Shown here piece after piece: positions 1 to 64,000 of a DNA stretch of 64,000 bases. Each line of letters starts with the position of its first letter. Position 1 is the stretch's first letter. Made by a program: the position numbers and the translations under genes. The notes under the pieces are model-generated. The model was not told the DNA's origin. It was given only the letters and a program-made list of their open reading frames with translations, and made no database searches. The DNA is from Eubacteriales bacterium (GTDB lineage: Bacteria; Bacillota; Clostridia; Saccharofermentanales; DTU023): NCBI GenBank assembly GCA_030537525.1, contig JAUNVU010000005.1, positions 1 through 64,000 on the forward strand, given 5' to 3'.

Positions 1-2
1 TG

Positions 3-62
3 AATGAAGAGGGCCACGGCCGTGCTGAATCAATAGTTGAAGCTATTGCAGCAGAGCACTAG
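3..62 (+). CDS. 3' end of an upstream gene, possibly UDP-GlcNAc 2-epimerase
   Basis: This is an open frame running in from outside the window and ending at TAG 60-62. Only 19 codons are visible. The tail contains GHGRAESIVEAI, which resembles the C-terminal GDGxAxERIVxAI segment of non-hydrolysing UDP-N-acetylglucosamine 2-epimerases. That similarity is the only basis for the name and is weak. The frame could also be chance, since there is no start or Shine-Dalgarno site to test. Confidence 0.3.
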   Translation, partial: NEEGHGRAESIVEAIAAEH

Positions 63-78
63 TTATTAAAATATTTTA

Positions 79-87
79 TGCTATACT
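79..87 (+). promoter_or_regulatory. extended -10 promoter candidate for the GlsB-type gene
   Basis: TGCTATACT is a TGn extended -10 element about 90 bases upstream of the next gene. I see no good -35 hexamer at the proper distance, so it would depend on the extended -10. Weak evidence. Confidence 0.35.
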
Positions 88-177
88 AGTGTTTGATAAG
101 CGTTATGCAGTAATCTTAACTTTAGATTCATAGAATCCTCAGTTAGGATTTATCGGAACAAAATTTAGGAGGAATAT

Positions 178-426
178 ATGGGAATTTTAGCATGGTTATT
201 AGTTGGTGGTGTTGCAGGTTGGTTAGCAGGCATGATCATGAAGGAAGAAGGCGGTCTAGTTAAGAACGTTGTCGTCGGTATTGTCGGCGCCTTCATCGGT
301 GGTGCAATCATGAATGGTATCAAGGCTCCAACAGCAGGCTTCACTGGCTTCAGTGTCGGTTCAGTCCTGACCGCTCTACTCGGTTCAATCATTCTAATCG
401 CCGTTTTGAGAATGATCCGCCGCTAA
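178..426 (+). CDS. GlsB/YeaQ/YmgE family small membrane protein
   Basis: An 82-residue, very hydrophobic protein of the transglycosylase-associated (GlsB/YeaQ/YmgE) family, usually linked to general stress. Three membrane segments are visible (about residues 3-20, 27-46 and 58-78), with the glycine-rich start LAWLLVGGVAGWLAGMIM and the VVGIVGAFIGG motif typical of the family. AGGAGG lies seven bases before the ATG. It is a single-gene unit followed at once by a strong terminator. The molecular function of the family is not established. In Gram-positive bacteria these proteins often belong to the same stress response as Asp23/AmaP, which are encoded near 30 kb in this window. Confidence 0.85.
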   Translation: MGILAWLLVGGVAGWLAGMIMKEEGGLVKNVVVGIVGAFIGGAIMNGIKAPTAGFTGFSVGSVLTALLGSIILIAVLRMIRR

Positions 427-447
427 TTATTTAATTTAGCAAAAGTA

Positions 448-478
448 GAAGAGAGAGCAGCTGCTCTCTCTTTTTTCT
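448..478 (+). terminator. Rho-independent terminator after the GlsB-type gene
   Basis: A perfect 10-bp inverted repeat, GAGAGAGCAG/CTGCTCTCTC (451-470), is followed directly by six T residues. Confidence 0.9.
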
Positions 479-505
479 TGCTCTTAAATTGCAAATTCAA
501 GGAAT

Positions 506-537
506 AAAAAAGAGCCCACCAGTCGGTAGGCTCTTTT
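506..537 (-). terminator. Terminator of the ribosomal protein operon, after rplL
   Basis: Read on the minus strand, AAAAGAGCCTACC-GACT-GGTGGGCTCTTTTTT forms a long stem with a four-base loop and ends in a T run. It lies just downstream of rplL, so the transcript ends here instead of continuing into rpoBC. Confidence 0.9.
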
Positions 538-553
538 AATTCGCTTATCAGTC

Positions 554-928
554 TTACTTGAGTTCGACTTCGGCGCCAGCTTCTTCCAGAGCTTGCTTGA
601 TCTCTTCGGCTTCTTCCTTGGAGACGTTTTCCTTGACTTCCTTGGGTGCTGCGTCGACAACTGCCTTCGCATCCTTGAGGCCAAGGCCGGTGATCTTCTG
701 GACTGCCTTGATGACGGGGATCTTGGATCCGCCTGGGCTCTTGAGAATAACGGTGAATTCGCTCTTCTCTTCTTCGCCACCAGCAGCAGGTGCTGCGCCT
801 GGGGCAACGGCCATCATGGCTGCGGCAGATACGCCAAATTCGTCTTCGAGAGCCTTGACTAGGTCGTTCAGCTCGATGACGCTGAGGCTCTTAACTTCTT
901 CAATAATCTTGGTAATTTTTTCTGACAT
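554..928 (-). CDS. rplL: 50S ribosomal protein L7/L12
   Basis: The L7/L12 stalk protein, 124 residues, normal length. The N-terminal dimerisation helix (about 1-30) contains [20 protein letters not shown]. An Ala/Gly-rich hinge (about 36-52) follows, and then the C-terminal domain with the factor-binding segment [20 protein letters not shown]. It binds the L10 stalk base as dimers and recruits translation GTPases. It is the last gene of the rpmG-to-rplL unit, 27 bases after rplJ, with a Shine-Dalgarno GGAAA before the ATG. Confidence 0.98.
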
Positions 929-955
929 TTTAATTATTTCCTTTCAGATAGATGA

Positions 956-1621
956 TTACTCAGCATCGGCTGCGGGCTCTTCTGTGGCAGCTTCTGCACT
1001 TTCTTCTTGTGGGGCTTCTTCAGCTGGTGCTGCTTCCTCTGCGGGTGCGGCTTCGGCAGCTGGAGCCTCCTCAGCAGCTGGCTCTTCTTTGCTTACGCCA
1101 GCAGCAAGATCGGCTAGATTCTCTAGACCCTGCTCCTCGCAAGCCTTGGCGGCCGCGTTTAGGGTCATAGCTAGTGAAGTGATCGGGAAGAGTAAGCTGG
1201 ATACCAACTGACCATATAGGGTCTCTTGAGTTGGGATGCTGGCGAGCTGATCTATCAGGCTCATCTCAGCGAGCTTACCTTCGACGACGCCACCCTTGAT
1301 CTTGATCTTAAACTTGTCGACGAATTCCTTGACCAGACGTGGTGCTAAAACAACGTCATCGGTCGAGAAGGCCAGTGCGGTTGGACCGACTAGCTCGTCG
1401 CTGGTCTCGACATCTAGGGCTTGCAAGGCACGGCGGCTGATATTGTTCTTGATAACGCGATACTGCACGCCTTCCTTGCGGAATGCTGCACGCATCTCGG
1501 TATCCTGAGCGACGGTCAGACCCTTGTAGTCAGTAAAGACTATGGACTGAGCTTCTCTCAGCTCATCAGCCAGCTTCTGTACGCTTGCCTTCTTTTGCGC
1601 CAGAATTTTGGGACTCGGCAT
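956..1621 (-). CDS. rplJ: 50S ribosomal protein L10 with an acidic Ala/Glu/Pro tail
   Basis: L10 of the ribosomal stalk, which anchors L7/L12 dimers to 23S rRNA. The L10 core is clear (residues 1 to about 175, with FTDYKGLTVAQ near the N-terminus). L10 is usually 165-178 residues. Here residues 178-221 form a low-complexity tail made almost only of A, E and P, which is unusual. The start is set by AGGAGG six bases before the ATG. The upstream untranslated region carries the L10 leader RNA, so the rplJ-rplL level is probably set by L10 binding its own mRNA. Confidence 0.97.
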   Translation of the reverse strand: MPSPKILAQKKASVQKLADELREAQSIVFTDYKGLTVAQDTEMRAAFRKEGVQYRVIKNNISRRALQALDVETSDELVGPTALAFSTDDVVLAPRLVKEFVDKFKIKIKGGVVEGKLAEMSLIDQLASIPTQETLYGQLVSSLLFPITSLAMTLNAAAKACEEQGLENLADLAAGVSKEEPAAEEAPAAEAAPAEEAAPAEEAPQEESAEAATEEPAADAE

Positions 1622-1646
1622 TGAACTTCCTCCTATTGATATTTAA

Positions 1647-1675
1647 ATACCCCTCACGCACAGGACGGAGGGGTA
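1647..1675 (-). promoter_or_regulatory. Hairpin between the L10 leader and rplJ
   Basis: On the minus strand ACCCCTC and GAGGGGT (1649-1674) pair around a 12-base loop, followed by AT-rich sequence and then the rplJ Shine-Dalgarno site. It may be the downstream partner of the L10 leader, as an attenuator or ribosome-site switch. There is no proper T run, so I do not call it a terminator. Confidence 0.5.
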
Positions 1676-1755
1676 GAGATAATCTATACTCCGCCTCGGG
1701 TGGCGCGTTAGCATTCTACCTTGCGGTACCACCGGTCTCTGGCGACAGGGTTATT
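1676..1755 (-). ncRNA. Ribosomal protein L10 leader
   Basis: The 150-base untranslated stretch before rplJ contains, on the minus strand, CCAGAGACCGGTGGT, then a short hairpin (ACCGCAAGGT), then AATGCTAA and CCACCCGAGG. These are the conserved blocks of the L10 leader (AGAC..GGUGGU, UUAAU-like loop, CCGAGG), which mimics the L10 site on 23S rRNA. In known cases L10, or the L10-L12 complex, binds it and lowers rplJ-rplL expression. The exact edges are estimated. Confidence 0.85.
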
Positions 1756-1770
1756 TACTTATTAGGGCGT

Positions 1771-2463
1771 CTACTTAACGCCAGTGTTGACCTTGATACC
1801 TGGGCCCATCGAAGCTGCAATAGTGCAGTTTCTCAGGTAGCGACCCTTGGCCGCTGCTGGACGCGCCTTAACAATAGCATCCATCAGAGTATCGAAGTTT
1901 TCTAATAGCTGTTCTTCAGTGAAAGAGCACTTTCCAATTGGGCAGTGAATAATATTGGACTTGTCGAGGCGGTATTCAATCTTACCAGCCTTGGCCTCTT
2001 CTACTGCCTTGGCAACTTCCATGGTGACTGTGCCACTCTTGGGGTTCGGCATCAGGCCCTTGGGACCTAGGATACGGCCGAGACGCCCGACTACACCCAT
2101 CATGTCTGGAGTAGCGATGATGACGTCAAAGTCAAACCAATTTTCTTTTTGAATTTTCTCAGCGAGCTCGTCGGCACCGACGAAGTCTGCGCCAGCTTCC
2201 TTGGCTTCATCAGCCTTGGCTCCCTTGGCGAAGACTAGTACACGCATGGACTTACCAGTACCATGTGGCAGAACGACTGCACCTCTGACCTGCTGGTCAG
2301 CATGTCTGGAGTCGACGCCGAGGCGGCAGTGGAATTCAACAGTCTCGTCGAATTTCGTGCTGCCAGTTGCCTTAACTAGCTTAACTGCTTCGCTGGGTTC
2401 GTAAAATTTGCTCTTGTCTACGAGCTCAGCAACCTTGCGATAACGCTTACCGTGTTTTGCCAT
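1771..2463 (-). CDS. rplA: 50S ribosomal protein L1
   Basis: L1 of the ribosomal L1 stalk, 230 residues as in other bacteria. The N-terminus [18 protein letters not shown] and the signature around [28 protein letters not shown](SGTV) near residues 118-145 are clear. It binds 23S rRNA near the E site and in many bacteria represses its own L11-L1 mRNA. It follows rplK by 11 bases, with AGGAGGGG before the ATG. The next gene, rplJ, is separated by the 150-base L10 leader region. Confidence 0.98.
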
Positions 2464-2474
2464 TCTACCCCTCC

Positions 2475-2906
2475 TTATGCATCCATGTTGACGGTGATAC
2501 CCATCGAACGAGCTGTACCTGCAACCATGCGTGCACAGGCCTCTAGGTCTGAAGCATTGGATTCTTCGAGTTTAATCTCGGCAATCTTCAGGCACTCGGA
2601 CCAGGGGATCTCTGCAACCTTGTTCTTATTGGGCTCGCCTGAACCTAAGTCGATATTGCAAGCCTTCTTCAAGAGTACGGGCACCGGGGGTTTCTTGGTA
2701 ATAAAGGTAAATGAGCGGTCCTGATAGACTGTGATGACGACAGGAATGATATATCCTGCATCCTTCGCTGTGCGCTCATTAAAATCCTTGACAAACTGCG
2801 CGATATTCAAACCGTGCGCACCAAGGGCTGGTCCCACCGGTGGCGCTGGAGTTGCCTTCCCTGCCGGGATCTGCAACTTAACTATAGCCATTACTTTCTT
2901 AGCCAT
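2475..2906 (-). CDS. rplK: 50S ribosomal protein L11
   Basis: L11, 143 residues, part of the GTPase-associated centre together with L10 and L7/L12. The sequence has the L11 N-terminal domain with [20 protein letters not shown] and the C-terminal RNA-binding domain ending in [14 protein letters not shown] three codons upstream (2915) is also open, but GGGAGG lies eight bases before the ATG at 2906 and would abut the GTG, so the ATG is the start. It is preceded by a 64-base gap after nusG that holds two small hairpins. Confidence 0.98.
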
Positions 2907-2970
2907 TGTGGCCACCTCCCAATTTATATTCTTAACTCAAATTGAGCCTAGATAAGTATATACACTTATC

Positions 2971-3507
2971 CTAAATGCGCAAGATCTGAGTTAATTCCAA
3001 TTCTACAGGTGTTTCGCGGCCAAACATCGAAACTTCGACTATGACCTTCTTCTTCTCACTGTCGATCTCCTGAACCACACCTGTGAAAGATTCCAGAGGA
3101 CCTTGAATAATTCTAACTGAATCACCGATACCGTAGTCGACAACTGGATCCAGATTCTGCACCAGACCCATAATCATCAGTTCTTCGTCGGTCAGCGGCA
3201 CGGGATGCGTGCTTGAGGGGCCGACGAAGCCTGTAACACCACGGGTGTTACGAACTATGTACCAAATCTCGTCAGTTAAAATGAGCTTGACTAAAACATA
3301 ACCGGGATAGATCTTGCGGTCGTAGATCTTACGCTTGCCATCCTTGATTTCCACTACCTGCTCTGTGGGCACAGAAATCTCTTGGATATAATCTTCGAGA
3401 CCGCGATTCTCCACGATCATCTCAAGCGTATCCTTGACCTTGTTCTCATAGCCAGAATAAGTATGAATTACATACCACTTAGCTTCTTGTTCGCCGTGTC
3501 GACCCAT
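2971..3507 (-). CDS. nusG: Transcription termination/antitermination protein NusG
   Basis: NusG, 178 residues. The NGN domain (residues about 8-115) begins KWYVIHTYSGYENKVK and contains PGYVLVKL and the VRNTRGVTGFVG segment. A C-terminal KOW domain carries DSVRIIQGPLESFTGVVQEID. It binds RNA polymerase and links it to ribosomes or Rho. It sits between secE and rplK, the usual bacterial order. The Shine-Dalgarno site before the ATG is weak (GAGGCG), which suggests coupling to secE. Confidence 0.98.
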   Translation of the reverse strand: MGRHGEQEAKWYVIHTYSGYENKVKDTLEMIVENRGLEDYIQEISVPTEQVVEIKDGKRKIYDRKIYPGYVLVKLILTDEIWYIVRNTRGVTGFVGPSSTHPVPLTDEELMIMGLVQNLDPVVDYGIGDSVRIIQGPLESFTGVVQEIDSEKKKVIVEVSMFGRETPVELELTQILRI

Positions 3508-3528
3508 TATCTATCGCCTCAATACTCT

Positions 3529-3774
3529 CTAGTGTCCGCTATAGAAGCCGGTCGCATTGAGGACGCCCTGGATCGCCATATCAAACAGCCAAATACTGAC
3601 GGCCGCTACTAGGATAATCACAAGTACGGTCGTCGTATTCTGACGCAGCGTCGGCCAATCGGGCCAGGAAACGCGTTTTAGCTCTTGAAAGATATTCTTG
3701 AAGAAATTTCTGATTCTCTTGAAGAAACCAGGCTTCTCAACCCTAGAGCGCTGTCCCTTATCCTTGCGTGCCAT
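3529..3774 (-). CDS. secE: Preprotein translocase subunit SecE
   Basis: SecE, 81 residues, the single-span type of Gram-positive bacteria. A basic N-terminus is followed by the amphipathic helix FKNIFQELKRVSWPDWPTLRQ and one transmembrane segment (about 51-75). It holds SecY together in the translocon. Its ATG overlaps the rpmG stop codon by one base (TAATG), so translation is probably coupled. Confidence 0.97.
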   Translation of the reverse strand: MARKDKGQRSRVEKPGFFKRIRNFFKNIFQELKRVSWPDWPTLRQNTTTVLVIILVAAVSIWLFDMAIQGVLNATGFYSGH

Positions 3775-3938
3775 TATTTAGTCTCCCGATGTAGGGTGTG
3801 CTTGCGACAGAAGGGGCAGAACTTCTTCATCTCTAGCTTATCGCTGGAGTTTCTCTTGTTCTTCTTCGTGTCGTAGTTTCTCTGCTTGCACTCTGCACAT
3901 GCAAAGGTGATTTTAATGCGATCGCCTACTTTAGCCAT
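3774..3938 (-). CDS. rpmG: 50S ribosomal protein L33
   Basis: L33, 54 residues, zinc-ribbon type with two CxxC pairs (CAEC and CPFC), which marks the zinc-binding paralogue. The frame is open for 17 further codons upstream, but GGAGG lies six bases before the ATG at 3938 and the L33 fold starts there ([17 protein letters not shown]). It is the first gene of the rpmG-secE-nusG-rplK-rplA-rplJ-rplL unit and follows a leader of about 100 bases. Confidence 0.96.
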
Positions 3939-3984
3939 CGTAACCTCCAAAGTCCACGAAAAAGCCCGATTCCCATCGTGCTTT

Positions 3985-4036
3985 CCCAATTACGTCTTGA
4001 TTTTTCCGTGCAAAAAAAAAGACCGGCTGCACGGAA
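3985..4036 (-). promoter_or_regulatory. Leader hairpin of the rpmG operon
   Basis: On the minus strand TCCGTGCA and TGCACGGA pair around a loop that contains nine T residues, in the 5' leader between the promoter and rpmG. The T run sits in the loop and not after the stem, so this is not a classical terminator. A regulatory role is inferred only. Confidence 0.4.
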
Positions 4037-4045
4037 AGCAATATC

Positions 4046-4073
4046 AGAATAACACATGATACCTAGCTGTCAA
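4046..4073 (-). promoter_or_regulatory. Sigma-A promoter of the rpmG-secE-nusG-rpl operon
   Basis: The minus strand shows TTGACA (4068-4073), a 16-base spacer and TATTCT (4046-4051). The -35 is perfect. The element lies over the last codons of the small ORF encoded at 4063-4215. Confidence 0.75.
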
Positions 4074-4215
4074 GGCTTCTGCCAATACTTGCCCGAATTA
4101 ATTTCTTGGCGATGAATACCGCAGCTAGAAATCCCGCAGTCAAAACTGTCCCTGCAGCCCCAATTACTCCCATCAGTAGCACACTCAATTTGTAGTTCTT
4201 ACGAATATCTTTCAT
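4063..4215 (-). CDS. Small single-span membrane protein (unrecognised)
   Basis: A 50-codon frame starting MKDIRKNYKLSVLLMG and ending with TAG at 4063. It has a basic N-terminus, one hydrophobic stretch (about residues 10-36) and a basic tail (AKKLIRASIGRS). AGGAG lies seven bases before the ATG, and the start codon is 78 bases from the divergent asparaginase start. I do not recognise it. Its last codons overlap the -35 of the rpmG operon promoter, so transcription of this ORF would run into that operon. Confidence 0.55.
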   Translation of the reverse strand: MKDIRKNYKLSVLLMGVIGAAGTVLTAGFLAAVFIAKKLIRASIGRSLDS

Positions 4216-4293
4216 CAATCACTCCTTTATTTAATATTAGACCATTTAGGAGACAAGCGATAGAATCTAGGTGGATTAATTTAGGAGGATGCC

Positions 4294-5289
4294 ATGGAAG
4301 TCTTAGCTAAAACATACAGAGGTGAGCTTGCCGACCTCTTTACACACGGCACTTGGGCCGTAGTCGATGCCGAAGGCAGAATTATAGCTGCCCAGGGAGA
4401 TCCTAAAGAATACGCCTTCGCCAGATCTTCTGCTAAGCTGCTCCAGGCTCTACTCCCGCTTTCGCTCGGCGCCAGTCAGCAATTTGACTGGTCCGCCTCT
4501 GAAATCGCCCAGATCTGCGCCTCCCATTCAGGAGAGCAATACCATATTGAAACCGTGACCTTGCTCCTGCAGAAAATCGGTCTCAACGAGGCCGCCCTAC
4601 AATGCGGCCCACACTACCCTTTCGACGCCACCAGCCGCAAGCAAATGGAGGAAGCTGGCGAAACAGCGCGTGCCATCCACAATAATTGCAGCGGTAAGCA
4701 CGCCGGCATGCTGACTGCAGCCATACTAATGGGAGCAGATCCCGCAAGCTATTATCACTTGTCGCACCCAGTCCAGCAGGCGATCATCGAGATTATTCAG
4801 ACCATCACGGACCTACCCGAAACAGCGATCAAATTGGCCACCGACGGCTGCAGCGTCCCTGTTCACGCCGTACCGATAGCTAAATTTGCCTATGCCATGG
4901 CCCGTCTGGCCGCACCTGAAACCCTGCCAGACAAATTGGCAAAAGCTGCGGTAAAAATCACCCAGGCGCTCAGAGCTGAGCCGAAGTTTGCCTCTGGCAC
5001 CGAACGCATCGACCGCCACCTCATCGAGCGGGCAAGTGAGCCCTTGGTCGTCAAGTCTGGTGCCAATGGCTACTATGCTGGCTTTCTGCCTGATCGTAAA
5101 TGGGGCTTTGCCCTCAAAACTTACGATGGCAATGGCCGAATACGTGACCTCATAGCCAGTGAACTTTTATATCGGCTTGGCGCCATAGATGATGTGGAGA
5201 TGGAATTCATACGTGAGTTTACAGCAGTTCCTGTCAAGAACTGGCGCGGTGATATTGTCGGCCATGTCGAGACCTGTTTGAATGCATAA
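4294..5289 (+). CDS. L-asparaginase, ReAV-like (Asparaginase_II family)
   Basis: A 331-residue protein of the rhizobial-type asparaginase family (PF06089), which hydrolyses L-asparagine to aspartate and ammonia and is unrelated to the common AnsA/AnsB enzymes. The hallmark residues of the Rhizobium etli enzyme are present: an S-x-x-K pair (S45/K48 in RSSAK), the NNCSGKHAG block with C132 and K135, and C186 in DGCSVP, which together form the zinc site and nucleophile region. AGGAGG lies five bases before the ATG. It has no signal peptide, so it should act in the cytoplasm. The next gene overlaps its 3' end by eight bases. Confidence 0.88.
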   Translation: MEVLAKTYRGELADLFTHGTWAVVDAEGRIIAAQGDPKEYAFARSSAKLLQALLPLSLGASQQFDWSASEIAQICASHSGEQYHIETVTLLLQKIGLNEAALQCGPHYPFDATSRKQMEEAGETARAIHNNCSGKHAGMLTAAILMGADPASYYHLSHPVQQAIIEIIQTITDLPETAIKLATDGCSVPVHAVPIAKFAYAMARLAAPETLPDKLAKAAVKITQALRAEPKFASGTERIDRHLIERASEPLVVKSGANGYYAGFLPDRKWGFALKTYDGNGRIRDLIASELLYRLGAIDDVEMEFIREFTAVPVKNWRGDIVGHVETCLNA

Positions 5290-5632
5290 ATTCACTTGCC
5301 CTCTATGCCCGAATAAATGTCAGCTCACAGTCTATGAAGAGGCAGATTTTAAAGTTACGGGAAATGGCTGTGTCAAGGGTCAGGCTTACGGTCGCAACCA
5401 AGTTTTAAAACCCGTGCGCTTCCTCACTTCTGTCGTCAGAGTAAACAGCAAATTGCGCTCTCGCTGCACTGTGAGGACAGATCGACCCGTGCCCGAAGAG
5501 CTGCTTGAACCCATTTTGGCAGAGTTGAAGAAGACAGTCTGCGAACCTCCCGTCCGTGCAGGTCAGACCTTAATTGCCAATATCCTAGATTCCGAGATAA
5601 ATATTATTGCTACGCGAAACATCAAAGCCTGA
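5282..5632 (+). CDS. DUF1667 zinc/iron-binding-type protein
   Basis: A 116-residue DUF1667 protein. Four cysteines in the first 30 residues (C6, C9, C13 in CPLCPNKC, and C30 in NGCVKG) look like a metal or Fe-S site. DUF1667 genes usually sit beside a glycerol-3-phosphate-dehydrogenase-like FAD protein; none is present here. The gene instead overlaps the asparaginase gene by eight bases, so the two are probably translated together. Function unknown. Confidence 0.85.
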   Translation: MHKFTCPLCPNKCQLTVYEEADFKVTGNGCVKGQAYGRNQVLKPVRFLTSVVRVNSKLRSRCTVRTDRPVPEELLEPILAELKKTVCEPPVRAGQTLIANILDSEINIIATRNIKA

Positions 5633-5669
5633 AATCCGCCAGCAGCATATGGCTTAAAACAAGGCATAT

Positions 5670-5678
5670 TGCTATAAT
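5670..5678 (+). promoter_or_regulatory. Extended -10 promoter of the kinase-like/HPRT-like pair
   Basis: TGCTATAAT is a perfect TGn-TATAAT extended -10. The start codon of the next gene is only 18 bases further on, so the leader would be very short. No clear -35 is visible. Confidence 0.6.
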
Positions 5679-5696
5679 TATGCGAGGAGGTGGGTC

Positions 5697-6701
5697 GTGG
5701 CTATCATTACAGTCTCCAGCGAAGTTGCCGCATATGGCAGAGAGTTTTCTGAACGTCTAGCAGATCGGTATTTTGCCGAATTTATCTATAGAGATGATCT
5801 CGTCGAGCGCTTTATTAAACCGCTCGCCAGCGAACACGAATTATATTTATTAAAGATCAGTCCCAAGCAGTACCTGGCCGAGAGCAGCGCTGGCATCTCC
5901 TTCTATGACTATATATACGGTGCTCTACACGAATTAGCCAGCCGAGCCAATCTCGTCCTCTCCGACTGCGGCGGACAATTCTACCTAGCCAACTTTCCTG
6001 GCGCCACGCATATCCGCTTGATTGCCGATAGAAATTTTCGCAGAGAGCGCTTCAAGCGGCGAAACGAAGAATTGATTTCTCGTGAAAAATACGACAATCT
6101 CACCTACAGAGACCTCGTCTACCCAGCCGCTTCTGACTTTGGCGAGGTCTTCGACCAAGTCGAGAAACTAGAGCGCCGCTTCTATAACACCGTATTTAAG
6201 GGTCAGAGCGAGGCCGAGGCCACCCATTATGATGCCGTCTTAAACAGCGGCAGACTGTCCTTTGAATCGATGTTTAAGTTGGTGGACGAGCTGGTACTCG
6301 AACGACAAATTCAAAAAGAACTAGAAGCCTACCAGAGTGAAGAAGAAACTGGCCAGCTGCGTCAGGCCAAGTACTTTGAGCTTAAAAATGAGAGCGAGCG
6401 AGAATTTGCCAGACTGCTTGACCTCTATCGAATTGAGTGGCGTTATGAGCCAAAGACCTTTCCAATAGATCGGGATATGCAGGGTCGCGTAACCCTGGCC
6501 TTTTCCCCTGATTTCTACCTACCTCGCTTCAAGCTCTTCATCGAGCTAACTACCATGAAGCAAAGCTATGTCAGCATCAAGAAGCAGAAGCTCAAGAAAC
6601 TACAAGAGCTCTACCCCGATGTGCGCTGTAAAATTGTCTATAAGAAGGACTTCGAAGCTCTATTTAAGCGCTTCGAAGCAAGCGGTACTATCTATGATTG
6701 A
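5697..6701 (+). CDS. Cytidylate-kinase-like protein fused to a PD-(D/E)XK-like domain
   Basis: A 334-residue protein starting with GTG, six bases after AGGAGG. Residues 1 to about 190 resemble the cytidylate-kinase-like family (opening ITVSSEVAAYGREFSERLADRY, and a LIADRNFRRERFKRRNE segment like the LID region). The P-loop is not canonical: where kinases have GSGG or GxGKS this protein has AAYGREF. Residues about 230-325 look like a restriction-endonuclease-type fold, with E in SEREFARLL, D272 in SPDFYLP and E283 in FIELTT, but the catalytic lysine position is T285. Domain calls are by eye. The downstream HPRT-like gene overlaps by eight bases, so the two products probably work together. Both look catalytically altered, and a regulatory or binding role is a reasonable inference. 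Confidence 0.6.
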   Translation: MAIITVSSEVAAYGREFSERLADRYFAEFIYRDDLVERFIKPLASEHELYLLKISPKQYLAESSAGISFYDYIYGALHELASRANLVLSDCGGQFYLANFPGATHIRLIADRNFRRERFKRRNEELISREKYDNLTYRDLVYPAASDFGEVFDQVEKLERRFYNTVFKGQSEAEATHYDAVLNSGRLSFESMFKLVDELVLERQIQKELEAYQSEEETGQLRQAKYFELKNESEREFARLLDLYRIEWRYEPKTFPIDRDMQGRVTLAFSPDFYLPRFKLFIELTTMKQSYVSIKKQKLKKLQELYPDVRCKIVYKKDFEALFKRFEASGTIYD

Positions 6702-7230
6702 TGGCAATTATGAAATTCTCTTCTCCCAAGAGTCAATTAGTTTCAGAGTCAGTGAATTAGCTGCAGAAATCACTAGAGACTACGCCAAGCGCGACCTGGT
6801 TTTAGTGGCCATGCTCAAGGGCTCCATCTACTTTATGGCAGATCTCACCAGAGAAATCGACTTGCCCTTCGCCTTCGACCTGATCGGCATTTCTTCACTT
6901 GGCCGTGCTAGTCAAGAAACGGGCATTGTGCGAGTGACCAAGGATCTTGGGCTCGACGTCACGGACAAGGACGTCTTAATTGTTGAAGAAATCGTGCGCT
7001 CGGGCCTGACGACTAATTACCTCGTCCAATATTTGGAAAAACGAGCGCCCCGCAGCATCGAGCTCGTCACCCTGCTCCATAGTCCAGAAGAGCAGCTCAT
7101 TGACTTGCCACTGAAATACACAGGCTTCGAAATCGGCTATGAACGGGTGGTCGGCTACGGTATGGACTACAGAGAGCAGGATAGGGCACTGCCCTTCATC
7201 GCCAAGCTAGATGAATCGCGCTACCTCTAA
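6694..7230 (+). CDS. hpt: Hypoxanthine phosphoribosyltransferase-like protein with altered PRPP loop
   Basis: A 178-residue type I phosphoribosyltransferase with the HPRT layout: LKGSIYF (41-47), the flexible loop SSLGRASQ (67-74), the PRPP motif VLIVEEIVRSGLT (94-106) and the C-terminal VVGYGMDYRE (152-161). In active HPRTs the PRPP motif reads VEDI(I/V)DTG; the Asp that acts as general base is R102 here, and the Asp-Lys pair that holds the purine is H129-S130. The fold is sure; HPRT activity is doubtful. Start chosen at 6694 because the HPRT fold begins there and the codon overlaps the upstream gene. Further upstream codons are open but lie inside that gene. Confidence 0.85.
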   Translation: MIDGNYEILFSQESISFRVSELAAEITRDYAKRDLVLVAMLKGSIYFMADLTREIDLPFAFDLIGISSLGRASQETGIVRVTKDLGLDVTDKDVLIVEEIVRSGLTTNYLVQYLEKRAPRSIELVTLLHSPEEQLIDLPLKYTGFEIGYERVVGYGMDYREQDRALPFIAKLDESRYL

Positions 7231-7232
7231 GC

Positions 7233-7350
7233 TAACAGAAATCTGTTATATACTGAATAGTCCAATTTTTTATAAATTCTTCTAAAGATCTGCACAAAAA
7301 TAAAAAGCTCAATTTGTTCAGATTATAGTTAGTTCTAATTATTACTAAAA
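7233..7350 (+). other. AT-rich spacer between the HPRT-like gene and the large RNA
   Basis: About 120 AT-rich bases without a credible gene. A small hairpin TAACAG-AAAT-CTGTTA (7233-7248) follows the HPRT-like stop, but no T run comes directly after it, so it is at best a weak terminator. Confidence 0.5.
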
Positions 7351-7354
7351 ATGC

Positions 7355-7383
7355 TTGACTATGCACGATTGAAAATTTAAAGT
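7355..7383 (+). promoter_or_regulatory. Promoter of the large structured RNA
   Basis: TTGACT (7355-7360), a 17-base spacer and TAAAGT (7378-7383). The predicted start near 7390 is just before the 5' strand of the closing helix of the RNA, which supports the assignment. Confidence 0.65.
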
Positions 7384-7389
7384 ATAGAC

Positions 7390-8036
7390 AAGCTCCGGGG
7401 AAAGCAATACCCGATAAGCTAATGCACCACGAGAAATCGTGAGAGGCAGCGAAGCTTGACATAAGAATCAGTGATCAACAGAACTAGGGAGTGAGCAAAT
7501 CACCCCGTGGATGAGACAGGCATACCACATGGTTCTAGTGACCAAATCTGGATTAATAGTGAAAGTTCAAGAAAATTTGAATGACAAGGCCAAAAGCCGT
7601 AAGCGAGGTAAGCAAGCAAAATTATAGGTGGTAAGTTCTCCTAACTTAATCACAAAGTACAGCATGTTACCACCAGACGTTTCCCAAATTGTATTTCGAT
7701 TATATATATAGCAAACCTCAAAACGCACTAGGCAGAGATTTCAAAATCAGACGTCAGATGAGTAATGATCGTAAAAATCACGGGATTTGGAAGCTGAAGA
7801 AAGAAGAGCTAAGTTGCAGGTCCACTACATGAACTACGCCACATAGACGGTTTGAGGAAAACGCGAACGAGCAATCGAACGAAGGTGTCCCCAGTAAAAC
7901 GTTAGATGGAAACCGAGAAAATTATTACAGGTTGTAAGTTCGTCTAGAGGATGAAAAAACTCAAAAAGAGTGCAACAGCAGAATGTAAACTTCGCCGGAG
8001 CAAGAAGACCCTCGAGTAATCGAGGGTCTTCTATTT
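7390..8036 (+). ncRNA. Large ornate structured non-coding RNA, about 645 nt (ROOL-like or OLE-like candidate)
   Basis: About 645 bases without a credible ORF, bounded by a promoter and a perfect terminator. The ends pair: GCTCCGG (7392-7398) with CCGGAGC (7995-8001). Next to this AAGTT (7936-7940) pairs with AACTT (7988-7992). Further helices: AAGCT 7416-7420 with AGCTT 7453-7457, enclosing CACGA-GAAA-TCGTG (7428-7441); GGG-A-GTGA/TCACCCC around GCAAA (7487-7506); GTGG/CCAC (7507-7528); TGGT/ACCA (7530-7544); TTCAA/TTGAA (7566-7581); GGTGGTAA/TTACCACC (7627-7674), a perfect 8-bp arm; CGA-GCAA-TCG near 7868; ACTC/GAGT (7959-7971). Loops are A-rich with GNRA types, as in large bacterial RNAs. 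Size, closing helix and a Clostridia host fit ROOL RNA; OLE RNA is similar in length but is normally beside its membrane-partner gene, which is absent. I cannot assign the class by eye. Two minus-strand ORFs here (7232-7462 and 7834-8046) look like chance. Confidence 0.8.
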
Positions 8037-8040
8037 GTTT
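8003..8040 (+). terminator. Terminator of the large RNA
   Basis: AGAAGACCCTCGA (8003-8015) pairs perfectly over 13 bp with TCGAGGGTCTTCT (8020-8032) around a GTAA loop, followed by ATTTGTTT. Confidence 0.9.
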
Positions 8041-8051
8041 AGCCATTTAAT

Positions 8052-9251
8052 TTATTCATCTAATTCGAAAAACTCGAGCAACTGATCCGGACCAGTTTCT
8101 AGCTGTCCTTGTATGAAGTTCTTCTGGCCGCCAGCCTTCACCGTAAATTCTTCTCTTAAACTTGCAAGCAAGTCCCTCAAGTCGTAATCCAGAGAACTAT
8201 CTGGACTACGCAATGCAACTATATTTAGTCTTTCACCATTAACCTGATACAAGAAGACGAAGCGCGGGAAGTCTACCGCCAACTCCTTGGCAAATTCCTT
8301 CTGCTCAGCGGCATTTAGATCACTAGTTTCTAATAGTAAGTAATCTTGCTTGCAGTCCTCAGCTGCTGTTCTGAGCGCAGCAAATTTTTGCTGACGAAGC
8401 TTCCTTTCGAGGGCATACTTCTCCTCGATCAGCTCTGCAATGCGGTTGCTGAGCTGCTCTTTAGATGTTGAGAGCAAGCCGACTAAATCATCGATGATCG
8501 CGCTTTCAGCTTGCGCCATTTTTAGGCTGCGTTCCCCACAGCAAGCATAGATTCTCGTTCCGCCGCGATGTCTTTCGAAGCGACGAATGCGAATCTCGCC
8601 AATCTCTCCAGTATTCTTTAACTGAGTTCCGCAGCAGGCACAGAGATCATAGCCTGGCACCTGTATTAGACGAAGCTCTTCGCCTACTTCCTTCTTCGCG
8701 CGATAATCTAGGCTCACTGCTTCTTCTGGCGTCGGATAGAGGGCCTCAATTTGAATATTTTTCCATACCGCAAGATTAGCCAGACGCTCAATTTCTGCAA
8801 TTTCTTCAGCGCTCAGCTCACCGTTGAAGTCAATGACCATATAATCTTCACTGATGTGGAAGCCGACATTGTCGTATCCATGACGCTCATGGCAGATGCC
8901 TGAGATCAGGTGCTCGCCTGAGTGCTGCTGCATATGGTCGAAGCGACGTTCCCAGTCAATGCTTAGCCTGACCTCGGCACCGACGGGAAAGTCATATTCG
9001 TTCTCACCTGCTTCAATCAGGTGGAGGATAGTCCCGGCACGCTTCTGGCAGTCAACAATGGCATACTGTCTATCTCCAAGAAATAATGTCCCTCTATCCG
9101 CAGGCTGACCGCCACCTTCTGGGTACACGCAAGTATCCTCGAGAATGACGGCCCTTAATTTCGGCGTATAGGGAAATGAGCCCACAATAGTTGTCACAAG
9201 TTCCCGACAGTAGGGGTCCGTATAGATAGTATGTTGAAACAATGTCCTCAT
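8052..9251 (-). CDS. Alanyl-tRNA editing protein, AlaX type with DHHA1 domain
   Basis: A 399-residue free-standing editing protein that removes mischarged amino acids from tRNA-Ala. The N-terminal barrel has YPEGGGQPADRGTL (43-56), the editing site has HSGEH (H110/H114) and the second metal motif is CACCGTQ followed by TGEIG (204-217). AlaRS and AlaX normally have CxxxH there; here the His is Q210. A coiled coil and a DHHA1-type C-terminal domain follow (about 240-399), the long AlaX arrangement. It lies one base after the CPBP gene and is last in the ireB-to-AlaX series, where other Bacillota carry alaS at the front of the cluster. Confidence 0.88.
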   Translation of the reverse strand: MRTLFQHTIYTDPYCRELVTTIVGSFPYTPKLRAVILEDTCVYPEGGGQPADRGTLFLGDRQYAIVDCQKRAGTILHLIEAGENEYDFPVGAEVRLSIDWERRFDHMQQHSGEHLISGICHERHGYDNVGFHISEDYMVIDFNGELSAEEIAEIERLANLAVWKNIQIEALYPTPEEAVSLDYRAKKEVGEELRLIQVPGYDLCACCGTQLKNTGEIGEIRIRRFERHRGGTRIYACCGERSLKMAQAESAIIDDLVGLLSTSKEQLSNRIAELIEEKYALERKLRQQKFAALRTAAEDCKQDYLLLETSDLNAAEQKEFAKELAVDFPRFVFLYQVNGERLNIVALRSPDSSLDYDLRDLLASLREEFTVKAGGQKNFIQGQLETGPDQLLEFFELDE

Positions 9252-9252
9252 T

Positions 9253-10203
9253 TTAGGCTACTTGTCTGCTCCGAGACCGCTTATAAGCGGCATAAATAAG
9301 ATAGACAATCGAAATAACGTAGCTGACAATCATGATTGTTCCATAAGTCACCGCGCCACTTCCGTCGACCTTGTCCGCCTCCAGAATTGACGGCAAGAAG
9401 CCACCAAAGAAGTTAAACCAGCAGTGGAGGATGATTGGCACCTTCAGACTACCAGTCAGATAATAGGCAAAAGAGAGGATCAGTCCTGGAATTAAAACGT
9501 AGCTACTCTGGATGAAATTACCGTGGAAAAGAGCGAAGACCAGTCCTGTCAGGATGGCTGCGTAGGGCTTCTTCATGGCGAGCATGAACTCGCCCATCAT
9601 AACTCCTCTGAAAAGGAGTTCTTCACAGATGGGCACAAGTATCACCACAGAGAGCAAGTTCAACAGAGGGCTGACATTACCTGGAATGATGAGATTAATT
9701 AGTCGCTCATACTCATCAAATTTCGTCTGGATATAGGGGACCTGAGTACCCATGAGGGTCAAGACGGTAATTAATAAATTAACTCCGAGAATACCAATAG
9801 TCGTTGCCGCTATAGAGCTCAGCAAGGAACGTCTCTCAATGGGGCCTTGCAGCAAGCTTCCTGGATAGCGCACCGACCGCTTCTTAATGAAAAAATAAAA
9901 AATTGGAATGATCAAAGCAGCCATGATGAAGGTGGAATAGACATTGATATTACCATCAAGAAGCAGCAGCTTCAGCTGCACCTTAACATCCTCACCCTCT
10001 AAACCAAGCAGCTGTTTGCTATGCACAGCAAATATATAGGCTACAGCACTAAACGCTTGAATTAAAACATAGATCAAGCCAAAGAGCAGCGGGATGAAGA
10101 ACGTCCTAGCTCTGAACTTCAACTGCGGCTCCTGGACCTCTGAGCTGATCTCTGGGCCCGTAACTTCCATCTTATTTAAGTCGAAACTTCTGTTTTCTTC
10201 CAT
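9253..10203 (-). CDS. CPBP family intramembrane metalloprotease
   Basis: A 316-residue integral membrane protein of the CPBP (CAAX protease/bacteriocin-processing) family. The three motifs are present: EELLFRG (194-200), FALFHGN with H227 and HCWFNF with H260 and N264, forming the glutamate-protease active site inside the membrane. About seven to eight membrane segments follow a soluble 30-residue N-terminus. Such proteins act in bacteriocin immunity, signal processing or membrane-protein cleavage, and the substrate here is unknown. Translation from ATG 10203, which is preceded by AGGAG, is in series with the DUF2156 gene nine bases upstream. Confidence 0.87.
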   Translation of the reverse strand: MEENRSFDLNKMEVTGPEISSEVQEPQLKFRARTFFIPLLFGLIYVLIQAFSAVAYIFAVHSKQLLGLEGEDVKVQLKLLLLDGNINVYSTFIMAALIIPIFYFFIKKRSVRYPGSLLQGPIERRSLLSSIAATTIGILGVNLLITVLTLMGTQVPYIQTKFDEYERLINLIIPGNVSPLLNLLSVVILVPICEELLFRGVMMGEFMLAMKKPYAAILTGLVFALFHGNFIQSSYVLIPGLILSFAYYLTGSLKVPIILHCWFNFFGGFLPSILEADKVDGSGAVTYGTIMIVSYVISIVYLIYAAYKRSRSRQVA

Positions 10204-10212
10204 TTTAAACTC

Positions 10213-11154
10213 CTATTTACAAGAATCTTTCATAAAATAAGCTCGAAACTTGCGCAGCATTTTCTGCGGATGATAGGACTGCTTAGCAATCCTCAGCCCC
10301 TCGATACCCATATCCTCTTCCCGATTGACTTCAAGCACAGTGGGAAAGATCTCTCGCATACAATAGCGATTGATCAAGGGATAGAGGTTGGCAAAATCTG
10401 GATTGGCCTTCTCGAAGTGAATTACTGCCCGATCCTCAAATTCTGAACCAATGGCAAAAGCCTGGACTCGTCCACCCAGCCTGATCACGCCACCCTTAAC
10501 AGCCAATTCCTCCATATGTTCCAAGAGATACTTAATTGGCAAATAGTCCGAGCGCCGCAAATTATTTACATCTGCACTCTTCTCATCCGCCCATTCCTCA
10601 ACAACCGTGAGAATATCAGCGCGCATCGGAGCCGCCAAAGGTAGAAACTCTACATCGGGGAAGTCTCTAATAAAAGAATTGATATGATTCCTCTTCGCCC
10701 TGAAACGCCTGCCCTTGAGTTCTCTAAGATTCTTCGCTGAGTAAACGTAATCACTGTAATCGTCATTATAATCCCACTCAATGAAGTAGCCACAGCGCTC
10801 TGCCGCCTCCTCGTAAACTGGCTTGTATAGCTCGTCTACGAACATGGAGCAGAAACAGCAGAAGCCAGATTCTTTAAATATCTCAGCTAAGGTTCCCAGT
10901 TGACTGGCCAGAGACTCGGCATCCAAGTTGCCAAGTGGCAGGCAAAAATGCGGTCGCGAGAATACGCCTCCGTCAGAAATAGCCGTCAAGAGTCTGCCGT
11001 CATCATAATAGTGATAATTATAGCCTGGGTTCCAAGCCAAACGGCTGTTGGGAGAGGCATCGGCGAGCTCAGTCAGAGACTGCTGAAAGCGCTCCCTATA
11101 GAGCTCTAGCATATCGATATTCAGTGCCGGTAAATCAGTGTATCTCATCTTCAT
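10213..11154 (-). CDS. DUF2156 (LPG synthase C-terminal-like) protein
   Basis: A 313-residue cytoplasmic protein resembling the DUF2156 domain, the acyltransferase-like (GNAT-fold) half of lysyl-phosphatidylglycerol synthases, but without their membrane part. Recognisable parts are the RRFRAKRNHINSF(I) segment about the middle and the C-terminal EDMGIEGLRIAKQSYHPQKM(L). The start at 11154 (MKMRYTDLP) is preferred over an upstream ATG at 11208 that lies inside the DUF1292 gene. It overlaps that gene by 20 bases. The substrate is unknown; transfer of an aminoacyl group from tRNA is a possibility from the family, and an AlaX editing gene is two genes downstream. Confidence 0.75.
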   Translation of the reverse strand: MKMRYTDLPALNIDMLELYRERFQQSLTELADASPNSRLAWNPGYNYHYYDDGRLLTAISDGGVFSRPHFCLPLGNLDAESLASQLGTLAEIFKESGFCCFCSMFVDELYKPVYEEAAERCGYFIEWDYNDDYSDYVYSAKNLRELKGRRFRAKRNHINSFIRDFPDVEFLPLAAPMRADILTVVEEWADEKSADVNNLRRSDYLPIKYLLEHMEELAVKGGVIRLGGRVQAFAIGSEFEDRAVIHFEKANPDFANLYPLINRYCMREIFPTVLEVNREEDMGIEGLRIAKQSYHPQKMLRKFRAYFMKDSCK

Positions 11155-11455
11155 ATTGACTGGAAAAACGCTCAAAAAAGATCTCGAAAACCATCTCGAG
11201 CTCTTCACGGCTGCGAATCGAGGTAAAGTAGCGATCGCCCTCTTGATCCCTGTAAACGCGCATCAGGACGATCTCGGCACCCTGCTTAGATCTCTGCTCA
11301 GCTTGATAATTATAAAAAACTACATACTCGCGGTCTCGAAATTCGAAGCTGTCGACCATCGAGACATAGTATTCGCGGCCCGAGTGTTCATCCACTAGGA
11401 CCGCGAGAGTTTCATCTGAGCTGGCAAAACCTAGCTTATCTGCGCCGAAAAGCAT
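11135..11455 (-). CDS. DUF1292 protein
   Basis: A 106-residue acidic DUF1292 protein. The family core is visible in the strands LVDEHSGREYYVSMVDSFEF and REYVVFYNYQ. In other Bacillota a DUF1292 gene follows ireB and ruvX, as here. This copy comes five bases after a second DUF1292 gene, so the gene appears duplicated and diverged. No molecular function is established. Confidence 0.8.
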   Translation of the reverse strand: MLFGADKLGFASSDETLAVLVDEHSGREYYVSMVDSFEFRDREYVVFYNYQAEQRSKQGAEIVLMRVYRDQEGDRYFTSIRSREELEMVFEIFFERFSSQYEDEIH

Positions 11456-11460
11456 AGATT

Positions 11461-11865
11461 TTACTCTTTATCCTGGCAGCAGCCATCTGCCTCATCGCTG
11501 CAGCAGCAATCATCTTCCTCTGCAGCATCTAAAAGCGCTTCATAGAATTCATAAACCGCTGGCTCTTCAGCTTCTTCGAGGGTGTCAAGATAGCTCTCTT
11601 CGTCTTCTACAGTCTCTCTGACTATGAAGTAGCCGAAGGGCTCCTCGCGACTCATCAATACTAGATAGTCATGATCCTGGTATTCGAAGTCGTCGACAAC
11701 AAAAAACTCTAATTTCTCACCGTCTTCTGACTCGATCTCCAGCATTTCAGAATCAGCAAAGAGTTCTTCTAGCTCTTCCTGGCTCATGACTTCTTCACAT
11801 TCACAATTGTCTGCACAGCCGCAATCCTCGTCGGCTGGAGCGTAAAACTTATCAATATAGAACAT
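11461..11865 (-). CDS. DUF1292 protein with cysteine clusters at both ends
   Basis: A 134-residue, strongly acidic DUF1292 protein. The core (about 30-80) has LEFFVVDDFEYQDHDYLVLM. Unusual features are a cysteine cluster near the N-terminus (CGCADNCEC, residues about 15-23) and another at the C-terminus (DCCCSDEADGCC), giving roughly nine cysteines in a protein family that does not need any. A metal-binding or redox role is an inference. GAGGAAT-like Shine-Dalgarno lies before the ATG. Part of the ireB-ruvX series. Confidence 0.8.
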   Translation of the reverse strand: MFYIDKFYAPADEDCGCADNCECEEVMSQEELEELFADSEMLEIESEDGEKLEFFVVDDFEYQDHDYLVLMSREEPFGYFIVRETVEDEESYLDTLEEAEEPAVYEFYEALLDAAEEDDCCCSDEADGCCQDKE

Positions 11866-11882
11866 GTCAATTCCTCACTTTC

Positions 11883-12341
11883 TTAGTGGTCAACTCTATC
11901 AGCGATTATAGCACAGCGCCTGAGATAATCTGTGAGCAAAATAGCTGCCGCACGCCCATCTACCTCATTCTTGCGCTTCTGTATATTAACCCCTTTCTCG
12001 AAGGTCTTAAGTGCTAGAGTTGTAGTATAGCGTTCATCAAAATATTCAAGCGGCAGTTTAGTTGCCGCTGCTAGGGCCGCGCCGAAGCGATGCACTTCGT
12101 CTAGCCACTCATGTGGCCGACCATCTGTGCGTAAAGGTTCGCCCAAGACGATGAGTGTAACCTCTTCGGCCTCACATATTTTAAGCAAATCTGAAATTAA
12201 TTCTACCGCCTCGGGATCCTTAGCGAGCCTTCTTGGTAGGAAGCCCTTCGGACTTGCGATAATCCTGTCGGGATCACTGATCGCCAGTCCAACCTTTCTC
12301 TTCCCGTAGTCAATGGCGAGTATTCTGCCGCTAGCTGCCAT
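11883..12341 (-). CDS. ruvX: Holliday junction resolvase-like RuvX/YqgF
   Basis: A 152-residue RuvX/YqgF protein with RNase H-like fold. The N-terminal ILAIDYGKRKVGLAISDP carries the first catalytic Asp, LIVLGEP the central Glu and the ending segment KRKNEVDGRAAAILLTDYL the last Asp (motif VD..AA..L). The family is credited with resolving junctions and with 16S rRNA 5' processing. It starts directly after the ireB stop codon, in the ireB-ruvX order typical of Bacillota. Confidence 0.95.
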   Translation of the reverse strand: MAASGRILAIDYGKRKVGLAISDPDRIIASPKGFLPRRLAKDPEAVELISDLLKICEAEEVTLIVLGEPLRTDGRPHEWLDEVHRFGAALAAATKLPLEYFDERYTTTLALKTFEKGVNIQKRKNEVDGRAAAILLTDYLRRCAIIADRVDH

Positions 12342-12593
12342 CTATAATCTGGCAATATAATCGCGAATGATCACTTCTAGGAGATCATCGCGCTCCATGC
12401 GGCGAATCGTCGCTCTGGCACCTTCGAAATTTGTAATATACGTTGGATCTCCAGAGAGAAAGTAGCCTACCAATTGAGTTGAAGGCTCATAGCCCTTCTC
12501 CTCCAGGGCGTCTAGCACCTGACGCATAATCTTCTTGGCTTCGGCATTGCGATCTAAACCCATGACGAATCTGGTTGTCTCACCTGAGCTCAT
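12342..12593 (-). CDS. ireB: IreB family regulatory phosphoprotein
   Basis: An 83-residue IreB (DUF965) protein with the family pattern VMGLDRNAEAKKIMRQVLDALEEKGYEP and VGYFLSGDPTYITNFEGAR. In enterococci IreB is a target of the IreK Ser/Thr kinase and affects cephalosporin resistance and envelope stress. The N-terminus holds TT and ST pairs that could be phosphorylated. GGAGG lies before the ATG. First gene of the minus-strand series ending at AlaX. Confidence 0.93.
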   Translation of the reverse strand: MSSGETTRFVMGLDRNAEAKKIMRQVLDALEEKGYEPSTQLVGYFLSGDPTYITNFEGARATIRRMERDDLLEVIIRDYIARL

Positions 12594-12722
12594 AATGCAA
12601 CCTCCTCTTATTAAATCTCATCTATTTTAACACAGGGCACGGCAACTGGGCTCTCACCGACCTCAAGATGTTATTATATAGCGAGAAAAGAAGCCCAGTT
12701 GAGCAAGCGTCAAGGAGAGCAA

Positions 12723-14663
12723 ATGAGAGAAATAACGGCAGAACAGCAAGCGGCAAAATACGCCAATTTCCTGGCTAACAAGTCCGCCATAGCCGAAGAT
12801 ATAGATAAAGAGGTCAAGGCCGTCGGCACCCTCATCCGCCAGGGTGAGCGCGACGGTCTGGTGCTCTTAGATCGTCGTCACCCCGACTTCGGGCGCGAAA
12901 TCTACATTCCAAATAATAAATTGAATGGCGCTCCATACGGCCTCAAGGTCCTGGTTGAAATCCAAGGCTACGATCCCGCCCACGGAGCAATTGTCGAGGT
13001 CATCGGCAGCCCCGAGCAAAATGATGCCAGGATGCTTTCGGTTATCCTGGACTTTGGCCTCGAAGCTAAGTATCCCGAGGCAGGCCTGAAGCAGGTGGCA
13101 GATCTCCCATCTGAGCTCAAGCCAGAACTCATTGAGGAGGAGCTGAGGGCTGGCCGCCAAGATCTGCGAGCTCTTGAAACCATCACTATAGATGGCCTAG
13201 ATGCGAAGGACTTAGATGATGCCATCTCCCTCACTAAAGAAGGGGAGAACTTTCGTCTGTATGTCCACATTGCCGACGTCAGTCACTATGTAACGTCTGG
13301 CAGCGACTTGGACTATATCGCTCTCGCTCGCGGTAATTCTGTCTACCTCGTGGACCGCGTCCTTCCCATGCTGCCGCCGAAGCTGTCCAATGGTCTCTGC
13401 TCCTTGAACCCCCAGGTTCCACGCCTGGCTTTTACCGCAGAAATGCTCTTTAGCCCAGCGGGCGAACGTCTGGACTTCAGGCTCTACCCCTCCCTCATCC
13501 AATCGGATCATCGGGGCGATTACACAGAGATCCACGAGGGTACTTATCCTCCTAAATATCGTAAATTGCTTGAGAATATGTACGCCTTGGCCGAGCTTCT
13601 CCACAGCAGACGGCGGGCTCGCGGCTCACTGGACTTCGACTTCCCTGAGACGGTAGTCGAACTAGACAGCAAGGGCCAGCCTATCGATATTGGCATAGCT
13701 GAAAACAATGCAGCACACGCTCTTATCGAGGCCTTTATGGTGGCCGCCAATGAGGCTGTTGCTGACTTCGGCCAAGCACACAAGCTCCCCCTCATCTACC
13801 GCGTGCACGAGGACCCAGATCTCGAACGCCTTCAGGCTTTAAAAGAGCTCTTGCAGAGCAAGAATATCAAGTTGAAGCTTGGCGACAAGGTCCGGCCGAA
13901 GGACTTGCAGCGCGTCTTGAAGCAAATTCGAGGTCGAGAGGATGCCGAAACTCTCTCCTACTTACTTCTACGCTCTTTGGCAAAAGCCGAATACGCCCCG
14001 CTCAACCTCGGCCACTTCGGCTTGGCTTCTAAGTCGTATTTGCATTTCACCGCACCAATTCGCCGCTATGCTGACTTGCACTGTCATCGCGTCTTGAAGC
14101 GTTATCTCGCGAACAAGCAAGATAAGAGCGGCGAGCTCAAGCCCCTAACGGGTCAGATTGCTGCCCAGGTCTCCGCCACTGAGCGCCAGGCCATAGAGGC
14201 CGAACGTGCCTCTGTCGACTTGAAGATCTGTGAATTCTACGCCAATAAATTGGGAGAGGTCTTTAGGGCGAAGATCACTGGCTTTAGCCCCATGGCCTTC
14301 TATGCCAGAATGGAAAACAGCGCGGAGGGCACAGTCTTATACAGTGAATTGCCAGGCTACTACACTTTCGACGAACGTCTAATTCAAGCTGTTGGGCCCA
14401 AAGGTCGCCGTCTGAAGATCGGCGATGAACTCGCCATGCAGCTACTGAGAGTGGATCTGACCAGGCGCTTCCTCGACTTTCGGCCGACGAAGTTTTATAC
14501 TGGCGAGCTAGCTGGTAAAGAAATTAAACCGACCAGCAGACACCGTGCTGAGAAGAGCTTGAAGAAGCAAAAGAAGGTCAAGCGCGGCAGAAAGCAGCAG
14601 ACGAAGAAGAAGCGTGGCAAGCCGCGCCGTGGCGGCATCAAGAAATTTAAACGACAAAGGTAG
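12723..14663 (+). CDS. rnr: Ribonuclease R
   Basis: A 646-residue RNB-family 3'-5' exoribonuclease. The catalytic segment DGLDAKDLDDAISL is near residues 156-169, with the other RNB motifs (HYVTSGSDLDYIALARG, the CSLNP stretch, HFTAPIRRYADLHCHR) further on, then an S1 domain and a very basic C-terminal tail (about 605-646) rich in K and R. It is shorter than the usual 700-800 residues and lacks an N-terminal helix-turn-helix. The start is the ATG at 12723, five bases after AAGGAG; a TTG at 12699 is also open but has no such site. secG and smpB, its frequent partners, are not adjacent. mtaB follows after two bases. Confidence 0.95.
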   Translation: MREITAEQQAAKYANFLANKSAIAEDIDKEVKAVGTLIRQGERDGLVLLDRRHPDFGREIYIPNNKLNGAPYGLKVLVEIQGYDPAHGAIVEVIGSPEQNDARMLSVILDFGLEAKYPEAGLKQVADLPSELKPELIEEELRAGRQDLRALETITIDGLDAKDLDDAISLTKEGENFRLYVHIADVSHYVTSGSDLDYIALARGNSVYLVDRVLPMLPPKLSNGLCSLNPQVPRLAFTAEMLFSPAGERLDFRLYPSLIQSDHRGDYTEIHEGTYPPKYRKLLENMYALAELLHSRRRARGSLDFDFPETVVELDSKGQPIDIGIAENNAAHALIEAFMVAANEAVADFGQAHKLPLIYRVHEDPDLERLQALKELLQSKNIKLKLGDKVRPKDLQRVLKQIRGREDAETLSYLLLRSLAKAEYAPLNLGHFGLASKSYLHFTAPIRRYADLHCHRVLKRYLANKQDKSGELKPLTGQIAAQVSATERQAIEAERASVDLKICEFYANKLGEVFRAKITGFSPMAFYARMENSAEGTVLYSELPGYYTFDERLIQAVGPKGRRLKIGDELAMQLLRVDLTRRFLDFRPTKFYTGELAGKEIKPTSRHRAEKSLKKQKKVKRGRKQQTKKKRGKPRRGGIKKFKRQR

Positions 14664-14665
14664 AG

Positions 14666-16009
14666 ATGTTTCGAGTAGCGTTCCAGACCCTAGGCTGCAA
14701 AACCAACCACTATGAGTCGCAGAGCCTAGCCCAGAGATTTAACGAGGCCGGATTTACACTCGTCCCGAGTGATGCCGAGGCCGATTTAATGATTTTAAAT
14801 TCTTGTACGGTAACCCATGAGGCAGGCCGCAAATGTGAGCAGCAACTCAGGCGATACCGGAGAAATTTTCCGCGGGCAAAAATTGCTGTCATGGGCTGCC
14901 ATTCACAATTAAAGGATCTAGGCCACTTAGTAGATTTCCAGCGTGGGGTCATGGCTCGTCTCGATATTTTGAGCTGGGCGAAAGAACTAAGAGCTGAGAT
15001 TACTGGCGAACACGCCCTTGAGCACCTCACCGAAGCCGAGACACAGTCTTCTGCAGCCTCGCAAAATAAAATTGGCGTCGCGCGAGGTCGCGAATTTGAG
15101 AGCCTCGGCTTGCTATCTGAACCTGGTGCAACACGCGCCGTCTTAAAAATTCAAGACGGCTGTGAACTCTACTGTACTTACTGTGCCATCTGCCTGGCGC
15201 GAGGGCCTGTGCGCTCGCGAGCAAGAACTGAGATTTTTGCCGAGGCCAAGCAGCTGGCAGAGAGCGGGATTCAAGAAATTGTCCTAACTGGCATTCACCT
15301 CTGTTCCTTTGAATTGGATAAGGGACGTGACAGCCTGGCTTTGGCTGAATTAATTGAAGAGCTGGCTGCCATCGACGGTATTGAGCGCATCCGTCTGGGT
15401 TCCCTCGAGCCAAAGAGCATGACAGACGAAGTGCTCACCCGCCTAGCAAGTGTCAAGCAACTCTGTCCTCACTTCCACCTTTCCTTGCAGAGTGGCTCAG
15501 ATACTGTCTTAAAAAGAATGCGCAGACAGTACACGGCTGCAGAGTATCGGAGTCGGGTGGAGAAGATTCGCGAACTCTTCACGAGGCCTGCAATTACCAC
15601 AGACCTCATGGTGGCCTTCCCTGAAGAAACTGAGGAGGAGCATCAGGAGAGCATGCAATACATCCGTGAACTGGAGCTTGCTAGACTCCATATTTTCCGC
15701 TATTCACCGCGGGCCAAGACAGCCGCAGCTCGCTGGCCACAGGTGCCTGTCGAAATTGGCAAGGCGCGAGCTAAAGAGGCTCAAGCCGTGGCTGATTTTC
15801 TCCTCCATAAATTCCTCGTCAAGAATTTCCAAGCAAGACTGTCACTTCTTTTAGAAGAGGAGATCCACGGACATTGGGAGGGCTATAGCGAAAATTATAT
15901 TCGTTGCCGTCTGCTAGATTCCGATAAGGAGTATAAGAGAGGTGAAATTATCGAGGTGGAAGCCGTCGATATTCAGAGCGATATTCTGCTCGTAAAACGT
16001 GCCTTATGA
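14666..16009 (+). CDS. mtaB: tRNA t6A37 methylthiotransferase MtaB
   Basis: A 447-residue radical-SAM methylthiotransferase that converts t6A37 to ms2t6A37 in tRNAs reading ANN codons. The N-terminal UPF0004 domain binds one 4Fe-4S cluster through Cys in TLGCKTN, NSCTV and GCHSQ. The radical SAM cluster motif CELYCTYC is at C166, C170 and C173. A TRAM-like C-terminal domain ends the protein. Start two bases after rnr, so the two genes form an operon. The MtaB subfamily name rests on the FQTLGCKTN start; the MiaB paralogue is less likely. Confidence 0.93.
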   Translation: MFRVAFQTLGCKTNHYESQSLAQRFNEAGFTLVPSDAEADLMILNSCTVTHEAGRKCEQQLRRYRRNFPRAKIAVMGCHSQLKDLGHLVDFQRGVMARLDILSWAKELRAEITGEHALEHLTEAETQSSAASQNKIGVARGREFESLGLLSEPGATRAVLKIQDGCELYCTYCAICLARGPVRSRARTEIFAEAKQLAESGIQEIVLTGIHLCSFELDKGRDSLALAELIEELAAIDGIERIRLGSLEPKSMTDEVLTRLASVKQLCPHFHLSLQSGSDTVLKRMRRQYTAAEYRSRVEKIRELFTRPAITTDLMVAFPEETEEEHQESMQYIRELELARLHIFRYSPRAKTAAARWPQVPVEIGKARAKEAQAVADFLLHKFLVKNFQARLSLLLEEEIHGHWEGYSENYIRCRLLDSDKEYKRGEIIEVEAVDIQSDILLVKRAL

Positions 16010-16011
16010 AC

Positions 16012-16039
16012 TTGAGAATTATAATTATTTACTTAAAAT
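16012..16039 (+). promoter_or_regulatory. Promoter of the sugar ABC operon
   Basis: TTGAGA (16012-16017), a 16-base spacer and TAAAAT (16034-16039), immediately after the mtaB stop codon. Confidence 0.6.
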
Positions 16040-16048
16040 AATAATAAG

Positions 16049-16066
16049 ACCGTCTGCTTAGACGGT
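16049..16066 (+). promoter_or_regulatory. Inverted repeat near the start of the sugar ABC transcript
   Basis: ACCGTCT-GCTT-AGACGGT is a perfect 7-bp inverted repeat at about +3 to +20 from the predicted promoter. There is no T run behind it. It may be an operator or a 5' stabilising hairpin. I cannot tell which from sequence. Confidence 0.5.
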
Positions 16067-16088
16067 AATTATTCATAAGGAGATAATT

Positions 16089-17459
16089 ATGAAAGCAAAA
16101 TTATCATTACTACTAGCTCTGGTACTCGCCTTTACGCTAGTCTTCAGCGCTTGCGACAACAAGAAGCAGAACGAAGCCGATGGCGACGAACCCGTAAGCG
16201 ATGCACCAGTTGGTGACACACAAGAAGATGCTAGTACTGGTGTTGGCCCAGCCGGTAAGATTACAGTTCAAGTCGAAGAGGCCTGGTTGCCGCATTATGA
16301 AGCTGCAGCAGCTAGAGTCAAGGAAGCCTATCCAGATGTTGAAATTGAATTCATCACTGTCGGTTCTTTCGACCACTTAGATACTATTGATAGCACCGAT
16401 GTTATGAATCCGGACGTCGCCGACGTCTATGCCTACCCTCTAGATCGCCTAGTGAATCTAGCTGACAAGGAAGCTCTTGCCGCCTTCGATGCTCCAGCCC
16501 TGGCGCAAGAAGTCGGTGGTTTCGACAACTTCGATAACGGCATTGGAGCCGCTCTCAAGCTCGGTGACAATTACTTCGGAATTCCCTACAATATCGAGAC
16601 TCTAGTCATCTTCGCCAATGAGGCGAATGCTGCCGCTGAGGGCATCGATCTCAGCCAGCCACTGGAGATCACTACTGTTACTAAGCCTGAAACAGCCTTG
16701 CTGCCAATCTTTGACGCTTGGTTCGGCGTAGCTCTAACCAACAGTGCGAAGGTTGAACTACTTGGTAAAGAAGGTGAGAATCAGTTCTTCTCCGACCTCG
16801 CCAAGCCCTGGGCAGAATTAAGCCCCGAACACCAGTCCTTCATCGAAGGTATCTTCAACTACTGGAAGCTGAACTTCGAAGCCAATACCCCACTCTTTGA
16901 CGCTGAGTCAGGCCGGGGCTACATCGATGACAAATTCCGTTCTGGCAATGGTGGTGTCGTCCGTCTCGGCGGTCCATGGGAAATCAATGCTGTCAAGGAA
17001 TTGACCAATGATGGTGCCGACCTCGGCATTTACCCCATCAGCCAAGTTACCTTAAACGGTCAGCCTCTAGCTCACTGGCAGGGCGGCTGGGCACTCGGCA
17101 TCAATTCACGCTGCGAGGCAGAGCCTGAAAAATTAGCTCTCGCCAAGGCCATGATCGCCGAACTCATCAATCCAGCACACGCTGTAGAACTCTTCCAGGC
17201 TACTGGTAAGATCCTCGAGAACGCCGGCGTGGATATCTACATGAATTCCGAACTCGATGAGATCGACAAGAAAACCATCGAGGCAGTCATCAATTCTTAC
17301 AAGGACGCCGTCAATAGACCACTCTTCAGAGAATGGGGTGAGGTCTGGGATACCTATAAGAATGCCGTACTTTCCTGGAATAGCGTAAAACCAGCAACAC
17401 CAGAAGAAGCCTATACACAATTAGAAGCATCCTTTAAGTCGCTATTAGAGCGTCATTAA
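16089..17459 (+). CDS. Sugar ABC transporter substrate-binding lipoprotein (maltose type)
   Basis: A 456-residue extracellular solute-binding protein of family 1. A signal peptide (1-21) ends before C22 (VFSAC), so it should be a lipoprotein, and a Gly/Asp/Glu-rich linker follows. The mature part has the family pattern, with NIETLVIFANEANA, VVRLGGPWEINAV and GGWALGIN towards the C-terminus, typical of maltose/maltodextrin-binding proteins. AAGGAG lies seven bases before the ATG. It is first in the operon and is followed by a terminator, which would give more binding protein than permease. The exact sugar is not evident. Confidence 0.9.
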   Translation: MKAKLSLLLALVLAFTLVFSACDNKKQNEADGDEPVSDAPVGDTQEDASTGVGPAGKITVQVEEAWLPHYEAAAARVKEAYPDVEIEFITVGSFDHLDTIDSTDVMNPDVADVYAYPLDRLVNLADKEALAAFDAPALAQEVGGFDNFDNGIGAALKLGDNYFGIPYNIETLVIFANEANAAAEGIDLSQPLEITTVTKPETALLPIFDAWFGVALTNSAKVELLGKEGENQFFSDLAKPWAELSPEHQSFIEGIFNYWKLNFEANTPLFDAESGRGYIDDKFRSGNGGVVRLGGPWEINAVKELTNDGADLGIYPISQVTLNGQPLAHWQGGWALGINSRCEAEPEKLALAKAMIAELINPAHAVELFQATGKILENAGVDIYMNSELDEIDKKTIEAVINSYKDAVNRPLFREWGEVWDTYKNAVLSWNSVKPATPEEAYTQLEASFKSLLERH

Positions 17460-17467
17460 GAGATAAC

Positions 17468-17494
17468 GGGGGCAGCTTTGTCTGCCCCTTTTTT
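17468..17494 (+). terminator. Intra-operon terminator after the sugar-binding protein
   Basis: GGGGCAG (17469-17475) pairs with CTGCCCC (17482-17488) around six bases, followed by six T residues. It divides the binding-protein gene from the permease genes. Confidence 0.85.
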
Positions 17495-17496
17495 AT

Positions 17497-17895
17497 ATGC
17501 CGAAACAATTTAGTCGCCAATTAATATTCTTTCTTTGTCTGACGGCCTTGTTAATCCTCGTCAATGTCGCCGAACTCTTCTATAGTTTGGCAAGCGAGGA
17601 TTACTCCCAGCTTGGAGCAGATGCCACAGAGGTCTTCGAAGCTGTACGCACCTATCTCTTGATCGATTTTTGGTTCAGGACAATCGGCCTCATCGGACTC
17701 TCTGTATACGCCTTTTATTACTGGCCGAAGAGACAGTTTTCTAGGGTGGCAAAATTAGTTTTCGTCTTAATACTCATCTACACAATGGGTATCAATATCT
17801 ATCAGAGCAGCAAGCCTCTGCTCTTTAGAATTTTAAATATTGTATTGACAGCTGGCTTGCTATATTACCAGGCTTTTGCCTTAGAGGAGAAGTGA
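17497..17895 (+). CDS. Small four-span membrane protein in the sugar ABC operon
   Basis: A 132-residue protein with four membrane segments (about 8-26, 52-75, 82-102 and 107-127). I do not recognise the family. Its ATG lies three bases after the T run of the terminator and has no Shine-Dalgarno site, so expression may depend on read-through or a start I cannot define. The MalF-like gene begins two bases after its stop, so it is part of the transporter operon. An accessory role in the permease is an inference. Confidence 0.6.
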   Translation: MPKQFSRQLIFFLCLTALLILVNVAELFYSLASEDYSQLGADATEVFEAVRTYLLIDFWFRTIGLIGLSVYAFYYWPKRQFSRVAKLVFVLILIYTMGINIYQSSKPLLFRILNIVLTAGLLYYQAFALEEK

Positions 17896-17896
17896 T

Positions 17897-19975
17897 ATGG
17901 GCTATCGGCTACATGTCTATGACGAGCTTAATCGACCGTATGAGCGCAAGAACCTCTATCTCAGAGAACTTGCCGAAATTGACGAAGCGCTCGCCGAGAA
18001 GCGAGGTGATGCTGCGGAGCTCAAGGCCAGGCGGCACGAGCTGATTAAGCAGAAGAAGGATCATCCCTATATACAGAAACTAGCAGCTGCGAAGGCAGCC
18101 GAGCAACAGAAACTCAAGGAAATTCGGGCCAAGAAGCAATCTTTCAAGGCCACCGACTACCATTCGAAAACTTTGGCACGCTGGGCCTACGAGCTCTATG
18201 AGGCGAAGGAGCATGAGAAATTCTACAAGCCATTAAGAGAGCTCTCCTACGACTTCGAGCTCGCCTACCTAGCAGCCACGACCAAGCTCTCACGCCTACC
18301 CGCCATGATCGCTCACCAGGAGGATCTGGAAGTTCAAAAAGAGGCGTTAGAGGAGGCCTTGGCGAAGGCCAAGAAGGAACCCAGAGAGCCTATTGCGCAG
18401 GCTATCGCCAAACGTATTGAAGAGCTCAAGGCGACTTCTGAAGCGGAACGCAAGAAGATTAAAGAGCTGCACCGCACAAGGCAGATTTCGACCAAGGCCT
18501 ATAAGAATAAGCTCGGTCAAATTAAGCGTGCGGAGTCTGAGGAGGTCAGCACGGCTAAATCTACTCTAGACCCTGTTTTCAGACTTTCTGACCAGCTGAA
18601 AAATATTCGACACCACATCAAGACAGATCCTCAAGCAAAAGAACGCGTTCTGCAGTCCGATATCTCGGATATACGCCGTCGCAGTCCCGTAGAAACTGAA
18701 CTTACGAGTCCGTGGCGAGCCTATGTAACTGCTCCACTGCCTGGCCTCGGTCAATTACTAAACAAGCAGTATTACAAGGCTGCTTTCTTCTTCCTACTCT
18801 CACTGCTAGTCTATGGCATCAATATCCCCTACGTCTTCGGTAAGCACAATTACCGTGGCGACGGACTGGCTGGACTAATCGGCTTGGCTGCTGGCAAGTC
18901 GAGAGTGGACCGCTCCATTATCTTCATGATCGAAGGTATTTTGGCCCTCTTCCTCTTGATTTTCGCCATAGTTATACTTTATCTTTCCTTCCGCGATGTC
19001 TTGAAGGTAGAGCGTGATAAGATCAAGGGAGTCAGGCCTTACAACTACTTTGAAACGAAGAAGCTGATTTCGCGAAAGGGCTTCCCCTATATCGTCTCTT
19101 TACCTGCCCTTGTGCTGATCGTCTTCATCGTCATGGTGCCGATTATGTCGACCATTCTGATCTCCTTTACTAATTACGATCCCCAACATCAGTCGAAATT
19201 TGTCTGGACGGGTATTGCCAACTATAAGGAGATCTTCCTCGGCCGTGGCGTTGCTGGCGGCCCCTTCTGGCACATTCTTGGCTGGACTCTGCTCTGGACG
19301 GCAGGCGCCACAACCTTAGCCATTGCCGTCGGCTTCTTCCTCTCACTGCTCGTCCATCAAGACCGCGTCCGTGGCAAGAAGATCTTCCGAACGATTTACC
19401 TCTTGCCCTGGGCTGTACCGGCCTTTATCACGATCATGATGTTCTCCATCATGTTCTCACCAGGTGGCCCGCTTGCAGATATTTTAGAGAGTATTTTGGG
19501 CTATCCCTTTAATGTTAAGAACAGCACTTCGGCAACCCGAGTGGTCTTGATTCTCTTGCAGACCTGGCTCGGTTCAGCCTATGTCTTCATGCTCTCAACG
19601 GGTGTCTTGCAAGGCATCTCAAGTGATCTCTATGAGGCTGCTCACATCGACGGCGCAAGTCCTTTCCAGCAGGTTACGAAAATCACTATTCCGCTGGTTC
19701 TCTATCGCACGGCTCCGCTCTTGATCGGTCAATACACCTTCAACTTCAACAACTTCTCGATCATTCACCTCTTTAACGGTGGCGGTCCCTTTAATCCTGC
19801 GAAATACGGTAATATAGCAGGTTCTTCGGACCTCCTGATCTCCTATATCTACAAGCTAACCATAGTCAAGAACTACCAGGCCATAGGTGCGGCAATCACC
19901 ATTGTCGTCTCGCTATTCTTGCTCTTGTTCACCTGGATTGGCTACAAGAACAGCAAGGCCTTCAAGGAGAATTAA
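17897..19975 (+). CDS. Sugar ABC permease MalF-like with a long coiled-coil N-terminus
   Basis: A 692-residue MalF-type inner-membrane permease. The C-terminal half (about 395-690) is a normal MalF core with FTNYDP, LPWAVPAF and the coupling EAA loop EAAHIDGASPFQQVTKITIP near 580-600. The N-terminal 270 residues are soluble, very rich in K, E, A and R in heptad-like runs and predicted by eye to be coiled coil. Residues 272-360 add a glycine-rich, DUF5683-like membrane part (PLPGLGQLLNKQYYKAAFFF). Ordinary MalF proteins have 290-510 residues. GAGGAG precedes the ATG. The partners are MalG next and the shared ATPase. Confidence 0.9.
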   Translation: MGYRLHVYDELNRPYERKNLYLRELAEIDEALAEKRGDAAELKARRHELIKQKKDHPYIQKLAAAKAAEQQKLKEIRAKKQSFKATDYHSKTLARWAYELYEAKEHEKFYKPLRELSYDFELAYLAATTKLSRLPAMIAHQEDLEVQKEALEEALAKAKKEPREPIAQAIAKRIEELKATSEAERKKIKELHRTRQISTKAYKNKLGQIKRAESEEVSTAKSTLDPVFRLSDQLKNIRHHIKTDPQAKERVLQSDISDIRRRSPVETELTSPWRAYVTAPLPGLGQLLNKQYYKAAFFFLLSLLVYGINIPYVFGKHNYRGDGLAGLIGLAAGKSRVDRSIIFMIEGILALFLLIFAIVILYLSFRDVLKVERDKIKGVRPYNYFETKKLISRKGFPYIVSLPALVLIVFIVMVPIMSTILISFTNYDPQHQSKFVWTGIANYKEIFLGRGVAGGPFWHILGWTLLWTAGATTLAIAVGFFLSLLVHQDRVRGKKIFRTIYLLPWAVPAFITIMMFSIMFSPGGPLADILESILGYPFNVKNSTSATRVVLILLQTWLGSAYVFMLSTGVLQGISSDLYEAAHIDGASPFQQVTKITIPLVLYRTAPLLIGQYTFNFNNFSIIHLFNGGGPFNPAKYGNIAGSSDLLISYIYKLTIVKNYQAIGAAITIVVSLFLLLFTWIGYKNSKAFKEN

Positions 19976-19976
19976 G

Positions 19977-20918
19977 ATGACAGATAATAAGCGAAATACA
20001 GAACAAGCAGTGGCAAAAATCCAGAGAAAGAAGCTCTCTCGCAAGGAGAAGCTCTATCTTTCAGATAAACCGCCTCTGACTACAACAGGCCTGATTCTCT
20101 TGATCATCTCCTACGCCATACTCATTGCTTGGGCGATCATCATTCTTTGGCCGCTTTATCAAATGACTACAGCTGCCCTAAACGGCTCACTTGGACGCTA
20201 CATCTCACTGGGCAGCACCTTCACCTTCTCATTGAAGCATTTCAAAACATTATTTAACGAGACCCACTTCCTGCTCTGGACGAAGAATACCCTCTTCATC
20301 GCCATCTCGACAGCACTGTTGACGCTAGTGGTAGTCTCCTTTACTGGTTATGCCTATTCGCGCTACCGCTTTAAGGGTAGAAAGGCCTCCTTGATGGCAA
20401 TTATGTTGATTCAGACAATCCCGGCTTTTGCCGGAATTACGGCCTACTACACTATCCACTCGATAGTTGCCTCCCTCGTGCCTGGCTTCTCTAGGCAGAT
20501 CTGGCTAATCATGATCTATGCCGCTGGCGGTATTGCTGGTAATACCTTCATCTTGAAGGGTTACATAGATGGTATTTCGAGCGAATTGGACGATGCGGCG
20601 AGAATTGACGGCTGTAGTAATTTTCAAGTCTACCGCCTGATCATCATGCCGATTGCACGACCGATGCTAGCGATCATTGCACTCTGGTCGTTTATTGGGC
20701 CCTTCCTCGACTTCCTACTGCCCAAGATTCTCTTGACGGATCCCAAGCAGTATACACTCGCCACAGGGCTCTTCACCTTGATCAGCGATATGCGGCATAT
20801 GCAGCAACCTGTATTTGCCGCTGGCGGACTGCTGACTGCCGTGCCGATCATCATTCTCTTCATCAGCTTGCAGAAACAATTAGTATCTGGCCTGGCTAAG
20901 GGCTCAGTTAAGGGTTAG
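19977..20918 (+). CDS. Sugar ABC permease MalG-like
   Basis: A 313-residue MalG-type permease with six membrane segments, the EAA loop EFDDAARIDG-like motif (SSELDDAARIDGCSNFQVYR) near residues 201-220. The N-terminal 40 residues are cytoplasmic and basic. ATG at 19977 follows GGAGAATTAAG; a larger frame from 19887 lies inside the MalF gene and is not the start. It pairs with the MalF-like protein. Confidence 0.93.
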   Translation: MTDNKRNTEQAVAKIQRKKLSRKEKLYLSDKPPLTTTGLILLIISYAILIAWAIIILWPLYQMTTAALNGSLGRYISLGSTFTFSLKHFKTLFNETHFLLWTKNTLFIAISTALLTLVVVSFTGYAYSRYRFKGRKASLMAIMLIQTIPAFAGITAYYTIHSIVASLVPGFSRQIWLIMIYAAGGIAGNTFILKGYIDGISSELDDAARIDGCSNFQVYRLIIMPIARPMLAIIALWSFIGPFLDFLLPKILLTDPKQYTLATGLFTLISDMRHMQQPVFAAGGLLTAVPIIILFISLQKQLVSGLAKGSVKG

Positions 20919-20932
20919 AAAGATAGGTTCAC

Positions 20933-22018
20933 ATGGAAATTAAATTGGTAAATGTTGGCAAAAAATACGAAGGCCGCGAAAACTTCACCATCCGTCACAT
21001 CAATCTCGAAATTGATGACAAGGATTTTTGTGTCATCTTGGGTCCATCTGGCTGCGGTAAGTCTACACTTCTCCGCATGATCGCCGGTCTCAACTCTATT
21101 ACTGAGGGCGAGATGTATTTTGGCGACCGCCTGATCAATAAGGTCGAGCCGAAGGACAGAGACATAGCCATGGTCTTCCAATCCTATGCTCTCTATCCCC
21201 ATATGACAGTCTACGACAATATGGCCTTCTCGCTTGCCATGCGCAAGGAGCGCAAGGAAGTCATCCACGAAAGGGTTATGGAGGCGGCTGAGATCTTGCA
21301 GATTACCGACTACCTCTATTCCAGACCGTCGGATATCTCTGGTGGTCAGCGGCAGCGCGTAGCCCTCGGTCGCGCCATGGTTCGCAAGCCCTCAGTCTTC
21401 TTGATGGACGAACCACTGTCCAACCTAGATGCGAAGCTGCGCGAACATATGAGAGTTGAACTGGTCAGATTGCATAAGTCGCTAAATACGACTTCAATCT
21501 ACGTCACCCATGACCAGACCGAGGCGATGACTATGGCCACGCGTATTGTGCTCTTAAACGACGGTCAGATTCAGCAGGTTGGTAAGCCTGAAGAATTCTA
21601 CAATCGTCCCGCCAATCTCTTCGTCGCTGGCTTCATCGGTTCACCCACTATGAATACCTTTTCTGGTCACTATCGAAACGGAAAATTTATCTCCGAAAAT
21701 GAGAATATTATTGTGACGCCAAATGCCGAAGACCAAGCAGCACTTGCGCCTTTCGAAGGCAAGGCCGTCCACCTGGGAATCCGCAGTGAGCGCTTCCTCT
21801 CTGGCGAAGGCGACGATGGTAAAATTAAGGCAAACGTAGAGGTTGTTGAAATGCTTGGAAAGGAAAAGCTACTCTACTGTAAATTGAGTGACGGCTCTGA
21901 GTGTACCATCTCACAGCCTGGCTACTTCGAATATGCACCAGACGAAATTCACAACTTCCATCTGGACAAGGATGGTCTCCACTTCTTTGACAGCGAGAGC
22001 AGCGAACGAATCAATTGA
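20933..22018 (+). CDS. Sugar ABC ATP-binding protein (UgpC/MsmX/MalK type)
   Basis: A 361-residue ATPase energising the MalFG-type permease. Walker A GPSGCGKST (37-45), signature ISGGQRQRV near 134-142, Walker B VFLMDEP near 153-159 and the H-loop in YVTHDQTEAM, followed by a C-terminal TOBE/OB regulatory domain. ATPases of this class can serve several sugar transporters. Its stop codon TGA shares bases with the TTG start of msrAB. Confidence 0.95.
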   Translation: MEIKLVNVGKKYEGRENFTIRHINLEIDDKDFCVILGPSGCGKSTLLRMIAGLNSITEGEMYFGDRLINKVEPKDRDIAMVFQSYALYPHMTVYDNMAFSLAMRKERKEVIHERVMEAAEILQITDYLYSRPSDISGGQRQRVALGRAMVRKPSVFLMDEPLSNLDAKLREHMRVELVRLHKSLNTTSIYVTHDQTEAMTMATRIVLLNDGQIQQVGKPEEFYNRPANLFVAGFIGSPTMNTFSGHYRNGKFISENENIIVTPNAEDQAALAPFEGKAVHLGIRSERFLSGEGDDGKIKANVEVVEMLGKEKLLYCKLSDGSECTISQPGYFEYAPDEIHNFHLDKDGLHFFDSESSERIN

Positions 22019-23142
22019 TTAAGAAAATACTCATTGGCATAATAGTTTCGCTCAGCATCTTAGGCCTGGGCTTTTGCCAGCTTGGCTGCAGACAGACTGA
22101 GCAGAAAAACACACGCGACTCTGACGGCAAGAAGCGTCAGGAGCAAGATAAAGGAGTTGGTATTATGCGTAAAACGGAGCCAAAGGTCGGTACTATTTAC
22201 CTCGCCGGCGGCTGTTTCTGGGGCGTGCAGGAGTTCTTCTCGAGACTACCTGGGGTGCTGGAGACTGAGGTCGGCTATATTAACGGCAATCAGGAGAATA
22301 CGAGCTATGAGCAACTCAAGCAGACTGAGCATGCTGAAGTCGTTAAGGTCTCATACGATGCTCATCTGATCCATCCCGCAGAGCTGATTTATCAGTTCTT
22401 CAGGATTATTGAGCCCACTTCTCTAGATCGCCAGGGTAACGACATTGGACGGCAGTACAGAACTGGAATCTATGCTGAGGAAGACTCTCTTCTAGATCTC
22501 GCAAGAGCGATTATTGACAGGCAGCAGCTGCGCTTCCAAGAGCCTATTGCCGTCGAGGTAGAAGAGGTCATCAACTATCAGCGCGCCGAGAACTATCATC
22601 AGGATTATCTGGAGAAGAATCCTGGCGGCTACTGCCACATCAATCCAGCAATAGCTGAAACTCCACTGCTCGAGAGCTCTGAGGGGCCACGCTACCCTCT
22701 CCGCGATATACAGGCCGAGGAGAAGCGGCTGGCAGACGAGGATCAAGAGGCCTATCACATCATGCGCGAATCTGGCACTGAAGCACCCTTCACCTCAGCC
22801 TTGAATGAAGAGCTGGGACTGGGTATCTATGTCGATAAGCTGAGTGGTGAGCCCTTGTTTTCTAGCAAGGATAAGTTTGATGCTGGCTGTGGCTGGCCGA
22901 GCTTCTCTCGACCCTTAATCGTCTCCCAGATCAAGTATCTGCAAGATACGAGCCACGGCATGCAGCGTGTCGAGACGCGCGCCGAGACCTCGGATGCCCA
23001 CCTCGGGCACGTCTTCGAGGACGGTCCTACTGATCTTGGCGGTCTACGCTACTGCATCAATGGTGCGGCCTTGGAATTCATCCCCATAGAGGAGATGGAA
23101 GATAGAGGCTATGGTGACTTCATCCCATTCCTAGAGTATTAG
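22015..23142 (+). CDS. msrAB: Bifunctional methionine sulfoxide reductase MsrA/MsrB
   Basis: A fused protein of 375 residues from the TTG at 22015. MsrA (about 58-215) has the catalytic C67 in GGCFWG and NYHQDYL. MsrB (about 235-375) has GWPSFSRP, DAHLGHVFEDGP and the catalytic C347 in LRYCING. It lacks the two CxxC zinc pairs of many MsrBs. The first 25 residues form a lipoprotein signal (LGFCQLGC). The TTG overlaps the ugpC-type stop codon (TTGA), which favours coupling. A second start, ATG at 22165, has AAGGAG eight bases before it and would give a cytoplasmic form of 325 residues. Repairs oxidised methionine in both R and S forms. Confidence 0.93.
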   Translation: MIKKILIGIIVSLSILGLGFCQLGCRQTEQKNTRDSDGKKRQEQDKGVGIMRKTEPKVGTIYLAGGCFWGVQEFFSRLPGVLETEVGYINGNQENTSYEQLKQTEHAEVVKVSYDAHLIHPAELIYQFFRIIEPTSLDRQGNDIGRQYRTGIYAEEDSLLDLARAIIDRQQLRFQEPIAVEVEEVINYQRAENYHQDYLEKNPGGYCHINPAIAETPLLESSEGPRYPLRDIQAEEKRLADEDQEAYHIMRESGTEAPFTSALNEELGLGIYVDKLSGEPLFSSKDKFDAGCGWPSFSRPLIVSQIKYLQDTSHGMQRVETRAETSDAHLGHVFEDGPTDLGGLRYCINGAALEFIPIEEMEDRGYGDFIPFLEY

Positions 23143-23157
23143 AATAAAAGCAAATTA

Positions 23158-23200
23158 AACTAAAAAAGAAACTCCGCCTAGCTAATTTGGGCGGAGTTTC
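23158..23200 (-). terminator. Terminator of the tRNA-Asp/tRNA-Phe transcript
   Basis: On the minus strand GAAACTCCGCCC pairs with GGCGGAGTTTC and is followed by TTTTTT. It also lies after msrAB on the other strand, but has no T run in that direction. Confidence 0.8.
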
Positions 23201-23203
23201 TAA

Positions 23204-23279
23204 TGGTGCCCAAAGCCGGAATCGAACCAGCGACACGCGGATTTTCAATCCGCTGCTCTACCTACTGAGCTATTTGGGC
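23204..23279 (-). tRNA. tRNA-Phe (GAA)
   Basis: A 76-base cloverleaf with encoded CCA. The acceptor GCCCAAA pairs with TTTGGGC, D arm GCTC/GAGC, anticodon stem CGGAT/ATCCG with loop TGAAAAT (anticodon GAA), T arm GCTGG-TTCGATT-CCGGC. It lies downstream of tRNA-Asp and is probably processed from a common precursor. Confidence 0.96.
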
Positions 23280-23282
23280 TTA

Positions 23283-23318
23283 TAAGACTTTTGCCGGCTT
23301 TCGCCGGCAAGAGTCTTA
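23283..23318 (-). other. Long hairpin between tRNA-Asp and tRNA-Phe
   Basis: AAGACTTTTGCCGGC pairs with GCCGGCAAGAGTCTT around TTTC, about 15 bp with one G-T pair. No T run follows, so it is a processing or insulating hairpin rather than a terminator. Confidence 0.7.
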
Positions 23319-23319
23319 G

Positions 23320-23396
23320 TGGCGACGCAGAAGGGGCTCGAACCCTCGACCTCCAGCGTGACAGGCTGGCATTCTAACCAACTGAACTACTGCGCC
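23320..23396 (-). tRNA. tRNA-Asp (GTC)
   Basis: A 77-base cloverleaf with encoded CCA. Acceptor GGCGCAG pairs with CTGCGTC, anticodon stem CCAGC/GCTGG encloses CTGTCAC (anticodon GTC), T arm GAGGG-TTCGAGC-CCCTT. First tRNA of a two-tRNA transcript. Confidence 0.96.
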
Positions 23397-23425
23397 ATTT
23401 GCTTGCATTTCTCGAATGCTTGCTA

Positions 23426-23454
23426 ATTCTGGCATATACCATTACTAATGTCAA
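23426..23454 (-). promoter_or_regulatory. Promoter of tRNA-Asp/tRNA-Phe
   Basis: On the minus strand TTGACA (23449-23454), 17 bases, CAGAAT (23426-23431). The predicted start is about 22 bases before tRNA-Asp. Confidence 0.7.
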
Positions 23455-23488
23455 GTCTCATAATATTTAATTGTGAGCAGGCAATACC

Positions 23489-23518
23489 TTTACAATGATT
23501 TGGAAGCTGTGCTATCAT
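23489..23518 (+). promoter_or_regulatory. Promoter of secG
   Basis: TTTACA (23489-23494), an 18-base spacer and TGC-TATCAT (extended -10, hexamer at 23513-23518). Confidence 0.6.
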
Positions 23519-23536
23519 AGCTATTGCTATTTTTTT

Positions 23537-23565
23537 AAGGAGGAGCGCAGAGGCGCTGTCTAGTA
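23537..23565 (+). promoter_or_regulatory. Ribosome site of secG with a hairpin in the spacer
   Basis: AAGGAGG (23537-23543) is 22 bases from the ATG, too far for normal use. The bases between hold AGCGC-AGAG-GCGCT (23544-23557), starting directly at the Shine-Dalgarno. If it folds, the remaining spacer is eight bases, which is ideal. The hairpin therefore may place the site correctly or regulate it. Confidence 0.6.
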
Positions 23566-23811
23566 ATGAAAGCTTTAATTATCACTTTAGGAATAATCGA
23601 CGTTCTTGTTTGCATCGCCCTCGTGGGCCTCGTAGTTTTCCAGGAAGGTAATTCTCGTGGCCTAGGTTCTATTGCTGGTGGCGCTGAGACCTTCTTCGGC
23701 AAGTCGAAGGCTAGAAGCATAGACGAGACACTCAAGAAATTGACTTCAGTTCTGGCCATCACCTTCGGTATTCTCTCAATGGTACTGTACGTCCTTTCAG
23801 GTCGTGTATAA
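23566..23811 (+). CDS. secG: Preprotein translocase subunit SecG
   Basis: An 81-residue SecG with two membrane segments (about 3-24 and 58-78) and the family loop VVFQEGNSRGLGSIAGGAETFFGK between them. It helps SecYE/SecA translocation. It is a single-gene unit between a promoter and a terminator, separate from rnr and smpB, its usual neighbours. Confidence 0.95.
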   Translation: MKALIITLGIIDVLVCIALVGLVVFQEGNSRGLGSIAGGAETFFGKSKARSIDETLKKLTSVLAITFGILSMVLYVLSGRV

Positions 23812-23832
23812 GTCAAGAAATTAGATTTAAAT

Positions 23833-23868
23833 AAGAGGTTCACGGCATCAGCTGTGAACCTCTTTTAA
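23833..23868 (+). terminator. Terminator of secG
   Basis: AAGAGGTTCAC (23833-23843) pairs with GTGAACCTCTT (23854-23864), 11 bp, followed by TTTT. Confidence 0.88.
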
Positions 23869-23904
23869 TTTCTCTAATTTCTCTACTTAATTGCCGCTCA
23901 GTAA

Positions 23905-25314
23905 TTAACCAACCAGTAGTTTACCTTCAGGCAAGACATCGTCTTGTAAATTCGCCTTACCTGCCAGGGTAAGGGCCACTGAGGCGGGACCTACGCGGCC
24001 AAGGAACATGATGATCAAGAGCACGGCCTGGCTCGCCATCGATAGCCTACTGGTAGAGATGGTCGACAAACCAACTGTACCCAGAGCCGAGGAAGTCTCA
24101 AAGAGTACGTCAATGAAGTTGAACTTGCTAGCCGCTATCGCCTCAGAGTCGAAGATTGAAATTAGGAAGGCACCGCCATAGAGCACTGAAAATGCGAGTG
24201 CAATAATCGCCACAGCACGCATGGTTAGACTCGTGCGCAGCTTGTGCTTCATCAGGGTAATCCGCTCACTCTGCTGCAGCGAGGCTCTTACCGTCGCCAT
24301 CACGATTATGAAGGTGGTGATCTTGATACCGCCGCCAGTACCGCCAGAAGCTGCTCCAATAAACATCAGTATGGAAGAGACAAATTTAGTCGACTCATGC
24401 ATCTGACCCATGTCGAAGCTGTTGAAGCCCGCCGTACGACAAGAAGTACTGTGGAAGAAGGACGAAACCAATCTCTTGCCGAAACTCATATTGCCGAGAG
24501 TATCGGGATTAGCGAAATTGTCAGACTCCAGAAGCAGAGTCAAAATAGTACCGACTAGAAGAAGAGCGCCCGTGACAATCAAGACGACCCTAGTGTGAAA
24601 ATTCAATCTCTTCTCTCGCTTCAAATAGGCTAGATTAAACCAGACAATGAAGCCTAGACCACCCGCAATGATCAGGAAGGCTGTCGTCAGCAAGACCAGC
24701 GTATTATCCTTAAACAACAAGAGCGAAGAGCCGGCCCCCATCGGTCCATCTCCATTCAAATCGAAACCCGCATTACAGAAGGCCGAAATCGAGTGGAAAA
24801 TTCCCTTCCAGATACCCGCTCGCCCGTAGATCGGCACGTACTGAGTGATTAGGATCAGGGCTCCAACGGTCTCGAAACCAAGTGTCAGCAAGACGATCAA
24901 GCGCACCATTCGCCAGAGCTCTTCACGAGAATCTAGGGCGGTAGATTCCGAGGCCAAAGCCTGGAGTCGCCAAGACTTGCGGCCTGCTCTAAACGACAAG
25001 AAGAAGCTGGTAATAGTAGCCAGACCTAAGCCACCGACCTGGATTAAAATCAAGATTACCGCTTCACCAAAAGTCGACCAGTGAGTCGCCGTATCGTGCA
25101 GAATTAAACCCGTCACACAAGAGGCTGAGGTCGCGGTAAAGACCGCTGTAAAGGGCCTAGTCCAAGTGCCAGTAGCTGAAGAAATAGGTAGCATTAACAA
25201 GACTGAGCCCAGCAGAATAATTAAGACAAACGAGAAAATAATAATTCTCGTCGGCAGCTTATACAGCCATGTTTTAAAGGGTCCTGACTTCTTCCTAGCA
25301 CGCACTAAGGGCAT
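23905..25314 (-). CDS. Potassium transporter, TrkH/KtrB family
   Basis: A 469-residue membrane protein of the TrkH/KtrB superfamily with four selectivity-filter repeats, recognisable as SASCVTG near 85, ISAFCNAGFD near 195-200, TSCRTAGFNS near 295-300 and SALGTVGLS near 405-415. It forms the K+ pore and associates with TrkA/KtrA-type subunits, which are encoded directly upstream in the same operon. Length is that of KtrB-like proteins. An arginine in the third repeat (CRTAGF) is common for the family. Confidence 0.92.
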   Translation of the reverse strand: MPLVRARKKSGPFKTWLYKLPTRIIIFSFVLIILLGSVLLMLPISSATGTWTRPFTAVFTATSASCVTGLILHDTATHWSTFGEAVILILIQVGGLGLATITSFFLSFRAGRKSWRLQALASESTALDSREELWRMVRLIVLLTLGFETVGALILITQYVPIYGRAGIWKGIFHSISAFCNAGFDLNGDGPMGAGSSLLLFKDNTLVLLTTAFLIIAGGLGFIVWFNLAYLKREKRLNFHTRVVLIVTGALLLVGTILTLLLESDNFANPDTLGNMSFGKRLVSSFFHSTSCRTAGFNSFDMGQMHESTKFVSSILMFIGAASGGTGGGIKITTFIIVMATVRASLQQSERITLMKHKLRTSLTMRAVAIIALAFSVLYGGAFLISIFDSEAIAASKFNFIDVLFETSSALGTVGLSTISTSRLSMASQAVLLIIMFLGRVGPASVALTLAGKANLQDDVLPEGKLLVG

Positions 25315-25333
25315 GAAATTTTAACCTCCTGGC

Positions 25334-26002
25334 TTAGGGTTTTACTAGTCGCTTGTAGAGTTCATTATACTCGTCTTCAACACAGATGATGAGCAGTCTG
25401 TCATTGGCCTGAAGCATTGTTGAGCCCGTGGGCACCTCAGCTGCGGCAGCCCCATCTCTGGTCACTAGAACCACTCTGGAGCGACCTGGGAAGGTGTACT
25501 CCATGAGAGTCCGGCCTACTGCCTTCGACTGTGGTGAAACCCTCAGTTCAACAATATTTTCTGGTGTTCCAACGAGGCTGTAGAGCACACGCATGCCGTC
25601 GAAGTCAATATCCTGCTCAATCAAGTCGACCATGATGTCAGTTGAAGAATAGATGAGGTCGACACCAATTTGCTCGTAGATATAACGATTTCTCGGATGA
25701 TTTACTCTAGCACACACTCTTCTGACGCGAAATACCTGCTTGGCTATCTGACAGCCAATGAGATTGTCTTCGTCTAGACCAGAGAGCGCAATGTAGCAGT
25801 CAGCATCCTGAATATTCGCCTTGCGCAGCGTGTTGAGATCCGTGCCATCACCATGGATGACGCGTATACCATCGCGCTCAGTAGCAAAGCGCTCGGCCAT
25901 ATGATAGTCATTTTCAATCAGGTTAATACTGTGGCCATTTTCATATAAAGTGACTGCCAGATGCCTTGCGAGCCTACCTGCACCTACTATAATTATCTTC
26001 AT
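25334..26002 (-). CDS. TrkA/KtrA-type regulatory subunit, second of two
   Basis: A 222-residue protein with an RCK/TrkA-N nucleotide-binding fold (IIVGAGRLARHLA near 3-15; acidic ligand residue in LIENDYH) and a TrkA-C domain (about 140-222). It gates the TrkH pore in response to NAD(H)/ATP or cyclic di-AMP in relatives. It lies 8 bases after the other TrkA-like gene and 19 before trkH. The pair of half-length genes equals the single tandem TrkA of enterobacteria. Confidence 0.9.
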   Translation of the reverse strand: MKIIIVGAGRLARHLAVTLYENGHSINLIENDYHMAERFATERDGIRVIHGDGTDLNTLRKANIQDADCYIALSGLDEDNLIGCQIAKQVFRVRRVCARVNHPRNRYIYEQIGVDLIYSSTDIMVDLIEQDIDFDGMRVLYSLVGTPENIVELRVSPQSKAVGRTLMEYTFPGRSRVVLVTRDGAAAAEVPTGSTMLQANDRLLIICVEDEYNELYKRLVKP

Positions 26003-26010
26003 CTGTACCT

Positions 26011-26619
26011 CTATTCCGCAGCTAGCAGCACGAAGCGATCGCCTGCCTGAATTCTCAGATCTTCTTCACCTAAGAGGAAGCTGTCACCACGTATGATGCC
26101 GATCAACTTGTCCTGACCCTGCTCCGTGATTTCTGAGAAGCTGAGCCCTAGAAGATCTTCATCTACTGGCACTTCTTTATAGACGAGTTCACGCCCATAG
26201 AAATTGTGGTGGTAGAGCGTCTCGCTGCTATGTATCAACTGCCAGAGCTTCTTCGCCGTCCACTCCGAGGTGCAGAAGGTCTCAATACCAAGCTCCTTAT
26301 AGCACTGGGCCTTGCTCGGATTGTCCAGGCGCACAATAGTCCGTTCGACATTGTAGCTGTTCTTCGCTATCTGGGCGACCACCAGGTTCAGATTGTCCTC
26401 ACGGCTAACACAGCAGACCATGTCACAGCTCTCGATACCCGCCTGCTCCAATATATCTGTTTCCAGGGGTATGCCCGCTAGTTTCTGACAATCTAGATGA
26501 CTTGCCACACGCAGTCGCTCAACTGAGCGATCAACCAAGACGACATCATCCCCTATCTCCAGAAGCATCTGCGATATTCTGATACCTACACTACCTGCAC
26601 CAACAACTATTACTTGCAT
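26011..26619 (-). CDS. TrkA/KtrA-type regulatory subunit, first of two
   Basis: A 202-residue RCK protein with a canonical GAGSVG glycine motif (residues 7-12) and acidic residue D30 after the second strand, then a TrkA-C-like end (RIQAGDRFVLLAAE). It is shorter than the neighbour and differs clearly in sequence, so it is not a recent copy. Probably forms a heteromeric ring with the other TrkA-like protein under the TrkH pore. Confidence 0.88.
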   Translation of the reverse strand: MQVIVVGAGSVGIRISQMLLEIGDDVVLVDRSVERLRVASHLDCQKLAGIPLETDILEQAGIESCDMVCCVSREDNLNLVVAQIAKNSYNVERTIVRLDNPSKAQCYKELGIETFCTSEWTAKKLWQLIHSSETLYHHNFYGRELVYKEVPVDEDLLGLSFSEITEQGQDKLIGIIRGDSFLLGEEDLRIQAGDRFVLLAAE

Positions 26620-26644
26620 TATCTATTCCTTTAACTAAAGCCAA

Positions 26645-28141
26645 TTATTCCGTAGTTTCAGGCGCACTACCCTGCTCCGACTCCTCGCCATTGGGATCTG
26701 TACTCTCGGCTGGCTCTCCTGCTGGATTTGACTCAGTCGGCGCACTCTGCTCGACCTCTTCACCGGCCTCCACAGCAGACTCCACAGGCGCCGATTGATC
26801 AGCTCTAAACTCCGCCACTGACTTAAATGACTTGATACCTTCACTGTTCTTCGCCATGACCTCACGGATTCTCAGTAAAGAACTCTGCAACAATTCCTCG
26901 CCACCTTCTAACTGATACTTAGAGATATCTGCAAGAGCAGCTTCTACGGGCAAAAGCGTGGCAAAGGTCACATCATTTGCAGGGTGCACCTTGAAGCAGT
27001 ATGTAGCTAGGTAGCCCGCCTGCTTAATCAGGACCTCACCGCGGAAATTCTTCTCTATTTGAATTAGAGCCATCAGACCGTCTTCGGCAAAGCCATTGCT
27101 ATAACCTGTATCAAATTGCTGATTCGAAATGAAGTTGCCAAGCGAATAATAGCAGAGCGTTCTACCGCCGTCCTGGCGTTGCAGCCACTTGACCTCCTGC
27201 AATACGTGCGGGCCGGCACCGACAATCAGATCGACACCCTGGTCTGCGAGGTATTGAGCTAATTCAAGCTGCCATTGATTCGGCGCAGTATGATACTCAT
27301 CTCCCCAGTGGATCAGGGCGACCATGAAATCGACACCCTGGGCTTTGACCTCTTTTACGCGTTCACCCATAGCTTGCATATCTTGCGTAAAGAAGTCCTC
27401 AGGTGCGCGCATTAAGGAGAAGGAGTCGACTAGACCTTCGCCCTCCGGCGGCAGCGGAATGCCATTTAAGGCGCGCATGCCGTCGAGCTTGTCAGTCTCA
27501 TATGAATAGTTGATGAAGCCGAGTTTCAGGCCGTTGACTTCTTTGATCAAGTACTTGGGATCATTTGCCGACTCTCTAGTACCGACTAGATCGAGACCTG
27601 CCGCCTTTAACTTCCTCGCGGTGGCCTTGATACCCTCAACGCCGCGGTCCAAACTGTGATTATTTGCCGCATAGGCCATGTCGAAACCGATCTTCTTCAG
27701 CTGCTCAGCGAGGCTATCTGGCGCGGAGAATATAGGGTAGCCCTCGTAGGGCTCGCCGCCCAGAGTACCCTCCATATTGAAGCAGGCATAGTCGGCCGCC
27801 TCTATATCATCTTGTACATAACGATAGCTGTAGGCGAAGTCGTGCGAACCGTCCGCCTGTTCTGCACCCTTGATCAGAGGCAGGTGCATGAGGACGTCGC
27901 CAACTACGGCGAGATTTACTACCTTCTTCTTGAGGTCTGGCTTGGCCTGGGGATCAATCAAGGTTTCGAGAGGCTCTGCCTCGGAGAGGTCGGCCTCCTG
28001 TTGGGCAGCATTACGTGCTTCACGCAGGCGCTTAAGCTCCGCCCCTTCGGGGAAGAGCAGTTCCTGACTCTTCGCACATCCGCCAAGATTCAGGCAGATC
28101 AGGATGGTTAGAAATAGAGCTAGTAAAATTCGATTCTTCAT
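26645..28141 (-). CDS. CapA-family lipoprotein with acidic Ser/Glu/Pro C-terminus
   Basis: A 498-residue CapA (PgsA-like, metallophosphatase fold) protein. A signal peptide ends at a lipobox LGGC with C22. Family motifs: VVGDVLMHLPL, FNMEGTLGG, ANNHSLDRG, LIHWGDEYH and GAGPHVLQ. The C-terminal 70 residues are low-complexity E/S/P/A and probably span the wall. CapA proteins take part in polyglutamate or capsule synthesis in bacilli, but pgsBC are not present here, so the role is unknown. It follows a second CapA gene 16 bases upstream. Confidence 0.87.
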   Translation of the reverse strand: MKNRILLALFLTILICLNLGGCAKSQELLFPEGAELKRLREARNAAQQEADLSEAEPLETLIDPQAKPDLKKKVVNLAVVGDVLMHLPLIKGAEQADGSHDFAYSYRYVQDDIEAADYACFNMEGTLGGEPYEGYPIFSAPDSLAEQLKKIGFDMAYAANNHSLDRGVEGIKATARKLKAAGLDLVGTRESANDPKYLIKEVNGLKLGFINYSYETDKLDGMRALNGIPLPPEGEGLVDSFSLMRAPEDFFTQDMQAMGERVKEVKAQGVDFMVALIHWGDEYHTAPNQWQLELAQYLADQGVDLIVGAGPHVLQEVKWLQRQDGGRTLCYYSLGNFISNQQFDTGYSNGFAEDGLMALIQIEKNFRGEVLIKQAGYLATYCFKVHPANDVTFATLLPVEAALADISKYQLEGGEELLQSSLLRIREVMAKNSEGIKSFKSVAEFRADQSAPVESAVEAGEEVEQSAPTESNPAGEPAESTDPNGEESEQGSAPETTE

Positions 28142-28157
28142 ATCAGCCTCCCAAGCA

Positions 28158-29510
28158 CTAATCCGCTTCGATAAACTCGGCTACACTCGCGTAGCTCTCA
28201 ATTCCCTCACCATTATTGGCCATGACCCTTGCCGTGCGCTCAGAAGACTTCAGAACTCGTCTCTCTGCCTTCTCTGTGAGCTCGAATTCCGACATATCCT
28301 TAAGCGCCCGGGCCACGGGAATTAAGCTGGCGTAAGTTGTTTCCTTATCAGGCTTTATCTTAGAACAATATGTAGCTAAATAACCAGCCTTGGCAATTTG
28401 GCAATCGCCCCGAATATTTTTCTCCAAGCGAATTAGAGCCATCAGGCCGTCTTCTGCATGTCCCTTGCTCTTCTTCGTCTTGAAATGCTGATTCGAGATG
28501 AAATTACCAAGCGAGTAATAGCAGAGCATCTGGCCCCCATCTGGGCGCTCTAGCCACTGAATCGGCTGCAGGACATGCGGCCCCGCACCGACCACCAAAT
28601 CGACGCCAGAATCCGCCAGAAACTGTGCCAACTCCAGCTGATAGGCATTGGGCTCATTATGGTATTCGTAGCCCCAATGCAGTAAGACGATGATGAAATC
28701 TGCTTGCTCAGCCTTGACCTCACTGAGACGTTCGCCAATCTTCAATAGATCCTGGCTAAAGAGGTCTTCTGGCTCTCTTTGCACCGAGAAGGAGTCCACG
28801 AGATCGCGGGCCTCATCCTCGATGATGTGACCATTTAGAGTGTGCTTTCCATCCTTGAGCTTGGACTCGAAGGTGTAGTTCAAAAAGGCCAGCTTAATTC
28901 CGTTGACCTCCTTGAGCAAGTACTTCATATCATCACTGCTCTCCCTGGTGCCGACGAGGTCCAGGCCAGCAGCCTTTAGTTTCTGTGCTGTCATGATGAG
29001 TCCTTCAGTACCCCTGTCAATACTGTGATTATTGGCGGCAAAAGCCAGGTCAAAACCCATAGCATACATCTGTTCTGCTAATTCATCTGGGCAAGAAAAG
29101 AGAGGGAAGCCCTCCCAGGGCTCACCAGCCAAGGTACCTTCCATATTGAAGCAGGCATAGTCAGCGGCCTCGATATCGTCCCAGAGATACCTGTAACTCG
29201 TGGTGAAATCATAGCTGCCATCTTCCGTACGAGCGGCATTGATCAAGGGGACGTGCATGAGTATATCGCCAACTACTAGCAAATTGAGCTCTCGCTTCTT
29301 CAGCTCAGGCTTAGCACTGGTATCAAAAAGAGTCTCTAGCGGCTTCGGCTCGACTTGCTCGACCTCCTTGCCGCGCTGGTCTCTATACGCTCGCTCCTCC
29401 CTCAACTCCTGCTCTTCGGGAAAGAGACTCTCTTGAGCTCTGTCGCAAGCAGCAAATGAAAAGAGGAAAGAAACGAGCAATAAGTAGGCCAGATAAGAGC
29501 GAATTTTCAT
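28158..29510 (-). CDS. CapA-family lipoprotein, tandem copy
   Basis: A 450-residue CapA-family lipoprotein with lipobox SFAAC (C22) and the same motifs as its neighbour (VVGDILMHVPLI, FNMEGTLAG, ANNHSIDRG, LLHWGYEYH, GAGPHVLQ). The two proteins are alike over their whole core, so they come from a tandem duplication; this copy lacks the acidic C-terminal extension. GGAGGT precedes the ATG. Role in the envelope is inferred from the family only. Confidence 0.87.
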   Translation of the reverse strand: MKIRSYLAYLLLVSFLFSFAACDRAQESLFPEEQELREERAYRDQRGKEVEQVEPKPLETLFDTSAKPELKKRELNLLVVGDILMHVPLINAARTEDGSYDFTTSYRYLWDDIEAADYACFNMEGTLAGEPWEGFPLFSCPDELAEQMYAMGFDLAFAANNHSIDRGTEGLIMTAQKLKAAGLDLVGTRESSDDMKYLLKEVNGIKLAFLNYTFESKLKDGKHTLNGHIIEDEARDLVDSFSVQREPEDLFSQDLLKIGERLSEVKAEQADFIIVLLHWGYEYHNEPNAYQLELAQFLADSGVDLVVGAGPHVLQPIQWLERPDGGQMLCYYSLGNFISNQHFKTKKSKGHAEDGLMALIRLEKNIRGDCQIAKAGYLATYCSKIKPDKETTYASLIPVARALKDMSEFELTEKAERRVLKSSERTARVMANNGEGIESYASVAEFIEAD

Positions 29511-29531
29511 AGGACCTCCAATAGCTAATTA

Positions 29532-29562
29532 GAAAAACGAAGCTCGGCGAATACCGAGCTTC
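29532..29562 (-). terminator. Terminator of the asp23-amaP operon
   Basis: GAAGCTCGG and CCGAGCTTC pair around six bases (29539-29562). On the minus strand GTTTTTCT follows. Confidence 0.8.
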
Positions 29563-29603
29563 ATAATAATAGCAAGATAAATCTACTTTCAGCTTAAGTC
29601 AAA

Positions 29604-30473
29604 TTAGCGCTTAATCACGAAATCGCGATTATCGTCTATGTAGCTGTCCTTCTCGCGCTCTGCCCGTTCTATCTCCTGCTCGGCCTGAGCTGAGGTCACA
29701 GGCTTCGAGCTGGCTGTCGTCGGTGACGGCGTGGGATCTAAGCTCGTGCTCACTGCAGCAGTGGACATAGCTGCATCCACACCTCTGCTCTCACTCTCTA
29801 CGGAGTTCACTTCCTTGGACTGGACGGGAGCTACAAATTCCTCCACCTTCTCCTTGACCTCGTGAGCTACTTCCTCAACCTTCTCCTTGCTCTTCTCTAG
29901 AAAGGACTCCTGGTCTTCAGTGCCACTAGCCGGCGTCCGATTGCTGCTCTCCGCCTTCGACTCTTCGACATCAACCTTGATGTCAAAGTTGTTGATCGGA
30001 TAGCCAGAGAAGTTCTCTACTGAACGCGACACATCCGTCTTAACTTCTTCAGCAATTGACTTGATTGAGCGATTATGGAGTGCATCTTCAGCCACTTCAA
30101 CTTCCATCTTGAGATCAATGGCACAGTCCTTGCCCGCCTGCTTGACATCGACCTCTGCGTTCTTGATGAAGTCGTGCTGCTTGGCAGTCTTAACGGCCGT
30201 TGCAGCAATTGCATTAGAGGAGATCTGCACTGAGCCGCCATCGCGCGCTTCAACTAAGTCGCGGGGGCGAGCTCGGAAATTGCGAATAACGCCTGTCAGC
30301 ACATAGAGAGCGACAATCACAGCGGCGACAACGCCCATGTAGAACCAGGGGTTGCCTTCCATGTAAGGCTCCATACTCAGGTCGAAACCCGAGAAGGGCC
30401 AGGCCATAAATAGCACTAGTACAAGCGCCAGAATGACCAGTATATTGAGGATTATTCTAAATGCATTCTTCAT
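29604..30473 (-). CDS. amaP: Alkaline shock membrane anchor AmaP-like
   Basis: A 289-residue protein with two N-terminal membrane segments (about 7-29 and 45-66), an AmaP-like/Asp23-like domain (about 80-165: QISSNAIAATAVKTAK...IDLKMEVEVAEDAL) and a long low-complexity K/E/S/T/P tail. In staphylococci AmaP binds Asp23 to the membrane. It lies five bases after the Asp23 gene. The 120-residue tail is longer than in typical AmaP proteins. Confidence 0.85.
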   Translation of the reverse strand: MKNAFRIILNILVILALVLVLFMAWPFSGFDLSMEPYMEGNPWFYMGVVAAVIVALYVLTGVIRNFRARPRDLVEARDGGSVQISSNAIAATAVKTAKQHDFIKNAEVDVKQAGKDCAIDLKMEVEVAEDALHNRSIKSIAEEVKTDVSRSVENFSGYPINNFDIKVDVEESKAESSNRTPASGTEDQESFLEKSKEKVEEVAHEVKEKVEEFVAPVQSKEVNSVESESRGVDAAMSTAAVSTSLDPTPSPTTASSKPVTSAQAEQEIERAEREKDSYIDDNRDFVIKR

Positions 30474-30478
30474 ATTAT

Positions 30479-31006
30479 CTACCAGTTCTGCTCAGGCTGT
30501 TCTACTTGCTCAGCTTGACCCTCGAAGACCTCTGGCTGGCTTGGCTGTTCTTCAGCAACCTCTTCCCGGCCCTCATCCTTCAGTTTCTTGCTGCGCTTCG
30601 CCTGGAACTCTTCCTTAGTCAAAATATCGACGACACGGACATTCAGAGCTAGGACGTTGAGACCGGTCATGTGCTTGATGCGCTCACTGATCAAGTCCTT
30701 CAGTTGCTCGAATACCTCGGGAGCCGACTTGCCATATTCGAGAACCATCTCGAGATTGACGATGACTCCGTCGTCTTCCATATCTACGCTGACACCTTTA
30801 GTCTTGTCGGACTGGCCGAAGCTCTCTTTAATGCTAGTGAAGAAACTACCGCTCATTGCGAGAATGCCAGCAATTTCTTCTATGGCATAGCCGACTATTT
30901 TCGATACGACCTCCTCGCGGAATCTGAGCGTGCTCTCATACTCCGTTCCTGCTGTTTTCACTTCGTTATCAACTTGAGGTTCTAGGTTCTTTAAATCTTC
31001 AGACAT
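30479..31006 (-). CDS. Asp23/Gls24 family envelope stress protein
   Basis: A 175-residue Asp23/Gls24 protein. The core has VVSKIVGYAIEEIAGILAMSG (about 33-53), VSVDMEDDGVIVNLEMVLEYG and VLALNVRVVDILT. A charged and glutamine-rich tail follows. These abundant cytoplasmic proteins lie under the membrane through AmaP and respond to envelope stress. The promoter is clear (31073-31101). Confidence 0.92.
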   Translation of the reverse strand: MSEDLKNLEPQVDNEVKTAGTEYESTLRFREEVVSKIVGYAIEEIAGILAMSGSFFTSIKESFGQSDKTKGVSVDMEDDGVIVNLEMVLEYGKSAPEVFEQLKDLISERIKHMTGLNVLALNVRVVDILTKEEFQAKRSKKLKDEGREEVAEEQPSQPEVFEGQAEQVEQPEQNW

Positions 31007-31072
31007 AGTCGTTCCTTCCCTTCCTGATTATCACTAAAACAGGGCTAATAGCCAGTCATAGCGTCTTTATAA

Positions 31073-31101
31073 ATTATACGTAGAGAGGTGAAATAATTCA
31101 A
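31073..31101 (-). promoter_or_regulatory. Promoter of asp23-amaP
   Basis: On the minus strand TTGAAT (31096-31101), 17 bases, TATAAT (31073-31078). The -35 lies in the left arm of the inverted repeat at 31092-31144. Confidence 0.8.
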
Positions 31102-31144
31102 GCTGAAGGGCTGGGCTGTATCGCTCAAAATAGCTTGAATTATT
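31092..31144. repeat. 13-bp inverted repeat between asp23 and the M42 peptidase gene
   Basis: AATAATTCAAGCT (31092-31104) and AGCTTGAATTATT (31132-31144) are perfect inverted copies 27 bases apart. Each arm contains TTGAAT, facing outwards, at -35 distance from a -10 for the divergent genes. It looks like a shared operator or a symmetrical double promoter. A cruciform or hairpin is the alternative. Confidence 0.8.
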
Positions 31145-31165
31145 CAGGGCTTTTTAAGCTAAGAT
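31135..31165 (+). promoter_or_regulatory. Candidate promoter of the M42 peptidase gene
   Basis: TTGAAT (31135-31140), a 19-base spacer and TAAGAT (31160-31165). The -35 is the right arm of the inverted repeat. The spacer is longer than ideal. Confidence 0.45.
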
Positions 31166-31184
31166 ATAGGCGGAGGATAGAAGC

Positions 31185-32228
31185 ATGAAGATTAAATTTA
31201 AAAGCGAAAATATTTTCAACTGCTGCCAGGAGCTCTTAGAGATTGACAGCCCTTCAGGAGATACAGCTGAACTCAGCGACTTCCTAGAGAGTCAGCTAAC
31301 CGCCTTGGGTTTCAGAACTGGCCGCACCCACAAGGATGTCGTCTATGCTGAATTCCAAACAGAAGACAGACCCATAGAACGCATCGTCACCGCCCATATT
31401 GACACTTTGGGGGCCATGGTTTCCGAGATCATGCCAAATGGCCGCCTTCGCTTCGTCATGATCGGCGGCTTCGCCTACAACTCTCTGGAAGGCGAGAATG
31501 TCAGGATCAAGACAGCCGACGGCAGGATCTACACAGGTTCCGTCATGCCCGACAAGATCAGCATCCACATCTTCGACAATTATGTCAGTGAGTTTAAGCG
31601 TGAATACTCGACCATGTCAGTACGTCTTGATGAGCTGGTGGAAACAGCTGAGGATACGCGCTCTCTTGGTATAGAGGTAGGCGACTTCATCGCCTTCGAG
31701 CCAAGAACCGAGATCACCGCTTCTGCTTTCATCAAGTCCCGCTTCCTAGACAATAAGATCTGTGCAGCCCTGATGATCGAAGTGATGAAGGAGCTGGAGA
31801 GCAGAGGCGAGAAACCAGTTCGCCCGACCCGCTTCGTCTTCTCCAACTTCGAAGAGGTGGGACATGGGGTCACCGCCGTGCCTGACTCCGTGAAGGAGCT
31901 GATCGCCCTAGACATCGGCACAGTTGGCGGCGAACGCAACTCGCGTGAGACGGCCGTGACCATTGTGGCCAGAGATTCCAGGACACCATACCCCTTCCCC
32001 CTGCGTCGTCGGCTGCAAGAAATTGCCATCCGCGATGACATCGAGTACCGCATTGACACACATATTCGCTATGGTTCAGACGGTAGTATTGCGGCCACTG
32101 CAGGCATGAATTTTAACTTCTCCTGCTTCGGGCCTGGCGTTGAGGCAACTCACCACTATGAGCGCACTCATGAACGCGCAGTCCTGGCAACTGCCGAACT
32201 CTTACACGGCTATCTAATGACTGAGTAA
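31185..32228 (+). CDS. M42 family metallopeptidase (glutamyl/leucyl aminopeptidase type)
   Basis: A 347-residue M42 peptidase, which removes N-terminal residues from peptides in a large cytosolic complex. Metal ligands: H71 and D73 (TAHIDTLG), D about 188 (SRFLDNKICAA), the EE pair in NFEEVGHG near 223-227, D near 245 (LIALDIGTVGG) and H325 (THHYERTH). The insert domain is in residues about 75-165. GGAGG lies nine bases before the ATG. Confidence 0.9.
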   Translation: MKIKFKSENIFNCCQELLEIDSPSGDTAELSDFLESQLTALGFRTGRTHKDVVYAEFQTEDRPIERIVTAHIDTLGAMVSEIMPNGRLRFVMIGGFAYNSLEGENVRIKTADGRIYTGSVMPDKISIHIFDNYVSEFKREYSTMSVRLDELVETAEDTRSLGIEVGDFIAFEPRTEITASAFIKSRFLDNKICAALMIEVMKELESRGEKPVRPTRFVFSNFEEVGHGVTAVPDSVKELIALDIGTVGGERNSRETAVTIVARDSRTPYPFPLRRRLQEIAIRDDIEYRIDTHIRYGSDGSIAATAGMNFNFSCFGPGVEATHHYERTHERAVLATAELLHGYLMTE

Positions 32229-32279
32229 AACCTTAGCTGCTAGCGTAGACAAGTAGCATGGGGATTTCTCAAGTGATTC

Positions 32280-32309
32280 AGAGGGGCTCTCTATTCTGAG
32301 CGCCCCTCT
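32280..32309. terminator. Bidirectional hairpin between the M42 and hydrolase genes
   Basis: AGAGGGGC (32280-32287) pairs with GCCCCTCT (32302-32309). T-rich sequence follows on the plus side. The hydrolase stop codon (32291) is inside the loop. Weak T run, so moderate. Confidence 0.6.
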
Positions 32310-33067
32310 TCTATTATCTTATTAAGCAAGTGCATCAGTAATTCTGGCTCCTCAACTAATAACTGCCCGTGATCTAAGCCTGCAAGTTCTCGGCATACTA
32401 GCCTGGGAAAGTATTTTCTGGCATTTTCAATATCGCTTCGCCTGTCTTTTGCCTCGGCTTCTCCATAGAGAAAATAGGCCTCTGATTCTGGGAAATACCC
32501 TCTTTCAAGTTGGTAATTATTACAGCCATAGAAGATGTTTTTTAGGCTCCTATTACTCATCATCTGCAGGGAATTATAGAAATCTTCTGCTGTTTTCTCT
32601 GTATAGCCATATTTGACGATCAGCTTCTTACCAAGCCTGCGATTCTTCTGAAAGAATTTCACGAAGACAAGGTCTCTCATCAAGATCAGCTTGTTTATGA
32701 ACTGCGGATAGTGATAGGGAGTTATGGCTCCGTCCAAGATTATCTTCCCCATCTCAATCTGCCCATGATCCGCCATTTTTATAAGCATGCAGCCTCCCAT
32801 AGAGAGGCCGTAGGCTGCCGTCACTTGTCTATAGCCCAGCTCCAGAAGATCTGCTTCGAGCTCCCTTGTTGCCTCTTCCAGATGCGGAAAGTCTCGCCTA
32901 TTATGCCTTTCGTGGCCTGGCAGTACAGGGACCAGGAGATGGTACTTGTCCTGCAAGAGTTCTATTGCCTCTGCCATCATCTCAACGTGCATACAGGACC
33001 CTTGTATCAGGAGAATAGTCTGTGGCTTCCCGAGCCCATATTGTAGAATTTTCATATCACCCTCCAA
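32291..33067 (-). CDS. Alpha/beta hydrolase
   Basis: A 258-residue alpha/beta-hydrolase. The nucleophile elbow is GLSMGG (near residues 83-88), the oxyanion region is LLIQGSCMHVEMM near 17-28 and the late His is in LAGLDHGQLL near 233-242. The catalytic acid is not sure. No signal peptide. Substrate unknown. GGAGGGTGAT-like site before the ATG. It is convergent with the M42 gene and followed on the same strand by nothing. Confidence 0.8.
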   Translation of the reverse strand: MEGDMKILQYGLGKPQTILLIQGSCMHVEMMAEAIELLQDKYHLLVPVLPGHERHNRRDFPHLEEATRELEADLLELGYRQVTAAYGLSMGGCMLIKMADHGQIEMGKIILDGAITPYHYPQFINKLILMRDLVFVKFFQKNRRLGKKLIVKYGYTEKTAEDFYNSLQMMSNRSLKNIFYGCNNYQLERGYFPESEAYFLYGEAEAKDRRSDIENARKYFPRLVCRELAGLDHGQLLVEEPELLMHLLNKIIEEGRSE

Positions 33068-33081
33068 GTTCTAAAAACAGA

Positions 33082-33112
33082 AAACCCCAGAGCTAATCAG
33101 CTCCAGGGTTTC
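33082..33112 (-). terminator. Terminator of tRNA-Val
   Basis: On the minus strand AAACCC-TG-GAGCT pairs with AGCTC-TG-GGGTTT around GATT with a 2x2 internal mismatch; TTTTCTGTTTTT follows. Confidence 0.75.
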
Positions 33113-33116
33113 TCCT

Positions 33117-33193
33117 TGGTGGGAATTACTGGACTCGAACCAGTGACTTCCTGCTTGTAAGGCAGGCGCTCTAACCAGCTGAGCTAAACTCCC
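33117..33193 (-). tRNA. tRNA-Val (TAC)
   Basis: A 77-base cloverleaf with encoded CCA. Acceptor GGGAGTT pairs with AATTCCC (with one G-T), anticodon stem CCTGC/GCAGG encloses CTTACAA (anticodon TAC), T arm ACTGG-TTCGAGT-CCAGT. Single tRNA between its own promoter and terminator. Confidence 0.95.
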
Positions 33194-33204
33194 AAGACTG
33201 CCTA

Positions 33205-33233
33205 AGGATAGCGCGCATAACTACATTCGTCAA
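33205..33233 (-). promoter_or_regulatory. Promoter of tRNA-Val
   Basis: On the minus strand TTGACG (33228-33233), 17 bases, TATCCT (33205-33210), directly after the methyltransferase stop codon. Confidence 0.65.
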
Positions 33234-33234
33234 G

Positions 33235-34626
33235 TTAGAATTCCAAGACGGCAAGCGCCTCATAATCCATAGTCCAGGGGAAGTAGTCATAGGCTACTAG
33301 TTCTCGTATTTTAACTCTGCCCGCCTCCAGCCCGAGTAATTTTAAGTCGCGAGCGAGCTTAGCTGGGTGACATGATAGGTAGACCAACTGCTCCAAACCA
33401 GCAGCTCTGATCGCCTCGACTAGCTCCTTGCTAAGCCCCGAACGCGGTGGGTCGACAATTAGATTTCTGCTCTGACTAAGCTGTTGGGCGGGTCTTCGCA
33501 AATCATATTGAACGGCCTCATAATTGCTAAATTTATTGCGCTTGGCATTCAACTTCGCCGTCGCCAGAGAGAGCTCAGAAAGTTCGAGAGCCGTGATAGC
33601 CACTGAGCTCGGCAGAGCCGCCATGGCCAGTGCGCCAGTGCCAGAAAACAACTCTAAGCACTCGTCAACTTCGGCAAAAGCCTGGCCAATTCGCCTACAG
33701 CTCTCGGCAAAGCTCTGGGGGTTAACCTGGAAGAAGGCGCCAGGCAAGATGAGAAATTTTCGGCCGTTAACTTCCTCTTCTAAGATCTCTTCTGAAAGGC
33801 TGGCCAAGAGCTCTTCGTCCATTGGCAATAGCCCCTGGCTGGGATCCCCTAGCCGTTTAGACCACAAGAGGACGGTCAAGGGGCCTAAGTTCTCGCCACT
33901 GAACCGCCTCCTCCCTCCCCTTCTGTAATTTATACCGCTCAGGCACACGACTAGACCTGCCGCTTGTAATAGGGATTGGACTAAATGAAAGAGTTCTCCT
34001 GCCCTAGCTAGATCTTCAGCCCTTGCCAGGTAGATCCCCCTCTTTTTGACCTGCTCTTCTAGGACTAAAAGAAAGGCCACTTCGCCGCGATAATTGGCGC
34101 GAATATGCAGCCCTCTAAGCTCTGGCCACTCAGCAAACTTAGCGCTACTCTTATTCAAGACGGCGAGTGCTGTCTCCAGACTTTCGTGCAATATGGGACA
34201 GCTGCTGACTGGCAGCAAGTCGTTACTGCCCCTTGCCAGATAGCCAAAACTCTGCTCGAAATGCCAAAATGCCTTGCGCCGATAATGCCATGCTTTGGCA
34301 GGGAGGATCTCAATTACACCTGAATAGTGCCTGCCCAGCAGATGCGCCAGGTGCTCTGCCTTGCACTGCAGAAGTCTCTCGTATTGAAGCTCTTGCACAG
34401 CACAGGCTCCACAGCGTGGGAAATTAGGGCAAAATTTCTCCTGTCGATAGGGGCTGGCCTGGAGAATCTGCGCCTGGCTTTGGCCATTTTTCAAGAGCTC
34501 TTCTTCTAGCTCGACAATATCACCTGGCACTGGTCCCGTTGCAAATTGCAGCGGCCCATTAATGTCCATGGGTACCAAGACGGCACGCCCGTCTGTCATG
34601 AGGTCTCGCACTTCGTATTTAGCCAA
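33235..34626 (-). CDS. Class I SAM-dependent RNA methyltransferase, TrmA/RlmD family
   Basis: A 463-residue uracil-C5 RNA methyltransferase. A TRAM-like N-terminus (1-60) is followed by a Cys cluster for an Fe-S centre (CPNFPRCGACA near 67-77). The methyltransferase domain has the SAM site ECLELFSGTGALAMA near 319-333, DPPRSGL near 394-400 and the nucleophile Cys in VYLSCHPAKLARD near 420-432. Probable substrate is 23S rRNA U1939 or U747; the exact site cannot be told. It diverges from the PBP gene. Confidence 0.9.
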   Translation of the reverse strand: MAKYEVRDLMTDGRAVLVPMDINGPLQFATGPVPGDIVELEEELLKNGQSQAQILQASPYRQEKFCPNFPRCGACAVQELQYERLLQCKAEHLAHLLGRHYSGVIEILPAKAWHYRRKAFWHFEQSFGYLARGSNDLLPVSSCPILHESLETALAVLNKSSAKFAEWPELRGLHIRANYRGEVAFLLVLEEQVKKRGIYLARAEDLARAGELFHLVQSLLQAAGLVVCLSGINYRRGGRRRFSGENLGPLTVLLWSKRLGDPSQGLLPMDEELLASLSEEILEEEVNGRKFLILPGAFFQVNPQSFAESCRRIGQAFAEVDECLELFSGTGALAMAALPSSVAITALELSELSLATAKLNAKRNKFSNYEAVQYDLRRPAQQLSQSRNLIVDPPRSGLSKELVEAIRAAGLEQLVYLSCHPAKLARDLKLLGLEAGRVKIRELVAYDYFPWTMDYEALAVLEF

Positions 34627-34644
34627 TTGATTTCCCCCTTATTT

Positions 34645-34675
34645 TTGCATTATAACAGGCTAATTTTGGTATAAT
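34645..34675 (+). promoter_or_regulatory. Promoter of the class A PBP gene
   Basis: TTGCAT (34645-34650), a 19-base spacer, and a TGG-TATAAT extended -10 (hexamer 34670-34675). Confidence 0.65.
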
Positions 34676-34719
34676 CATTTTTTGAGAGATTTATCTAGAG
34701 TGTTCAATGGGAGTAATTA

Positions 34720-37149
34720 ATGCCACGAGATTCTTTTCGAGATCCGATAAATAATTCCAGGGGTCAGGGTAAACCTGCACCTAGGCGCGAGCCTGGAGCG
34801 CCCGTACGTAAGTTGGGACCACGCTCTGAGCTAGCGCCCATTGAGAGCCGCCGTGAATTGACGAAGGCAGAGCTTCGTCAGCGTCAGAAATTGCGTAAGC
34901 GCGCCACGGGCAAGCCAAGCTACAGTGCGGAGTCCCCTAGCCTCTTTCGCTTCTTCGGTCGCTCCCTGGTGACTACCTTAAAATTTCTATTAATCTTCCT
35001 GCTTGTCATCGGCGCCCTACTGGGCGGCGTGGGCGCAGGTATGCTCTCAGGTTATTTCTCAACTGCCCAAGAGGTTGAAATTCAAGAACTGCAGAAATTT
35101 TCTGGGGAAACTGTCATCCTCGGCAAGAATGGTGAAGAGTTGGCGAAGCTCAAGGCCGATAGCTCGAACTCCGAATTTGTGCCTATAGAGAAGATTAAGC
35201 AATGCAAGATAGCTGATGCCTTCATCGCCATTGAGGACGAGCGCTTTGAGACCCACCCGGGTATCGACATCAAGCGTATCGGCTCTGCTGTGCTCTCGGC
35301 CGTAGCCAATGCTGGCAGCCCGACTCACGGCGGTTCAACTATCACCCAGCAGACCATCAAGTTGATCTCTGGCAAGGATGAGATCTCCGCCCAGCGCAAG
35401 ATTCAGGAGTGGTACAATGCCGTCCGCCTAGAACAGCGCCGCAGCAAGGACAATATACTTGAGCTCTACCTCAATCTAGTGCCAATGGGCAATAACTTCG
35501 TCGGGGTCGGCGCTGCGGCCAAGGCCTACTTCAATAAGACAGTAGAGCAATTGAGTGTTGGCGAAGCAGCCTTCCTGGCCGGCATTCCTAACCGCCCTGC
35601 AACCTATAATCCGCTGACTGAATTCGGACGCAGAAATGCCCTGAGAAGACAGCGCTTCATCCTCAATAAGATGCTGGAACTTGGCCGTATTAGCACTGCT
35701 GAATACGAAACTGCCTTAAACGCTGAATTGAAATTTGACTTCACGGCCATTCGCTCACAGCAAAAAGACATTCAATCCTACGCCGTCGACTACGTCATCG
35801 AGAAGGTCACAGATGACCTCATCAAGCGGCTCGGCTACTCAGCAGAGCTGGCTAGGATTGCCATTTACAACTACGGTCTGACTATCGAAACCACCATCGA
35901 TGCCAATGTGCAAAACTCCCTTGAAGAGATCTTTAAGGACAGAAGCCTATTCGTAACAGATCCCGCCCTCCTACCAGACAGTCCCGAGATTCCCCAGGCT
36001 GCGATCACAGTCATGGATAATGCTCCGGGTGAAGAGGGCTATGTCCGCGGCTTAGTTGGTGGCTACGGTGAGAAGAAAAACAACTTCAGTCTAAATAGAG
36101 CAATTTATGCGAAGCGTCAGCCAGGTTCTTCGATCAAGCCGATTCTGGTCTACGGCCCAGCCCTAGATGCTGGAAAGATCTCCATGGCGACCCCCTTCGT
36201 CGACCGCCCCGTCTACCTCGATCCCGATCGACCAGATGTTGCCTATCCTGAAAACTACAGCCGCAATTACACAGGCCCCCAGACCTTGGAACAGGCTCTG
36301 GCTCTGTCTTTAAACACAATTGCTGCCGAGGTCTATGCGACCATGCTCGGCCCCGAAATTGGCCTATCATACTTAAAGCAGTGCGGCATTGACCGCACGG
36401 ACGAACCTTATGTCGCTGGTGCACTCGGCGGCTTCTCACAGGGCATGTCAACCTATGAGATGGCTGGGGCTTACTCGGTTTTTGCCAATGATGGTAATTA
36501 CGTCGAGCCCAGAGTTTACTTGCGCGTCTTAAATTCTGACGGCAGCGTATTGCTCGACAACAGCATGCGTGACGTGCATCGCGTCTACCACAGCGATTCC
36601 GTCGGCGTCATCACCTACCTCTTGACCAAGGTGGCAGACGCCAGTTGGAACCAGGCCACGCCTGACAATACGCCAGCCGCTGGTAAGACGGGTACTACAG
36701 ATATGTATACCGACGTCTGGTTCTGTGGCTACACCCCCTATTACACAGCCGCCGTCTGGTACGGCTATGACAATGCCAACGGCCGTCACACGGTAATTCC
36801 CGTCGAAGATGGCAAGAACGCCGTCAAGATTTGGCGCGCCTCCATGCAGAAGTTGCACGAGGGCTTGCCACGCCTTGAATTCACCATGCCCGAGACCGTG
36901 GAAAAAGCCACCGTATGCCTGAGCTCTGGCCTCCTGGCTTCGCCAGACTGCCCAGCCCACGAGGTCTATCTGATCCCAGGTTCTGCCGCCAATCCAAGCA
37001 CTACTTGTACGCTGCATAAGCCAGAGAAGAAAAAGAAGAAATACCGCTTCCCCTGGGAGAAGGATTATGATGACGACAGATCCTATGATTATAGGGATGA
37101 TGACGATGACTACTACATCCCAATCCCACCCAATTTCCGCACCCCATAA
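34720..37149 (+). CDS. Class A penicillin-binding protein (PBP1a type)
   Basis: An 809-residue bifunctional peptidoglycan synthase. A basic cytoplasmic tail of about 75 residues, one membrane anchor (about 85-112), the GT51 transglycosylase domain with catalytic E172 in EDERFETHPG and GGSTITQQTIK near 204-214, then the transpeptidase domain with S470-x-x-K473, the SLN triad in ALSLNTIA near 530 and KTG (656-658). The C-terminus is unusual for its acidic YDDD/DDDD repeats (about 778-802). GGGAG lies seven bases before the ATG. Confidence 0.95.
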   Translation: MPRDSFRDPINNSRGQGKPAPRREPGAPVRKLGPRSELAPIESRRELTKAELRQRQKLRKRATGKPSYSAESPSLFRFFGRSLVTTLKFLLIFLLVIGALLGGVGAGMLSGYFSTAQEVEIQELQKFSGETVILGKNGEELAKLKADSSNSEFVPIEKIKQCKIADAFIAIEDERFETHPGIDIKRIGSAVLSAVANAGSPTHGGSTITQQTIKLISGKDEISAQRKIQEWYNAVRLEQRRSKDNILELYLNLVPMGNNFVGVGAAAKAYFNKTVEQLSVGEAAFLAGIPNRPATYNPLTEFGRRNALRRQRFILNKMLELGRISTAEYETALNAELKFDFTAIRSQQKDIQSYAVDYVIEKVTDDLIKRLGYSAELARIAIYNYGLTIETTIDANVQNSLEEIFKDRSLFVTDPALLPDSPEIPQAAITVMDNAPGEEGYVRGLVGGYGEKKNNFSLNRAIYAKRQPGSSIKPILVYGPALDAGKISMATPFVDRPVYLDPDRPDVAYPENYSRNYTGPQTLEQALALSLNTIAAEVYATMLGPEIGLSYLKQCGIDRTDEPYVAGALGGFSQGMSTYEMAGAYSVFANDGNYVEPRVYLRVLNSDGSVLLDNSMRDVHRVYHSDSVGVITYLLTKVADASWNQATPDNTPAAGKTGTTDMYTDVWFCGYTPYYTAAVWYGYDNANGRHTVIPVEDGKNAVKIWRASMQKLHEGLPRLEFTMPETVEKATVCLSSGLLASPDCPAHEVYLIPGSAANPSTTCTLHKPEKKKKKYRFPWEKDYDDDRSYDYRDDDDDYYIPIPPNFRTP

Positions 37150-37170
37150 GAATGAATATAGGAGGTTTAT

Positions 37171-37986
37171 ATGGACTTCAAATTCTATGAAAACATTGCG
37201 AGCGAGATTAAGCAACGCTATGCGCACGAAGTGGAAATCACCATCGTGCTTGGTTCGGCCCTCGACAGCCTTGAAGATTACTTGGAACTTGAACTGAGAC
37301 TTCCCTACAGAGAAATTCCCGGCATGCTGCAGACCAGCAATCCCGCGCACAAGGGTGAATTCCTCTTCGGTCGGCTTGGTGGCCGCCGCGTCCTCCTATG
37401 CTCAGGTCGCTTTCACAGCTACGAGGGATATTCTCTAGAAGAGTCCTCTATACTCGCACGTCTTGCCAAATTACTTGGCTCTCGCATGATCTTCCTCAGC
37501 AATGCCGCGGGCGGTGTCAACACCGACTTCTCACCCGGCGAGCTCATGCTGATCACAGATCATATTAAGTTCAACGGACCCTCGCCCCTAGCTGGGCCAA
37601 ATCTACCTGAATTTGGCACTCGCTTCCCCGATATGAGCGATACTTATAGTAAGCGTCTACAGGCAGTGGCAAGAGAGGCTGCCAGCCAAATGGGAATCAA
37701 GTTACAAGAAGGTGTCTACTTCTTCATGCCAGGCCCTCAGTACGAAACAGCAGCTGAGATCCGTGCCATCAGCAGCCTCGGTGCCGATGCCGTCGGTATG
37801 TCGACAGTCGGTGAAGCCATTGTCGCAAGACACGCCCAGCTGGAAGTGCTCGGCATCTCCCTGATCACCAACTTGGCTACGGGTCTGAGCCCTGAACCCC
37901 TCAGCGACGATGAGGTAATTGCCGCAGGTGCCAAGGCCAGAGAACCCTTCGCCCAGCTGATTGGCAAGATCATTGAATTAGCCTAG
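37171..37986 (+). CDS. punA: Purine nucleoside phosphorylase
   Basis: A 271-residue trimeric-type PNP that splits inosine and guanosine with phosphate. Phosphate site: GSA near 29-31, RFHSYEGY near 76-83 and NAAGG near 110-114. Purine site: PGPQYETAAE near 187-196, MSTVGEAIVARH near 209-220 and ITNLATGL near 231-238. AGGAGG lies seven bases before the ATG. It pairs with the following amidohydrolase in a purine-salvage operon, and its bases could feed the HPRT-like protein near 7 kb. Confidence 0.93.
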   Translation: MDFKFYENIASEIKQRYAHEVEITIVLGSALDSLEDYLELELRLPYREIPGMLQTSNPAHKGEFLFGRLGGRRVLLCSGRFHSYEGYSLEESSILARLAKLLGSRMIFLSNAAGGVNTDFSPGELMLITDHIKFNGPSPLAGPNLPEFGTRFPDMSDTYSKRLQAVAREAASQMGIKLQEGVYFFMPGPQYETAAEIRAISSLGADAVGMSTVGEAIVARHAQLEVLGISLITNLATGLSPEPLSDDEVIAAGAKAREPFAQLIGKIIELA

Positions 37987-37999
37987 AAAATAAGAATAT

Positions 38000-39322
38000 A
38001 TGAAGAGCTTCTACCTACTAAAAAACGCCCTCTACCTCAATAGTGATTATGAGATCCAAGCGGGTGACATCCGCTTAGGCGACGGCCTGATCCTCGAGCT
38101 CTCTGAGAAAGCCCTCGAGAACATGGGTGAGCTAGAGATCAACTGCGAAAATAAACTAGTCATACCGGCCCTCTACAACTGCCACACCCACTTCGCTATG
38201 ACTCCCATGCGTGGCTATGGTGAGAATCTGCATCTCCTCGACTGGCTAGAGCAGAAGATCTTCCCCTTCGAAGCTCTGCTAAGCGAAGAAGACGTCTACT
38301 GGTCTGCCCTGCTCGGCATCGCAGAACTACTAGCCAATGGCTGTTGCTCCGCCACAGATATGTACTTTTTGCTCCCGGCAATAATTCGTGCCGTCAAGCA
38401 AAGTGGCATCAAGGCCAATCTCTGCAACCCCCTAGCTGGCAATACTCGCTACCAAGATGAAAAGGGCTTCACTGAGGTATTACAGCTGCTCTCCGAGTCT
38501 CAGGCAGACGAGAGCGGCCGTTTAAAAATTGATGCCGGTATCCATGGTGAATACAGCTCAACTCCTGAAGGTGTCAAATCAGTCATCGACTTTGCCAGAG
38601 AACATGAGCTTGCCATCCACCTCCATCTTTCTGAATCAGAAGAGGAGCAAGCTGGCTGCCTAGAACGTCACGGCGTGACCCCCTTAAGATATTTCTATGA
38701 ATTAGGCCTCTTCGACTGTCCCGTAATCGCCGCTCATGCCGTACAACTGTCAGAGTCTGACTTCCAGCTGCTCGGCGAGCTAACAGCCGCCGGCAGTGAA
38801 ATAACTCTCGTGCACAACCCAAGCTCTAATCTCAAATTAGCTTCTGGCTTCGCGCCGCTGAAGCGATGGGTAGAGGCTGGTGTCAATATCTGTATAGCGA
38901 CTGACGGCCCTGCCTCAAATAATTCCTTGAACCTCTTCTCGGACCTCCACCTAGCCGCCTGCCTGCAAAAAGCAATCCAGCAAGACCCTGCCTTCTTCAC
39001 ACCAGAGGAGGTTTTGGCTGCAGTGACCGAGAATGGAGCCAGGGCCCAGAGGCGCAGTAATTGCGCCAAGCTCCTAGCAGGCTACAAGGCAGATCTCGCC
39101 ATCTTAGACATCTCTAAGCCCCACTATTATCCACAAGATAATCTGCTGGCTCACCTCGTCTACTCAGCCCAGGGAGCAGATGTTACCCACACCTTCGTGG
39201 ATGGTGATCTGCTCTACCAAAACGGCCACTATAAGTACTTCGATATTGATTTGGTCAAGCGGCAAGTCAGCCGCCTATACCGCGAGAAGATAAAAACTCT
39301 CAACAAAGAAGGTCAGAATTAA
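38000..39322 (+). CDS. mtaD: Amidohydrolase, MTA/SAH or adenosine deaminase type
   Basis: A 440-residue metal-dependent amidohydrolase of the TRZ/ATZ group, to which 5'-methylthioadenosine/S-adenosylhomocysteine deaminases belong. Metal ligands H62 and H64 (NCHTHF), H about 180 (AGIHGEYS), H about 242 (IAAHAVQLS) and D about 298 (IATDGPAS); the loop MRGYGENLHLLDWLE binds substrate in MtaD. Start 13 bases after PNP. The adjacent PNP would use the inosine-type product. Guanine or cytosine deaminase is possible. Confidence 0.85.
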   Translation: MKSFYLLKNALYLNSDYEIQAGDIRLGDGLILELSEKALENMGELEINCENKLVIPALYNCHTHFAMTPMRGYGENLHLLDWLEQKIFPFEALLSEEDVYWSALLGIAELLANGCCSATDMYFLLPAIIRAVKQSGIKANLCNPLAGNTRYQDEKGFTEVLQLLSESQADESGRLKIDAGIHGEYSSTPEGVKSVIDFAREHELAIHLHLSESEEEQAGCLERHGVTPLRYFYELGLFDCPVIAAHAVQLSESDFQLLGELTAAGSEITLVHNPSSNLKLASGFAPLKRWVEAGVNICIATDGPASNNSLNLFSDLHLAACLQKAIQQDPAFFTPEEVLAAVTENGARAQRRSNCAKLLAGYKADLAILDISKPHYYPQDNLLAHLVYSAQGADVTHTFVDGDLLYQNGHYKYFDIDLVKRQVSRLYREKIKTLNKEGQN

Positions 39323-39340
39323 TTCTGACCTTCTCTTTAG
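39308..39340 (+). terminator. Terminator of the purine-salvage operon
   Basis: GAAGGTCAGAATT pairs perfectly with AATTCTGACCTTC (39308-39333), followed by TCTTT. The stop codon of the amidohydrolase is in the stem. Confidence 0.75.
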
Positions 39341-39357
39341 CTTATTTATTTTTTGAT

Positions 39358-40767
39358 TTAATAGATCCTGGCTCTGTTCTCACACAGTTTCTCATAGCCT
39401 TCTTCGAGTTTTTCTTTATCGAGCTTCAACTCTAGAGAGCCTTGGCCAGCTTCCAAGACATAATCTGCAAATTCATCGATCACAGCACTCTGCTTGGAAG
39501 TAGCTCCCACCTTCATTATTTTTAAGCTGTTGAAGATGGCCAGAAGCACTAAGATATCCCCCTTGCCATAGTGGACCAAGCGTGAGTAGAAGGCATAAAG
39601 ATCGTCCTTAAACTGGTATGAGGTGTAAAAAATCTGGCAGCCAGTCGCGTCCCTCTTGGCTATGTGATAGTAGTCCGTAGTTGCCAGCGGGGCCATGATG
39701 ACACCTAGTTTCCGAATGACGTGTATTGCCGTGTTAGGGTCATTGATTCCTGGTGAAAGCGCCCGCAGCGCAATCTCCTCGAGCTTAAGCAAGTTGTAGC
39801 GATAGTCCTTCGAGCTGAGCTTCCTATCCTGCATGAAGAAGCACTCGGCCAGTGCCTGCAAGAATTCTTTGGCCTTCTTGCATTTTTCTAACTGGGCCTC
39901 CTCAGCCTCGCTGAGTTCTCGTTCAGGATCTAAAGACTTGAGCTCGTCGATCTGCGCGGCTTTTGCCAAGTCAGCTAGCGAGCAAAATTTCTCGGCAAAA
40001 CCGCCACAGAGGTTTATATAGCCAATTTCTTGGCCCTTGATTACATAGTTGCCAAGCTGCTCCATGATGACAAAAACACCCTCGTGTTCTTCAAGAAGCT
40101 TCGAGAGGCGCTCGTAGTCGATAACACTCAGATAGCCGTCCTTGACGCTGTAGATTGGCACGCGCTCGCTGTCATCTTCACGCACGTATTCGGCAGTCTC
40201 GCTTCTGTCCTTGAACTCGGTATTCACAACATCTTCGCTCTCTTCGGCAATGTCGAAGATCAGGTTGACTCCCTGGAACTTGCTCAGCACCGACTGGACG
40301 AAGACGACGAAGTAAATTATCCCTATGACCGAGTAGATGACTGCCACTACGCCTGCCACGACCTGCTCATCCTCGAAGCGGTCACGCATGAAGACTAGCA
40401 TGGAGATACAGTAAAAGAAGCCGCCGACGAAGATGCCTAGCACTTGCATGGTGATCTTCATATTGACGAAGTTTTCGACCACGCGCGGCGTATAGTTGGA
40501 GGCGTACATAGTCATGACGGCGAGAATCGTCGAGAAGGTGAAGGTCGTGATGGTCAAGAGCGCTCCTGCCAAGGTAGTCAGGATGCTCTTGGCAAGAGAG
40601 ACCTTCGTCAAGAGAATCTCGGGTAGCTGCTCTTGTATCGGCAGAAAGCGCAGATCTATGGCGCTGACTAAAAGCAATAAAATCATCGAGTAACCGATAA
40701 ATTGCAAGGTGTAAAACCAGCGTCGGTTGTTGTAATAAAAGAGGCGAATCTTCTCCATACTTAACAA
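39358..40767 (-). CDS. DUF2254 membrane protein
   Basis: A 469-residue DUF2254 protein. Four membrane segments in the N-terminal third (about 15-37, 57-85, 103-128 and 135-165), then a soluble cytoplasmic domain with ALRALSPGINDPNTAIHV near 315-332, the family signature. Function is unknown. It stands alone between two plus-strand operons. Confidence 0.87.
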   Translation of the reverse strand: MLSMEKIRLFYYNNRRWFYTLQFIGYSMILLLLVSAIDLRFLPIQEQLPEILLTKVSLAKSILTTLAGALLTITTFTFSTILAVMTMYASNYTPRVVENFVNMKITMQVLGIFVGGFFYCISMLVFMRDRFEDEQVVAGVVAVIYSVIGIIYFVVFVQSVLSKFQGVNLIFDIAEESEDVVNTEFKDRSETAEYVREDDSERVPIYSVKDGYLSVIDYERLSKLLEEHEGVFVIMEQLGNYVIKGQEIGYINLCGGFAEKFCSLADLAKAAQIDELKSLDPERELSEAEEAQLEKCKKAKEFLQALAECFFMQDRKLSSKDYRYNLLKLEEIALRALSPGINDPNTAIHVIRKLGVIMAPLATTDYYHIAKRDATGCQIFYTSYQFKDDLYAFYSRLVHYGKGDILVLLAIFNSLKIMKVGATSKQSAVIDEFADYVLEAGQGSLELKLDKEKLEEGYEKLCENRARIY

Positions 40768-40965
40768 TTTCCTTCTATTTCTTGTAGCTAATCATAACCC
40801 AGGCACGCCAAGTTGACATCTAGTAACGGCTGAGATGGCAGAGCAAATTTGTACTCGTTCTGGGATAGACATTAAAGAGCTCTATGGATTTGGCATCTTG
40901 ATAAGCTCAGACTAAAAGAAAAATTTTCTTATGTTACAATTTATTTGTTCTAAGTATTGAAACTG
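40768..40965. other. Intergenic region upstream of the ABC exporter pair
   Basis: About 200 bases between divergent genes. A -10-like TACAAT is at 40935-40940 for the plus strand, with no clear -35. I see no ORF and no recognised riboswitch; the leader ends in the hairpin described next. Confidence 0.4.
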
Positions 40966-40991
40966 CGGCCGAAGTCACTTCGGTCGTTTTT
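40966..40991 (+). terminator. Terminator-like hairpin (attenuator) before the ABC exporter genes
   Basis: CGGCCGAAG (40966-40974) pairs with CTTCGGTCG (40978-40986) around three bases, then TTTTT. It sits three bases before the AAGGAGG of the first gene, so it lies in the leader of that gene. An attenuator is the natural reading. Confidence 0.7.
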
Positions 40992-41005
40992 ACAAGGAGG
41001 AATGA

Positions 41006-42733
41006 ATGGTTCGTAAACTTGCCGCCTACTTTAAAGGCTATGGCATCTGGGTCGTGATTGCTCCAACTCTGATCCTGATTGAAGTAGCATTAAGGGTATA
41101 TATTCCCCGCTTTACAGGCCAGATGATGAATGAAGGTATTCTTCTGAAGAATAGTTCCGTCGTTTATCATTATGGCATTAAAATGATTATTTTCGCCTTG
41201 ATTTCGCTTGCCATAGGGGCGATTGCATCCTTCGCAGCCTCAACTGCTGGCCAGGGTTTCGGTGCTAATTTACGTGAAGCTACCTTTGAGAATATTCAGC
41301 GCTTTGACTTTCAAAATATTGATCACTTTTCGGCGCCTTCATTGATCACTCGCTTGACCAACGACTGCAATCGACTGTCACGCATGGCCCAAATGAGCCT
41401 CCGACTGGCAGTTCGCGCCCCCTTCATGTTTATAACTTCATTTATCATGGCGCTCAATATCAACCGCGAGCTCTCCTTAGTTTTCGTCGTGGCCATTCCC
41501 TTGATCAGCTTGGTAGTGATAGTCATTGCTCGCCGTGCCATGAATAATTTTCGCAAGATGCAAGAACAGCTAGACCAGGTCAACGGCGCTGTGCAAGAAA
41601 ACTTAAACGGCATCAGAATTGTCAAATCCTTCACTCGTGAAGAGCATGAAATTGATAAATTCGACATTGAGAATATCCGCTTAAAGGATCTTTCGCTAGC
41701 GGCAATGTATGAGATCATCAAGCTGCCGACAGCAATCATCGCCATTATCTCAGCCTCTATCATGGCTGTTTTATACATTGGAACTAAGGGTGTAGTCGAT
41801 GGCAGCATACTGCCGGGCGACCTCTTCTCCTTCTTGATGTATATTGGCATGGTTTTAAACTCGATCACCATGATCTTCATGGTAATCATGAACTATGCCA
41901 GGGCGAAGGCCTCAGCAGAGCGTGTGCTCGAAGTCCTAGAGGAGAAGCCCGTCTTAGCGGAGAAGGAGCAGCCCTTGAAGGAGCTGCGTGATGGCTCCAT
42001 AGAGCTGAGAAATCTCTCCTTCCGCTATCACGAAAATCAACGACCCATTCTCGAAAATATTTCGCTGCGCGTCGAAGCTGGTGAAACTCTCGCCATCATC
42101 GGAGCTACAGGCTCTGGCAAGACCTCTTTGATTCAGCTCTTTGCCCGCCTCTATGACCGCAGCGACGGTGAACTCTTAGTCGGCGGCCAGCCCGTCGAAG
42201 ACTACAAACTCTCTGATTTAAGAGAGCAGGTGGCCGTGGTATTACAAAAAAACACCCTCTTCCGTGGTAGTCTCCGTGAGAATTTACAATGGGGCAAGGC
42301 CGATGCAACAGATGAAGAGATCCTCGAAGTGCTACGCATAGCCCAAGCTGAGAACTTCGTCATGGAGCGTGAAGGTGGTCTTGACGCCACTGTTGAGCAA
42401 GGTGGAGCGAATTTCTCAGGTGGACAGAAGCAGCGTCTATCAATTGCCCGCTCTCTCTTAAAACAGCCCAAAATCATTATCTTTGACGACAGTACCTCAG
42501 CCCTGGATATGGCCACTGAGCGCAAGCTACGCTCCGCTCTTGACGAAGCCCTGCCGGACTTGACCAAGGTCATTATTGCCCAGCGCATTTCCAGCGTGGC
42601 CGATGCCGACAAGATCTTACTGCTCGAAAAGGGCCAAATGAACGGCTTCGGAACACATGAGGAGCTCTTAGCTAATAACGTCATTTATCAAGAGATAGTC
42701 GCATCACAAGAAAAGGGGGTTCTGGCATCATGA
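41006..42733 (+). CDS. ABC exporter half-transporter, degenerate NBD
   Basis: A 575-residue type IV ABC exporter half: six membrane segments (about 15-310) and an ATPase domain (about 335-575). Walker A GATGSGKTS and signature FSGGQKQRLS are normal. The residue after Walker B is D (IIIFDDSTSALD) where the catalytic Glu should be, and the H-loop reads IAQR where His should be. This is the degenerate site of heterodimeric exporters such as TM287/288 and BmrCD. AAGGAGG lies five bases before the ATG. Partner encoded next with a 4-base overlap. Substrate unknown. Confidence 0.93.
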   Translation: MVRKLAAYFKGYGIWVVIAPTLILIEVALRVYIPRFTGQMMNEGILLKNSSVVYHYGIKMIIFALISLAIGAIASFAASTAGQGFGANLREATFENIQRFDFQNIDHFSAPSLITRLTNDCNRLSRMAQMSLRLAVRAPFMFITSFIMALNINRELSLVFVVAIPLISLVVIVIARRAMNNFRKMQEQLDQVNGAVQENLNGIRIVKSFTREEHEIDKFDIENIRLKDLSLAAMYEIIKLPTAIIAIISASIMAVLYIGTKGVVDGSILPGDLFSFLMYIGMVLNSITMIFMVIMNYARAKASAERVLEVLEEKPVLAEKEQPLKELRDGSIELRNLSFRYHENQRPILENISLRVEAGETLAIIGATGSGKTSLIQLFARLYDRSDGELLVGGQPVEDYKLSDLREQVAVVLQKNTLFRGSLRENLQWGKADATDEEILEVLRIAQAENFVMEREGGLDATVEQGGANFSGGQKQRLSIARSLLKQPKIIIFDDSTSALDMATERKLRSALDEALPDLTKVIIAQRISSVADADKILLLEKGQMNGFGTHEELLANNVIYQEIVASQEKGVLAS

Positions 42734-44754
42734 GCAAGGAAAATAAGACAAGAAATGAAACTTTAAAGCAAGAAGCAGAAGAAAAACTAAATGAAGTTAA
42801 GCGCCGCCTCAGTGTGTCGGATATGAAAGGCACTCTCAAGCGCATTCTTGCCTATACTCAACAATACAAGTGGCTGTTTATATTTGCCCTATTCTTCAAA
42901 GCAGTTCGCTCTGGACTCTCGGTTGCGGCCAACGCACTTTTAAAACCTGTGGTTAATGCCGCCGTCAATCAAGGCATGTCAGAAGTTTTGCGCTATATTC
43001 TGCTGATGGCAATTGTCTACCTCGGATCAGTAATCGCCTTCTATCTTGGCGAGCGCCTGATCAATAAGATGGGTGAAAACGTCATCCAGACAGTGCGTTC
43101 AGACCTGTTCTCCCATATGCAGAAACTACCCCTGAGCTTCTTTGACTCCAGAAGTCATGGCGATCTGATGTCAGCTTACACCAACGATGTCGAAAATCTC
43201 AGTACAGCCCTCCAGGAGTCCCTCGGTACTCTAGTCACCCAGTCAGTATCCTTCATCGGTACCCTGATAGTGATGCTATGGCTGTCACCCGTGCTCTCCC
43301 TCATCGTCTTCGCCTCCCTAGCTCTGCAACTGATCTTAGTCCGCCTCATCTCCTTAAAATCTGCCGATTACTTCCGTCGGAGACAGGCGGCTCTGGCTGA
43401 CGTCAATGGTTTTATTGAAGAGATGATTGCGGGCCAGAAAGTCATCAAGGTCTTTAATCACGAGGAGGCCACTCTTGACAACTTCAACTTTAAGAATCAA
43501 GGTTTGCGCAAGAGCGGCACCATGGCCAATGCTTTTTCAACCCTGATGATGCCCGTGATGATGAACCTCTCGCACGTCCAGTTTGCGATTCTGGCCATCA
43601 TCGGCTCTATATTCACCATCCGCGGCAGCTTCGGCATGGACATCGGAACCCTAGTCGCCTTCTTAGAGGCCTCGAGAAATTTCTCTCAGCCAGTAGTACA
43701 AATTGCCCAGCAGTTCAACTCTCTGGTCGCTGCGGTCGCTGGTGCTGAAAGAGTCTTCGAAATCTTAGACAACCCTGTTGAAGTGGACGAAGGTAATGTG
43801 CGAATGGTCGTCAAAGACGATGAAAGCTACTGGTTCATACCCCAGAGCACCCTCGAGGAGCAGCGCTTCCCAGCCACAGGATTACCCGTCTTGTTCAATG
43901 AGGCCGATCCCGTCAGAGCTTATGCGGAAGAATTCAAGGCCGCAAATGAGGCTTACTTCAAGGACATCTTCAAGTCTGGTAGCCTGAGCTTTGACGAAGC
44001 GGGCAACGCCTACCTACCAGTACGTGGTGATATCCGCTTTATCAATCTTGTCTTTGGCTATGAGCCAGATCAAACAGTCATTGACGATATCTCCCTTTAT
44101 GCCAAACGCGCCCAAAAAATCGCCTTCGTTGGTTCCACAGGTGCTGGCAAGACCACCATAGTCAACCTGATGAATCGCTTCTATGAAATTCGCGAAGGTT
44201 CAATCCTCTTTGACGGTATCGATATCCGCGATATTAAGAAGCAGGACTTACGAGCCGCCCTCGGCATGGTCTTGCAAGACATCCACCTCTTCTCAGGAAC
44301 AGTCGAAGATAATATCCGTTACGGGCGACTAGATGCCAGCAGCGAAGAGATAGTCGCCGCCGCTAACTACGCCAATGCCCATGACTTCATCATGAGCCTA
44401 CCTGACGGTTATCAACATCAGTTGAGCGCTGACGGCAGTAATCTATCTCAAGGTCAACGTCAGCTCCTCAGTATCGCCAGAGCAGCCGTTAAAGATCCTG
44501 AAGTGCTCATCTTGGACGAGGCGACTTCCTCCGTTGACACCCGTACCGAACGCCATATTGAACGCGGCATGGATCAGCTCATGGAAGGTCGAACATCTTT
44601 CGCCATTGCCCACCGCCTCTCTACTGTCCGCCATGCCGATGCCATCTTATTATTAGAAAACGGCAAGATCATAGAGCGCGGTAACCACGATGAATTAATG
44701 GAAAAAGGCGGTCAGTACTACGCCCTTAACACAGGAAAGGCGAAACTCAGCTAA
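42730..44754 (+). CDS. ABC exporter half-transporter, catalytic NBD
   Basis: A 674-residue partner of the preceding half. It has an N-terminal cytoplasmic stretch (1-45), six membrane segments, and an ATPase with normal Walker A GSTGAGKTT, LILDEATSS (catalytic Glu) and AHRLSTV (H-loop). The signature is LSQGQ, which faces the degenerate site of the partner. Between membrane and ATPase parts (about 355-430) there is an insert of some 70 residues that ordinary exporters lack. Its ATG overlaps the upstream stop (ATGA). Confidence 0.93.
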   Translation: MSKENKTRNETLKQEAEEKLNEVKRRLSVSDMKGTLKRILAYTQQYKWLFIFALFFKAVRSGLSVAANALLKPVVNAAVNQGMSEVLRYILLMAIVYLGSVIAFYLGERLINKMGENVIQTVRSDLFSHMQKLPLSFFDSRSHGDLMSAYTNDVENLSTALQESLGTLVTQSVSFIGTLIVMLWLSPVLSLIVFASLALQLILVRLISLKSADYFRRRQAALADVNGFIEEMIAGQKVIKVFNHEEATLDNFNFKNQGLRKSGTMANAFSTLMMPVMMNLSHVQFAILAIIGSIFTIRGSFGMDIGTLVAFLEASRNFSQPVVQIAQQFNSLVAAVAGAERVFEILDNPVEVDEGNVRMVVKDDESYWFIPQSTLEEQRFPATGLPVLFNEADPVRAYAEEFKAANEAYFKDIFKSGSLSFDEAGNAYLPVRGDIRFINLVFGYEPDQTVIDDISLYAKRAQKIAFVGSTGAGKTTIVNLMNRFYEIREGSILFDGIDIRDIKKQDLRAALGMVLQDIHLFSGTVEDNIRYGRLDASSEEIVAAANYANAHDFIMSLPDGYQHQLSADGSNLSQGQRQLLSIARAAVKDPEVLILDEATSSVDTRTERHIERGMDQLMEGRTSFAIAHRLSTVRHADAILLLENGKIIERGNHDELMEKGGQYYALNTGKAKLS

Positions 44755-44764
44755 ATTAAGATTC

Positions 44765-44793
44765 TTGACATGTTAGCCATGCGCAACTATAGT
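44765..44793 (+). promoter_or_regulatory. Promoter of the DUF3793-flavodoxin pair
   Basis: TTGACA (44765-44770), 17 bases, TATAGT (44788-44793): close to the sigma-A consensus. It separates this pair from the ABC genes. Confidence 0.82.
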
Positions 44794-44829
44794 AAGGCCG
44801 AGCTAATTCAGTGAAAGGCAGGGCTTCAT

Positions 44830-45450
44830 TTGGCCGCAAACAGCAGCTATCAAGATATCCTTTTAGTGCAGCACTGCCATGCCGTTTTAGCTGGCCTGAA
44901 GATTGCCAATTACTTCTGCTTGCCCAAGAGCAAGAATCTGGAGAGACAACTCGCCCAGTGGTCGAAGCACTTCGCCGACTGGGATCTAAAATACAAGATT
45001 CTCTGTCACTGCCCTGGCAAGCTCGGTATCTACATCTACAATGAAGAGCTCTTGGCAGAGCGCCTGCAAGACGAGCGCAGCAGGAATTTTCTCAGGACTT
45101 ATGGCTATGAAGACTTAGAACCAGAGGCCGCTTTAAAGAAATTATCCAGCAGACTCAAGTGCAGCTTAATAAAAGATTGCAGCTGCCCCCAGGAGAGCTT
45201 CCCTCACGAACTCGGCGTCTTTCTGGGCTATCCCCAGGCAGATGTCGAAAGTTTCATCTCAGAAGCAGGCAAGAACTACTTGTATTCTGGCAATTGGAAG
45301 GTATATCACGACGTCCAAGCGGCTAAGCGCTGCTTTGACCAATATAATCTATCACTGATTTATCTGCGCGAGAGCATCAAGAGAGGTCGCGACCTCAGTC
45401 TCGCCTTGCAGAGAATCAGAGCCTACATGGCAAGAAGGAGGTCACTATGA
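44830..45450 (+). CDS. DUF3793 family protein
   Basis: A 206-residue cytoplasmic protein of the DUF3793 family. The first part contains HCHAVLAGLKIANYFCL and the second the pattern FPHELGVFLGYPQADVESFI, which are family marks. It begins with TTG at 44830 (no nearer ATG) with a modest AAAGG site about 11 bases upstream. It overlaps the flavodoxin gene by four bases (ATGA), the usual pairing in Clostridia. In these bacteria DUF3793 is often near iron and haem genes; its biochemical role is unknown. Confidence 0.87.
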   Translation: MAANSSYQDILLVQHCHAVLAGLKIANYFCLPKSKNLERQLAQWSKHFADWDLKYKILCHCPGKLGIYIYNEELLAERLQDERSRNFLRTYGYEDLEPEAALKKLSSRLKCSLIKDCSCPQESFPHELGVFLGYPQADVESFISEAGKNYLYSGNWKVYHDVQAAKRCFDQYNLSLIYLRESIKRGRDLSLALQRIRAYMARRRSL

Positions 45451-45866
45451 TCGGAATCGTCTATTGGACAGGTACTGGTAACACTGAAGAAATGGCAAAA
45501 CTCATCGCCGAAGCTGCACAGGCTAAGGGTGCAGAAGTCAAGCTTATGGAAGTCTCAGACTTCGATACCGCAACCGTAAAGGACTACGACGTTCTAGCTC
45601 TTGGCTGCCCCGCAATGGGTGACGAGGTTCTAGAAGAGAGCGAATTCCAGCCCATGTGGGATGAAATTAAAGAGGAACTCGCTGGTCGCAAGGCAGCACT
45701 CTTCGGCTCTTACAGCTGGGCTGACGGCGAGTGGATGGAGAATTGGGATGCAGAAGCTAAAGAGCTCGGTATCAACCTAGTTACCCCCTCACTCCCAGTC
45801 TATGAAGCTCCAGAAGGTGAGTCAGAAGACCAGTGCAGACAGTTCGGTGAGGCCCTAGCCCAATAA
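45447..45866 (+). CDS. Flavodoxin
   Basis: A 139-residue short-chain flavodoxin. The FMN phosphate loop is TGTGNTEEMA (8-17), the second FMN loop is near LALGCPAMGDEVLEE (51-65) and the third near GSYSWADGEWMENW (about 88-101). It replaces ferredoxin in low-potential electron transfer under iron limitation. Coupled to the DUF3793 gene by ATGA overlap; AAGGAGG lies in front. Confidence 0.94.
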   Translation: MIGIVYWTGTGNTEEMAKLIAEAAQAKGAEVKLMEVSDFDTATVKDYDVLALGCPAMGDEVLEESEFQPMWDEIKEELAGRKAALFGSYSWADGEWMENWDAEAKELGINLVTPSLPVYEAPEGESEDQCRQFGEALAQ

Positions 45867-45867
45867 G

Positions 45868-46470
45868 CTAGATTTCACGACGGCCCTCGATAGCCTGACT
45901 GAGTGTCAACTCATCAACAAAATCCAATTCCCCGCCGGCCGGTAGTCCACTGGCTAGGCGGGTTATTTTTAGCCCTGCTGGCGCCAAAAGCCTGGCGATG
46001 TAGAGCCCTGTGGCTTCTCCCTCCGGCGAGGGATTGAGGGCTAAGATCAGCTCTTCGACTTCAGGCTGCTCTTGTAGTCGCTGAATCAATTCTGGCAGCT
46101 TGATCTCTTCAGGCCCAATATTCTTCAGTGGCGAAATCACACCATGCAAGACGTGGTAGAGGCCGTGATAAGCTGAGCTGCGCTCTATGGCATTTAGATC
46201 TCTTGCCGACTCCAAGACGCAGATGCTCTTCCTATCCCGCTTGAAGTCGCTGCAAATTGGACAGGGATCTGTGTCTGAGAGATTGCAACATTCAGAGCAA
46301 AAGCTCGTACCTAGCCTCGCCTCGCGAATTGCCGTGGCGAGCTCGAGAGCTTCTTCTTCCGGCCTCTCTAAGAGGTGAAAGGCCAAGCGCTGAGCCGTCT
46401 TCTTGCCAACTCCCGGCAGCTTGGACAGCTCAGCGATTAACTTGTCTAGTAGTGGTGAAAAAGCGACCAT
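45868..46470 (-). CDS. recR: Recombination protein RecR
   Basis: A 200-residue RecR with the helix-hairpin-helix LPGVGKKTAQRLAFHL, the C4 zinc finger (CSECCNLSDTDPCPIC near 56-71), and the Toprim domain with VLESARDLNAIE and LALNPSPEGEATGLYI. It acts with RecF/RecO in gap repair. It follows ybaB with a one-base overlap, the classical dnaX-ybaB-recR order. Confidence 0.98.
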   Translation of the reverse strand: MVAFSPLLDKLIAELSKLPGVGKKTAQRLAFHLLERPEEEALELATAIREARLGTSFCSECCNLSDTDPCPICSDFKRDRKSICVLESARDLNAIERSSAYHGLYHVLHGVISPLKNIGPEEIKLPELIQRLQEQPEVEELILALNPSPEGEATGLYIARLLAPAGLKITRLASGLPAGGELDFVDELTLSQAIEGRREI

Positions 46471-46823
46471 TAAAAGCCCATCATACCGCCCAGTCCGCCA
46501 AGGCCTGGAACTGACTGCATATGCGCTTCAACATCTGCGTCCAATTTGCGCATAGCCTCATTGACGGCAGCAAGGACTAGATCCTGCAGCATTTCAACAT
46601 CATCTGGATCGATTATCTCTTGCTTGATTGTAATAGCTTCAATTTGGTGTTGGGCATTGACCTTAACTGTTACGACACCGCCACCAGCACTGGCTTCGGC
46701 CTTCATCTCGCTGGTTTCGGCCTGAGCCTTCTCCAACTGCTGTTGCATCTTCTGGGCCTGGGCCATAATTTGATTCATATTGCCACCCATACCGCCCATC
46801 TTGGGCATTCTTCTTTTAGCCAT
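46470..46823 (-). CDS. YbaB/EbfC nucleoid-associated protein
   Basis: A 117-residue YbaB/EbfC family DNA-binding protein. Met-rich N-terminus ([21 protein letters not shown]), the core [20 protein letters not shown] and a Gly/Met-rich end. It binds DNA as a dimer. It sits between dnaX and recR with AGGAGG before the ATG. Confidence 0.96.
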
Positions 46824-46838
46824 GATTTCCTCCTATAG

Positions 46839-48689
46839 CTATTCTGCTTGTACTTCTATTTTATTTTCTTGAGCGAGCTTGCGAATTTTTTGCGCCCACT
46901 CTGGTTCGTCTGGATTAAAATTTTCTCCACTATTGCTCTGGCCGAGCTTGAATTCTAAGCCACAAGCTGCGCCCCTGCTAGTCTCCAGCGCCCGCCTGAT
47001 CACCTCTTGATTGTCACGGCGCGTGATGGCCTGGTAAAGAGCTTCCTCTGGCGCTCCATAGAGCACCTGGAAGCTGCCATTTTCATAAGTCACCTTGGCA
47101 GATGATAAGAGCATCTGCAGATCAATGCGGGGGAGACGCTGTAATTCCTTCAAGGCGCCTTGCCAAACTCTCTCTGCAGCCTCAGGGCTTAGATCGTCAG
47201 CTGGGCTCAGCTCTATATTCTCCGCAGCCTGCTCCAGTATAGGCATTGGCTCTGGATCTTGTGCTGGCTCTGCCGTGGAGTCGACTGTGGTCTCAGTCTC
47301 CAACTTGGCTTTAGGCTCAGCTACTGCTTCGACTTCAATTTTAGCCTCAGCTCTTGCTTCTTGCTCAGTATCAAGCTCATTAGCAGCTGTATACTCTACT
47401 TGATTATCAGGTGGAATTTCAAAATCTCTTGAAGAAACTGGCTCTGCTGCCTCATTCTCGACTCTTGCTGCCACAGGCTCTTCTATTTCGAGCTCATCTA
47501 TTTCAGGCTCAAATTCTTCCACTACTGTTTCAGCCTCAAGCCCAGCTCTCGCTTCTGGCTCTGCGGCTCCAAGTTCTGCCTCTTCATAGTTCAGATCTCT
47601 GGCATACTTCTTCGACAGGGCTATCAATGAGACATCGAGAATTGCCGACTTATTACCTGCGTAGCGCAGCTCGGGGTAGAGCCCTGCAATTTCTGGTACC
47701 AATTCTAGTAGCTGTTCTGCTGGCAAGAGATTGGCAAGCTGGCTTGCCGTCTTCTGCAATTCACGGCTGCGCTCTGCCAGGAGCTTGCCAGACTTGTCAA
47801 GCTTCGCAATTAGAATGTCGCGCAAGAAGCCCGCCCACTCATTGACGAAGGAGGCGAGGTCGCGGCCAGAGCTGTCTAACTCGCGGCTTAGTTCGAGTAG
47901 TCTAGCCAGCTGACCCGCGGCCAGGGCTGTTGTCAGCTCGGCCATGAAATCATAGGCTATGAGACCAGTGAGGGCGAGAATGCGCTCTACCTGAATCTCT
48001 TCGGAACCACTGGCTGAAGCCTGGTCTAATAGGGAAATAGCGTCGCGTAAAGAACCATCTGCCAGGGAGGCAATCTGGTCGAGGGCAGCGTCGCTAATCT
48101 TGATCTTTTCAATCTTGCTGATCTTGCTAAGTCTGCCAGCAATTTCGACTCGACCCAGGCGCCGAAAGTCATAGCGCTGACAGCGTGAAGTAATAGTTTC
48201 CGGTATCCTCTGCACTTCTGTCGTCGCCAAGATAAAAATAACGTGTTCTGGGGGTTCTTCTAGAGTTTTCAACAGGGCATTGAAAGCACCTGTGGAGAGC
48301 ATGTGGACCTCGTCAATAATATAGACCTTGTACTTCGCCTTAGCTGGGAGATAGTGCAGATCTTCTGTCAATTGACGGATATTATCTACTGAGTTGTGGG
48401 AGGCTGCGTCCATCTCGACTATGTCCATGAGACTGCCATCTTCTGCCGCCTGGCATATCGCACATTCACGACAGGGATTACCATCAATGGGCTGTTCACA
48501 GTTCACGGCCTTCGCCAATATCTTGGCCACGGAGGTCTTGCCTGTACCCCGTGAGCCGCAGAATAAGAAGGCATGGGCAAAATCGCGATTCTTCACACTC
48601 TGCTGCAATGCATCTACTACATCTTCTTGACCAACTACATCAGTGAAGCTCTGTGGACGCCAGGCTCGGTATAGGGCTAGGTGGGACAT
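46839..48689 (-). CDS. dnaX: DNA polymerase III subunit tau/gamma
   Basis: A 616-residue clamp-loader subunit. Start at 48689 (MSHLALYRAWRPQ) because GGAGG lies six bases before it; the upstream ATG at 48704 overlaps the site. Walker A GSRGTGKTS near 44-52, a zinc finger (CEQP...CRECAICQ) near 63-80, Walker B VYIIDEVHML and SRC arginine-finger motif. A long E/A-rich linker (about 370-510) then leads to a DnaE-binding C-terminus. No obvious frameshift slippery site for gamma was noted. First gene of dnaX-ybaB-recR, directly after the SRP RNA. Confidence 0.97.
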   Translation of the reverse strand: MSHLALYRAWRPQSFTDVVGQEDVVDALQQSVKNRDFAHAFLFCGSRGTGKTSVAKILAKAVNCEQPIDGNPCRECAICQAAEDGSLMDIVEMDAASHNSVDNIRQLTEDLHYLPAKAKYKVYIIDEVHMLSTGAFNALLKTLEEPPEHVIFILATTEVQRIPETITSRCQRYDFRRLGRVEIAGRLSKISKIEKIKISDAALDQIASLADGSLRDAISLLDQASASGSEEIQVERILALTGLIAYDFMAELTTALAAGQLARLLELSRELDSSGRDLASFVNEWAGFLRDILIAKLDKSGKLLAERSRELQKTASQLANLLPAEQLLELVPEIAGLYPELRYAGNKSAILDVSLIALSKKYARDLNYEEAELGAAEPEARAGLEAETVVEEFEPEIDELEIEEPVAARVENEAAEPVSSRDFEIPPDNQVEYTAANELDTEQEARAEAKIEVEAVAEPKAKLETETTVDSTAEPAQDPEPMPILEQAAENIELSPADDLSPEAAERVWQGALKELQRLPRIDLQMLLSSAKVTYENGSFQVLYGAPEEALYQAITRRDNQEVIRRALETSRGAACGLEFKLGQSNSGENFNPDEPEWAQKIRKLAQENKIEVQAE

Positions 48690-48724
48690 CGAGGCCTCCT
48701 TCATCTAATAGACTTCTAATAGAC

Positions 48725-48864
48725 TTCGCCGAGCCCGACCTGCGGCTGGCAGGCACCCCCGCGGCGCATACGGTTGACCGCTTACCGCTGCTACCTTCCA
48801 GTCCTGACGGGGTTCACGGGCCGCATCGCACGGGACCAACACAGCTGCAGGTCGCGCTCGGCGC
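48725..48864 (-). ncRNA. ffs: Signal recognition particle RNA (4.5S-type)
   Basis: The minus strand carries the SRP RNA. The domain IV core reads GTCAGGACTGGAAGGTAGCAGC, i.e. the conserved symmetric and asymmetric loops that bind Ffh, split here by GGAAGG. The 5' segment CGCCGAGC (48856-48863) pairs with GCTCGGCG (48727-48734), and a long helix with TGTTGGTCCCGTG extends from it. Placed before dnaX, as in many Bacillota. Edges are estimated from the closing helix. Confidence 0.95.
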
Positions 48865-48889
48865 TAACGTTTTAAATTATAACATATTT

Positions 48890-49204
48890 CTATTCAATGA
48901 AGATAAGTTCGTCACTCTTGACCAAGCCCAGCTTGTCACGGGCAATTCTCTCCAGAGATTCAGAAGAGCCGACTTGGGCTTCCTGTTCTTCTAAATCATA
49001 TGCTTGGGCTTCGAGTAGACTCAACTCACGTTCGAGGGCAATCTGTTCACGGCGGAGACGCTCCATTTCCTGATCCTGACGTAGATAGGTCTTCGCCGCA
49101 ACCGCGAGCACTATGAGCATTACCATACAGAAACACAGCCTGCGAATTAGACTGAAGGCCGATTTCTGTCGCTCTTTCTTAATCTGTTCTGAATAAGATG
49201 CCAT
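48890..49204 (-). CDS. FtsB/DivIC-like septum formation initiator
   Basis: A 104-residue bitopic protein: a basic cytoplasmic N-terminus, one membrane segment (about 22-40) and a coiled coil (about 44-80: RQDQEMERLRREQIALEREL) followed by a short RIARDKLGLVKSDELIFIE end typical of FtsB/DivIC. It would bind FtsL and FtsQ/DivIB in the divisome. Start at 49204 with GGAGG close by; an upstream ATG at 49249 is less likely. It diverges from mazG. Confidence 0.85.
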   Translation of the reverse strand: MASYSEQIKKERQKSAFSLIRRLCFCMVMLIVLAVAAKTYLRQDQEMERLRREQIALERELSLLEAQAYDLEEQEAQVGSSESLERIARDKLGLVKSDELIFIE

Positions 49205-49331
49205 AAGCCTCCTCTTCCATATAGTGCTTGAGATCCAAGCGTAAATCAAGCCTGTAATATTAATGTAAAATGACAGCTAGTATTCTTAATTTGAGCTCTT
49301 TAGTGTATGATTATTCTTTAGGGAGGTAATT

Positions 49332-50135
49332 ATGAAGCTTAAGGACAAATATGATTTCAACGAACTCCTTGAGATCATCCGCCATCTGCGCTCCCCTGAC
49401 GGCTGTCCCTGGGATCGCGAGCAGACTCACGAGTCCATGCGTGGCAATCTCTTAGAAGAGAGCTACGAAGTGGTCGACGCTATAGATGAGCAAAATAGTA
49501 CCAACCTCAAGGAAGAACTTGGCGATCTCTTATTACAAGTCCTCTTACTTTCAGAAATTGCCGCTGCTAATCAGCAATTCACCCTAGATGATGTCATCAC
49601 TGAACTCAGTCAGAAACTAATCAGAAGGCATACCCATGTCTTTGGTACAAGTCGCGCGGAAAACAGTTCCCAGGCTCTTGCCAACTGGCAGAAGCAGAAG
49701 GCCAAGGAGCGTAAGAGCAAATTAATTGCCGAGCGCTTCTCTACTGTCCCGCGCGCCATGCCAGGCTTAAAGCGTGGCCAGAAGGTCCAGGATATTGCCG
49801 CTGAATATAATTTCGACTGGACAGAGCCAGAAGCAGTTTTTGCCAAACTAGATGAGGAGATCTCTGAGTTAAAAGAGGCCCTAGCTAGTGGTAAGCAAGC
49901 GGCCATCACCGAAGAAGCAGGCGACTGTCTTCTGGTCATGGCCAACCTCTGCCGTCACCTCCAGGTGGATGCCGAGCTGGCTCTCAAGCAAAGTGTTGAT
50001 AAATTCACTCGCCGCGTTAGTCAAATGGAGAAACTGATGTTAGAAGACGGCCTGCCAGCAGGTCCCTTCGACTCCGATCTCAGCAATGAGTACTACGAGC
50101 GAATGAAAATCTTAGAAAAAGGAGAGAGAATTTGA
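49332..50135 (+). CDS. mazG: Nucleoside triphosphate pyrophosphohydrolase MazG
   Basis: A 267-residue MazG with two MazG-type helical domains. The N-terminal domain has CPWDREQTHESM, LLEESYEVVDAID and EELGDLLLQVLL with the EExxE-x-ExxD metal motif. The second domain is LDEEISELKEALASG and EEAGDCLLVMANLCRH. It hydrolyses NTPs to NMP and PPi. GGGAGG lies before the ATG. It overlaps the next gene by TTGA. Confidence 0.95.
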   Translation: MKLKDKYDFNELLEIIRHLRSPDGCPWDREQTHESMRGNLLEESYEVVDAIDEQNSTNLKEELGDLLLQVLLLSEIAAANQQFTLDDVITELSQKLIRRHTHVFGTSRAENSSQALANWQKQKAKERKSKLIAERFSTVPRAMPGLKRGQKVQDIAAEYNFDWTEPEAVFAKLDEEISELKEALASGKQAAITEEAGDCLLVMANLCRHLQVDAELALKQSVDKFTRRVSQMEKLMLEDGLPAGPFDSDLSNEYYERMKILEKGERI

Positions 50136-51112
50136 AAATAGTCACCCCGGAACAAATCGAGCTCAGCCAATTAAATGACGAACTCTTTATCCCCAGTGGT
50201 GCGGAGTCCATTGTACAGGCAGAGATTGACAAGGAACTCAGTAGACTAGCCAAGGTCTACGGCCATGCTGAGAGTCTGCAGGCCGGCACCGAGCTGGCAG
50301 CTGGCGACCTCGTCGAACTCGCCATGCAGAGCTCGAACGAACGCTTTAACCGTCAGCTAAAGATCAAACTGGGCCGTGGCCTGTTTGCGCCTGAGCTAGA
50401 GAACCTCCTCATCGGTACTAAGCTCGGTGACGAGGCATCTTATGATTTCCACTTTAAGGGAGATGCTGTCCAAGTACAGGTTCACAGCCTCTCTGCCGAG
50501 CGGCAGATTCCGCATCCTATCGATGATGCCCTCATTTCTGAGGCTGGTCAGGAAGAGGATAAGCTGTACAGTGGTTTGAGCACAGTCCAAGAGTTCAAGA
50601 ATCGTTTGCGCAGCGCCCATCTTGGCAGCTTAATCCACACACAGGTCGTCTCCAGAGCCTACCAGGCAGCCATTGAGCTACTGGCCAGAGAGTCTGGTAT
50701 CCAGCCGACTGAGTCTGAGTTCCAGGCTCACATCGCGAAGACTCAAGAGAAGTTCGAGGCCGACCTAAGCGCAAGTGGTAACGATCTTTTAAGCTCGTAT
50801 CAAGAATACTTCGGCCCGGAGGCCAAGGATCTTGAAAGCGCTCGACAAATTCTGGCAGAAACTGCCAAATCAGAACTTGTCAGGCTGCAATATGCCGAGG
50901 CTTTGGCCAAGCATGACGATTTACACTATAGTGAAAAGGACTATGAGCGCGAACTCTCCGAATATGCTGACGAAAGCGGCATAGATTTGGCAGAGTTTAA
51001 AGATAAGTTTCCCTTCGAGCTGTGGCTGACTGGCAAGGTTGAAGAGAACCTGAGTTCCAGGCTCATACCTGAACTCAAGAAACGCGCAAAACATCTGAAT
51101 GGTCTCGACTAA
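50132..51112 (+). CDS. Trigger-factor-like chaperone lacking the ribosome-binding domain
   Basis: A 326-residue protein that aligns with trigger factor from its second half on: AEIDKELSRLAKVYG, then the FKBP-type PPIase region (AAGDLVELAM ... IKLGRGLFAPELENLLIGTKLGDEASYDF, about 55-120) and the C-terminal chaperone arms (about 140-320). The ribosome-docking domain with its GFRxGxxP loop, about 110 residues, is absent. TTG start, seven bases after AAAGGAG and overlapping the mazG stop. Genes downstream are two ABC exporters and a thioredoxin, so it may serve secretion or folding of an exported substrate; that is inferred. Confidence 0.75.
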   Translation: MKIVTPEQIELSQLNDELFIPSGAESIVQAEIDKELSRLAKVYGHAESLQAGTELAAGDLVELAMQSSNERFNRQLKIKLGRGLFAPELENLLIGTKLGDEASYDFHFKGDAVQVQVHSLSAERQIPHPIDDALISEAGQEEDKLYSGLSTVQEFKNRLRSAHLGSLIHTQVVSRAYQAAIELLARESGIQPTESEFQAHIAKTQEKFEADLSASGNDLLSSYQEYFGPEAKDLESARQILAETAKSELVRLQYAEALAKHDDLHYSEKDYERELSEYADESGIDLAEFKDKFPFELWLTGKVEENLSSRLIPELKKRAKHLNGLD

Positions 51113-51132
51113 TTCAGTAGAAAGAGATAGCT

Positions 51133-52965
51133 ATGCAAGAGAAAAATTCTGACCTCGCCGTCAAGCGACAGATTGAAATACTCCACGAGGCTGAACGCAA
51201 GAATCTAGCAGGTTCTGCGCTTAGCGGCCGCAAGGGTACTTGGCGTGACTTCTTCAATCTGCTGTTCAAGACGAGAATCCCCTGGCTCTACCTACTTGTG
51301 ACTTTAGGTGTTGGTCTAATTGCAACCAAGGTTGGATCCTTGTTCCCCAATTACCAGACCCGATATTTCGCAGGTGAGCTCACCAGAGAAACCATTGGAG
51401 TTGGTATTGCAATTTTATTGGGCGGCCTGGTTCTGGGTATTATCAACAACGTCTTCACAGGATTCACGGAGAATACAATTTCCAAGCGCCTCAGAAATAC
51501 TTTGTGGGAGCGCGTCATCAGCCTACCCAAGGTCGCCTTCAAGAAACTCAGTGGTCGTGAGATGATCTCGAGAATCACCCAGGACTCCGATCTCCTGGCT
51601 GCCACCCTCGTCACCGTCATCATCACTATTATCAGCTCGACCTACGGTGTCTACCTCTATCTGAGAATGATCTTCGAATATCACAAGACACTGGCCTATG
51701 TACAATTTGCCTTGGTGCCAGTTTTCTTGCTACTGAAGTTCATCGCCGGTCGTATCCAATACAACCTCTCCTTCCGCTCACGCTTCCGCTTCGCTTCTCT
51801 GACTCGTTATATGGCCTCTATCCTGGTCAATATTCCACTAGTTAAGAGCTATAACCGCGAAGCCTATGAACGTGTCCGCGGTAATATGGCAATTGATGAA
51901 TACAATAAGGTTCAGTTCAAGCTACAGGCCGTCGGCATCACCTTCGACCTCTTGGACCAGGCCTTCCAGACCCTCAACGATGCCATCTGCATTATCTACG
52001 GTGGCTACCTTGTCACCCAGGGTGAACTAGACATCGGTACCTGGATTGCCTTCTACACCTATTCATCTGGTATCTATGCCATGCTGACCATCGTCTGTAA
52101 CCTCTGGCCGATGCTGAAATCTGCCCAGGGTTCCGTACAACGTATCGCAGACGTCCTAAATATCCCAGCCGAGAAATGGCAGACTGAGGGTGAACCCGCT
52201 GCTCTTGGCACGGAACTCCCCGAGCTCAAGCTCTCAGACGTCACCTACGGTTACAATGCAGACGATCCCGTCTTAAAGAATATTAATCTTAACTTCCCTG
52301 CAGGCTCTACTACCTATATGGTCGGTCCGTCAGGAGCAGGTAAGACCACCCTCTTACTCCTCCTGGATCGTTTCTACGAGCCAGACTCAGGGCAACTTTC
52401 TCTAAACGAACACAACGCGGGCGAATTCGGTCTATACAGCTGGCGTAAGCGCTTTGGCTATCTCCAGCAAGAAATCGTCCTCTTCTACGGTACTATGCGT
52501 GAGAACCTGACTTACGGGCTCAAGGAAGCAATTACCGATGAAGCTATAGAGGCAGTTTTGGCAGAAGTTGACATGGCCAAGAAGGTCAAGGAAGCTGGTG
52601 GCCTCGACGCCATCGTCTCCGAAGGCGGTCAGTCCTTCTCAGGTGGTGAGCGTCAGCGCCTAGCTATTGCCAGACTGCTCTTGCAGAATCCTCAATTCGT
52701 CCTCCTCGACGAGCCTCTGTCAAACCTCGACTCTCGTTCTGAAGCCCAGGTTCGCAAGGCGCTCGCGAAGCTCAGTGCCGGTCGTACTGTAGTTGCCGTA
52801 TCGCACCGCCTACGCAAGCTCAACAATGCCGAGCGCATCCTAGTCCTCGACAAGGGCGAGATCGTTGGTCTTGGCAAGCATGACGAATTACTAAGTAACT
52901 GCCCACTATATCAAGAATTAGTCGACGCCGAATTGCGCATTGAAAAGAGTGGAGGTCAAGCATGA
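51133..52965 (+). CDS. ABC exporter half-transporter, first of second pair
   Basis: A 610-residue exporter half with an extra 60-residue cytoplasmic N-terminus, six membrane segments (about 60-340) and an ATPase with Walker A GPSGAGKTT, signature FSGGERQRLA, LLDEPLSNLD and H-loop VSHRLR, all canonical. Its partner overlaps by four bases (ATGA). Both ATPase sites look active, unlike the 41-45 kb pair. Confidence 0.92.
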   Translation: MQEKNSDLAVKRQIEILHEAERKNLAGSALSGRKGTWRDFFNLLFKTRIPWLYLLVTLGVGLIATKVGSLFPNYQTRYFAGELTRETIGVGIAILLGGLVLGIINNVFTGFTENTISKRLRNTLWERVISLPKVAFKKLSGREMISRITQDSDLLAATLVTVIITIISSTYGVYLYLRMIFEYHKTLAYVQFALVPVFLLLKFIAGRIQYNLSFRSRFRFASLTRYMASILVNIPLVKSYNREAYERVRGNMAIDEYNKVQFKLQAVGITFDLLDQAFQTLNDAICIIYGGYLVTQGELDIGTWIAFYTYSSGIYAMLTIVCNLWPMLKSAQGSVQRIADVLNIPAEKWQTEGEPAALGTELPELKLSDVTYGYNADDPVLKNINLNFPAGSTTYMVGPSGAGKTTLLLLLDRFYEPDSGQLSLNEHNAGEFGLYSWRKRFGYLQQEIVLFYGTMRENLTYGLKEAITDEAIEAVLAEVDMAKKVKEAGGLDAIVSEGGQSFSGGERQRLAIARLLLQNPQFVLLDEPLSNLDSRSEAQVRKALAKLSAGRTVVAVSHRLRKLNNAERILVLDKGEIVGLGKHDELLSNCPLYQELVDAELRIEKSGGQA

Positions 52966-54704
52966 GACAAGCCAAAACTACAGAAGCTAAGCGCGGGTCG
53001 TTGAAGCCTCTAATTCGCATGATGCGAGAGGCTAAGGTACCTTGGCTAGCTTATATATTCTTCTTTGCCTTAAACCTATATGTCACGAACCGTGGCATCT
53101 ACCTATATGAAGTCGCAGGTCGCATTATGGGTGGCGAAATTCACGACCCCACACTAGTCCGCGAGTACCTGATGTGGAGTCTAATCGTCGTCGCCATGGG
53201 CTTCCTGATCATCCCGAACGCCTGGGTCAGCATCCAATTCCAGAGAAGGAGCCAGCAGCGAGCCTGGGACACCATGCTTCGCCTGCCTCTGTCACGCTAT
53301 GACCTAATGGCTCCGTCATCCCTGGTTTCGCGTGTCACGACGGACTCGGCTTTTGTCAGCAATATCATGACCTATATAGTCAACGTCTTCCAAAATGGCT
53401 ATGCCATCTATCTGGCGGTTGGCGTCTTGTATCGCTCTAGCGCAAGGCTGACCTATTATGTTGCACCGCTGATCATTATTTCAGCCCTGGTCACTATCTT
53501 TGCTGGTAAATTCGCCTTCTCGATCAACTATATGCTGCAGCAGATTGAGTCGAGACTGACCTCTTTCCTCAACGAGCGTATTTCAGGTCTCAACTTGATC
53601 AAGGCCTCGCAGACAGAGAAGCAAGAGATCTCGCAAGGTGAGGGCCTTACTGAAAGCAAGTTTAAGGCCCAGATGAAGCGTACTTACTACAATGCTAGTA
53701 TTCAGGGCTTCCAGAACTTCTTACGCCTAGCCGTAACCGCCATAGTCTTGATCCTAGGCTCTTATCTAGTAGATAAGGGCGAGATGGAAATTGGCGGCCT
53801 GATCACCTTCTTCATGCTCTCCATTTCCTTCCCAGGTACTGTTCAGAGCTTCTTCCGTGCAATCCTTGACATCATCACGATTCAGGGTCAGACCCAGGTT
53901 GTTGCTGAGATCAACGACCTGCCGCGCGAATCACTCGAGTCTGAGCTCTCCCCAGAAGGCAAGCTTGGCAGCGAGAAGCTCAGCTTCGAAAATATGAAGT
54001 TTGGCTACTTCCCAGAACAGGAAGTTATCAGAGACTTCACCGAAGAAATCGAACCTGGTAAATTGACAGCTATAGTCGGTCCCTCAGGCTCTGGTAAGAC
54101 GACTATGCTCAAGCTGATTGAGCGTCTGTATGAGCCAGACAGTGGTGAATTCGCCCTCGGCGATGCCAGCACTGAGCGCTACCACCGCGGTGAATGGCGT
54201 AGCAATACTGGCTATATCATTCAGAACTCTCCACTTCTACCCGGCACAATCAAGGAGAACATCCTCTACGGTCAGGACGCTGATCTCTCCGAAGCCGAGT
54301 GGGACAAGCTACTCGAAATCTGTGCCCTTAAGGAAGTCATCGATGAACTACCTGCTGGTCTCAGCACTGAAGTCGGCGAAATCGGCGACCGCCTCTCTGG
54401 TGGTCAGCGCCAGAGAATCGCCATTGCCAGAGCCCTGGTCGGTAACCCCGAGCTCCTCTTAATGGACGAGGCGACTGCCAACCTAGATGCTCGAGGTGAG
54501 GCTACAGTTACCGAAAATATTCTGCGCGAGCGCAAGGGCAAGACCACGGTAGTCGTCGCCCATCGCCTCTCCACAGTCCAGAACGCTGACAAGATCATCG
54601 TCATGGACGAAGGCAAGATCGCTGCCGCAGGCAAGGCCGACTGGCTATACGAGAACTCTGAACTCTACAGAGAACTCGTCGACCTCCAAGAGGCTTCAGC
54701 ATAA
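52962..54704 (+). CDS. ABC exporter half-transporter, second of second pair
   Basis: A 580-residue exporter half: six membrane segments and an ATPase with Walker A GPSGSGKTT, signature LSGGQRQRIA, MDEATANLD and H-loop AHRLSTV. GGAGG lies eight bases before the ATG. With the preceding gene it forms a heterodimer. Substrate unknown; peptide, lipid or drug export are all possible. Confidence 0.92.
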   Translation: MRQAKTTEAKRGSLKPLIRMMREAKVPWLAYIFFFALNLYVTNRGIYLYEVAGRIMGGEIHDPTLVREYLMWSLIVVAMGFLIIPNAWVSIQFQRRSQQRAWDTMLRLPLSRYDLMAPSSLVSRVTTDSAFVSNIMTYIVNVFQNGYAIYLAVGVLYRSSARLTYYVAPLIIISALVTIFAGKFAFSINYMLQQIESRLTSFLNERISGLNLIKASQTEKQEISQGEGLTESKFKAQMKRTYYNASIQGFQNFLRLAVTAIVLILGSYLVDKGEMEIGGLITFFMLSISFPGTVQSFFRAILDIITIQGQTQVVAEINDLPRESLESELSPEGKLGSEKLSFENMKFGYFPEQEVIRDFTEEIEPGKLTAIVGPSGSGKTTMLKLIERLYEPDSGEFALGDASTERYHRGEWRSNTGYIIQNSPLLPGTIKENILYGQDADLSEAEWDKLLEICALKEVIDELPAGLSTEVGEIGDRLSGGQRQRIAIARALVGNPELLLMDEATANLDARGEATVTENILRERKGKTTVVVAHRLSTVQNADKIIVMDEGKIAAAGKADWLYENSELYRELVDLQEASA

Positions 54705-54712
54705 TAATCAAT

Positions 54713-54735
54713 GGCCCAGTGCAAACTGGGCCTTT
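54713..54735 (+). terminator. Terminator between the ABC pair and the thioredoxin gene
   Basis: GGCCCAGT-GCAA-ACTGGGCC (54713-54732) followed by TTTC. Short T run, so partial termination is likely. Confidence 0.65.
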
Positions 54736-54750
54736 CACTAAGGAGTAAAA

Positions 54751-55065
54751 ATGATCAGAGAAGTTAATGCCAAAGAGTTAAAAGAGATTACGAAAGAGGG
54801 CCTGCATCTAGTAGATATCTATGGCAGCAACTGCAGCCCCTGCAAGTACCTCGCAGAAGTACTTGAGAGTTTCGACATTGACTATCCCTTCGTCTCTATT
54901 CTCAAGCTAAATGCCGATGAGAACCCCGAACTCAGGCGCGAGCTCCAGATCTTCGGCGTGCCGACTATCTTGCTCTACAAGAATGGTGAAATCATCGAGC
55001 GCCAGGTCTCCTCTATGTCCTTCGAGGAACTCGAAGAATTCCTCGCCCCACATCTCTACGACTAA
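54751..55065 (+). CDS. Thioredoxin-like protein
   Basis: A 104-residue thioredoxin fold with active site GSNCSPCKYL (C28, C31), in which WCGPC is replaced by NCSPC, and the cis-proline in IFGVPTILLY (P76). No signal peptide, so cytoplasmic. AAGGAG lies six bases before the ATG. The rqcP ATG overlaps its stop (TAATG). Confidence 0.92.
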   Translation: MIREVNAKELKEITKEGLHLVDIYGSNCSPCKYLAEVLESFDIDYPFVSILKLNADENPELRRELQIFGVPTILLYKNGEIIERQVSSMSFEELEEFLAPHLYD

Positions 55066-55304
55066 TGCGTCTAGACAAATTTCTCAAGCTCTCACGCCTC
55101 GTCAAGCGGCGCCCAGTAGCCAAGGAGCTCGCCGATGCGGGCAGAGTCAAGATCAATGACCAAGTGGCCAAGGCCGCAAGTGAAGTCAAGGTAGGTGATA
55201 TTCTCGAACTTGGCTTCGGCAATCGCGAAGTACGTGTGAGAGTTGTAGAGCTACGAGAACATGTGCGAAAGGAAGCGGCCAATAATCTCTACGAATTAAT
55301 CTAA
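55065..55304 (+). CDS. rqcP: RNA-binding S4 domain protein RqcP
   Basis: A 79-residue S4 protein (YlmH/Hsp15-like RqcP). The S4 motif MRLDKFLKLSRLVKRR...KELADAGRVKINDQ is at 1-38. RqcP acts in ribosome quality control, helping RqcH add alanine tails to stalled chains. In bacilli it lies between mazG and divIC. Here it follows thioredoxin at the end of a mazG-to-rqcP unit. Confidence 0.92.
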   Translation: MRLDKFLKLSRLVKRRPVAKELADAGRVKINDQVAKAASEVKVGDILELGFGNREVRVRVVELREHVRKEAANNLYELI

Positions 55305-55305
55305 A

Positions 55306-55336
55306 AGAAGCTCGGCAGCCGCCGAGCTTCTCTCTT
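55306..55336. terminator. Bidirectional terminator between rqcP and the minus-strand operon
   Basis: AGAAGCTCGGC (55306-55316) pairs with GCCGAGCTTCT (55321-55331) around AGCC. TCTCTT follows on plus, TTTT on minus. Confidence 0.78.
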
Positions 55337-55362
55337 ATCTAAGTTTCAATAAAACAATTAAA

Positions 55363-55629
55363 TCAATGTCTTTCTAATAGTTGAATCTGGAAGCGCTCAA
55401 AAGGAATCTCTTCAGTAAATTGACCTGGGAAGAAGAAAGTTGTCCGAAATTTCGCAAATTCCTTGCTATTCTTATCTAGCCACAGGGGCAGCGGCACATC
55501 TAATTTCAAGCAGAGCTCTCGCAGTGCCGTCTCCAATTCCTGGACGAAACTCCCAGCCGGCTTCAGCTCCACTGAAGCCAGGGCGAGGATCTTCTCAGCT
55601 CTCAGCAATTTACCTTCTAAGATCAGCAT
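55363..55629 (-). CDS. Hypothetical protein after the HerA-like gene
   Basis: An 88-residue protein with no recognised family. It is slightly acidic, with a helix-rich first half (MLILEGKLLRAEKILALA), and an aromatic second part (KFRTTFFFPGQFTEEIPFERFQIQLLE). It starts one base after the HerA-like stop codon (TAA-G-ATG), so it is surely translated with that gene. A role as a small partner is inferred. Confidence 0.65.
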   Translation of the reverse strand: MLILEGKLLRAEKILALASVELKPAGSFVQELETALRELCLKLDVPLPLWLDKNSKEFAKFRTTFFFPGQFTEEIPFERFQIQLLERH

Positions 55630-55630
55630 C

Positions 55631-58012
55631 TTAACGCCAGAGCAAGGCGATCAGCTTGACCTTGCAGTCGCGCTTCAGAGGTCGCAGTTCTAATTCAGAG
55701 GTCGCTGCTATATCCTCATTAAATTCGCGCTTCAATTGCTCCAGACCATCAGCCATTTCTGACAGCAAATTCTGCTCATTTTCCATAATTTGCTGCAGCT
55801 TGGCTTCAGCCCGTTCAATATCGCTCTTCTGCTTGCCAGAGCGGCTTGCAGAACGCGCTGCTGTAGCCATCTTGCCGATATTGCCCGAGCTGACCTTCTG
55901 CTTGCCAAAGAGGGCTGAGAAAATCGCATTGCCAAATGAGATCATGGTCTGGCGCTTGGCATCAGAAGCCTGTTCTACTTCTCTCTCCACTCGCTGCTCA
56001 GCCGTCAATTTCTGCTTCTCTAGACTCTGCAGCCTCGCCTTGAACTTGGCCTCATATTGGTCTAGTCGCTGCTCTCTTTCTTCTCGTAATTCTTGTTCTA
56101 GGCGACGTCTGAAATCACGCTCACTCTCATCTGCTCTGGCGACTCGCTTGAACTTCTTATTCTCGTAGATACTGTAAGTTGAATTCTTATATAAGTAGTC
56201 TACGAGATCCTTGGCCCAGGCCTGATAGAGCTTGGGATCTCTCGCAAATTCTGGCAGCTCGTGATACGTCGCCCGCTCATCTAAATCAGTTAGGTCCTTG
56301 ATGTCGATGTCTAAAATCTCGCTATCCGACCAGTCCACTGGCAATAGATCTGCTTTGAAATCTGTCGCCATGATGAAATTCTTCTCCTGGCGAATGCCGC
56401 GGCGCTTATCTTCATAGAAGACCTCCGCTAGGGCAATCAGTCCAGGCCTCAGATCTTCCCTACCAGCACTTGGCAGGTAGTAACCAGGGATGTCCTTTGG
56501 CAGTTGCGCCTTGATAACTTCCACGGGGCAAGCATCTACAGCACAGTCTCTCTCAGCACTATCAAGCTTCTTGAAATTGATATTCTGACTGGCAACAGTT
56601 TTCCTCTCGACCCTCTCCTCAGATCTGGCAAGCTGCGGCAGCTCGGCTAGATTCTGCCGCGAAAGAGGCCCAGCCAGGTATGAAAGAGTCTGTCTTGAGC
56701 GGAATAGATTCAAGCCATCGCGATGAATATTGCGAACCAAGAACTGTCGCTTCGGAAGACCTGCGATCAGCTCGTCAAGATTGTCTACACTGAGCTTCCC
56801 AGCCAGGGCGTCAGCGGCATGCATACCCTCCAAGACCTTGCTGCGGTCACGCTCAGTCTGCAACCTTCCGACTAACCAAACACCGATATTGGACAAGCCC
56901 TTGTAATCTAAGTCAACTGGGTTCTGTGTAGCAAGCACTAGGCCCAGACCATAGGCCCTAGCCTGCTTCAGCAAGCTCAGGAGAGGACGCTTGGTAGGTG
57001 GCTCTGCAACTGGCGGGAAATAGCCCTGAATCTCATCCATGTAGAAGAGCGCACGTAGAGCCTGGGTACCATCTTGACGCCTAGTCCAAGCTAAGAGCTT
57101 ATTGAGTAATAGAGTCAGGAAAAAGCTGCGCTCAGACTCGGACAGCTGCTGCAGCGAAATTATTGAAGTTTGTGCCTTGCCGTCTTCAGCGTAAAGTAGG
57201 CTGTCAATATCCAGAGAAGGACCCTCTAGCCAAGCAGCAAAGGAGGGTGCCGCCAAGAGCTTATTGAGCTCTAGAGCCAACTTAAAGCGCTCGGCCTCTG
57301 GGAAGAAGCTCTCCAGATCTAGGACACCTAGTCTGTCAAATGGCGGTTTCTGCACCAATTGGATCAACTGTGATAGACCAGGCGACTGACCATCTCGCCA
57401 GCAGGCGAGTAGAATCTGCGAGAGTAAGATGTGCTCACGATCCTCCAGGGGATCGGAGTTCTTGCCAAGCAAGGCCAGTAGCGCCGTGGCATAGCCGCTG
57501 AGCAAGTCATTGCAAGCCTGCTCATCTTCGAGAATCTTGGCTTCAGGCCTAGCGAAGCTGTCGACAATAGACAATGGAGCTAGACCGGCCTGACCTGGGG
57601 TATAGACCTTGGTTCTGGAATTCTTCTCCCAGAGCTGAACTCTGGCACTTGTTTGCTCGTCTTCAGCCAGGGCGTTATTCCACTTCTCGGCCTCTTTGGC
57701 CGCAAACTCCGCCCTGCTAAGGCCACTTTCAGAGAGCTCAACAGCGCTGACATAGGGCTCCAGCTTAGGTCCCGTAATTGGATCAAAATTCAAGCAGAGA
57801 TTAAGCAAGTCGCCCTTCAAGTCAATCACTATGGCAGGAATCCCGTCAATTGCCGCCTCCTCTATCAAGGCTGTACAGAGGCCTGTCTTGCCACTGCCTG
57901 TCATACCGACACAGAAGGCGTGGGTTAAAAGATCCTGGGAGCGCAGTAGGTAGTAGTTGTCCTCTTTCGTTTCGCGGCCTAAATAGAATAGACCAAGCTC
58001 TTCATATTTCAT
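55631..58012 (-). CDS. HerA-like ATP-binding protein
   Basis: A 793-residue ATPase of the HerA/FtsK-like group. Walker A GMTGSGKTG (36-44), then IDLKGDLLNL, and Walker B ALFYMDEIQGYFPP near 320, plus the arginine motif GLVLATQNPVDLDYKGLSN. A long coiled-coil C-terminal region (about 610-780) has RREQELREEREQRLDQYEAK. Such proteins are thought to pump DNA or to use ATP for protein complexes; function here is not known. Its ATG overlaps the lon stop codon (TAATG), and the 88-residue gene follows. Confidence 0.85.
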   Translation of the reverse strand: MKYEELGLFYLGRETKEDNYYLLRSQDLLTHAFCVGMTGSGKTGLCTALIEEAAIDGIPAIVIDLKGDLLNLCLNFDPITGPKLEPYVSAVELSESGLSRAEFAAKEAEKWNNALAEDEQTSARVQLWEKNSRTKVYTPGQAGLAPLSIVDSFARPEAKILEDEQACNDLLSGYATALLALLGKNSDPLEDREHILLSQILLACWRDGQSPGLSQLIQLVQKPPFDRLGVLDLESFFPEAERFKLALELNKLLAAPSFAAWLEGPSLDIDSLLYAEDGKAQTSIISLQQLSESERSFFLTLLLNKLLAWTRRQDGTQALRALFYMDEIQGYFPPVAEPPTKRPLLSLLKQARAYGLGLVLATQNPVDLDYKGLSNIGVWLVGRLQTERDRSKVLEGMHAADALAGKLSVDNLDELIAGLPKRQFLVRNIHRDGLNLFRSRQTLSYLAGPLSRQNLAELPQLARSEERVERKTVASQNINFKKLDSAERDCAVDACPVEVIKAQLPKDIPGYYLPSAGREDLRPGLIALAEVFYEDKRRGIRQEKNFIMATDFKADLLPVDWSDSEILDIDIKDLTDLDERATYHELPEFARDPKLYQAWAKDLVDYLYKNSTYSIYENKKFKRVARADESERDFRRRLEQELREEREQRLDQYEAKFKARLQSLEKQKLTAEQRVEREVEQASDAKRQTMISFGNAIFSALFGKQKVSSGNIGKMATAARSASRSGKQKSDIERAEAKLQQIMENEQNLLSEMADGLEQLKREFNEDIAATSELELRPLKRDCKVKLIALLWR

Positions 58013-60447
58013 TATTCTTCTCTTTCCTCTTTAGCTTTCAGAACTAGGTCTAAGACCTCGTCCATATGCTTGACTGGAGTGATTATTAATTCTTTGCGAA
58101 TGAGTTCAGGAACCTCGTCCTCAATCTCTCGCAAATTATCCTGGGGAATTAAGATCTCCTTGATACCTGCCCGCTTGGCAGCTACACTCTTCTCCTTGAG
58201 ACCGCCAATTGGCAGCACCTTACCACGCAATGTCAACTCACCAGTCATCGCTATACCAGGCTTGACTGCTCGACCACTGAGCGCCGAGGCCAAAGCTGTA
58301 GCAATGGTGATACCAGCAGATGGTCCATCCTTCGGTACTGCACCAGCTGGTACATGAATGTGTACATCGTGCCTATTGAAGACCTCTTCATCAATGCCGA
58401 TCTTGTCGTAGCGGGAACGCACATAGGTCAGAGCCGCTTGCGCCGACTCCTGCATAACCGTGCCGAGACGTCCAGTTAAGATCAACTTGCCTTGACCCGG
58501 ATAGTGGTTGACTTCAATACTTAACGTGTCACCGCCAACTGCAGTCCAGGCGAGGCCTGTAGCTTGACCAATTTCGGACTTTCTAGGGATCTTCTCGTAG
58601 AAGTACTTGGCACCACCGAGGAAGTCTTCGACATCTTTCTGGAGTATCCTGCTGCCTGTATAGCCCTCTTCACTGCCGAGCTTGACTGCGACCTTACGAC
58701 AAAGTTTGGCCATGACCCGCTCAAGCTGTCTGACCCCAGCTTCCTCTGTATAGCCAGAGATGATCTTCTCCATAGCACCGCGTGTGATGGAGAGCTGGTC
58801 CTTCTTCAAGCCATGGGCCTCAATTTGCTTGGGCAGAAGATAGCGCAGGGCTATCTCCACCTTCTCGACATCGGTGTAGCCACTCAGGTGAATGAGTTCT
58901 AATCTGTCGAGCAGAGGTCTCGGGATAGAGCTTAGATCGTTTGCTGTAGTGATGAAGAGGACCTTAGACAGATCATATTCAAATTCCAAGTAGTGATCTC
59001 TAAAACTATTATTCTGCTCTGGATCTAAAACCTCTAGGAGAGCCGCCGTGGGATCTCCGTGATAGCGTGAACCGATCTTATCTATCTCGTCCAAAAGGAA
59101 GAGAGGGTTGTCACAGCCCGCATCGCGAATAGCCTGGATTACACGTCCTGGCAGCGCACCAATATAGGTTCTCCGATGGCCACGAATTTCAGACTCATCC
59201 TTGACACCGCCAACAGACATACGAACATATTCACGTCCCAGAGCCTCGGCAACTGAGCGTGCTATCGAAGTCTTGCCGACTCCCGGTGGTCCAACTAGGC
59301 AGAGGATCGGACCCTTTAAGCGAGAATTGGGATCCTCGCCTTCTTCAACCGCCCTGTCCATGCGCTGCTTGCGCACAGCGACGAATTCCAAGATCCGCTC
59401 CTTGATCTTCTCGAGACCGTAGTGATCCCGATCCAAGACACGCTTGGCCTGGCGGACGGAGATCTTCTCGGGCAGAGTTTTGCCAAATGGCAGGGCCAAG
59501 ACCAAGTCCAGCCAATTTCTGAGTATAGAGGCCTCGCCGAAGCCCTCGGGCATCCGCTCTAGACGGTCGATTTCCTTCCTGACCTTGACCTTGTAGGCCT
59601 CCGGCATGCTGCTCTTCTCGAGCAGCTCCAGCATCTCTGTCAATTCATTTCTGCTGCCATCACCAAGCTCTTCTTCCAATACGCGAATCTGCTCCCGAAT
59701 GAGCATCTTGCGCTGTTTCTTCTCAAGCTTATGATCCATATTGTGAGCCAGGTCACGGCCGATCTCGTAGACCTTCATCTCCTGGTGAAGCAGTTCTACT
59801 AACTTGCGCAGACGTTCATCGACATCAATTGTCGACAAGAGGTCATAGCGATCCTTAGTGTCGAAGTCGACAAGCGAGGCGATGACATCCATCATGGCCT
59901 CAATGCTGTTTGCGCGCTCAATGAGCCAGGCTATCTCCCGTGGCATCTCCCCTTGTGCATGGGCGATTTTCCTGAATGAACGAAGCATAGTCTTCTTCAA
60001 GGGCTCGCGTATCGACTCGGCCGCCTTAGAATCGTCGAAAATGCTTGGCAGCAACTCAGGCTTCGCCTCCAGAAAATATGGCTTCTCACCATTGGGCATC
60101 TTGCGCCGCTCCAATACTTCCTTCTGGACTTCAGTGATCTTACAGCGCTCGACACCTATACAAGATACTCGTAGGCCTCCGTCATCTTCATCTACTACGA
60201 CGTCAATCTTGCCGATAGTACCGATTTCTCGGAGGTCATCGACATCGGGATACTCTACGAAGGCGTCCTTCTGCAAGACGACAATGATTTCGCTATCAGC
60301 GCGCTCACTAAAAATAATCGCCTGCTTCGCAACCTCACTTCTGACCTCGAAGGTCAGGCGGCTATTGGGGAATAAGAGCACATTGCTCAGGGGTAAAACG
60401 GGCAGGTGCTGCCCTTCTAATTTCTTTAAATCTGTTTTCTCAGGCAT
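58012..60447 (-). CDS. lon: ATP-dependent protease Lon
   Basis: An 811-residue LonA. The N-terminal substrate domain (about 15-230), a coiled coil, an AAA+ domain with Walker A GPPGVGKTS near 386-394 and LDEIDKIG, and the protease domain with Ser in DGPSAGIT near 707 and Lys in GLKEKSVAAKRAG near 750. It removes damaged and regulatory proteins. The stop overlaps the start of the HerA-like gene. GGAGGT precedes the ATG. Confidence 0.97.
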   Translation of the reverse strand: MPEKTDLKKLEGQHLPVLPLSNVLLFPNSRLTFEVRSEVAKQAIIFSERADSEIIVVLQKDAFVEYPDVDDLREIGTIGKIDVVVDEDDGGLRVSCIGVERCKITEVQKEVLERRKMPNGEKPYFLEAKPELLPSIFDDSKAAESIREPLKKTMLRSFRKIAHAQGEMPREIAWLIERANSIEAMMDVIASLVDFDTKDRYDLLSTIDVDERLRKLVELLHQEMKVYEIGRDLAHNMDHKLEKKQRKMLIREQIRVLEEELGDGSRNELTEMLELLEKSSMPEAYKVKVRKEIDRLERMPEGFGEASILRNWLDLVLALPFGKTLPEKISVRQAKRVLDRDHYGLEKIKERILEFVAVRKQRMDRAVEEGEDPNSRLKGPILCLVGPPGVGKTSIARSVAEALGREYVRMSVGGVKDESEIRGHRRTYIGALPGRVIQAIRDAGCDNPLFLLDEIDKIGSRYHGDPTAALLEVLDPEQNNSFRDHYLEFEYDLSKVLFITTANDLSSIPRPLLDRLELIHLSGYTDVEKVEIALRYLLPKQIEAHGLKKDQLSITRGAMEKIISGYTEEAGVRQLERVMAKLCRKVAVKLGSEEGYTGSRILQKDVEDFLGGAKYFYEKIPRKSEIGQATGLAWTAVGGDTLSIEVNHYPGQGKLILTGRLGTVMQESAQAALTYVRSRYDKIGIDEEVFNRHDVHIHVPAGAVPKDGPSAGITIATALASALSGRAVKPGIAMTGELTLRGKVLPIGGLKEKSVAAKRAGIKEILIPQDNLREIEDEVPELIRKELIITPVKHMDEVLDLVLKAKEEREE

Positions 60448-60459
60448 CTGAAACCTCCA

Positions 60460-61824
60460 TCAATATTCCATTTTTGCTTCTTGTGGTAGCCACTTACCAA
60501 ATTTGAAATAAAGTGAGTTCGCAATAAATGTCAGTGTCCAAGAAATCGGGTAGGAGAGAATGATAACGTCTATAGACTGCCAAATTGGCATTGCTATATA
60601 GAGCCAAAGTATTCTCAAACCGCACATCGAGATCAAGGCGATGAGCATTGGTGGCATAGTCTTCCCCGAACCTCGGATGAAGCCCGCGAAGATCTCGCTC
60701 AGTCCAAATATCCAGTATGAGGATGCCAGGAACAGCATCATCCTAAGTCCATAGTACTGTACATCTGGATCACTGTTAAAAATGCCGATTAGCTGCTTGC
60801 GCATAATTAAGACAAAGCTAGAGGAGATGAGGGCCGTGACCGCCACTATCCCCATTGCCGACTTCAAACCAGGTCGCAGACGACTGTAGCGCTTGGCGCC
60901 GAGGTTCTGCCCGGCAAAGGTCGTAGCCGCCATGGCAATCGCCTGTAGTCCTGTGAAGATGAAGCCATCTATTCTGCCCGCCGCAGCTATACCGGCTATG
61001 GCATTGGAGCCAAAAGAGTTAATTTTAGATTGAATTAAAACGTTCGAAACTGAGATTACCACAGATTGCATTCCTGCAGGCACTCCCAATTTGATGATCT
61101 GCTTCAAATAGTCAAAATTGATCTTAATATCTCTCAAGAAGAGGCGAAATGGCTCATCTGAACGCACTAGGGTGATGACCACAGCCACCGCCGCAATAGT
61201 CTGTGAGAGCACAGTAGCCCAAGCTGCTCCGACAATACCCCAGCCGAGATATTTGACGAAGATAAAGTCGAAGACGATATTGCCCGTGGCAGAGATCAAA
61301 AGGAAGATAAACGGCCGCTGAGCATCGCCACAGGCCCGCAGAATACCGCCACCGACATTGTAGATCAGCAGGGGCGTCACACCGATGAAGTAGAGCCTCA
61401 TATAACTCGTCGCGCCATCGATGATATCTGCTGGCGTACCCATGAGATGCAAGAGATGCGGGGTAGCTAGGTAGCCGGCAACAGTGAGGAAAACTCCACT
61501 TAAAAGGGCCACCGCATGTGCCGTGTGCACAATATGATAGAGGCCCTCATAGTCCTCCCCGCCACTCGCCTGCGCCACGAGGACGGAGACACCTGTCGCA
61601 AGCCCCATGAATAATCCGACCAGCATGACGGAGACGGAGCCTGTTGCCCCGACACCAGCCATCGCCTGCTTACCTGCATAGCGACCGACGATCAGGAGGT
61701 CTGCCGCATTATAGAGTTGCTGCAAGAAATTTGTCAGCAAGAGCGGCAAGGCAAAGAGCAGTAGCTCCTTCCAGATCACTCCTTCTGTTAAATTACGCCT
61801 CTGTAAGAGGGTACTCAAACGCAT
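60460..61824 (-). CDS. MATE family efflux transporter
   Basis: A 454-residue MATE transporter with twelve membrane segments in two six-helix bundles. Marks: KELLLFALPLLLTNFLQQLYN at the N-terminus, MAGVGATGSVSVMLVGLFMGL, and GVGGGILRACGD near 150. Na+ or H+ coupled export of cations or metabolites. It is 29 bases after nspC on the same strand, so a polyamine-linked role is possible but not shown. Confidence 0.92.
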   Translation of the reverse strand: MRLSTLLQRRNLTEGVIWKELLLFALPLLLTNFLQQLYNAADLLIVGRYAGKQAMAGVGATGSVSVMLVGLFMGLATGVSVLVAQASGGEDYEGLYHIVHTAHAVALLSGVFLTVAGYLATPHLLHLMGTPADIIDGATSYMRLYFIGVTPLLIYNVGGGILRACGDAQRPFIFLLISATGNIVFDFIFVKYLGWGIVGAAWATVLSQTIAAVAVVITLVRSDEPFRLFLRDIKINFDYLKQIIKLGVPAGMQSVVISVSNVLIQSKINSFGSNAIAGIAAAGRIDGFIFTGLQAIAMAATTFAGQNLGAKRYSRLRPGLKSAMGIVAVTALISSSFVLIMRKQLIGIFNSDPDVQYYGLRMMLFLASSYWIFGLSEIFAGFIRGSGKTMPPMLIALISMCGLRILWLYIAMPIWQSIDVIILSYPISWTLTFIANSLYFKFGKWLPQEAKMEY

Positions 61825-61853
61825 ATTCTCTACCTTCTTTCCCCGCCATCTAC

Positions 61854-63161
61854 CTAGAGCTTGTAGTCAGGATTACCTAAACGTGCTTCAAAGTCGGCAA
61901 AAGCAAAGTGTTTCAATACCACAGGCTCGCGTTCCCCAGCTCGCAAGAAGATGAGGTCGGGATGCTCCATGCCATTAAACATCGTCGTCTTGACGTGAGT
62001 GTAGAGCGCCATATCGCAGAAGACCAGGCGGTCTCCACGCCTTAGCTCAAGCTCGAAGCTGTAGTCACCGAAGCTGTCGCCTGCCAGGCAGGAGGCGCTA
62101 CCCAATCTATAGCTATGAGCCAAAACCCCTCCTTCATCTGCCAAATACTGCCGTCCATTTCTATACAAGAAGAGCCGAGGTCTATAGGGCATTTCCAAGA
62201 CATCTGGCGTGTGGCAGGTGGCGGAAGTATTCAGTATAGCATTGTTGACCTTGCTCGGTTGGAAATCGAGGACCTCTGTAACTAACCAGCCAGCATCATA
62301 GGGAATGGCCTCACCTGGCTCAAGATAGAGATCAGATAAGTTGTAGCGTGCCTTGAAGTCCTTTAAGAAGGGAATCAGCAAGTCGAGCTCATAATCGGCC
62401 CTAGTCAAGTGGTGACCACCACCGAAGTTCAACCATTTCAAGCCGCTTAGGTACTCGCCAAACTTCTCTTCAACAGCTTCGACCACATGCTTCAGCGGTT
62501 GGAAATTCTGCTCGCAGAGACAGTGGAAGTGGAAGCCGTCAATAGGCGCAAGTGCCGCTGCCCTGTCCAAACCCTCTGCTGCCAAGCTTGCCAGATCCGC
62601 CTCGAAAAGTTCCCGATTTGTGCCCAGCCGCGAGCCTGGAGCGGCTGGATTATAGAGGTCCGTCTCAACTTCTGAGTACTCAGGATTGATGCGCAGACCG
62701 ATTTCCAGAGGATAGTCAGACGAACGCCTCGCCTGTTCAGCTCGGATAGCCGGTAATGCTCTATGGATCTGACTTAGGCGGTTGAAAATCAGCTTATCTG
62801 CCAGGGGCAGAGTCTTCTCTAATTCGGCCTCACTGAAGGCGGGGCTATAAACCTGTACTTCCCTGTCCATGTACTGTCGGGCCAACCTCGCTTCTTGATA
62901 GCCAGAGGCAGCAGCTCCTTCTAGGTACTTAGCAATAAGGGGATAAGTGTTATATAGCGAGTAGGCCTTCTGGGCCAGCAATATCTTGGCACCACTGGCC
63001 TCGGCAATTGCCTGTAAGAGGCGTAAATTGCCGACTAGTAGCTGCTCGTCGAGGATAAAAGCCGGCGTCGGCAGGCTAGCAAAATCTAGCTCCGCCGGCG
63101 CCGTCCTGGTCCTTAACGCTGCTAGCTCATCTCGCATTTTAAGTATTGAACTGACAGCCAT
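61854..63161 (-). CDS. nspC: Carboxynorspermidine decarboxylase
   Basis: A 435-residue PLP enzyme of the fold III type (alanine racemase-like barrel). The PLP Lys is K65 in KILLAQKAYSLY; further marks are FHFHCLCEQNF near 205-215 and LNFGGGHHLTR near 237-247. It decarboxylates carboxyspermidine or carboxynorspermidine to the polyamine. It has about 25 more N-terminal residues than typical NspC. The synthase gene lies 12 bases upstream. Confidence 0.93.
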   Translation of the reverse strand: MAVSSILKMRDELAALRTRTAPAELDFASLPTPAFILDEQLLVGNLRLLQAIAEASGAKILLAQKAYSLYNTYPLIAKYLEGAAASGYQEARLARQYMDREVQVYSPAFSEAELEKTLPLADKLIFNRLSQIHRALPAIRAEQARRSSDYPLEIGLRINPEYSEVETDLYNPAAPGSRLGTNRELFEADLASLAAEGLDRAAALAPIDGFHFHCLCEQNFQPLKHVVEAVEEKFGEYLSGLKWLNFGGGHHLTRADYELDLLIPFLKDFKARYNLSDLYLEPGEAIPYDAGWLVTEVLDFQPSKVNNAILNTSATCHTPDVLEMPYRPRLFLYRNGRQYLADEGGVLAHSYRLGSASCLAGDSFGDYSFELELRRGDRLVFCDMALYTHVKTTMFNGMEHPDLIFLRAGEREPVVLKHFAFADFEARLGNPDYKL

Positions 63162-63173
63162 AATTCACCTACT

Positions 63174-64000
63174 CTACGGTACGAGTACGGGTTCGAAGTC
63201 CTCCTGCCAAGGCAGACCGTTCTTATTCAGCATCTCCATGAAGGGATCTGGATCGAACTCTTCGACATTGAATACGCCAGGTTCTTGCCACTTGCCAGTC
63301 AGCACCATGGCTGCACCGATCATGGCGGGGACGCCCGTAGTGTAAGAGACGGCTTGGGCGCCTGTTTCCTTGAATGCCTCCTCGTGATCACAGATATTGA
63401 AGAGCCGGTAAACCTTCTCCTGGCCATCCTTCTCACCCTGGAAGATGCAGCCGATATTGGTCTTGCCCTTCGTCCGTGGGCCGAGGCTCGAGGGATCGGG
63501 CAGGACTGCCTGGAGGAATTGTAGTGGAATGATCTCCTGGCCCTGGAACTCGATCGGCTTTATGGAAGTCATGCCGACATTGATCAGGCAGTTCAGATGG
63601 CGGAGATAGGACTCGCCAAAGGTCATGAAGAAGCGAATACGCTCGATACCCTTGATGTTCTTCGCCAGGGATTCGAGCTCTTCGTGGTAGAGCAGATACA
63701 TATCCTTCTCACCAACTTCTTCGAACTCGTAAGTGCGCTTGATCTCCATTGGCTGGGTCTCGATGAATTTGCCGTGCTCCCAATAGCGACCGTTGGCAGA
63801 AACTTCCCGGATATTGATCTCGGGATTGAAGTTAGTGGCAAAGGGATAGCCGTGGTCGCCGCCGTTACAGTCGAGGATGTCAATCTGGCGAATGCTGTCA
63901 AATTGATGCTTCTGAGCATAGGCTGAGAAGACGCCCGTAACACCTGGGTCGAAGCCAGAGCCGAGGAGTGCTGTCAGACCAGCTTCCTTGAACTTGTCCT
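63174..64000 (-). CDS. Carboxynorspermidine synthase (saccharopine dehydrogenase family), partial
   Basis: The 5' part lies outside the window. The visible 275 codons read without break from the right edge: GSGFDPGVTGVFSAYAQKH, IDILDCNGGDHGYPFATNFN, the end MEMLNKNGLPWQEDFEPVL. These match the C-terminal half of carboxyspermidine/carboxynorspermidine dehydrogenases, which join aspartate semialdehyde to a diamine. The internal ATG at 63749 is not the start. It precedes nspC in a two-step polyamine operon. Confidence 0.92.
   Translation of the reverse strand, partial: DKFKEAGLTALLGSGFDPGVTGVFSAYAQKHQFDSIRQIDILDCNGGDHGYPFATNFNPEINIREVSANGRYWEHGKFIETQPMEIKRTYEFEEVGEKDMYLLYHEELESLAKNIKGIERIRFFMTFGESYLRHLNCLINVGMTSIKPIEFQGQEIIPLQFLQAVLPDPSSLGPRTKGKTNIGCIFQGEKDGQEKVYRLFNICDHEEAFKETGAQAVSYTTGVPAMIGAAMVLTGKWQEPGVFNVEEFDPDPFMEMLNKNGLPWQEDFEPVLVP

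Follow-up and report, generated by a model that had tools for sequence, protein, structure and literature searches.

The window, that is, the whole stretch of DNA analysed here, comprises positions 1 to 64,000 (forward strand) of contig JAUNVU010000005.1 from an Eubacteriales bacterium (GenBank assembly GCA_030537525.1). It carries a non-coding RNA gene of about 620 nt at 7388-8004 (+), located between an hpt-like and an AlaX-like gene, with the following features:

6694-7230, + strand: hpt, hypoxanthine phosphoribosyltransferase-like gene (Pfam PF00156), the upstream neighbour
7355-7383, + strand: sigma-A-type promoter, TTGACT-N17-TAAAGT, with an equivalent in 21/21 delimited copies
7388-8004, + strand: non-coding RNA gene, 617-nt core, with homologues in 20 genomes and no Rfam match
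7392-7398, + strand: closing helix P1, 5' strand GCUCCGG, 7/7 pairs with 7995-8001
7399-7402, + strand: P1 extension, in which G7399 lies opposite G7994 (invariant G-G mismatch), followed by G7400-C7993, A7401-U7992 and A7402-U7991
7428-7441, + strand: hairpin CACGA-GAAA-UCGUG (GNRA loop), with counterparts in genus g2
7446-7456, + strand: helix P2, 5' strand (GCAGC 7446-7450, GA internal loop 7451-7452, AGCU 7453-7456)
7807-7817, + strand: helix P2, 3' strand (AGCU 7807-7810, AA 7811-7812, GUUGC 7813-7817), from computed fold and comparison
7820-7952, + strand: 3' domain arm, 7820-7834 with 7938-7952, inner stems 7848-7851/7912-7915 and 7852-7857/7889-7894, GNRA hairpin 7869-7876
7995-8001, + strand: closing helix P1, 3' strand CCGGAGC, paired in 21/21 copies
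8003-8032, + strand: intrinsic terminator, 13-bp stem followed by a U-rich tract, also in the sister species
8052-9251, - strand: AlaX-like tRNA-editing protein (PF01411 and PF07973), the downstream neighbour, not always retained

An earlier note, made from the sequence of the window, had described a promoter, a 13-bp terminator, ends that pair over 7 bp and the absence of a protein-coding frame, and all four observations stand. The promoter pattern by itself is at chance level (1 found versus 1.6 expected), but the promoter stands about 7 nt ahead of the RNA in 21/21 delimited copies; the end pairing is exact, and two of its positions vary with compensation. Transcription probably starts near 7390 and ends beyond the terminator. 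The gap between the hpt-like and AlaX-like genes contains no credible coding frame, and a coding gene was rejected for the family as a whole, as the longest sense ORFs of nearly all copies stay inside the shuffled range, and the copies have none in common. The description of a highly structured RNA is likewise borne out by the computed folds, which lie well below shuffled sequences for the window RNA (z -4.6) and for the copy in the sister species (z -7.1; each with 20 shuffles, terminator included). The compact members described below gave z values of -4.6 to -6.4, and one g2 copy (G027), at z -1.1, did not fold significantly better than its shuffles. The 8-bp arm proposed at 7627-7634/7667-7674 is present in the sequence and is specific to the window species: it is not kept in the sister species and is therefore non-diagnostic.

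The window genome holds a single copy of the RNA. By blastn, a second copy was found at the same place in the sister species (G001:C8:134401-135099), where the promoter, closing helix, A-rich loops and terminator are kept in blocks of 71-82% identity and the intergenic remainder is poorly alignable. Of the 94 pairs in the two-sequence consensus, 17 show changes on both sides. Neither blastn nor R1, a 3'-domain model made from just the two sequences of g1 (the genus of the window species and its sister species; g2-g7 are other genera of the same family), gave a match outside the genus, and the region downstream of hpt was therefore inspected across the family. For R1 this negative covers the family, the order and the class (391 class genomes); the model is blind at this distance because the family diverges fast, a difficulty that synteny downstream of hpt overcame. 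Seven g2 species carry a 500-670-nt non-coding unit downstream of hpt, on the opposite strand and with the same closing helix. R2, a covariance model of the 3' domain derived from g2 sequences only, recovered both g1 copies precisely where they were expected, the window RNA with 33.2 bits (E 9e-5 over 185 kb) and the sister copy with 30.1 bits. The recovery of g1 copies by a g2-only model is an independent test of homology.

R2 also led to hpt-flanking matches in g3 and g7 (members of 287-289 and 424-426 nt). A model from g3 only (R3) scored g7 at 187-206 bits and confirmed the g6 copies, which had first been found by their end motif, at 28.1 and 23.5 bits. Run over all 188 genomes of the order, R3 confidently identified members of family f3, one in G184 and a tandem pair in G179; it also gave low-scoring matches in f2 (G066) and f4 (a tandem pair in G042), where inspection revealed the promoter and both end motifs. 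In total, we count 22 copies in 20 genomes of one order, spread over five genera of the window's own family (g1, g2, g3, g6 and g7) and families f2, f3 and f4, which makes all four of the families sampled.

No convincing member emerged outside the order from searches, weak ones, of 391 class genomes (R1 and the exact 15-base end motif), phages, plasmids and viral contigs. In the 391 class genomes the exact 5' motif CTCCAGGGAWTACCA matched four times, in no case (0/4) accompanied by the 3' end motif; viral contigs scanned with two internal motifs and the 5' and 3' end motifs gave chance matches only, and blastn against phages and plasmids gave none. A pattern scan of genome contigs picked up, besides the sister species, four matches in unrelated bacteria. 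Run in genome mode, R2 failed to detect g1 and R3 failed to detect the g1, g6 and g2 loci, and the exact end motif misses g1/g2-type ends; since these tools overlook known members, non-detection in g4, g5 and other orders does not equal absence.

The family has a sharp signature. The delimited copies (21/21) have a TTGAC-N17/18-TATAAT-like promoter about 7 nt ahead of the RNA and a U-rich tract or terminator after its 3' end, and all of them share the closing helix consensus 5' GCUYCRG-G-GA / 3' UC-G-CYGRAGC: seven pairs, of which the two varying positions are both compensated, a G-G mismatch (21/21) and two further invariant pairs. This invariance is partly a selection effect, because copies were delimited, and g6 first found, by the motif; the model-based finds (g1 by R2; g6, g7 and f3 by the g3 model) are free of end-motif selection. 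Between these ends the interiors diverge, and compact and large members are not alignable end to end. RNA length ranges from 251 nt (G184) to 668 nt (G023), the window RNA measuring 617 nt and many members, at 251-430 nt, being far smaller; A makes up 31-47% of bases. The two g6 copies (L229:3210-3561 and L230:2770-3118) share an identical block, GACGATGTTTCGCCGACAGCATTGAATG, inside otherwise diverged interiors.

Compensating core helices were tested in g1 and g2. Across nine g1 and g2 sequences, 95.4% of cells in the 3' domain are paired, versus 86.0% in shuffles and 27-38% with the partner slid, and 12/30 helix pairs changed on both sides; these counts represent few independent events, as the aligned sequences had been fitted to the structure model and the changes fall mostly between the two clades, g1 and g2. 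The outer five pairs of P2 are paired in 45/45 cells of the same nine sequences, with compensated and wobble variants (G-U/G-C/A-U and U-A/C-G/U-G). The GNRA hairpin before P2 forms from differing but self-complementary stems in the window and in most g2 species, where five species carry CCAU-GAAA-AUGG-type stems with GAAA or GUAA loops. Compensatory change was found in the 3' domain, P2 and P1 (g1 and g2). We conclude that the window RNA is a member of a family, missing from Rfam 15, of autonomous structured non-coding RNA genes across one clostridial order, each with its own promoter and terminator, and that the family combines a near-invariant closing helix and compensating core helices with sizes that vary between lineages, from 250 to 670 nt, via different internal arms. 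The earlier suggestion of a large stand-alone structured RNA, possibly of a new class, is in keeping with this result. The window member is best explained as an expanded form of a family that includes members of about 260 nt.

With the Rfam 15 covariance models as reference for known classes, only tRNAs and the SRP RNA scored above threshold in the window, and the RNA stretch itself gave no meaningful match at E up to 10. The search with the ROOL, OLE, GOLLD, HEARO and raiA models that the earlier note had called for was run, and the window RNA matches none of them: ROOL (RF03087) is silent in the window stretch (E<=10) and in the window and sister genomes, OLE in the window, and GOLLD and HEARO in the window and at the tested loci of other genera and families. 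There is no Rfam match to a group II intron or RNase P RNA in the window, and ARAGORN finds no tmRNA (tRNA-like ends, tag frame) there. The idea of a domesticated ROOL or another ornate class in Rfam is accordingly not supported. Separately, weak ROOL-model matches (11-15 bits) occur in six related genomes, all away from the family RNA; five of these (L011, L012, L013, L015 and L016) fall in model region ~343-417 and have no other Rfam match.

The window member shares with ROOL a length of about 600 nt, paired ends, A-richness and many local helices, and with OLE its size (~600 nt), its structure and its occurrence in Gram-positive bacteria. It would be conceivable that copies dock through loops and A-minor contacts into a homo-oligomeric, RNA-only particle, given that ROOL, GOLLD and OLE are likewise large and A-rich, with GNRA loops, closed ends and covariation without strong sequence conservation (PMC12286853). 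However, the family matches none of the ROOL, GOLLD and OLE models, its compact members (251-290 nt) are much smaller than known cage-formers, and a large folded RNA can be monomeric, as raiA illustrates (PMC12286853). Unlike ROOL, the family includes many members of 251-430 nt and is chromosomal, with no phage association seen; no phage genes were present in the surroundings examined, a plain chromosome as the earlier note had it. Unlike OLE, the RNA has no OLE partner gene nearby, as also noted earlier, none being found among the eight neighbouring proteins scanned against Pfam. A ROOL/GOLLD-like cage (PMC12286853), even for the large members, has no direct support and we regard it as unlikely. 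The smtA motif or 'Soda Lake RNA' is comparable as a large clade-restricted non-coding RNA, the function being unknown for both, but it is confined to Thioalkalivibrio (PMC11109978). The family may already have been detected, unnamed, among published candidate lists (e.g. PMC8040213).

The scan of eight nearby proteins against Pfam placed a cytidylate-kinase-like gene, hpt and the AlaX-like editing protein around the window RNA, and the recurrent neighbourhood in the family consists of RuvX, CAAX-protease-like, phosphoesterase, hpt and cytidylate-kinase-like genes. The RNA adjoins hpt in 17/20 genomes across three families; the two genes converge in 15 of these and share a strand in the two g1 species. 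In G001 one phosphoesterase gene lies between RNA and hpt, and in G013 the contig ends at the RNA. Such a position could suit a cis-acting or antisense regulator, in which the convergent RNA would control the 3' end or mRNA of hpt, the more so as the RNA 3' end overlaps the hpt end in G066. Against this, hpt and the RNA share a strand in both g1 species, the G179 and G042 copies are not beside hpt at all, and an antisense RNA has no need of an elaborate conserved fold with closed ends, so that we consider hpt regulation quite improbable. The overlap in G066 is between the RNA (L247:1501-1797) and the convergent hpt frame (1775-2338, - strand), and one terminator may serve both.

Compared with the other hpt-adjoining genera, the RNA is inverted in place in g1 relative to hpt and the other neighbours (L008:2900-3600; window 7385-8036), and in G019 it is still there where alaX was not found. 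G179 (C368) carries two diverged tandem copies away from hpt (L238:1501-1759 and 2045-2313), each with its own promoter, near genes that we read from their sequences as parB-like and AMP-ligase-like. The two tandem copies in G042 (C1, a single-contig genome; L257, reverse strand, 5' motifs at 2192 and 2692; 318 and ~405 nt) lie upstream of a gene read as cytosine-permease-like. Because the RNA is inverted in g1, kept without alaX in G019 and found elsewhere and in tandem in G179 and G042, it is an independent gene; the simplest account of its distribution is vertical descent, a single local inversion and some duplication.

Descent from raiA/ModT was also weighed, namely that the family could be a very divergent form of this RNA in an order that may lack the usual raiA RNA. 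Both are free-standing, driven by sigma-A promoters and found in Clostridia as compact multibranch RNAs, and the compact members approach raiA's 215 nt (PMC11706538, PMC11751092). However, raiA is ~210 nt long and highly conserved, with >25% of nucleotides at 97% (PMC11706538, PMC11751092), whereas the present family varies in both size and sequence, and RF03072 gave no match at E up to 10 in the window stretch and at the g6 and f3 loci, or at E up to 1 in g2, g3 and g7; we therefore hold a raiA origin to be very improbable. Just as hard to credit is a miniature inverted-repeat element with the closing helix as mere terminal repeats, for although the ends are inverted repeats and the unit shows an in-place inversion in g1 and tandem copies in two genomes, the window genome has one copy, tandem copies elsewhere have diverged, the hpt-side position is kept across three families, the promoter always lies just outside the 'repeat' and internal helices compensate.

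The explanation we prefer, at a probability of roughly 0.7, is an autonomous, vertically inherited, trans-acting structured RNA that serves as a ribonucleoprotein scaffold or works in a ribozyme-like manner. That this is a new trans-acting RNA family is very probable; that it acts as the scaffold of a protein complex or by a ribozyme-like mechanism is a slightly less than even proposition, which rests on analogy since neither a protein partner nor a catalytic motif was identified. The analogy is with raiA/ModT (PMC11706538, PMC11751092) and OLE (PMC9723947). The RNA would be made from its sigma-A promoter and, once folded, might act in trans as such a scaffold or machine. In this scheme, the closing helix with its G-G mismatch would clamp and protect the ends and position the multibranch core, and the peripheral arms would be lineage-specific supports.

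To our knowledge, large structured bacterial RNAs of unknown function make up no more than a handful of classes (OLE, ROOL, GOLLD and raiA). The present family would add a further one, with 22 copies in four families, a clear-cut pair of end motifs and sizes graded from 250 to 670 nt. We tentatively propose an order-wide new class of non-coding RNA with a biochemical activity of its own, either catalysis or a dedicated ribonucleoprotein, and a nearly threefold size range around one end-clamped core, of which the window member may be a natural expanded form; the graded sizes would then supply naturally minimal and naturally expanded forms for structural work and deletion experiments.
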